From positions 4,999,001-5,063,000 of the forward strand of contig NC_092680.1 of assembly GCF_964355755.1 (NCBI RefSeq): a stretch of 64,000 nt of DNA, written 5' to 3'. Under the pieces are notes generated by a model. The model saw nothing but the letters and a program-made list of their open reading frames with translations, had not been told where the DNA came from and ran no database searches. Made by a program: the position numbers and the translations under genes. Below are positions 1-64,000 of the stretch, one piece after another (positions within the stretch are counted from its first letter, which is position 1; every line of letters starts with the position of its first letter). Source of the DNA: Antedon mediterranea. Lineage: Eukaryota > Echinodermata > Crinoidea > Comatulida > Antedonidae.

Positions 1-2
1 TT

Positions 3-419
3 ATCTGGAGCGACGGTTGCGGATACCAAAATCGCAATGCAACTGTCGCTAATGCATATCTGCAGTTGGCGATAACAAAAAAATATCTTGTCGCAGGACA
101 TACACAAATGGAGGTGGACTCCATGCATGCAACGATTGAGCGTAAAATTGTAGGCGATATCTTTACCCCGAGAGATTACATTGTCGACAACGACCAACGC
201 CATACCATGTTAGTCAATTAAGTCATGAACAGTCTAGTATACGGCCAGGGAAAAAAATCAAGAGATCCAACTGTTCACGATTTGAGAGCATTGGAGTATA
301 CCACCAATGGGCAGATCAAGTTTAAACTGTCATTCGGTACTGAAATCCAATGGGAAGGATCAAAATCCCAAATAGGCTTTTTGGATGGGTGCAACTATTT
401 AGTGACCCTAAAGCGATAA
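3..419 (+). pseudogene. Broken DUF7869-like (transposon-associated) coding fragment
   Basis: One frame is open from the left edge and encodes WSDGC near its start and GHTQMEVDSMHATIE at 96-140. That pattern is typical of the DUF7869 domain found in many animal transposon-associated proteins. The frame is cut by an in-frame TAA at 219-221, then continues in the same frame to a TAA at 417-419, including DPTVHDLRALEY, which still looks like the family's C-terminal part. The coding signal therefore spans the stop, which I read as a nonsense mutation in a decaying copy. The 5' part lies outside the window. The family name is from memory of the motif, not a search; a chance or host-gene origin is less likely. 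Confidence 0.6.
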
Positions 420-1108
420 CTCTACGCAAGTTCAATGAATTGCAGTCGATGAAGCATGTTTTGCCGCACTGCACGCACAACTATTTCGATAGTTTGCCCC
501 ACACGGAAGTTTGAACATTTCGTTATAATTTGGGGTGTAGGGCAGGGGTTTGGGGGAGGGTGTTGTATACGGTAGTTTGTAGTTTATAATCATATTGTGC
601 GCCAATGTTGTTTAATTTCACTGTTTGATAACTTAATTAACTTCATTAGGTTATTTATTTTGTAAAGTCAGTTGTAAAACTGCTGCCTACGTCATACTAT
701 ATTTAAAATATGTTTGCCTAAGTCATTTTATTACGTTGCGCACGCAATAATTATATTGCGTCTTCTTACCTATATTACATTTAGCTTCTATTGATATATA
801 TTTATAGAAAAAAAATAATGAATAAAGTTTTGTTTTTAAAGAATTTATGAGGTTTTTTGTCTTTTTCTCAAAACTACAAAAAAAATGACTTAGGCACTTT
901 TGTTATGAGGTTTAAAATCTTGTAAATTCACTTTCTTTTCCAAATTACCTCCTTTATCATTACTTTTCTTATTTTTCCCATACTACACTTACAAAAGAAG
1001 TTTAAAAAGTTAACACAATCTATTCTTTATGACCAATAGACCTAGTTTGACATTATTATTCAATTAAATCTTATGGCATAGAATTGTTGTTGGATAATCG
1101 TGAATTAC
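420..1108. other. Non-coding stretch between the DUF7869 fragment and the collagen gene
   Basis: AT-rich sequence without a credible reading frame, RNA gene or Gly-X-Y exon on either strand. Part or all of it should be intron of the minus-strand collagen gene, because the exon ending at 1109 has an intact splice donor and the gene must continue leftward. Confidence 0.5.
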
Positions 1109-4100
1109 CTCTTAAACCATTGAAACCAGGTTGGCCATTTTCCCCTTTCTGGCCTCTTCTTCCGGGTTTTCCCTGTATCCCTGGTTGTCCAGTATCACCT
1201 AATAGTAAATAAAAATCAATAAATTGTATGTTAAAGCATGCAATAAAATAATGTAGCAACACTTATTATACAAACTTAACAAAGTTTTAATATTAATACA
1301 AGGAGTAAAGAGTAATGATATCAAGTTGAATTTATTCCTACTTATTTACAAAAATGATGATGATGTTTAAACGCATATTCCCTGATCCATTGGTACCGGA
1401 AATGAACAACAGGAATCACGTCCACACCGTATGTTATACTGTATAATAATATTACGTAATTAACCTTATAAGTTCATCATGCATAAAGAAGATTAGCTAA
1501 TAAATAGCACCATCACATAATGGTGACAGGGGCTGGTCAAGCGCATCACAAGATGACAGTTTTTATTACTTTTGCTTTTCCGCTACTCCCCTGTTATACT
1601 TTATAAAAAAAGAAAATAAATAAATAATAATACGCCTACAAAAAATTATTTGCGCCGTTTCTTAAATTCTTTCTAGATAAAGCATAAAAGATTAGCCTAC
1701 CTTTATAACCCATTTCACCTGTTAAACCAGGCAGACCCGTTTCACCAATATCTCCTTTCATTCCACGTTTTCCTGAAAAATTGATCATTTTAAATTATGT
1801 AAAAAGAGGCCAAAAATTAATGGTAATGACAGAAACAAAATAAAGCTTAGATTTAAAATTAAGGATTTATATACAACGTTTGGTTGCGCATGCTCTGAAC
1901 ACACTTTCATTAAAACAATAACAGCTGTTGAGTTGAAGTTGATGCTGATACTTTTACCTTTTTCTCCCTTAGTACCTGGCTGTCCGATACCATTTAAACC
2001 TGGCAGCCCCATTTGTCCTGGCAGTCCGATATTTCCCTTTACTCCTTTAGGACCAGTTATTCCTCTCTGCCCCGGTGATCCTGGCGGCCCTGGTGGACCA
2101 GTTAGTTCACTAACATTTTCAGCAAGTTCAGTTAACTGTGCAACATAATGTCCATGAAGTCTCTGTTCAGCTTCGACAAGATACGCATTTATCTTATATT
2201 GTAATTCATTTGAAACATTCTGCAGATGTTTGAAATAATCATCATCTTTAACAGAGTCGATGTATTCAGAAACTATTTCTGTTTGAGTTTCATAAATGAC
2301 GTCAGGTGTCAATGAACTCTGTTTAGAAACTTCAAGAATAATTTGTTGTAACCGTTTGTTAAATGTCTCTGTAAAATTATTCAACTGAGTAAATACTTCA
2401 CCTGTCGGAGAAAAATATCAAGTGAATATTCAAAATTATACAAAACACTATTCTTGTAGTGGATGTTTTTTTATAACAAGCTTCTCTTACAAGTTGACCT
2501 GAACGCATGATCAACGCCATAAACACATTGTATTTCATCTACTGCTATAGCAGTATCTGTCTATATTTATATTTACTTTACGATTTGTTGATCCCACAAC
2601 ATAAACGTATCATTATCAACGCATATGTATTCATATTATTCTAAGAATTAATCTTTTAGAATGTTAACTGTTAATAATAAAGTGTTTTACTTTAAAAAAA
2701 TCAATCAATGGCGTTAGTTCTTAATTATTGATGTAGGCGACAGCTTAAAAATACTTTGTTTCATGAAATTTCAACTACACCGCCAAGCTCTTCTCTAATA
2801 ATAATTACCACCAATCCAGTTGTGACTTACTTGTATCGCATTGACATCTTCCAGTTTGGCCCTTTGGACCTGCCATACCTGGTAGTCCTTGAATTCCTAC
2901 TGGCCCAACTGGGCCTTTGCTGCCTGATTCTCCTTTCTGTCCGGTTATACCCGTACGTCCTAGTTCACCCTTTTCACCACGTTTTCCTTTATGCCCCTTT
3001 TCTCCCTTTTCACCTAAAATAATAAGTTTTACAAAAGTACAGGTGCATTTGTGTTTAACAATCCAGTTTGATAAAAATAGATTAAAAACATTTAGCTGGC
3101 GTCCTTCGCACTTTAAGTCTGTTTTCCACAGACAACAAAATACACGACATGGATAAATTTATATTGTTCTATTAGGTTCAATGAATTGGAACGATAACTT
3201 TCTATCATGATTAAATTACCATTTTCAAAGGTGAATCAACCTCAATAATCATAAAGTAGTATATTAGTATTATTTGTTTACTTATTTTGTTAAAAATAGT
3301 ATTGGTACATTGTTGTTTTATGGTATTATGATATTTCTGTATCTACAATTCTATCGTAAAAGAAATGTAATTCGAAATCGTGTAATTACTATACTGATGT
3401 CAGTTTAAAATACTGTACTACTGTATATACATCCGTTTATGCCATTATGTTATTTCAAGTACACCACAGAGACACGGAATGTTATTTAAAGAAATTTAGT
3501 AGACTGCATGCAAGTGCCGAACCGTCACCAAACAGGTAGGCCATGTGAGTGATGTGAAGTAAAGTCAGTGGGAAAAAATGCGAAGAAGGCAAATGTTTAT
3601 TTTCGTTTGGCCAATTAAGTAGTCAGCTGTAGTCCACTCTTGTAATAAAGTGATCTACACGTTCAATAGAAATTCCATTAAAAAGAAAGTAAACTTGTAT
3701 ACCATTAAATTCTACTTTCTTTTTAAATAAAAGAATTAAATTTAATTCTTCCCTTTTATAAAATGTAAGGTTATTTATTTAATTGATATAATAATCATGC
3801 TTTTAGAATATGAAAGTGAAAAAAAAAATAAATGGAACGTGTGGAACCCAAGCTTTAGGAAAGAAATAAGTAAGCAGCTGCATATGACCAACACATCTGC
3901 GACTAACAAACAAGGTTCTGCACAGTATAGGGAGATGATGATTTATAATTTCACATAATAAAATGTAGATGCATACAATTGAACCAAATATTTTACTCGC
4001 CGCTTCATCATATGATGTCTACATTTATAAATTTGTACGAGAATGATCTTTAATTTCATTTTTTAAATGGTGTAATCAAAGTGCCCCAAAAAGAAAGGTT

Positions 4101-7100
4101 AACAAAATATAGGCCTAAAGTCATTTTTTTTCTAAATAGAACATAGGTTAGAGAGTAATAGATGGAAATATATAAAAATACCTGGTAGGCCCTATTTAAT
4201 AAAATAAATATACTGTAATTATAATTATAATAAAATGAAAACCTTTCAACCCAATTGGACCTGGGAACCCAGGTTGTCCTTTTGAAATCACCAGAAGCCT
4301 ATGGGAAGCTAAAACAAATAAAAAAGAAAATAATGGTACAGTATTGTTTATTGTTATTGTCACGGTACAATTCGATATTGTATGTTTATCAATGGTTTCA
4401 GTTTTCTTTGTTGACTCACTAATTAAGTAACTAATCTAAATGTGTGTGTAATGTTTAAAATACTTACATGCACTTGGGTCATCTGCAACTTCTAATTCTT
4501 CTCTAAATGTGTCTAAAAGTATGAAAAAATAAAGTTGGAGAGATTCTATACAAAAGTGTAGAGGAACACTGGTGAACAAGTAGCAGAAATGATGTAACCT
4601 TTTAGTTAAACCAATTTAACTTCTTATATAATTTACCTGTAGGTTCTGGTATTGCATCTTTAAATCCAGATTTCACTGCTGTTGTTGAACCAGCATATTC
4701 TACTTCCTTCTTCGATGGGTTGGGTTCTTTAGTAAAGAGATCTTCAGTCTTTACTGATAAAGTCTTGCTGATATCTTCTATGGCTGCAGTGTTTTCAGAC
4801 GTGGTTGCTGAATGTTGAAGATGTAATCTTTCAGCTCTACTTGTGGAAGTCTTAAGATTTGACCAATCAGGATTAGCTGTCTGAATATGGTCAGTATGAG
4901 CATTAGTTTGTGTCTGAACGTATGCACTATTAGTAGATGATGTTGATGGAAGGTGTTGGCTGTCAGTAGTATATTTGGAATTCATACGAACTTCACCACT
5001 ACTTGTAGATTTGGAATGCAGATAATCATTGTCAGTTATCATGTGATTTGAAGGAGATTCCGTTATGAATTCAGTTTCTGAATAATATTCTAATGTAGTG
5101 ATCATATCATAAATATCTACCAATTCAGGTTGATGGTCACCAGATTCCTGAGACGATTCTAAATCATCTTTACCTAAAATGGACTTAGATGTTCGAGTCG
5201 TTTCACCGCTTCTCTGCGCATTGGTTACATAGGATTTCTTTGATTGTTGTGTTGTATGAAGTACTGGCAAAGGCGTGGTACTCTGTTGGAGTGGATACTT
5301 TGTTGGTTGTGCATTGCCATCTGTTTTGACTACCGTCTTGTATGAATTACTTGTATCTGGTGATCTGTCATTTAAAGATGGTTGTTGAGTTATGAAAGTT
5401 GTCGTGGACTCGTACTGACTTTCGGTGTTCGTTTTGGCATGGACCCCTCCTTCTTTTGTCAAATTTGATTCACAAGAACAATTACATGCGGTGAAATTTG
5501 TACAGCTAGTTCCATCTGCACCTGGTGGTCCGGGTAGTCCTATTATGCCATTCCTACCCGGTGGTCCCTGTGGTCCTGGTTCCCCATCATTGCCTTGCTT
5601 TCCTTTAAATTTAACACAAAGTGAGAGAAAACAAATTACATAAATACATGGCCCTATTTATTTCTTTTTATCCTGGACGAAATATAATATATGCAAACTG
5701 AAGAAAGCATGGTAATTTAGGCCTATGAGAAAGGATATCACATGTCAACTATGAGGCGAGAAAAATGTAAATGAAGATCGCCGATCCTACCTTTGCAAGT
5801 CATCTCTGTTGAATTGCATAGTTGAATTATGGATGATGCCTGTTATTAAAATTAAAAAGTTAAAAAAAAAAGATTTATAACAAGTAAACGCATGTTTATA
5901 CATTCAGTAAATTGAATTCTATTTTTTTTAATGCGGTGTATGAGCATGTGGAAGTAATTTAACTAAATTAATTTATTTCAAATACCAGTAACATAGACCT
6001 ATATTACGTGCTTAAAAGGCATTTAAACCTGATTGTATAACCTGGAAGATGAACTTAACTGTCAGATATACAATAATTTACAGCTTAAAAATGAGTAAAA
6101 AAACAGTAAAGTAGAGTAAGGTAAAGAATATGATTAAAAACGTATTAATACCCAAGAGCTGTAACCAAAGTCAGTCAAAGTATGTTATAAACCATATCGG
6201 TGTGCGTTTTATTTCTGTTTTTTTTTTGTAAACGAAAAATTGAACTATGGCCTACTTAAAACTTTTTTCGGCTTGATGGACCATCCTCATAAAATATTGA
6301 TGTACTGTACATGTTTAAATTATTATAGTACCGTTCAAATTATTGGCATGGCCAACTAAAATAAGAGGCTAATAATAAGACGTATGGTAGTACCCTGTTT
6401 AGTAGGTACCGCACAGATCATATAAACTCCATTTTAGGCCTCTTATTTCTACGCTATGGCATCCAAAGGGGAAAATTTCACGGGCAATTAGCGTCATTTG
6501 TTAAATTACATGACGGGTGCCTTGAGATCGGCACCTTAAATATAACTTGGATCTCCGGAGTATTCCACCTGATCAAGTTTACATATAACTTGACTACTGA
6601 TCCTTGTAGTCGAATCATTCACACAACGGTTGCTGTGTATTTGGAAGTAGTTCAGTGGTTGGTTGGTTAAACATTAACATAAACTTTGTATTCCATTTTG
6701 TCAACATCAGTGAACTAAATACCTATTTATTAATACCTACTAATGCATTTACCAAATTTCTCATATCTAAATAGTAAAATAGGAATAATGTGAGAAATAC
6801 GTTTACCTATATACATCATCAACAGGTTTCAATTAGTTAAAAACATTTATATTGAAGTACGCGTCGCATTAAATTAGGAAGACTAACAAAGTTTGATCGA
6901 CCAAACCTTGAATCTATTTCGAAGTAATTTAACTGTAGAATCTCTTTAACCGTAGACATCGTTGAAAGACTTTCCTCAGAACCTCAGAATGTAGGCATAC
7001 CGTCCAAGCTAGATGACAGGGCCTACAAGCAGTGAGATTTTTTTCTCACCAAGCTTTAACAATAAATGTGCAATTTCAGCCTTATGTTTTTTTTTATACT

Positions 7101-8757
7101 CAGATACTCGAAAGTACGAAAAGAAGTTTTATAATCCCCGAGTTAATTGTATTTTTTCTTTCATCACAATTTTATTATCTACCACTGAGTGATGGTTATT
7201 TTGAACAAGGTCACAAACACTGCCTTTTGCTCCCAAGATTAACCTATCTCAATAAACAGTAAATGGATTATTTTCCCATTAACCAATCAAACTGTTTTGA
7301 AGATACCTGATGGAATTCAGAGATTAAATTAGAAACATTACATCATTCTATATAATGCAAAACAGACTCAGTCGACATACTTATACAAACTCATCAAAAT
7401 GTCATTATTTAAAATTGTTCTTATAAATGCTTAATCTCCACTGGTTAAATAAAAGTATCGGTATATCAGTATTATTACTGTGTACTGTACTATGATTGTA
7501 TTTTGTAGGCCTAGGTAAATACAAACACCGTAACAAGTCGACCACCCATCTTTTATTGCGTGCTCAACCTCTTCAGACTCAGCTAGTTTAATTTGTACTG
7601 TATAATAGTTATTTTGAAACAGTCATAAAACAACCGTAGAAATTTACATTTTAGCTGGGATAAGAACTGTTTTAGGAACCGAATTATACGAAAAAATGTC
7701 TCATGACATCTAAGCAGAACATCATTAATTAACGTCATAATGCCCATGCAAAGCACACTTTAAAAAAGGAAATAGAAATTTTGATAAGGAGTAAAGTAGG
7801 GCTTAGAGGTCATAGAGATCCGCATGCCAACGATTAATCATGTCAATAATTAGGACTACTAACATACAGTATGCCTAGCAAATCATCTGTAATGTTTTGG
7901 TTACAGAAATACATTTTAATCGAGAAATGTTATCATTGTTCAGTGGGGTCTCTGATTTAAAAAATGATTTATAACTAGAAAATTATCGAGTTCTTTTCTG
8001 TTACTCGAATAGATGATTAAAACAAAAAATACCCACTCCTATCACCGTAACCATCACTGAGAGGCGGGCTGAGAGGTTACTTACGAGAAGACGGTTAGAT
8101 TTTTTGAATTAGGACGGGACAGACAGTTGATATACCGTTTTTCAATGAAAACATTATATAATTTATTCTGTAAAGTCTATACCTATTTATTTTCACTATT
8201 TTGAAGAGAATTCGATTTTTATAATGCAAAAATAAAATATTCCTATGTGTTAGCTAACTAGGAGCTATCACTGTGATTTATACCTCCTTGCCACGACCAA
8301 AATTTTTCGGCCAATCTCACCATGAAGGAATCCATGATCTCACTCTGTAGCTGTAATAAATGAGACAAGATGTTTTTTTTCTTACCGGGATCCGTATTGG
8401 TATCTCTGCTACAGCTGATAAATATGGTAAAACATCCCGTTTCTTGCGTTTTGATAAAGTTGATGTTAATTCTTTCAACATGTTTACATCTACAAATACC
8501 ATTACTACTGAATCTGAGATATTACTTTTTACTGGAAGTACTCTTTCATTTTTCATATGAAGATGTTCTGTTCTGTCACCTTTGTTTGAGTCTTGTCCGG
8601 ATACCGGCAGACACAAGCACTTGTCTGAAGCTTTCTTTAACGCTTGTATTTGAATGTACGTGTATACAAATCCGGCGATTGTTGTCGAACAAATCAGAAA
8701 CAAAATAACAATAAGACTGTTGTGTCCGATGCCATTTGAGCCTTTATTACAAGACAT
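1109..8757 (-). CDS. Type II transmembrane collagen, gliomedin/colmedin-like (3' end outside window)
   Basis: Nine exons, 5' to 3': 8757-8386, 5839-5791, 5602-4637, 4512-4468, 4308-4243, 3013-2831, 2401-1958, 1772-1701, 1198-1109, giving 762 residues in the window. The first intron is phase 0 and all others are phase 1, usually splitting a Gly codon. The start is the ATG at 8757: residues 1-13 are cytoplasmic, 14-34 form a hydrophobic anchor, and SKRKKRD at 102-108 is a furin-type site. Then come IPIRIP, LCNST and several Gly-X-Y stretches with non-collagenous breaks. TM anchor, furin site, the IPIR and LCNST motifs and collagen follow each other as in gliomedin/colmedin, whose C-terminus is an olfactomedin domain; that part would lie left of the window and is not seen. 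Likely a membrane-anchored or shed adhesion collagen. A generic membrane collagen (type XIII/XXV-like) is the alternative. Confidence 0.78.
4637..5602 (-). other. Large Ser/Thr-rich exon inside the collagen gene
   Basis: This 966-bp exon encodes 322 residues. It opens with Gly-X-Y repeats ([16 protein letters not shown]), then a Cys cluster (TACNCSC), then about 260 residues rich in Ser, Thr and Gln with no visible fold. It reads as a long, probably O-glycosylated linker between collagen domains. Phase 1 at both ends means it could be skipped without changing the frame of later exons. Confidence 0.7.
5840..8385 (-). other. First coding intron of the collagen gene
   Basis: A 2.5-kb intron bounded by GTAAG at 8385 and CAG at 5840. 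I see no further Gly-X-Y exon, RNA gene or recognisable mobile element in it. The short open frames here have no protein-like composition. Confidence 0.6.
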
Positions 8758-9169
8758 TATGAATTCTAGAATTGTTTGTAGGCTACATTTCTCGCACACT
8801 GTCTGTCACGGTGGTTTCTTCAATGACAGGATAAACAAACTTCGTTGGTGTTATTGTGATTGACTTATGATTGTTGACGAATGGTAGTTGAGAAAGGGAT
8901 CTCAGATTTCTAGCACTTTTGACCAATCACATGTCTATAGGGGGCGCAATTGCATAATGATATACACGACACTGGTTATAAAATATAAAAGTCTTGGCAT
9001 GGGCTATAAAATTAGCTCCATGGTTTTAGCAATCGGCTTCAGAAATATTCTATTATGGAATTATCCTGGACATTAAAAAAACATTTGTAAACAGTTTAAA
9101 AGTTACGTTGAAAGCATTTCAAATAATAATATTACTAATTACATTTTTAAAGTTTCTTTTTTTTATTTA
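8758..9169. other. Upstream flank of the collagen gene
   Basis: Expected to hold the 5' UTR and promoter of the minus-strand collagen gene. I cannot fix a transcription start or TATA box. Open frames here are short and unconvincing. Confidence 0.35.
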
Positions 9170-9660
9170 CATAATATAAAAATAACGCTTAAAAGAGAAC
9201 GACGTTTCGACTCCATCATGGAGTCATTATCAAGTCCAATGAATAAAATATAAAACAACAACTAATTAAGTAGTACAAGCCAAGGGTCAAAGTTTAAATA
9301 ACAAAAGACCTATTGTCTAACATCCTGTCAAATGAAAAGCTTAGCTTTTACCATGGAGTATACTCCATGGCTTTTACAGAGTCACTTTGTTTATTCAGAC
9401 TAGGTTTTAATTGTCTGATATACAACATTTCATAGATAAGACAGTCAAATTTGTTTTTGCATTTAAAGTATACTAAAACATGAATTAATTTTACTTGGAT
9501 TAATAATCACGTTATGATCCTTCAAATGCTGTCCTATTAAGCATCTACTATGTTCAACAATGCGTTGGTAGAGGTGTCGGCATGTATATCCCACATAACT
9601 TGCATCGCACAAGTCACATTTAAATTTATACACAACACATTGTTGACTTATTAATGAAAT
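9170..9660 (-). mobile_element. Penelope-like element remnant (GIY-YIG endonuclease end)
   Basis: Reverse strand 9640-9515 encodes CVVYKFKCDLCDASYVGYTC followed by RHLYQRIVEHSRC and IGQHLKDHNV. After a degenerate patch come KNKFDCLIYEMLYIRQLKPSL and KQSDSVKA at about 9470-9370. This is the Cys-containing GIY-YIG endonuclease end of Penelope-like retroelements. Beyond it, near 9200-9240, lies an ACGTTTCGAC / CTCCATCATGGAG block that I recall as common at the ends of such elements. No reverse transcriptase domain is present, a stop interrupts the frame, and a small insertion sits near its end, so this is a 5'-truncated dead copy. The right boundary is approximate. Confidence 0.75.
9344..9377. 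repeat. 18-bp perfect palindrome between 8-bp direct repeats
   Basis: GCTTTTAC occurs at 9344-9351 and 9370-9377 and flanks CATGGAGTATACTCCATG (9352-9369), a perfect palindrome. It interrupts the Penelope-like frame exactly where the family usually reads on, so palindrome plus one repeat copy look like a 26-bp insertion. Confidence 0.85.
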
Positions 9661-9900
9661 TCCTCAGAATTTCTTTCCGAATGGGGATATCACATATTAA
9701 ATACAGAAAACAAAAAAAATCAACCTATGTAATTTTTATATTGATATTATATTTGATAATGTTCAAGACTGTTATTATTATTATTATTCACCTATCAATT
9801 AACAAATTTAATTTATATTCGTTAAGTTCGCGACTTAAATTCGGTGACGTGGCTAAAAGTGTCTTGAGTAAACTGAACTTGGTGGCGCACTTACAAAATT

Positions 9901-9962
9901 ATTGGCCAATCAAATTCCGCCATTTAGTCGACCTTTCCGTGCACACGTCGACTGTACACAAG
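9901..9962 (+). promoter_or_regulatory. Candidate SSR2 promoter and first non-coding exon
   Basis: The stretch has overlapping ATTGG and CCAAT motifs (ATTGGCCAAT, 9901-9910) and is less AT-rich than its surroundings. About 50 bp downstream is a good splice donor, AAG|GTATGT, at 9962/9963. Because the SSR2 start codon lies directly after a splice acceptor at 10541, an upstream 5' UTR exon must exist, and this is the best candidate. No TATA box is seen and the start site is not fixed. Confidence 0.4.
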
Positions 9963-10541
9963 GTATGTTTAGTAAAACACTGTGTTGTTTTCTTCTTTTA
10001 ATTCTTGTTTACATACTCATTTAATTATTTTTCATTAACCATATGTTTATTTTTGTTATATATATAGTAACTGTAAATAAAACTACAATTTTAATCTAAG
10101 GTAGACAGTTGAATGTTATGTTGTTGTGCAGAAGGCAACAGCAGGCTTCGTTGTAGTGTTATTGAGGTCGGTTCCACTGGCTGGCGTGCCGGAGAGAGAA
10201 GACTGTAGAGGCTTACTAGTGTTTCACAGACTAGGCCTAGCCTGAAAATATTATTGTGCTCCAATAAAACTCTCTAGGTTAAATGTATCATTGTATAGGT
10301 CACTGTCACTACAAAACAATCTAGTTCTAGCTTGGTGTAAATAATATTAATAAACATGTTTTTTTTTTTTTGTAGTAGAGAGAGGTGGGTGGTTTAGGTT
10401 TGAACATGCTAGGTATTAGGCAGATGACAGACATTAAAGTTTAACAACAAAGCTCATTTTTATCTGCTATGTCTTCAGCAAATGAGTAATAGTAAGGCAA
10501 TAATATAATATTAATAATCATATTTTCTTTTTTTTTAACAG

Positions 10542-13500
10542 ATGAGGATCACCGCATTGATTTGTATCTGCCTGGTAGGCCTATCCCTAGCTGATGATGG
10601 CGCTAAACTTCTAGCTGTAAAAAATGTACTTAACCAGCATATAGTTGAGGGAAAAGATTTGACAGTAACATATTCTGTATATAATGTTGGATCAAGGTAA
10701 ATATATAAAGCGCATTTCATCTGCTAATACCTACCAACTTTAGCGCTGGATAAAGAGTTGAATGCATTACAATACTGTGGATTGGTTGCTATACTATTAT
10801 CTGTTATGCCATTCACTATTTACCTATCATTTTTAAACATTACTACTCCAGTAAAAAACAAATTCTATGTTTTTTTCTATGCAAATAATATTAAAGATGG
10901 TTGATGTCCTAAGTTATAACTAATGTATTTCTATTTCTTTCTACTTTGCGTTGTGCACTTTTAGTTAACCTACTACCAGTTTTCAATTGTAGGTAAAGTA
11001 ACAAGTTTACTGGTAATACAAAAAACACATTCAATGAATAACTTTATAATGTTCTTTTATTAGGGGCAACACTAGCAGTTATAACACATAGCTCTTTTTA
11101 GGAGCCCTATATAACACATTAAAAAACAATACAATTAGCAGAAAATAAACTTTACACTTCTCCTACCTAAGTTTCTGATCATAATTAAAATTGAGTGGTA
11201 TTAACTATCAACTGTGTTTTCTCCGTTTACAGTGTTGCATTGAAAGTGAACCTGGTTGATGATAGCTTTCCTGCAGACCAGTTTACTACAGTCAGTGGTA
11301 GCAAAGAAGTAACCTGGGACCGCATTGCCCCAGGTAGTAATGTTACTCATAATGTCATCTTAGAGCCAAAAATTAGCGGAGCTTTTAATTTTACTGCTGC
11401 TGGTATTACATACACTGTAATGGAAGGCGAAGAAGAGGCTACCCAGGTAAACACACACATTTAATGTATTCTTTTCATGATATGAAATAATATTATTTAT
11501 AAACTCCCAAATTGTAGGAGTTTCCCCCTATATTGAGACACACCTCCACCACCCCAAAGGTGCAATTTCTCTGGATTATTTAGTACTCACGAAAATCCGC
11601 CTTCAAAAACAAAATCACAAATATTTACATTTATATGTAATATACATAACAGTGATATTTATTAGAGCGTCATCAGTTCACTCACTAACATATTTTACAA
11701 TAACTAACTTTTTTCCATTACTCAATTTATAATATAGAATATATAAAAATGTTCTGATACTTAACCGATTCACCACGATAAGCGCTTAAAGCGCTCAAAA
11801 GGTTAAAAGTCAAGGTCATTGTAAACAAATTTTCAACAAAAAAAAAGTAAATCGAATTTACATGCGCAGTTTGCTGTGCATGAATCGTAACAACAAATTA
11901 TACAAAATACTCACAACTTTTTTTTAAAAAATATGCTTCTAAATATATAAAAACAATTGTTGAAGTTAGTTTGAAAATAAAATTCGAAAATATAACCGTT
12001 TTTCGAAGCACGATGTTCGAAACGCGACAGGCGCGTTGAATGAATCTAGGCCTAAACATACAACGTAAAATCGTCTAAAATCCATCTTTATTTCTAATAA
12101 TCACTATTTTGAAGCTTGTATACAATAAATGTATAATAAATAAAGATTATGTATCAGTTACAGTGTCTAAATCGTCATATTTCCATGTAAAAATGTGATT
12201 TTTCTACCGGAGAAAAGTCGTGAAGATGTCCTCACGAGGGCCTCGCCATATTGTTTACCTTTGATTGTAATATGAACCCTGACATGTCAGATGCATTATG
12301 GGCATGAAATATTTGTTCAAACTCTGCGCAAAGGTCAGTTTATTGAAGCATAACTTTTGACAAACATTTTGATACCAAACTTGTTTTAATTTCATAAGTT
12401 TTCGACGCATTTTCGTCAAATTTTCTGCAAGCTACACGTCTAAAACAGCGGACTAAGCTCCCGAGGGATGCCGGTGCGCGTGGGAATCGCGAATTCCAAG
12501 TCGCTTTCGGGATGTTTTTTTTAACATTCCCGGTGAACAAACAGCGGCGAGGACGCTCTCGGGGCGGCTCCCGATAGGCCTAGGCCCCATATGGTCATCG
12601 TCGGATGAGTCAGTCTACTAATTTCTTCATAATTTCGAAACCGGTCATTCATAATGGTCAAGTTTGGTCTTATTTTGAAGAGAAGAAATAGGTTCTGATG
12701 AAGAGATGAGTTTTATTATGAAATATTTATTAATTTTTGTGCATTTGGTAGTCAAAGATAAATTACAAATTTTTAATAATTTTCCTAAAATATTTCTATA
12801 ATTTGCATAATCCATACTCCGCCAAAATAAGTTGTAACACAAATTTGATAACATATTTGGAAATAAAATGTCCTTTGAATTATTTTTGTTTTTTAATTTT
12901 TTTAATGTCTGTGTTTAGAAAAAAAGTTAGGGTTAATTATATGACATATGCTTTTTGGGTCCCAGGGGAGCAAAATAAACTTAGGGGTCAATGGGTTAAA
13001 ATGTATTATTTAAAGGCTCTATTACCCTTTCACATTGATGGGCATCTTTATGGTGAATCCCCTGATATGTGTAAGCTCCGAAGTTAATCTAGGCAATGTT
13101 CAAGGGGTATACTAACACTAATAGGCCTTAATTGAAGGCGAAGAATGCATTGCCCCAGCCCCATTTTAAATATTTGCCTGGCATACCCAAGTAGATGCTG
13201 ATGCCTAAGATTTTGTAATATCGCCCTCTATAGTTTAATGTATGAATGGTACAGTATACTGTAATTTATTTACCCTTGTTTGACAATGCTTTCATAAATG
13301 CTCCTATTTTTTATTTTCAAGTTGGGACCTCTGTATAAATATGTTTAATACCTCCTCTGATACATAATGTCTATGTATATATGTACATAGTGCATCGAGT
13401 AATGTGCAAATATCTTTGATTCATATTCTAAATAAATTCATGTTTTTCTTTTATTTTTTATGAACTAGTTTGGCTACACAAGTGCTCCAGGTGAAGGATA

Positions 13501-14102
13501 TATAAATGCATTCAAAGATTTTGATAGAAAATATGCTCCTCATTATGTAAGTATTATTGTAGTTATTTTTTTAACAGTAAAATTTATAAAGTTTAACAGT
13601 AAGAGTAGTTTGAAATTCCTAGGAGATATCTAGTCCACTGCTTTGATTTTAAAACAGAAAATTTGACTCGTGCTGCTTTCTCTATAAAGCTCTATCTACA
13701 CTATCAAACTTTATGTGTTGTGCCCATAGACATGATGATGTCATATCACTACCACATTTGGGTATATCACTACCATAATTGGGCACATCACACTTTTTTT
13801 GTCAAACTAGTTTGATAGTGTAGACAGAGTTTTACCTCCACTTTTTTTTAAATGCTTCAGCTACTTCTGTACATAAGGATATTTTATTTGCGTTCAGTCA
13901 CTGTGCCACGATGATGAATGCATAATAAATAAATATTGTTTTCAATTAATGTCATATTATGAAATATTATATTATTTCTTTACAGATGGACTGGGGTGCC
14001 TTTGCTATAATGACACTACCATCAATCGTAATTCCTTTTCTACTATGGTACAGAAGCAAGACCAAATATGATGCACTCAGTACTAAAACAAAGAAAAACT
14101 AA
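10542..14102 (+). CDS. SSR2: Translocon-associated protein subunit beta (TRAP-beta)
   Basis: Four coding exons, 10542-10696, 11233-11446, 13469-13546 and 13986-14102, join in frame to 187 residues, close to the usual 183 or so. TRAP-beta is a single-pass ER membrane subunit of the TRAP complex beside the Sec61 channel. Seen here: signal peptide about 1-17, a lumenal domain with [27 protein letters not shown] and [11 protein letters not shown]-glycosylation sites at NVT and NFT, the STSAPGxG-like segment (YTSAPGEG), a membrane segment about 153-171 ([13 protein letters not shown]), and a short basic cytosolic tail ending TKKN. All are TRAP-beta hallmarks in order. The start ATG follows the acceptor directly, so a 5' UTR intron is inferred. 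Nothing appears damaged. Confidence 0.96.
11447..13468 (+). other. SSR2 second coding intron
   Basis: A 2.0-kb intron without coding exons. About 12410-12610 is more GC- and CpG-rich than its surroundings, with GC-rich palindromic steps (TAGGCCTAGGCC near 12590), and may be an unclassified repeat. I see no RNA gene. Confidence 0.45.
13686..13834. mobile_element. MITE family 1, copy 1 (SSR2 intron)
   Basis: About 150-bp element with terminal inverted repeats: left arm TCTACACTATCAAACT, right arm TTTGATAGTGTAGACAGAG. The core carries the alternating CATATCACTACCA and GTGCCCA / GGGCAC blocks shared by all copies. Confidence 0.8.
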
Positions 14103-15324
14103 ATTTCTTTTGTTATTTCTCTATTTCTAACTTTTCAACAATATCCTGCATAAATGTCTACAGCGATTTATATTATGGAGCTTTTTTTGACACCTGCAAA
14201 GCTTATTTATATAATTCAATATTTTGTTTTTCCTAATGTAATGTTTATACTCAAATGTTATACAAATGTGGTATTTGTAGTTGATATCAATTAATTTTTA
14301 AATTTAAAACTTTTTGATTATGAAATTAATTATGTTATTAATTGTTTTTTAATCATGCTAAAATAAAAATACTTAGCAATGAACTTTTCTCTTTTGAATA
14401 TTATTAGTACTTTTACAAACTTCATGTTCAACAAATTTTAAAATTTAAAAAAAGACTTTATGGCGCTAGTTTCTCAAACTATATCATAAATAACCGAGTA
14501 TAGTCCCATGGGACATAGTATGGTCCTATATGACCTGTGTACAAAATGTAGCAACAATTATTACATCTCTACATTAATAATTTAGTTGGTGGGATTGTAC
14601 TAGAGCATGAGATACATATTCTCTGTCAAATAAGGTACTTGTAACCCCTCTGTATGTTTGATACTGTATCAGGTGAATAAACAAAATAAAACATCACTAG
14701 AATTGACTTCTTTTATTTCTTTGTTTTGCGTTTACAACTTCTCGTGTTTGGTTGCCAGAATCCTAAAGTCACAACATTGAAGTTTCTCAGCTAAATACTG
14801 GTTCGAGATACTGTAATTAACCATAATTAACCATATAATTGACCTTTAATTAATTGTCTTATGCCTCTTTCGTATTTTTCATCCTTAGAATATATGTAAT
14901 AAAATATATGGTCATCCTGAAAAAAAAATTGGTATATATTTGATTAAAAATATTCTGAATTTCCTGGGTAATTGAGCAAATTTTTATTTTATTACTGTAT
15001 TGCGTATTATTTCATTTTATTAAAATTATGTGATTGACGGGTACTGTATGATGATGGATCAATGATAATTACACGGAATGCTACTGTCCAAAATGTATGC
15101 GGTCCAGCACGGTATTATGTACGTGAAACATGTAATGATTCAGTATTTCGTGATGAAAACACACACAAAACGTAAAACGCCCCCGTTTTCTCTTCCCGGT
15201 TTAAAGCACTGAGTTATGCTTCAAAACGCGACCATGGCATATGGGCTAGAACTGGCGACGCTCAACAGATAACGATAATTAGTTTTCCGCTTTTAATTTC
15301 CTGCTGTCCTAGCCTAGCCACATT
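14103..15324. other. SSR2 3' UTR and intergenic region before the MTMR10-like gene
   Basis: Contains the SSR2 3' UTR with poly(A) signals and the presumptive promoter of the next gene. About 15175-15240 is more GC-rich, with a CTTCCCGG ETS-type motif near 15200. No other gene seen. Confidence 0.45.
14362..14367 (+). terminator. Poly(A) signal, SSR2
   Basis: AATAAA about 260 bp after the SSR2 stop codon. A second group of AATAAA/AATAAAA motifs near 14675-14690 could serve a longer 3' UTR. Confidence 0.5.
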
Positions 15325-18300
15325 ATGTCAAAAGGCACTTTTAAATCATACGTGAATAGTGGGGAATCTAGTAAATCGGCTAGTAGGAATGTGAGTGTGT
15401 TTACTTCTGTTGAAAAACACTCAACGGACTGGGCTGGTTTAGGCCTAGTAGGCTGGTAGGCTAGTTGGTAGCTAGGCCAGGCCTGTCAGACCTCATTCAG
15501 CCAGCCCGCCCAATCAAGCTATTTAGCTACTTGCCTAGCACCAACAATGGTCTTACTACAGAAGGCCAGATTGTTTTAACCCCATTAAACAATGGAAACT
15601 ATAAAGTATATTATAATGATGCCTAATTAAAATTTAGGCTACTCAGACAGTATATTATATTAATTAATGTTAATTGTTATTTTTTTAATGATCTGAAATA
15701 GGCCTAGGCCTAATTATCAATTAGGGCCTTAGGAAGGTTGTCTGTAGTAGATTTTTAGCCTAGGCCCCGGACCTTAGTCCTAGTTAGGTAGTTAGGCCTA
15801 CAGTGTATGTAGGCTGTTGTAAGGGATCCAGATATATTCGATAATAAGCACTATAAGTATATATAGTAGTAAATGAAATATTAATTATTATTATTCGTCC
15901 TATATTATATTAAGAAATATTTAACATTCAAACAAACATGTTTTATTTATATTTTGTTCACAGAACATACAGGAAGCAAGTAATAGCACTCCTAATCCTG
16001 AAGCCAGGGTTATTGAAGGTATATTAAAATCTACTGATTTAACATATCTTTATTCAATCAATAAAAATAATTGTTTAGTTATAGTTTAAATGTCCTAATA
16101 TTTTTCCTCCATGAATTAGTGTATGTACAGTAGATTAATAACAATTATTTATTTTTTAAAATCATATTTACAGTTCTGCTGATCAGCATACATTTTATTA
16201 GAAAAAAAAATCACATGTATTGTTTTTAAATTATCAAGTATAATTTTGGCCTGTATTTAGCTATAAGTATTTTACTATTAATCATTAAGGTCAATATTGA
16301 AAGGATATTGTGTCATGTACGCTACCATAGTTGATAGTAGCCTTATTTGACAGCGTAGTTTATCAACACAAGGGAAGTAGTTCTAATTATCAAGTGCCTC
16401 AGGGAGGAAACTGGGTGGAAGCTGGTTTGGAAGAGCCCCAATGATGATATCATTCCCAGTAGCCTAGCTTAGACATACATATCAAGCAGGGAACATCAGT
16501 TATTACTATTATAAGTATTACTGTAATGTACTTTTGTACCTAGCCTCACATGACACTGTTAGTAACAACCAGACAAGGAATTACAGTAGCCTCAGACAGA
16601 AGGATAGTCTCTTAGTCACATTTGTCATACGGAATAGATTAAGACGTATGAAGCTCGGGATTTACTTCTCTCAATACGAATACTATGTTTCTGTCTGTCT
16701 GCTGTTCGCTGTTGTTCTATTTCATATATTTGGATTTTAATTGAGAACGCGAGGATTTAAAGTATCTCGTTTGAGTCTTACTATTTTTTGCTTGGTGTTT
16801 TTGTACTTTTGTTGGATTGATAGTTAAGCATAAGGATATACCCATGTATTCGCTTATGAGACCAACAAGTTTGGAAGTTTCTCTGTTTCCAGGTACAGTG
16901 TTGTAAAACAATACATATTTGATATCTTTAATAATTACGAAGTAGCTTATGCGTCTGGGAGCTACTGACTGACTTACTGAATGATCGGAACACACATAGA
17001 ATGCCAGGCTAGTGGTCTGTAGGTCATGAGTTCGAGTCTCACCCAATTTGTTTGTAAAATGTTCTCTTGTACTGGGCATTCAGTACAATTACAGTAGGAC
17101 AAAACTATATTATGTATAAATCTGTTAATCTCAATTTATAGTTATTATTAGTAGTAGTCACCAATCTTTATTGATGTCCAATATTAATTGATATAACGAG
17201 TTATATATTAGGCCTATAATAACAATGAAAGACATATGATTATTTAGTTTCACAGAAATAGGCCTATTCATAACTAGGTCAAAGGTTCAAGATTAGCCAC
17301 AAATTCATAAGTATGTAATTAGTACAACACTGTATCCTTGAGTTGTAGATATTATAAATTTTGTATTTTTTTTCAGGTGAACTTGTCATTGGTCAAGCCC
17401 ACAATGTTTTAAAGTTTGATGCATTCAGTGGGCTCAATAGCGGTATATCTGGCTCCCTCTACTGTACAAATTTTAAAATAAGTTTTTCAACGGCTACGAA
17501 GCCTTCACATGATTTGGTAAGTCCAATTCGGCTTCATTAACAATTCAGCACACAATGTACAGTAGAACCATGAATGTATAACCTATTAAGGAGACACTTT
17601 TTTGGGTCTTTAAAGTGTCCCCTCTAGGCTCTACTGTAATACAAATAATAGTTACTATATCCATGGAGGTATAACCTCCATGCTATATCACTGTAGTTAA
17701 TTCTGTATTTTTTCTTGTATGAAAATATTATTTATAATAATGTTCAATTTATATAACACAAAATACAGAGCACCTCTTAAGTGCTGAAAAATCACAAAAT
17801 TAATTTATGAAAGTGCAAATTAAAAAGGTGAAAATACAGTAAAGGAGGTAGGATATTAATATAGATTGGTATAGGTCTTTAAGTGGTCATTCAACAAAAA
17901 AACTGTGTTAACAAGCAAAACAAAGCTACCATAGGTGGCACAGTAGACAGTACTGTAGGTGTGGTAAGAGAAAGATGGGAACAAAAACAATGGCATTCTG
18001 TACCTTTGAGGTAGAAAAAACAAAGGAACAATATGTTTCAATGCTTGACCTATCCACTATTCTACGTTCTGTAATAGTATGCTGTAGAAAGGATTACAAT
18101 TTAAAGACACACTTGACAGCACAATTTATCCCTATACCTATTTTAAAGCACTAGCATGTGGAAGACTAGATTTAAAACAAAATAAAAGTTGAAAATGTTT
18201 ACAAATAAATAGTAAAGGTTCTTCAGCGGAAGATTTACTGTTTGTTTATGATAATCTCGGGTCAAAGGGTAAAAATTAATACCACCTTTTCTGGGACACC

Positions 18301-21300
18301 CTTATACAGTATATTATTCTAGGGACACACCCTATTAAGGGGACGCTTGTTTTTAATATTTTTTTTCTGGCTTATGAGTGAACAATATAACATAGCAATT
18401 GAAATAGACACAGAGCAAAATAACAAGTAAATAAATAACAAACAAACAAGCAAAGGTCTCAACTTTTTTTTCTTCCGATAATAAGAGAAATACAGTATAT
18501 TAAAAGACCAACAATTCTACTGTTAAACAATATATTTTCAATTATAAGTTGGTGAAGGTATCAATGAAGAAATAGTGCAATTTCACTATATATCTCTATG
18601 GTATGGGTACTGTACTTCTATTCTTCTATCCGCTAAAGAGGTACAAGCCATTATCATAAGGAATACAATTTTCACTATATATCTCTGGGGTAAGAGTACG
18701 TCCTCTATCCGCTAGAGAAGTACAAGACCATTATCCTAAGGAATACAATTTTCACTATCTCAATGGTGTGGGTACGTCCTCAAGACCATTATCATAAGGA
18801 ATACATTATGATGATTTTATGTTTCCTTCCGGTTTCCATGAAAGAATGACAATCTATATTGCTCTATAAGGCTTTATTTGGTCCGGCGGATTATCAGCAA
18901 CATAATAGAGAATTCCCATTTAAGTTTGTCTATATTAGGAACTTGAGTCACTGTCACTATTAAATGCATTCTACTACTGTATTAGCTTGCCATAAACATT
19001 GCTTATATTATATAAACAATGGAACAGGAAATGCTGTACAATATGTATGATGAAAAAGAAACTTAATGAGAAAACCAAATATAGTGGAACCCCACTATTC
19101 TATTGTGACACCTCTATTAAAGGGACACTGTGATTTGTGAAACGAGGGCAATACAAGACCAACAATGTTTAGCGGGACCACGTCTGTTAAAGGGACACCT
19201 CTATTAATGGGACAGCTATTAAACAGACACTTATTAAGGGACCCATGTGAAACAATGGTACTATATACTTAACAGTATTTTTTTTTTATGACCAACCAAT
19301 ATTTATCAGGCACACGCCTATTAATGGGGACTTTTTGTTGGGTCCCACAGCTTTCCCTTTGATAGGGATTCTACTTTAGTATAATTATATATGTTTTATA
19401 TTCTAGAAATTTTTATTATTTACACTATGCCTACATTCACTCTGTATATTTCTAACAGAGAGTGGAATATTAACAAATTATTCATTTTAATAACCACCCT
19501 CTTCTGTTATAATTATGTAACGGTAATAAAGTATTTATTTTCTGTTTTGTTTTTTAAGTTCTTTTTATTAATTTTATTTATTTTCTGTATTTCTAGGTTG
19601 AGCTCGATCATAAAAACCTTTTATACAAAGAAAATGACATTCCGTTGACAAGTGTAGAAGCTGTTTACCAAGGTAAGATATTATTTGACCTTTTTTTTTA
19701 AATTAATTTTTTCTTAATGGACTATATTTTTATAGGTCATCAACATTGATTTATGCTACATTTTTAAAATAAACTGAAACAAAACTCTTTCTAACATGAC
19801 AAATGAATCACTACATAAATTTTTAAACCATTTAATGCAATAAATTTGTTCCTGTACTGTGTACACTTCCGATATATATTTTTTTGGGGCCTAAGATAAA
19901 GAAAATACCATATTTATATTGTGTATAAGGTAAGGGAAAGGTAAAGTAAAAAGTTATCAAATAATGTTGAAAGAACTCACAATGCTTTTGGTACTGTGTC
20001 TGTACAATAATTATGGCATAATTTATTTAATAATACGGCAATTAATAACAACAACAATTTGCACTAATAATAATAAACAATTAGTCATCAATTACTACTG
20101 ATTGTTATTTCTGGTATATGATATTAAACATTTATGTCTAATCAAAACTAATAGCATACTGCAACAACTAATGTTAATACTTTGGGCTTATGAAGCTGAA
20201 TGTAAACGATATCAAATAGGCTTAATATAATTAAGTTATTCTTTTAAGATATTAACTTTATCATCATCTATATTATTTATATTATTTGTAATAATTAGTC
20301 ACTGGTTGGAGGTACACACCTAATTGGTGACAGTGGCTTAGGCTGCTTTTGTACTTTCCTGGCAGCTAGTCACTATGATATTTTCTTCTTGCGTCGTGTT
20401 TGTTTGGTATTATAATTTTGTAAAATGTATCTTTTGCCTGAATAAATAATAATAATAATAATTGTAAAACCATTGAGCAGGTACATTATATATAATTTAT
20501 AGCTCACCATGGTAAAACACAACAAATATATACTGTATATCCATAAACAATGCATGTGTAATTTTGCTTTTTTCTACTGGATGTAAGTTGTAGTTTATAC
20601 AACATGCCGATTTGCACAGATGATAATATTGGTCTCTGAAGTGTGATATGATGTTTATAACATCTTCAATTATAATCTCAATTAAAGGCAAACTCATTAA
20701 ATTCATATGTTAAAATACTTCACTTTTCTGAAAACAAACTGCAAAAGAGGCAGCACCAATTTAATATGTATGCTTCGATTTAAAAAAAAAAAAGGCCTCG
20801 TATTTTGATTTCGTTCTGCTTAAAAGGCCAATTTACACATAATATGAATAAAGATCATAAAAATATAGAATCTACTGTATGTTATTCCTTATGACCATTT
20901 ACACGCGACACGGAGCAGACAGGCGGTTTAGGGTAGATACAGATTCTACGTGGGACAAGCTACGTAGTTTCCTGCTTACCGTTACAGCTTGTCTGTGTAA
21001 ACTGGCCTTAAAATCATGTCAATCTATTACTTTTGTGTAAAACACGAAAGTGAAACCTGAAATACTGAACATTACAAAAGACTGTATGGTATCCTATCAA
21101 ATTGTATTTGATTAAGTTTAGTATCGATAAATAAATATAGGCAAATAGAAATATGTTACTTATAAATGCTACTTTTCTTGCTATTTGAGTTAATGGTGAT
21201 GACCTACAGTATGTTTGTGTGGAAGAGTTTATTTTATATAGGTGTCTACTGTACAACCAAAGAAGAATTATATTCATTGATGCTCTAACCACTGATGAAA

Positions 21301-24300
21301 AGTGTTTTATTGTTCTTATCAATAAAGTCAATATGGTTACTGCATATTTATAGTAGATTGTTGTTTATTTATTGACAGCTAACTGGGTTCAGAAACAACA
21401 ATATGATCCCCATTTACTATGTAAATATGAGCTGTGAGAAAGTTCAGATTATTTCAAATTATTGACGATGTAACACAAGCTTATGTTTAAGATATTGCAC
21501 ATTAACAAAGCAAAATATATACAAATACTGTACAGTATATTTAAAAAATGTAGTATCATATTTTTATTTATGTAGGCTGTATAAAAACTTACTGTACAAG
21601 TAGCCCCATGGCTAAAATGTTGTACAGTATAAATTACAGTACTGTAAAATTTACATAACTTTATAACAATAACAAAAATGCAAAAAAAAGCTACAACAAT
21701 ATCGCTATGTATCGCGTTCTATATGAACTATTGTTTAGCACATTAATTATTGTAGGGATGGGTAAATTTTTAAATCTCTTTCGGTTCTCGATTTAATTTT
21801 TGATATTTGACCTTGCTATTACTTCGGAGAACACAAGGAATACTACGAATAAGGGAGAGCAAATAATGGAACTTGTCCGAGTTTTCGATAAATGTATTTG
21901 TTTTAAACTTTGCTATAGAAAAATAAATGCACTATTGTACTGAAAGAAGCAAAACTTAAGTGCTGTAAAGGTTACCCTAAAACTTTTAATATGATTGACA
22001 TAGTTTCAGTTGTGCATGTTGTTCTTTGTCTTAGGATTTATTTTCAGTTTCAGTCTAAAAGATCGGAAAAAAAGGATAATATTTGAGGTTTGGTTCAAAA
22101 TGGAGTGATAATTAAAACACTTTGCATCACCACTGTCATTTAAAATTCCTTTCCTGACATTTAGTACTCCATTAGTTTATTAAACTTTCATCTTTGACAG
22201 GAGAACAGCTCACAATCTTTAATTTACAAAGGCAATATCCAATACTGTCCTTTCTTCTGATCTCTTGTTACCTTTGACAATGTCTGTGGGTCACGTAAGA
22301 TCGCTCCGTAATAGGAACCAAATATCACATCATTACCATCCAGAACTGCCCGCTTTGCAAAAGTAACACGCATTTGTTGACCAAAGTTATGACATTGCTA
22401 TATTGTTTTTTTTTATACAGTATCATCGAGTAGACGAAGGCTGCTGTCTCCAAATAGTACTGTTAGCAATGGAATTAAAGTGCTTGAAATCAGATGTAAA
22501 AACTTCAAAGTTCATACATTTAGTTTCAAGTTTACACAGAAAAAAGAAAACAAAACTGTAAGTCAACTTGTGTAAGCTCTGTCTACACTATCAAACTAGT
22601 TTGACAAAAAAATTGTGATGTGCCCAAATATAGTAGTGATATGCCCAAATATAGTAGTTATATGCCCAAATATAGTAGTAATATGCCCAAATATGGCGGT
22701 GATAGGACATCATCATATCCATACAGTATATTGGCGCATCACATTTTTGTCGCACTAGTTTGATAGTGTAGACAGGACTTTAAGTTTGGTGGGACTACTT
22801 TGATCTTTTATAGTCATGGTGGCCCACAAGCAAACGGCTACTTCTAAAAAATTAATGGAAAAAAGTAATGTTACAACATCGGGTTGTGCCCATAAAACAA
22901 CAAGGGCTTTGAACCTACCCAGTCTGTCCCACAAGAATGTTTCTGGGATTTTTTTTTTTAATATCCAAAACCCCTGTTTCAAAAGTGGTTACAAAATATT
23001 ATTATTATATAAACTGTTTACAGTATTTATGTTAAGGTTAAATGTCAAAAGAGTTTAAACTCAAATATGGGAAGGAAAACTCATTAGTGTTATATCCATG
23101 GTGCTAAGTATAGCTTTGTAAAGGTTAAATATGGAACGCAAAGTAAGCAATGTTTATTCTGTATATTGTTTAACTGAAACATTTTTTTTTTAACAATGTT
23201 TTTTTTCTAGATTGTGAACACAATCCTTCATCATGCATTTCCAAAAAAGCTTGAGCTTTTGTTTGCATTTTCCTTTCAACTGCCAACAAATTCTCAACCT
23301 TTGTCCCCGACTGTCAACAATTCAGAAAAGAACCACAGCAAATCAAACGGACGATCAATCAACTTGACCAAGTTCTTTCGCACACCTCCCGTAGTGCCGC
23401 CGTCCCCAACACTTTCTCTGAGTGAGGAGAGGCCTATCCGGACGCCTCAGTACCGCAAAGTTTCAGACTGGGAAGCTGAAATCAAGCGAACCAATGGCAT
23501 TAATCTTAGGGTTACATTGGCCAATCAGGCCTTCAAGATTTCTGACAGGTATGGTTATAAAAAATCTTAATGTTGATCTCAGTGCTGCTATACCGTTTTG
23601 TTTTGCATTTACAGGTATAACACCATGTAATTTTAAGGGAAAGATTTCTCCTTATTTATAAAGGGTGACCCTAAACAGCATATGCTGACAATCAAGGGGC
23701 CCTTTTAATGACCTTTAGGACCCAACTAAGTGTTCCCCTTAATATTTAAGTTTTACCAGAATAGGGGTTGGCTGTAGTTTTAAAACTTAGCATACCCCTC
23801 CTTCATTCATTTTATGGAAAAGAGTCCCTTATTAAATAGAGTTCCAAATATAGAAATTATATTTTACTGTATATAATTGGAAATATAGTCACCGAAATCT
23901 CTAACATGTTTTAATATCTATACAGTCTTCCAGAGTACTTTGTTATACCAATGGGATGTAAAGCCAAAGACAAGGATTCGTTACATGATGGTGATCTCCA
24001 TCACGCTGCTACACACTTTGAAGGTGGCAGAGTTCCGGTAGGTATACACTATTGGTAAATGGCCTAAGTGGGTTGGTCCTTGTAACCATGATACTAGATC
24101 ACATATGGTGCCTATTGACTGTATTCAGTTAGCACTTATGGACATTGCATGTTGATGCTTAAAACAATATCACTCCTGCATCCAACTATCACTATTGTTT
24201 GTATATATATATGCATTTTTTTTTAGCAGTCACTATTTAAGTGATAGTGGTAGGCTTGGCTTGTAATAATAATAATTTCATTGCTCAAATTATTTGACAA

Positions 24301-27300
24301 AAATACCAAATAAAAAGCTTGTTTTCATGATAAAAAGAACCCAACTTCCGATGATGGTTGTGTAGTTATTGTATTGGTGGTTTTTATTTATTTTTCTGGT
24401 GCAAATTGCCAACTTTGTGGTTAAAAGCTCTTGTCATCATTTTACAGACTTGGTAATGCATTTATTTTATCTATGTGATGATGTACATAAGTGCACATTA
24501 TATGATTAAAGGATAAAAGTCTTAAACTTTTTCAAAATGACTCAAATTTTGTTTATTTCACTTCACATATAAATAATATTAGCAATAGAATTCAAATGAT
24601 TAAAAAGGTTTAATTCTCTTTACAATATTTGAACAATAATAAACATTAAAATACAAAGAAAAGTAGAATGAGGCTTAGTACTGTATTTTGAGCATTCTTT
24701 ATTTTTTTATTTTGGTTTAATCAATTAAAAAACTCTATTTTACTATACTTAAGCTCTGTCTACACTATCAAACTTTATGTGACAACAAAATGTGATGTGT
24801 CCATATATGGACACTACCATATTTTAGCACATCACACTTTTTTTTGTCAAACTAGTTTGATACTATAGACAGATCTTTAGGTTTCTTTTTTTTCTTCTAG
24901 TTTTGGTGCTGGAGTCATCCCAACGGCAGTATGTTGATTCGTATGTCCCCACTTCGTCTCGATACCCCTCACCTTGATCAAGAAATAAGGTACAGTAACA
25001 TTTGAAAAGTTATTTGTATTTAACTATCTTTTTGCATAAATTAAAAGTCTCTTTTATATTCCCTCTCAGTATGTATGATGAGGCATAAAGCTCTGTCTAC
25101 ACTATCAAAACTAGTTTGACAAAAAAAGTATGATGAGTCTAAATATGGTAGTGATATGACATCATCATGTCCATATATGGACACATCACATTTTTTCTCA
25201 CATACCATTTTAAAATATAGACAGAGCTTTAATGTTCAGTAGCATTTAGTTTTATCTTCTAACGTTAATCCACAGAATGTTAAAAATAATCCAAGCTTCC
25301 CATCCATATGAAAAAAATCCTTTGACCCTTGACCTTAATGCGACCTGCCCGTCAATCAAGGATATTCAGTCAAGCTTTCAGAAGATCAGAGAATTATGTG
25401 TTCCAGGTAAGAAAATTTTCTAATTATTATTATTTAATTTCTTATTCACAATATTAATTATTATATATATATATATATGTTTTTTATATCTGTAAAATTG
25501 TACTCATTCCAGCCTTTGAATTAATTAAGCACTTCTTCTTTAAAAGCTTTTTAAATAATCATTTAGTTTTTAATTAATTTTTTTGCCTTTTTTTATTGTT
25601 CAATTATAAAGTAAATTGAGGAGGTATTTTAATGATTAGAATGTCAAATCCCTGTTTGATATCAGTGCTATAAATAAAAAATAAAAAATATATATTTCAT
25701 ACTGTAGATGCTATTATTACGATTAAATTATATATCAAGTAAATTAAAAATAGTTTTGGATTGTTTGATTACATTTTGTGTAAATTGCTTCTTTTTTTAG
25801 GTGCAAAAAGTAAGTTTGCAATAAATTCTCTGGCAATAATGCATGGATTAATGGTATTTTTACTGAATATTGTTTTTTAAAAGAATTTTCTAACCCTTTG
25901 CTTGAAAAATGCCTGGACAAATTTAGTGGAATTTTTTTTCGCAATCCTGGAAACTAAAACAATTAGTGATTGAAATAATTAATTATAATTTTCTTCAAAG
26001 TAAATAATATGGACTGAAGATTTTAAATAATGGTAACATTTTCGTTTTCCAATTCAGCTTGGGATAGTATTTGAATATAATTTTATACAGCATACACAAA
26101 GTTCATGTAGAGTGTAAACATTGTTGATAAAACTGTCAATAAGATAGCCTTTTCCTGTATCTAGCATCCATTTAACTGTAAACCTATTTAAACCACTACA
26201 TTTCTTGGAGTTAATAATAATTATGTCATTAATATCAAAATAATTAGTTTCTTTACTCAATAGGCTTAATTACAGTATAAAAGATCTAATACATAATTAC
26301 AGACTTAGTTACCAATTTTATTGATCTCAATTAAAATACAGTACTTTAATATTATATGTTTTAAAGTACATCTAGTTTCTGACACCTTGATGTCTGTTTT
26401 TTTAAAGTTTGTTTATCTTTAAATTTACTATAGCAACAGGTCAAACATTTTCTAGATCCAAAAGCGTTGTAAGAAGGAGAAGTGTGGACTACAGTAAATG
26501 TAGTTCAGCCACCCTCATGGGAATATTTCAAATGGGTTTGTTATTAAAACTAATTTTTAAATATAATTAAATTTGATAGATACAAGTCGGTTACATTTTT
26601 CTCAGAGTTCAAAATTCGACAAAAAAATCTGTTTTATTTATATATTTGTACCTGAACATTCATGTAAGGTTTTGTATAGATGTTGCCTCAACAAAATTAA
26701 AATTGCAATTTTTTTATAGGATGAATTTAATTAAAAAAACGTGACTTGTATGTACTACAAATTTGTTTATAAAATATTTGTTGAATTTGTTGTTACGATA
26801 CAACATATTTAACCCATTTACTAAATTAGAATGTAGTTTCCATGTACTGTACTAATAGTACTAGAAACCAGTAGAACATAGACAATAAATGACAAACTGC
26901 TTTTTTAAAGTGGTGTGCGGTTGTGGTTAAAAAGCTGATGCTCTATTAACACCTACTTACTGGGATTTTCCAAAATCTTTATAAATCTACTGCCCCTTTC
27001 CCTCTTCTATCCCTTTCCCCTCCTCTGTCCCCTTGCTCCACCTCTTCCCCTTCCCTCTCCTCCTTCCCCCTACATCCTCCCAACTTAAAAAAAAATAACG
27101 CAAAATGTGCATATAGAAATATTTATTATACTATAAATGAAAAAAATGTATCTTTCCCATCTTTTCAATTACTTTTTTTTTACTACCAGTAGAACCAAAG
27201 ACTTGAAAATAAGATGATCATCAATGTATAGCCAGCTCATTTACTGTACCATTTAAAAAAATTGTTTTTACCGCATCAACAGATCAACTGTAGTTCAAGA

Positions 27301-30300
27301 GAACAACATCATTCTATCATTGTTATACAATTTCTCTTCATCTTTATATAGATGTTAAAATCCTCACGCTCCTCAAGATTAAAAGCTATTGTATCTATTA
27401 ATTATATGCGAATAGTAATATAAACATCTCTGCCAGCCTTTTGCATGCTAAATGACATCATATTAAGCCCCGTCCGAAAATTGTTTCCTTTTTGCAGTGC
27501 ATTTGCATTTCCTGAATAAAGCATAATAATCCAGTTACAAGATGCTTTACATTTATATTTTTATTAATTGAAATTAGCGGTTAGGTTTAACAACGGTTGT
27601 GGTTGTAATTGTTATTTTTAGAAACTTGTTTTAACCTTCATTAGATGTTTAATATACATTTACCAAAATGATCTTTTTTTAGAAACATTTCTTACAGATT
27701 GTTTTGGTATTTTGATTTTAACTGCAATAAATTGCATTTTTTATTCATCTAATCATGCCAATCATCCAGACCATTGGTGATCATGTGACGCAATTAACAA
27801 TGAAAGAATATAAATATGTTGAGTTTCAGTGGCATTTTGAGTGAAAATTATTACTGTAAAGGCCAATTTACAATTACGAGCGGGAACGGTAAACAGAAAT
27901 CGCACATAGAAATCTGTATCTGGGTGTTTCCAAAGTTTGACATTCAAAGTCTAATAATCAATGCTAAATAGTATATCATGGTACTAAAAAAAACCAATAT
28001 ACACATTAAATCTGTTGTCGCCATGTAACAGCATTTTATCGTATCAACACCAAATTCACATTATCTATCCCTCTCCCTCTATATTATATGTTGTTATAAA
28101 ACTGTTTAAATTGGATTTTTAATAGCTTTTGGGATCTATCCTCAGCAGAAACCACCCGTATGCTCCGCACTTTGTGTACTGGAAATTGTCATAACAAATA
28201 ACTTAAATTCTATATTTTTTATTACCGTTACCGATCATCTGTGTAAATTGGCCTTAAAGCTGTAACTTTCTAAATATTGAAATGTTTTATTCTTATTTTT
28301 AAACAGAAACATTAAAGGAGTTTTGGAATTCAGACCCAAGGTGGTTGTCGAGTGTAGAGGCGACAAAATGGTTGCAGTATGTTCGGTAAGAACATTTTAA
28401 TTTAACAGTAAAGAATAATATGTGTAATGCTATGTGTAATTGAATATCGAGGCCTAAGACACTAACGAAAAAATAATAATTTATGTGTGTAATAATTGAT
28501 TTGACCTAGTGATACTGACTAATGTTCTGAAGAATACATACTTTATGCTTGACTAAATTAACTTCTTAAGCTCTGTCTACACTATCAAACTTTATGTGAA
28601 AAAAACAGTTGTGCCCATATATGGACATGATAATGTCCATATATCACTACCATATTATTTAGGAATATCACTACCGTACCATACGTGGGCGCATCATACC
28701 TATTTTAATAGACAGAGCTTAAAGAGTACATTTATAGCAAGGAAGCAAAGTAGATCAGAAGGATGAACACATCCTGATTGACTTTCCTTGGACGATTACC
28801 CTCAGGAGGTTTTCCAAGTTTAACTTGGCACCAGAAAGAACTAACCAGTGAATCACCTGTATTATAGGTGTAGTCCCACTTTCACAGCATTTTTACAGTA
28901 ATAAAATTATGAGACTGCTAAAACGTGGCTAAAAACACAAGTACTGTTTTTTGTTGAAGGTTCCATTACAACTGTGTTTGCCATTTACATGATAACTTTT
29001 TATATAGTATAGAAGAGATATTGATTTAACTATAGCACCTCCCACAGGTTACTCTCACTAACGTTGATACAGAATCATCCATTTACTTATTTCCATTTAT
29101 GAGTTATAGCCAGGGTGCAATTTTTTTTTTTACATAAGTTGGGGACCCCTTATGTGAAAGATAGCTGAACTTCTTCCTAAATATAACTAAACATTACTCT
29201 CTAAATAATCTCTCTTGCACTATAAAGTAAAAAGAAGTTGCTCATGTGATTTAAACCCTATACATAGACATGTAAAGTCCATAGTCTAATCTACTCGACT
29301 ACACAGACGGCTTGACAGAAAGCATTTGCATTAGCAAATTGTAGTTAGCTCAATTTTTACATCACTAATGACATTAATGCAAAACTTATGTACAAAAAGA
29401 AATGTTTTTTTTTCTAGAGCTTGTCTTTCAACTGCAGCATATGTAGCAACAACCATTGCACATGAACAGAAGTCTGTAGTTCTTAAAGGTAATCAAATAA
29501 TCATATTGATATTTATATAATTGAAATACATTTGTATTTTGTTGTTTTGTTTCATGCTGTTTATATTGACAAGAAGGCAAATTTCAAGCTATGAGTTTGA
29601 ACAAATAAATTGAATTAATGACTATATAAAACTTGTCCACATATGGCAAGCCGTAATTCAACGTTGTGATCTTTATTTGATCATCATCAGGAATGTATAT
29701 TGTCCATTTTTTTGGCTATAAATTAGCTTAGATTAGATTTTTTCAACATATCACTATAATTAATAGCAATGTAAACAATTAGAACTTCTGTTTCATTAAA
29801 AGGAAACAATTTCTGCTTTATTGTATTATTTATTTTGTGAGTTTTTCTTATAACTGAAATGTTTTTTTTTTAGAGTTTACTGGTCGAGACTTTTCTTGTA
29901 TAATCTCCTCATTAGTACAGCTAATGCTGGACCCATATGCAAGAACACAGATGGGATTCCAAAGTCTTGTCCAGCGTGAATGGGTCATTGCGGGTCATCC
30001 ATTCCTAACAAGATGTGGCCATATATGTCCATCAGATGGTCAAGAGGTAAATTTTGTTTTCTGTATTTATCATTGACCCTCATTGATTTGATGAACCACC
30101 ACCAACGGTGAAGTAGATAGCCTATTGTGATTGTTGTATCTTGGTAAGTGATGTGCCCATGGACATGATGATGTCATATCACTACCATATTTTGGCATAT
30201 CAACACCATATTTGGTCACATCACACTTTTTTTGTCAAACTAGTTTAATAGTGTGATGTTTAATTTTAAAATAAAACAGCCTTATTGTTTTTATTTTAGT

Positions 30301-31229
30301 CGCCTGTGTTTTTACTTTTCCTGGATTGTGTCTTTCAACTCATGGAACAGTTTCCCGACGTATTTGAGTTTACAGATACGTATCTGATAACTCTATGGGA
30401 TAGTACCCATATCGGTGTCTTTGGTACGTTCATATTCAACAACGAGAAACAGCGAGTGCAAACATGTATGCGTGGAGAAGATGGAAAAACGATTAAATTA
30501 CCAACAGTCTGGGCTTGGACGCTGCAATACAAAATGGAGGACCTTGCCTTGTTTAACAATCCGTTGTATGTTGCGAAACATGATGTTTCAGATAACTTTA
30601 TAAGTTCAAACACGATCGGATTTGAGGATAGCACGCAACTTGGTTGCAATCCGGGCGTTTATCGTAACTCTATGCATCTCTCCGAGCAAACAGCTGCAAT
30701 GTTTGAAGACTATGCAAAAATGAAACGAACTTTCAGCCTTCAACCTGGTAGAAAGAAACGCGGCGGTAACAGCGGAGCATCACGCCAGGTGTTTGAGGTA
30801 CCGGAAACACAGCTGGAATTAATTGTGCCGCGAATCAGTGGACCGTACATTAAATTATGGATGCGATCCTACCTTCGTTGGATACCCAGTATACATATAG
30901 TTGGTGGCGGTCTACCTACGCAATATCAACAGCAATGTAAAGTCGTCGATGAGATACAACAATTACGTGACCAAGTTGACCAGCTTCAGTCTAATTCCCC
31001 GTCAAGAGTGGAGAAACGGAGAAGCCGATTCTTTTTCTCTTGCGATAATGAAAGAGATGGAATGCACGGGGCTGACGTGGTTAGTTCTGCATTTCCGTTT
31101 ACAACTAGCGACCTAGCTTTTATTGGAGGTGACCGCAGATCTTTCATTGGAACTCCATTAGCCTTATTTTTGAGAGGTCAAAGTTTATTAGATGCTGATA
31201 CAAGTGCACTTGAAGGATTGGATGATTAA
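15325..31229 (+). CDS. MTMR10: Myotubularin-related pseudophosphatase, MTMR10/12 type
   Basis: Fourteen exons: 15325-15390, 15964-16018, 17377-17516, 19597-19672, 22421-22557, 23211-23548, 23926-24037, 24901-24989, 25276-25406, 26434-26535, 28307-28385, 29418-29488, 29874-30046, 30300-31229, giving 832 residues in frame. Residues about 40-165 are a PH-GRAM domain (LYCTNFKISF); the myotubularin domain follows (SDWEAEIKRT, LPEYFVIP, FWCWSHPNGS, RWLSSVEATKWLQYV, SLVQLMLDPY, GFQSLVQREW, ADEV-like helix). In active members this loop is HCSDGWDRT; here the Cys is Glu466 and the Arg is Phe472 (KEFTGRDFS), so no catalysis is expected. Loss of both residues plus the C-terminal SSAFPF and FIGTPLALFL motifs point to the MTMR10/11/12 group, which act as adaptors for active myotubularins on PI3P/PI(3,5)P2 membranes. 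MTMR12 identity cannot be excluded. Confidence 0.92.
15391..15963 (+). repeat. Cluster of AGGCCT-containing palindromic words
   Basis: First intron of the MTMR10-like gene. TAGGCCTA, AGGCCTAGGCC, TAGGCTGG and related words recur many times between about 15430 and 15830. Scattered AGGCCTA words occur elsewhere in the window too. Confidence 0.5.
16941..17050 (+). mobile_element. Degenerate tRNA-like SINE head
   Basis: GGCTAGTGGTCTGTAGGTCA followed by GAGTTCGAGTCTC (B-box-like, 17028-17040) resembles a tRNA-derived SINE head. No acceptor stem pairing is obvious. It lies in the second intron of the MTMR10-like gene. Confidence 0.45.
17579..17640. repeat. GGGACAC/TATTAAGG repeat, short copy
   Basis: CCTATTAAGGAGACAC and a TGTCCCCT partner. 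The same word family recurs at 18280-18360 and 19085-19385 in the same intron. Confidence 0.45.
18576..18807. repeat. Minisatellite, three copies of about 60-86 bp
   Basis: CAATTTTCACTATATATCTC-type starts occur at about 18578, 18666 and 18745. Each is followed by GTACGTCCT/GTACTTCT and by CCATTATCATAAGGAATAC. The copies shorten to the right by loss of internal sequence. It lies in an intron of the MTMR10-like gene. Confidence 0.75.
19085..19385. repeat. Cluster of CTATTAANGGGACAC words
   Basis: CTATTAAAGGGACAC, GTTAAAGGGACACC, CTATTAATGGGACAG and CTATTAATGGGGAC recur over 300 bp in the third intron of the MTMR10-like gene. Word order is irregular, which suggests a decayed interspersed repeat with internal tandem structure. 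Confidence 0.5.
19673..22420 (+). other. Fourth intron of the MTMR10-like gene
   Basis: A 2.7-kb intron. It contains the MITE family 2 copy at 20819-21011 and simple AAT repeats near 20442-20460. Otherwise AT-rich DNA with no gene. Confidence 0.5.
20819..21011. mobile_element. MITE family 2, copy 1
   Basis: Terminal inverted repeats TTAAAAGGCCAATTTACAC and GTGTAAACTGGCCTTAAA bound a 193-bp element. Two more copies with the same ends occur at 27857-28259 and 47018-47413. Confidence 0.75.
22573..22782. mobile_element. MITE family 1, copy 2, with internal tandem expansion
   Basis: Ends TAAGCTCTGTCTACACTATC and TTTGATAGTGTAGACAGGAC. Inside, ATATGCCCAAATATAGTAGT repeats four times at about 22 bp. 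A perfect CArG box CCAAATATGG lies at 22687-22696. In the fifth intron of the MTMR10-like gene. Confidence 0.85.
24749..24879. mobile_element. MITE family 1, copy 3
   Basis: Ends TTAAGCTCTGTCTACACTAT and ACTAGTTTGATACTATAGAC. CArG box CCATATATGG at 24801-24810. It finishes only about 20 bp before the acceptor of the exon at 24901, so it supplies sequence next to the polypyrimidine tract. Confidence 0.85.
25086..25231. mobile_element. MITE family 1, copy 4
   Basis: Ends TAAAGCTCTGTCTACACTAT and ATATAGACAGAGCTTTA, an almost perfect TAAAGCTCTG / CAGAGCTTTA pair. CArG box CCATATATGG at 25171-25180. It lies between exons 8 and 9 of the MTMR10-like gene. Confidence 0.85.
26991..27078. repeat. Polypyrimidine (C/T) tract
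   Basis: About 88 bases that are almost all C and T (CCCTTTCC, CTCCTCTGTCCCC, CCTTCCCTCTCCTCC) on the plus strand, with few purine interruptions, in an intron of the MTMR10-like gene. Confidence 0.8.
27857..28259. mobile_element. MITE family 2, copy 2
   Basis: About 400 bp with TAAAGGCCAATTTACA at the left and TGTGTAAATTGGCCTTAAA at the right. The subterminal words GAACGGTAAACAG / ACCGTTACCGATC are also inverted. It ends 47 bp before the exon at 28307. Confidence 0.75.
28566..28722. mobile_element. MITE family 1, copy 5
   Basis: TTAAGCTCTGTCTACACTAT at the left and AATAGACAGAGCTTAA at the right, both flanked by TTAA. CArG box CCATATATGG at 28615-28624. The right arm is partly deleted. Confidence 0.8.
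29121..29314 (-). mobile_element. SINE family 3, copy 1 (tRNA-derived)
   Basis: Read on the minus strand: GTGTAGTCGAGTAGATTAGA (A-box region), GGGTTTAAATC (B-box-like), GAGCAACTTCTTTTTA, TATTTAGGAAGAAGTTC, AAGGGGTCCCCAACTTATGT, then an A-rich tail. The same order occurs in plus orientation at 46603-46797. Confidence 0.8.
30148..30256. mobile_element. MITE family 1, copy 6 (left end missing)
   Basis: Starts inside the element at GTGATGTGCCCAT and keeps GTCAAACTAGTTTAATAGTG at the right. CArG box CCATATTTGG at 30206-30215. It lies in the last intron of the MTMR10-like gene, ending about 45 bp before the final exon. Confidence 0.75.
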
Positions 31230-31303
31230 TTTGATCATGTTTGAAAAGAAACATTGATTTATTTCAAAATTATATGATTTCAATATTTATTTAAGTACTG
31301 TTC

Positions 31304-31309
31304 AATAAA
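31304..31309 (+). terminator. Poly(A) signal, MTMR10-like gene
   Basis: AATAAA 75 bp after the stop codon at 31227-31229; the first canonical signal downstream. Confidence 0.6.
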
Positions 31310-32516
31310 ATTAAGTTAATTAAATATAAGTTCTATTTATCTTTAAATGATATTTAATAAATCCTATTAAAATGGTATATTGGTGACTAATGATCGTGTG
31401 TATATATAGGAGTGTGTAAATGATATAGTATATAAAATGATAGTTTAATTGCAATTAAACCAATTATGTATTTCAATATAATCTGTTTTAATTTAAACAC
31501 TATTACTGATGGAGTATGTAATACATTGTATTGGGAAAAATATTTTAATATAATACATAGATTTATTATAAAATATTAATTTTAAGATTTCTATGGGACT
31601 TTTTTTCAAATGAATTTTTTTTTATTTTGGATTTTAATGTAAATATATTTGTACTTGACCAATTTTACTATAGTCAGATGCATGATTTGGTAAACTGTGT
31701 AATTTCAATTTCTAATTTTTAAAATGAAAACTAGAAGACAAGCATGTCTCATAATACTTTGCTACTATTTAAAATAAAATGTGAAAACTGTATTTTAAAA
31801 AAAAATAGAAACGTTGGGCCAAATCAACATTGTTTAAAACTGTTTGTATTTTGGGGACAGCAGAATCAGTATAGTACCACTAATAATACCACAACAGTTT
31901 TATTTATTTTTAAAAATTGTTTGCTTTTTTTCCTAGCATAAAATGATCTGAAACTTTAGAGAGCTCCAAGTGTACTACTAGTAATAATAGATTTTATTGT
32001 AATGAATTTTAAAAATGCCTTTATACAGGGAACAGTCTAAGTCTCCCGTAAATTTTATAATATTTTAAAATTCTTAATACCATAAATTCATTGTACTGAC
32101 CATCAGCAGTTTTTTAAAAATGTATGTTTTGAGAGTAAGATGACTAGATTATAATTATACACATGGATATTTTTCATTGTGTGATGGTTTATATGGCGAA
32201 ATTAATATGTTGATTTTCAGAACTATATTATAATGTACCACAAACTATTAGGACTATATCAACATAATCATTTCCCTATTAGCCATAACAAATTTAAAAT
32301 ACATATTCTGATAATTTTAAAAACTGTAGTTGCTTTATACAACTATATTATTAACTAAACAATATTTTACTTTATATAACACCTATATAAATTCCTGTCA
32401 TTTGATTGGACGAATGTGGGTCACATGGCGTGCAATAGTACGCACTATTCAACGATCGTTAAATAGTACTTTTTGAAACATTTTTGTGTACGAAAAAAAA
32501 ACGTCTAGATGTTATA

Positions 32517-32692
32517 TAAAACAAATAATGAATGTTTTGTATTCGTGTAATGGTACAAATAATGGCACTTGGTGAATGATGAAAGGTTATATCAACTCGG
32601 CTTTGCCTCGTTGATATAACCTTTCATCATTCACCTCGTGCCATTATTTGTACCATTGCACTCATAAACATTCATTATTTGTATAATATACA
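32517..32692. mobile_element. Long foldback element (near-perfect hairpin)
   Basis: Left arm words AATAATGAATGTTT, TGGTACAAATAATGGCAC, GGTGAATGATGAAAGGTTA and TATCAAC are answered in reverse complement by GTTGATA, TAACCTTTCATCATTCACC, GTGCCATTATTTGTACCA and AAACATTCATTATT. The loop is only about 12 bases (TCGGCTTTGCCTCG region, 32599-32611). The stem is about 80 bp with few mismatches, as expected of a recent foldback MITE. Confidence 0.85.
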
Positions 32693-33548
32693 GTATACTT
32701 TTTAAGAAATACATTTTAGAAGTTACGCTGGTAAATATTGAAAATAATATTCATATCATAGATTATCATAAACAATCATTAATTAAGAATGAAAAACAAA
32801 CTATTTTTAATTAAATGTGATTATGTAGCCAATTCTCGGTACTGAATCCATAATTTTTTCAGTGTCATAGGCAAATTCCGTAACAAATAGTTGTATCACA
32901 TCCAACAACCTATCATAGGTCATATTCCTGGCCATAAAGATTAGTAACAAGGATGCAAGGGCATCACAATTAATTTGACCAATCACAAATTATAGATCAT
33001 TCACACTTTCGCTTGTGATTGGTCAACTTACTAACATGCTTAACGTACAGTAATACAGTGATACACAATGACAACGACTTTTATTTTCTTTGTACATATC
33101 AAATTTCAAAATGACAATAACAAATAAAAACTGATTTAGACAAAGAAAATGGAAAATCCAAAAACAAATGCTTATAAAAGAAAAAAACCTCATTTAATTA
33201 TCAATTCCATTAAATACACGAAAATCAGTCCTTTTTAAAGAAGAATGGGTTTACAAATTCTTAAATATGTTTAATTTTCTCATATTGTATAATTTTCAAG
33301 GAATAAATCATTTTTGTTAAAATGATGTAATTTAGTAATTACTCTGAATAAGATGATGACTACCTATATTTTAATATAGCTTATGAAGAGATAAGATTAT
33401 TGTTATTGATCCATAGGGAAAATTGTTAAATGCACCAAGATAACAACTTCATTTCAGGTGATGTAAATATATATACTGACAGTTAAAATCTTGAAAAGTA
33501 AAATTTAAATTTCTTAAAATTCACTGTAATTAATAGTTTATTTTATAA

Positions 33549-33699
33549 CACTAGTTACATTTTATGATTCTGCGCATGTCAATTTTGATATAGTTAGCCA
33601 GTTATGCAATAATATTGCCATATATGCACATCTATTGTGTTATCATCATCTTATAGAGCCCTAGTAACTACCTAAGTCATAAAATAAAAGGGTTTTTCA
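33549..33699. repeat. Diverged left flank of the palindromic array
   Basis: Contains GATTCTGCGCATGTCAATT and the block ATAATATTGCCATATATGCA...GTGTTATCATC (33606-33655). The latter reappears in direct orientation at about 40848-40893, right of the array, so the array is bracketed by copies of a longer ancestral unit. Confidence 0.7.
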
Positions 33700-36600
33700 A
33701 AAAATAGAAAATTTTCGACCTTTTTATTTTTTGATAAAACTGGTTACTATAGCACAATTGACATGCGCAGAACCCATTATTCGCCTCTGCGCATGTTTAT
33801 TATGCAATAGTAACCATTTATGTCCAAATTAAAAGGGTCGAAAATCGGCCATTTTTCGAAATTTTTCCTATACTATAGTACAGGGATTTTTAAAAAAACG
33901 GCAAATTTTCGACATTTTTATTTTTCGATAAAACTGGTTACTATAGCACAATTGACATGCGCAGAACCCATTATTCGCTTCTGCGCATGTTTATTATGCA
34001 ATAGTAACTATTTATGTCAAAACTGGTTACCATAGAACAATTGATATGCGCAAAACCCATTATTCGTCTCTGCGCATGTTTATTATGCAATAGTAACCAT
34101 TTATGTCAAAAAATAAAAGGGTCGAAAATCGGCTATTTTTCGAACATTTTCCTGTACTATAGTACAGGGAATTTTCAAAAAATGGCAAGTTTTCGACCTT
34201 TTTATTTTACGATAAAACTGGTTACTATAGCACAATTGACATGCGCAGAACCTATTATTCGCCTCTGCGCATGTTTATTATGCAATAGTAACCATTTATG
34301 TCAAAAAATAAAAGGGTCGAAAATCGGTCATCTTTCGAAAATTTCCCTGTACTATAGTACAGGGATTTGTCAAAAAATGGCAAATTTTCGACCTTTTTAT
34401 TTTTCGATAAAACTGGTTACTATAACACAATTGACATGTGCAGAACCCATTATTCGCCTCTGCGCATGTTTATTATGCAATAGTAACCATTTATGTCAAA
34501 AAATAAAAGGGTCGAAAATCGGTCATTTTTCGAAAATTTTCCTGTACTATAGTACAGGGATTTTTCAAAAAATGGCAAATTTTCGACCTTTTTATTTTTG
34601 GATAAAACTGGTTACTATAGCAACATTGACATGCGCAGAACCCATTATTCACCCTGTGCGCATGTTTATTATGCAATAGTAACCATTTATGTCAAAACTG
34701 GTTACCATAGCACAATTGACATGCGCAGAACCCATTATTCGTCTCTGCGCATGTTTATTATGCAATAGTAACCATTTATGTCAAAAATAAAAGGGTCGAA
34801 AATCGGCCATTTTTCGAACATTTTCCTGTACTATAGTACAGGGAATTTTCAAAAAATTGCAAGTTTTCGACCTTTTTATTTTTCGATAAAACTGGTTACT
34901 ATAGCAACATTGACATGCGCAGAACCCATTATTCACCCTGTGCGCATGTTTATTATGCAATAGTAACCATTTATGTCAAAACTGGTTACCATAGCACAAT
35001 TGACATGCGCAGAACCCATTATTCGTCTCTGCGCATGTTTATTATGCAATAGTAACCATTTATGTAAAAAATAAAAGGGTCGAAAATCGGCCATTTTTCG
35101 AACATTTTCCTGTACTATAGTACAGGGAATTTTCAAAAAATGGCAAGTTTTCGACCTTTTTATTTTACGATAAAACTGGTTACTATAGCACAATTGACAT
35201 GCGCAGAACCTATTATTCGCCTCTGCGCATGTTTATTATGCAATAGTAACCATTTATGTCAAAAAATAAAAGGGTCGAAAATCGGTCATTTTTCGAAAAT
35301 TTTCCTGTACTATAGTACAGGGATTTTTAAAAAAATGGCAAATTTTTGACCTTTTTATTTTTCGATAATACTGCTTACTATAGCACAATTGACATTCGCT
35401 GAACCCATTATTCGTCTCTGCGCATGTTTATGCAATAGTAACTATTTATGTCAAAACTGGTTACCATAGCACAATTGACATGCGCAGAACCCATTATTCG
35501 TCTCTGCGCATGTTTATTATGCAATAGTAACCATTTATGTCAAAAAATAAAAGGGTCGAAAATCGGTCATCTTTCGAAAATTTCCTGTACTATAGTACAG
35601 GAATTTGTCAAAAAATGGCAAATTTGCGACCTTTTTATTTTTCGATAAAACTGGTTACTATAGCACAATTGACATGCGCAGAACCCATTATTCGCCTCTG
35701 CGCATGTTTATTATGCAATAGTAACCATTTATGTCAAAAAATAAAAGGGTCGAAAATCGGTCATTTTTCGAAAATTTTCCTCTACTATAGTACAGGGATT
35801 TTTAAAAAAATGGCAAATTTTTGACCTTTTTATTTTTCGATAAAACTGCTTACTATAGCACAATTGACATTCGCAGAACCCATTATTCGTCTCTGCGCAT
35901 GTTTATTATGCAATAGTAACTATTTATGTCAAAACTGGTTACCATAGCACAATTGACATGCGCAGAACCCATTATTCGTCTCTGCGCATGTTTATTATGC
36001 AATAGTAACCATTTATGTCAAAAAATAAAAGGGTCGAAAATCAGCCATTTTTCGAATTTTTTCCTGTACTATAGTACAGGGATTTTTCAAAAAAATGGCA
36101 AATTTTCGACACTTTTATTTTTCGATAAAACTGGTTACTATAGCACGATTGACATGCGTAGAACACATTAGTCGTCTCTGCGCATGTTTATTATGCAATA
36201 GTAACCATTTATGTCAAAACTGGTTACCATAGCACAATTGACATGCGCAGAACCAATTATTCGTCTCTGCACATGTTTATTATGCAATAGTAACCATTTA
36301 TGTCAAAAATAAAAGGGTCGAAAATCGGCCATTTTTCTAACATTTTCCTGTACTATAGTACAGGGATTTTTCAAAAAATGGCAAATTTTCGACCTTTTTA
36401 TTTTACGATAAAACTGGTTACTATAGCTCAATTGACATGCGCAGAACCCATTATTCGCCTCTGCGCATGTTTATTATGCAATAGTAACCATTTATGTCAA
36501 AAAATAAAAGGGTCGAAAATCGGTCATCTTTCGAAAATTTCCCTGTACTATAGTACAGGGATTTGTCAAAAAATGGCAAATTTGCGACCTTTTTATTTTT

Positions 36601-39600
36601 CGATAAAACTGGTTACTATAGCACAATTGGCATTCGCAGAACCCATTATTCGTCTCTGCGCATGTTTATTATGCAATAGTAACTATTTATGACAAAACTG
36701 GTTACCATAGCACAATTGACATGCGCAGAACCCATTATTCGTCTCTGCGCATGTTTATTATGCAATAGTAACCATTTATGTCAAAAAATAAAAGGGTCGA
36801 AAATCAGCCATTTTTCGAATTTTTTCCTGTACTATAGTACAGGGATTTTTCAAAAAATGGCAAATTTTCGACCCTTTTATTTTTCGATAAAACTGGTTAC
36901 TATAGCACGATTGACATGCGCAGAACCCATTAGTCGTCTCTGCGCATGTTTATTATGCAATAGTAACCATTTATGTCAAAACTGGTTACCATAGCACAAT
37001 TGACATGCGCAGAACCCATTATTCGTCTCTGCGCATGTTTATTATGCAATAGTAACCATTTATGTCAAAAATAAAAGGGTCGAAAATCGGCCATTTTTCG
37101 AACATTTTCCTGTACTATAGTACAGGGATTTGTCAAAAAATGGCAAATTTTCGACCTTTTTATTTTTCGATAAAACTGGTTACTATAACACAATTGACAT
37201 GCGCAGAACCCATTATTCGCCTCTGCGCATGTTTATTATGCAATAGTAACCATTTATGTCAAAAATAAAAGGGTCGAAAATCGGCCATTTTTCGAACATT
37301 TTCCTGTACTATATAATAGTACAGGGATTTGTCAAAAAATGGCAAATTTTCGACCTTTTTATTTTTCGATAAAACTGGTTACTATAACACAATTGACATG
37401 CGCAGAACCCATTATTCGCCTCTGCGCATGTTTATTATGCAATAGTAACCATTTATGTCAAAAAATAAAAGGGTCGAAAATCGGTCATTTTTCGAAAATT
37501 TTCCTGTACTATAGTACAGGGATTTTTAAAAAAATGGCAAATTTTTGACCTTTTTATTTTTCGATAATACTGCTTACTATAGCACAATTGACATTCGCAG
37601 AACCAATTATTCGTCTCTGCGCATCTTTATTATGCAATAGTTACTATTTATGTCAAAACTGGTTACCATAGCACAATTGACATGCGCAGAACCCATTATT
37701 CGCCTCTGCGCATGTTTATTATGCAATAGTAACCATTTATGTCAAAAAATAAAAGGGTCGAAAATCGGTCATCTTTCGAAAATTTCCCTGTACTACAGTA
37801 CAGGGATTTGTCAAAAAATGTCAAATTTTCGACCTTTTTATTTTTCGATAAAACTGGTTACTATAGCACAATTGACATACGCAGAACCCATTATTCGCCT
37901 CTGCGCATGTTTATTATGCAATAGTAACCATTTATGTCAAAAAATAAAAGGGTCGAAAATCGGTCATTTTTCGAAAATTTTCCTCTACTATAGTACAGGG
38001 ATTTTTAAAAAAATGGCAAATTTTTGACCTTTTTATTTTTCGATAAAACTGCTTACTATAGCACAATTGACATTCGCAGAACCCATTATTCGTCTCTGCG
38101 CATGTTTATTATGCAATAGTAACTATTTATGTCAAAACTGGTTACCATAGCACAATTGACATGCGCAGAACCCATTATTCGTCTCTGCGCATGTTTATTA
38201 TGCAATAGTAACCATTTATGTCAAAAAATAAAAGGGTCGAAAATTAGCCATTTTTCGAATTTTTTCCTGTACTATAGTACAGGGATTTTTTAAAAAATGG
38301 CAAATTTTCGACCCTTTTATTTTTCGATAAAACTGGGGACTATAGCACAATTGACATTCGCAGAACCCATTATTCGTCTCTGCGCATGTTTATTATGCAA
38401 TAGTAACTATTTATGTCAAAACTGGTTACCATAGCACAATTGACATGCGCAGAACCCATTATTCGTCTCTGCGCATGTTTATTATGCAATAGTAACCATT
38501 TATGTCAAAAAATAAAAGGGTCGAAAATCAGCCATTTTTCGAATTTTTTCCTGTACTATAGTACAGAGATTTTTCAAAAAAATGGCAAATTTTCGACCCT
38601 TTTATTTTTCGATAAAACTGGTTACTATAGCACGATTGACATGCGCAGAACCCATTAGTCGTCTCTGCGCATGTTTATTATGCAATAGTAACCATTTATG
38701 TCAAAACTGGTTACCATAGCACAATTGACATGCGCAGAACCCATTATTCGTCTCTGCACATGTTTATTATGCAATAGTAACCATTTATGTCAAAAATAAA
38801 AGGGTCGAAAATCGGCCATTTTTCTAACATTTTCCTGTACTATAGTACAGGGATTTTTCAAAAAATGGCAAATTTTCGACCTTTTTATTTTACGATAAAA
38901 CTGGTTACTATAGCACAATTGACATGCGCAGAACCCATTATTCGCCTCTGCGCATGTTTATTATGCAATAGTAACCATTTATGTCAAAAAATAAAAGGGT
39001 CGAAAATCGGTCATCTTTCGAAAATTTCCCTGTACTATAGTACAGGGATTTGTCAAAAAATGGCAAATTTGCGACCTTTTTATTTTTCGATAAAACTGGT
39101 TACTATAGCACAATTGACATTCGCAGAACCCATTATTCGTCTCTGCGCATGTTTATTATGCAATAGTAACTATTTATGACAAAACTGGTTACCATAGCAC
39201 AATTGACATGCGCAGAACCCATTATTCGTCTCTGCACATGTTTATTATGCAATAGTAACCATTTATGTCAAAAATAAAAGGGTCGAAAATCGGCCATTTT
39301 TCTAACATTTTTCTGTACTATACAGGGATTTTTCAAAAAAATGGCAAATTTTCGACCTTTTTATTTTACGATAAAACTGGTTACTATAGCACAATTGACA
39401 TGCGCAGAACCCATTATTCGCCTCTGCGCATGTTTATTATGCAATAGTAACCATTTATGTCAAAAAATAAAAGGGTCGAAAATCGGTCATCTTTCGAAAA
39501 TTTCCCTGTACTATAGTACAGGGATTTTTCAAAAAATGGCAAATTTGCGACCTTTTTATTTTTCGATAAAACTGGTTACTATAGCAACATTGACATGCGC

Positions 39601-40795
39601 AGAACCCATTATTCACCCTCTGCGCATGTTTATTATGCAATAGTAACTATTTATGTCAAAACTGGTTACCATAGCACAATTGACATGCGCAGAACCCATT
39701 ATTCGTCTCTGCGCATGTTTATTATTATGCAATAGTAACCATTTATGTCAAAAAATAAAAGGGTCGAAAATCGGCCATTTTTCGAAATTTTTCCTGTACT
39801 ACAGTACAGGGATTTTTCAAAAAATGGCAAATTTTCAACCTTTTTATTTTTCGATAAAACTGGTTACTATAGCACAATTGACATGCGCAGAACCTATTAT
39901 TCGTCTCTGCGCATGTTTATTATGCAATAGTAACCATTTATGTCAAAACTCGTTACCATAGCACAATTGACATGCGCAGAACCCATTATTCGTCTCTGCG
40001 CATGTTTATTATGCAACAGTAACCATTTATGTCAAAAATAAAAGGGTCGAAAATCGGTCATCTTTCGAAAATTTTCCTGTACAGGGATTTTTCAAAAAAT
40101 GGCAAATTTTTGACCTTTTTATTTTTTGAGAAAACTGGTTACTATAGTACAATTGACATGCGCAGAACCCATTATTCGTCTCTGCGCATGTTTATTATGC
40201 AATAGTAACCATTTATGTCAAAACTGGTTACCATAGCACAATTGACATGCGCAGAACCCATTATTCGTCTCTGCGCATGTTTATTATGCAATAGTAACCA
40301 TTTATGTAAAAAATAAAAGGGTCGAAAATGGGCCATTTTTCGAACATTTTCCTGTACAGGGATTTTTCAAAAAATGGCAAATTTTTGACCTTTTTATTTT
40401 TCGATAAAACTGGTTACTATAGTACAATTGACATGCGCAGAACCCATTATTCGCCTCTGCGCATGTTTATTATACAATAGTAACCATTTATGTCAAAAAA
40501 TAAAAGGGTCGAAAATCGGTCATTTTTCGAAAATTTTCCTGTACTTAACCATTTATGTCAAAACTGATTACCATAGCACAATTGACAGTTCAGGGATTTT
40601 TTCAAAAAATGGCCGATTTTCGACCTTTTTATTTTTCAATAAAACTGGTTTATAGATAGCACAATTGACATGCGCAGAACCCATTATTCGCCTCTGTGCA
40701 TTTTTATTATGCAATAGTAACCATTTATGTCAAAAGTGGTTACTATAGCCCAATTGACATGCGCAGAACCCATTATTCGACTCTGCGCATGTTTT
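33700..40795. repeat. Two-module palindromic satellite array
   Basis: About 7.1 kb built from two foldback modules. Module A (about 130 bp) has arms GTAACC...AAAATAAAAGGGTCGAAAAT and its near reverse complement ATTTTCGACCTTTTTATTTT...GGTTAC around the palindrome CCTGTACTATAGTACAGG. Module B (about 74 bp) has 30-bp arms that include ACATGCGCAGA and TCTGCGCATGT around a 14-base spacer. Units are A-B (about 195 bp) or A-B-B' (about 284 bp); B' is marked by GGTTACCATAGC where B has GGTTACTATAGC. I count about 27 A centres from 33868 to 40540. Open frames in both strands follow from the 195-bp (65-codon) period and are not genes. Not CRISPR: no unique spacers. Confidence 0.93.
35450..39200. repeat. 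Higher-order duplication inside the array
   Basis: Blocks repeat with private variants. About 35.45-36.08 kb matches 37.65-38.29 kb at an offset of about 2202 bp (shared CCTCTACTATAG centre and ACTGCTTACTATAG). About 35.93-36.69 kb matches 38.41-39.18 kb at an offset of 2487 bp (shared TTTCTAACATTTT and TCTCTGCACATG). The two offsets differ by one A-B-B' unit (285 bp). Confidence 0.8.
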
Positions 40796-40799
40796 TTTT

Positions 40800-41262
40800 T
40801 TAAACAAAAATTGGCACAATGTATACTTTTTAAAATTCAATAATTATGCGATAATATTGCCATATGTGCACATATATTGTGTTATCATCTTAAGTGAAAA
40901 AATAAAAGAGTCGAAATTTCGCTATTTTTTCGAAAATTTACCTGTACTATAGTATAGTAGGAATTTTTTCGAAAAATGGTCAAAATAGACCCATAGTAAC
41001 TAGATATTTCAAAAAATAAAACGGTCAAATTTAGCCAAAATTTCTTCCTTTCTAATTTTCGACATTTGGTTACTATATCATAAATGACATGCACAGAACA
41101 TATATTATGATTCTGCGCATGTCAATTATGTTATAGTAACCAGTTATGTCAAAAAATGAAAGGGTTGAAATATAGCCATTTTTCGAAAATTTGCCAAATT
41201 TCCTCCCTTAAAATTTTTTGACATAACTGAAATCTATAACATAATTGACATGCTCAGTAGAA
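40800..41262. repeat. Diverged right flank of the palindromic array
   Basis: Two or three degenerate units: GTACTATAGTATAGTAGG near 40943, TGATTCTGCGCATGTCAATT near 41109, and GTCAAAAAATGAAAGGGTTG near 41148. Similarity to the array core decays to the right and ends about 50 bp before the ATR poly(A) signal. Confidence 0.7.
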
Positions 41263-41308
41263 ATAGTTCAAACTGATATTTCAAAGTACAGTAATATAAA
41301 AGATTCTT

Positions 41309-41314
41309 TTTATT
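41309..41314 (-). terminator. Poly(A) signal, ATR
   Basis: AATAAA on the minus strand, 137 bp after the ATR stop codon, the first canonical signal. The 3' end of the ATR message should fall near 41290, at the edge of the repeat array. Confidence 0.6.
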
Positions 41315-41450
41315 TGAAGTAGGCCATACCTCCTCTTCTTGTTCTTTTCCTACTCAGAGTCTTAGTACAACAGAAGTAGTTAGTTGTTAAAGTTGTGCTG
41401 CTTTTAGGGTAGTAGGCTGTTGGTACTACTGATTGATATATTCTGATTTC

Positions 41451-63965
<22,515 letters not shown>

Positions 63966-64000
63966 CTGTAAAAAAATACAAATACCTGCTATTCACAATC

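Follow-up and report, generated by a model that had tools for sequence, protein, structure and literature searches.

How did a dense array of palindromic repeats come to lie between two protein-coding exons in the crinoid Antedon mediterranea: did it grow where it stands, does it serve its host as RNA or chromatin, or did it arrive from elsewhere? The window analysed here is a stretch of 64,000 nucleotides (G000:C11:4,999,001-5,063,000) from a genome of 354 Mb in 18 contigs. To the left of the array, Pfam identifies a myotubularin-related exon on the plus strand (30,300-31,229), a match that displaced an olfactomedin label for the same exon; to the right it identifies a PI3-kinase exon on the minus strand (42,789-43,124), which we take to be ATR-like. 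The reading we favour, with a probability of roughly 65%, is that the array belongs to a dispersed family of short satellites which owes at least part of its spread to a non-autonomous transposon, called X below, that carries it as cargo.

Profile models built from single sequences, including one for a third core, D, give a strict A/B segmentation of the window from about 33,690 to 40,820. This bears out the two palindromic modules described by the first-pass annotation, and the array divides consistently into A, B and a variant, B′. The B module has a period of 89 bp and contains, as first described, a 74-bp foldback with 30-bp arms around ACATGCGCAGA; A, centred on CCTGTACTATAGTACAGG, measures 106 bp between B modules, closer to this figure than to the 130 bp originally given. 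There are 28 full A modules and hence 27 A-A intervals, of which 11 measure 184-200 bp and 16 measure 275-288 bp, so the proposal that A centres take only two spacings holds for every interval. The 47 B matches fall into 30 runs (17 pairs and 13 singles), counts that take in one old-type module in the flank (41,062) and the degenerate copies within 40,641-40,818. The extent of the array was given incompletely: the A/B array is present as described, but the older, diverged modules that border it on both sides had been omitted (Table 1). The D cores in these two flanks share the same orientation. A side observation concerns the 8-mer TAGGCCTA, which is enriched about 25-fold; enrichment of this 8-mer is known from echinoderms.

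Table 1. Features of the array and its borders, in window positions.
Feature	Position	Strand	Basis
Left flank: old-type modules (O/B-like palindrome end and one D core) enclosing the young array	33567..33690	-	reading and D model
Match to the D model in the left flank	33,574-33,677	-	profile model
Left junction: rearranged A, old left arm AAAATAAAAGGG fused to inner right arm TTTTTCAAAAAA, palindrome centre absent	33690..33735	+	sequence reading
Young A/B array composed of A-B and A-B-B′ units; 28 full A (~106 bp), 46 B-type modules (period 89 bp)	33736..40818	+	
Example of B′, second of a pair, GGTTACCATAG	34694..34782	+	
Example of A around CCTGTACTATAGTACAGG; the type of site that holds the X transposon at other loci	34782..34887	+	
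Right edge, where the array is degenerate, with a broken A and a truncated final B	40495..40818	+	
Right flank: old-type D, A and O modules	40805..41281	-	

As in higher-order satellites, the window array consists of head-to-tail monomers in multimeric units that are homogenised inside the locus. Mean divergence between B modules is 0.056 inside the window and 0.089 to other loci, and the nearest neighbour of 44 of the 46 window B modules lies inside the window. At three other loci (L004, L016 and L017) divergence within the locus is not below the between-locus value.

The variant B′ carries a diagnostic C, and the base change reported for it proved to be sound: the C is present in 16 of 17 second-of-pair B modules, the exception being the truncated last B at 40,732, while the same site is T in 16 of 17 first-of-pair and 12 of 13 lone modules and is unreadable in the remaining one of each. 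An exact B′ 29-mer occurs in 77 copies at 22 places on nine contigs of the genome, with 14 of the 77 in the window; its T-form counterpart has 1254 copies. Mixtures of A-B and A-B-B′ units, some with A-B-B′-B′, are found at further loci with several B′ copies: L025 (C4), L032 (C3), L048 (C6), L050 (C5) and L051 (C11). B′ never stands alone in the window, all 16 C copies being second of a pair, and to that extent the fixed place first claimed for it is correct; across 48 annotated sequences including the window, however, B′ comes later in the run 71 times and first nine times (this set omits L021, L022, L029 and L030 as duplicates of other loci, and L052 also lies outside it). The order is therefore not strictly maintained and comes down for the most part as a feature of larger blocks. 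The claim that B′ is a real and distinct lineage is upheld by divergence, the window B′ modules differing on average by 0.048 from B′ elsewhere as against 0.058 from the adjacent other B modules, so that B′ should predate the window array. Judged by these distances, B′ is a lineage running across loci and older than the array in which we find it, and blocks of set order would thus have been copied between loci and afterwards evened out locally in the window.

These comparisons bear directly on the possibility of a local satellite, in which slippage and unequal exchange would have built the array on the spot out of the old modules at its borders, with nothing imported. Such growth would suit both the old A, D and O modules at the borders and the homogenisation within the locus, but it fits poorly with window B′ modules that resemble B′ at other loci more closely than the B beside them, and with the recurrence of the same grammar on other contigs. 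Since both of these observations imply that the units pre-existed and were imported or exchanged, we consider growth in place very improbable.

The first-pass annotation also suggested that transcripts of the array would fold into hairpins that could feed RNAi, or that the array could act as a chromatin boundary. The position of the array between the two neighbouring genes is compatible with a boundary, and each of the three modules tried folds more strongly than 200 shuffled versions (z = -5.1 for one B′, -10.4 for one B and -12.0 for one A), with the consensus arms of the young B forming 27 of 30 pairs. Against a function as RNA or in chromatin, divergence across the 39 window B modules that measure 89 bp is alike at stem sites (0.0244) and non-stem sites (0.0256), and among the 56 changed stem cells in those modules 55 changes are one-sided, 40 of them breaking a pair, and one is compensatory; selection on the B hairpins thus finds no support. 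The equivalent test for A is weak, with pairing in one register giving 32 of 52 pairs between arms that differ by small gaps. Nor do the modules match any Rfam family at the gathering score, and the number and length of B modules differ between loci. The idea that the old B modules once paired better was likewise dropped, an old copy in the window flank pairing at 91% over 32 bp compared with the 27 of 30 pairs of the young consensus. Neither an RNAi role nor a boundary role thus gains support, and we hold a functional element to be very improbable. The resemblance of the spacing of about 195 bp to a nucleosome repeat fared no better: this distance is the length of one A plus one B, and the spacing differs at other loci, where B has periods of 82, 108 and 122 bp or is present in other numbers. 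The hairpin shape was probably inherited with the modules; no selection on the fold was detected in the array. Mobile repeat DNA is a better description of this array than a factory of regulatory RNA.

Neither module is private to the window. Searched for across the genome, the exact 18-bp A palindrome occurs in 1183 copies and a 25-bp piece of B in 657 + 613, against none for a backward control. The first 50 of the 1183 A sites all lie on contig C1, in small clusters scattered from 0.4 to 23.7 Mb; in this part of C1 the arrays are short and scattered, unlike classical long heterochromatic satellites. Among 20 loci fetched from C1, 15 hold AB arrays, with 1-9 B modules per run and B periods of 82, 89, 108 or 122 bp, and five hold only old, diverged arrays. 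Read by eye, the old arrays have A in common, and between their A modules they carry either an old B-type core (O) or the different core D. D or O modules border most young arrays, that of the window included. The dispersed, transposon-linked nature of the array was missed by the first-pass annotation. A literature search with the 12-mer GTACTATAGTAC matched no paper. One candidate structure, a tandem series of MITE units that meet at a TA inside A, was rejected on reading the array edges, which show no one fixed unit phase.

X was first recognised as a non-repeated stretch common to four C1 loci, beside the array. It has the features of a cut-and-paste TIR transposon, namely terminal inverted repeats of 30 bp (CTGCCCYGTCATGAAAGAACGACTCAACTG) and a target duplication of fixed length (4 bp in all five two-ended copies), together with an array-free body of 1.3 kb with no long ORF. 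Used as a query against the genome, X matched 48 times, at about 40 scored places, and a 32-base X end gave 44 matches at no more than three mismatches, several of them as facing pairs. The two-ended copies measure 4597 bp (L036), 941 bp (L037), 3365 bp (L038), 5165 bp (L039) and 1328 bp (L040), and carry the 30-bp TIRs at both ends with 0-1 errors each. The duplicated target is TATA in L036-L039 and AAAA in L040, and duplications on either side of five copies led us to reject a Helitron or Helentron as carrier. No ORF longer than 112 codons, stop to stop, is present in the X of L040, two ORFs of L052 and two of L031 have no Pfam match, and among the ORFs of these three loci no transposase was found with X ends. 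On this structure X is a non-autonomous TIR transposon.

The association of X with the array takes several forms. Four of the five two-ended copies (L036-L039) hold A/B modules inside them, placed between X5′ and X3′ and outside the 30-bp TIRs themselves, and L040 is without an array. The simplest form found is L037, in which one B and one A lie between the X arms, and from this 941-bp element the cargo ranges up to an array of more than 4 kb. At the eight best-scoring of the roughly 40 places, one of which proved to be L012 again, an A/B array begins no more than about 230 bp 3′ of X in every case, and an identical junction between X and array occurs at L025, L032, L034 and L035, on three contigs. 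The other end of X came to light at L019, where the array is followed by about 70 bp, an inverted copy of the X start and then TATAGTACAGGG. The B modules run opposite to the direction of X in L033, L046 and L048. Besides L040, copies of X with no array between the ends are found twice in L033 and once in L031. The notion that X is host DNA captured from L031 is weakened by a facing TIR 8.5 kb away, at L041; in our reading, which covered all but the last 0.8 kb of the interval, this pair of ends has no matching 4-bp duplication.

The sites at which X has inserted are equally informative. In most fetched loci X starts directly after ...CCCTGTACTATA, which is one half of the A palindrome. When the flanks of L036-L039 are joined they restore that palindrome: the match is exact in L037, the left arm is diverged in L039, and L036 and L038 have a few extra central bases; the insertion point is the TATA centre of A or lies within a few bases of it. 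L040 stands in unrelated DNA. Half A fused to the X end, used as a query, matched 31 times, and 30 of these belong to the 44 TIR matches. Flanks resembling A were found at 22 of 28 ends read (the exceptions being both ends of L040, L031, L041, L046 and L052), although the presence of A was the reason for selecting some of the loci and the fairer figures are 30 of 44 and 19 of 25, the latter for those of the 44 TIR matches whose flank was read. Leaving aside L052, whose end lies in a truncated half A and was scored as not A-like, the 22 come from 27 ends, 19 by pattern and three by eye (L032, the 3′ end of L036 and the 5′ end of L038); the 27 are what remained of 29 rows once two internal near-TIR matches on the minus strand (L031 and L040, index 1372 and 567) had been dropped. 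Within 300 bp outside the ends, D is present at 15 of 25 and B at one of 25, which argues that the landing sites found are old arrays and not young cargo. The palindrome is thus both the usual landing site of X and part of what X carries.

Is X, then, the vehicle of these arrays or a passenger? The principal rival account holds that AB arrays moved between old palindromic arrays with no carrier, by homologous or break-induced recombination, gene conversion or extrachromosomal circles, and that X merely favours A palindromes as a place to insert. X sequence is detected at five of the 15 AB loci of C1 and is absent from the other 10, and it has no match in the 64-kb window (E 0.01 in both searches). 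The edges of the young arrays point in the same direction. Eight right edges next to D were read, and they run through a whole A in three (L001, L007 and L035), through an A broken near its centre in four (L005, L008, L009 and L012) and through a B in one (L017). D cores are present on both sides in nine of 16 arrays (that of the window counted together with the 15 AB loci on C1) and agree in orientation in all nine, while the AB direction relative to D is opposite in five and alike in four. Because of this shared D orientation and free AB direction, the young arrays seem to be embedded in standing old arrays in either direction. Recombination at a symmetric A should give this pattern, and it is also expected if arrays entered standing D arrays either way. 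What carrier-free movement does not readily explain is that four two-ended elements hold A/B modules between their TIRs with the target duplication outside both, that the array follows X at all of the best-scoring loci fetched, and that the same X/array junction recurs on different contigs. We therefore think it rather unlikely that X was a passenger throughout; with X at only five of the 15 C1 loci, spread of arrays without it may still be the main route.

If transport by X is accepted, the history of the window array can be sketched as follows. An ancestral X would have captured a B-A unit, and unequal exchange or slippage would have enlarged this into an array of A-B and A-B-B′ units. Copies of X with its array would then have moved to other chromosomes, landing in A palindromes. 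Since array and target have A sequence in common, recombination between A sequences could take away the X arms, so that bare AB arrays remain within older ones, as is the case in the window; recombination or deletion of this kind would produce edges like those found. The left edge of the window array reads as a broken A, whose old left arm ending in AAAAGGG meets an inner right arm, and its right edge is a truncated B. The window array may well have had X ends that it has since lost. With no X match in the window, it is sequence and grammar that tie this array to X.

A more far-reaching and tentative proposal, which we put forward as possible and would not be surprised to see fail, is that X is a self-seeding transposon, whose insertion favours the TATA centre of a palindrome and which carries that palindrome, tandemly arrayed, as its cargo. 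Each insertion would in that event add many potential landing sites and build a safe haven away from genes, and recombination between cargo and landing palindrome would strip the transposon ends and leave bare arrays such as that of the window.

How short satellite arrays become scattered along chromosomes is an open question, and few carriers are described in the literature we compared. The Antedon genome offers intact two-ended carriers, the minimal L037, the array-free L040 and expanded forms, so that the steps leading from a captured unit to a satellite can be traced copy by copy. Our search of the literature on foldback and palindrome-targeting transposons, on superfamilies with 4-bp duplications and on echinoderm satellites, with repeat databases such as Repbase outside its scope, found no transposon that both inserts into and carries one and the same palindromic repeat. 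A MITE reportedly drives a satellite DNA in work by Scalvenzi and Pollet from 2014, the title of which indicates an inverted-repeat element linked to a satellite.

Comparison with described systems places X more closely. The Sola2 DNA transposons, in the families described, make AT-rich 4-bp target duplications and have TIRs of 12-21 bp (PMC3627910). X shares the AT-rich 4-bp duplication and short TIRs but differs in having TIRs of 30 bp. The duplication hints weakly at an affinity with Sola2, which we offer only as a lead, and X is not filed there because no transposase was found among the ORFs tested. That transposons carry satellite arrays is already known, from Cg_HINE and Tetris (PMC7492417; PMC4079207). 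The Cg_HINE elements of the Pacific oyster are there described as non-autonomous Helentrons that prefer TT and make no target duplication (PMC7492417). Like X they occur in both orientations and form dispersed short satellite-like arrays, as central repeats between two fixed flanking modules; unlike them X has TIRs, duplicates 4 bp of its target and inserts into a palindrome instead of TT. Tetris of Drosophila virilis is a foldback transposon linked to the TIR-220 satellite, with the repeats lying inside long TIRs and a target duplication of 8-10 bp (PMC4079207). It resembles X as a non-coding DNA transposon with modular, rearranged copies and target duplications, whose tandem repeats are also found as satellite-like arrays. 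X has no long TIRs containing tandem repeats; its 30-bp TIRs flank one central array, its duplication is 4 bp and, unlike that of Tetris, its usual target is the palindrome of its own repeat. A target and a cargo drawn from one repeat family would, if upheld, link the target choice of a transposon directly to the growth of a satellite.

An inverted junction of two B modules of the satellite, AAGTAACCACTTTTGACATAAATGG, is common to L004, L005, L012, L017 and L018 (5 of the 21 sequences) and is another marker of block copying between loci. Window positions 32372–32662 (291 bp), which a long inverted repeat overlaps, are 100% identical to a stretch of L009 on contig C1, and this segment appears to be a foldback or MITE copy of very recent origin. 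The 8-mer TAGGCCTA occurs 39 times in the window and L001–L020, against 1.5 occurrences expected from base composition.

The AB array of L019 is bracketed by a 460-bp sequence in direct repeat, the copies being 84% identical; a whole-genome search matched only these two copies. The repeat may stem from an old duplication in tandem of this site, or may be left over from growth of the array. In L052, a locus outside the window, AB modules lie on either side of a 174-codon open frame (2304–2828, minus strand), which carries the C-terminal Cys motif CSKCKQPRLNKNHTQYYGNWYC and found no match in a Pfam search.

Six window sites carry short arrays of variants of a single minisatellite unit of 21 bp, CATATCACTACCATATTTGGG in either orientation, and two further tandem repeats lie near each other.

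Coordinates of repeats and small insertions
Feature	Sequence	Position
21-bp minisatellite variant array	window	13742–13791
21-bp minisatellite variant array	window	22615–22694
21-bp minisatellite variant array	window	30175–30224
21-bp minisatellite variant array	window	41758–41798
21-bp minisatellite variant array	window	43914–43982
21-bp minisatellite variant array	window	51534–51583
Neighbouring tandem repeats (110-bp and about 100-bp units)	window	52203–52430 and 52798–53067
460-bp direct repeat beside AB array	L019	730–1158 and 3060–3519
Tiny palindrome	L026	about 1440–1480
Tiny palindrome	L052	about 520–560

Insertions were also seen. The AB array of L035 is broken by a nested insertion, a 515-bp gap with apparent inverted ends GGATTGCTATAA... 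/ ...TTATAGCAATCC. At two loci the non-autonomous TIR transposon X or its flank holds an inserted tiny palindrome, CCAGGGAGTTGTA...TACAACTCCCTGG, which is possibly a very small mobile palindrome.
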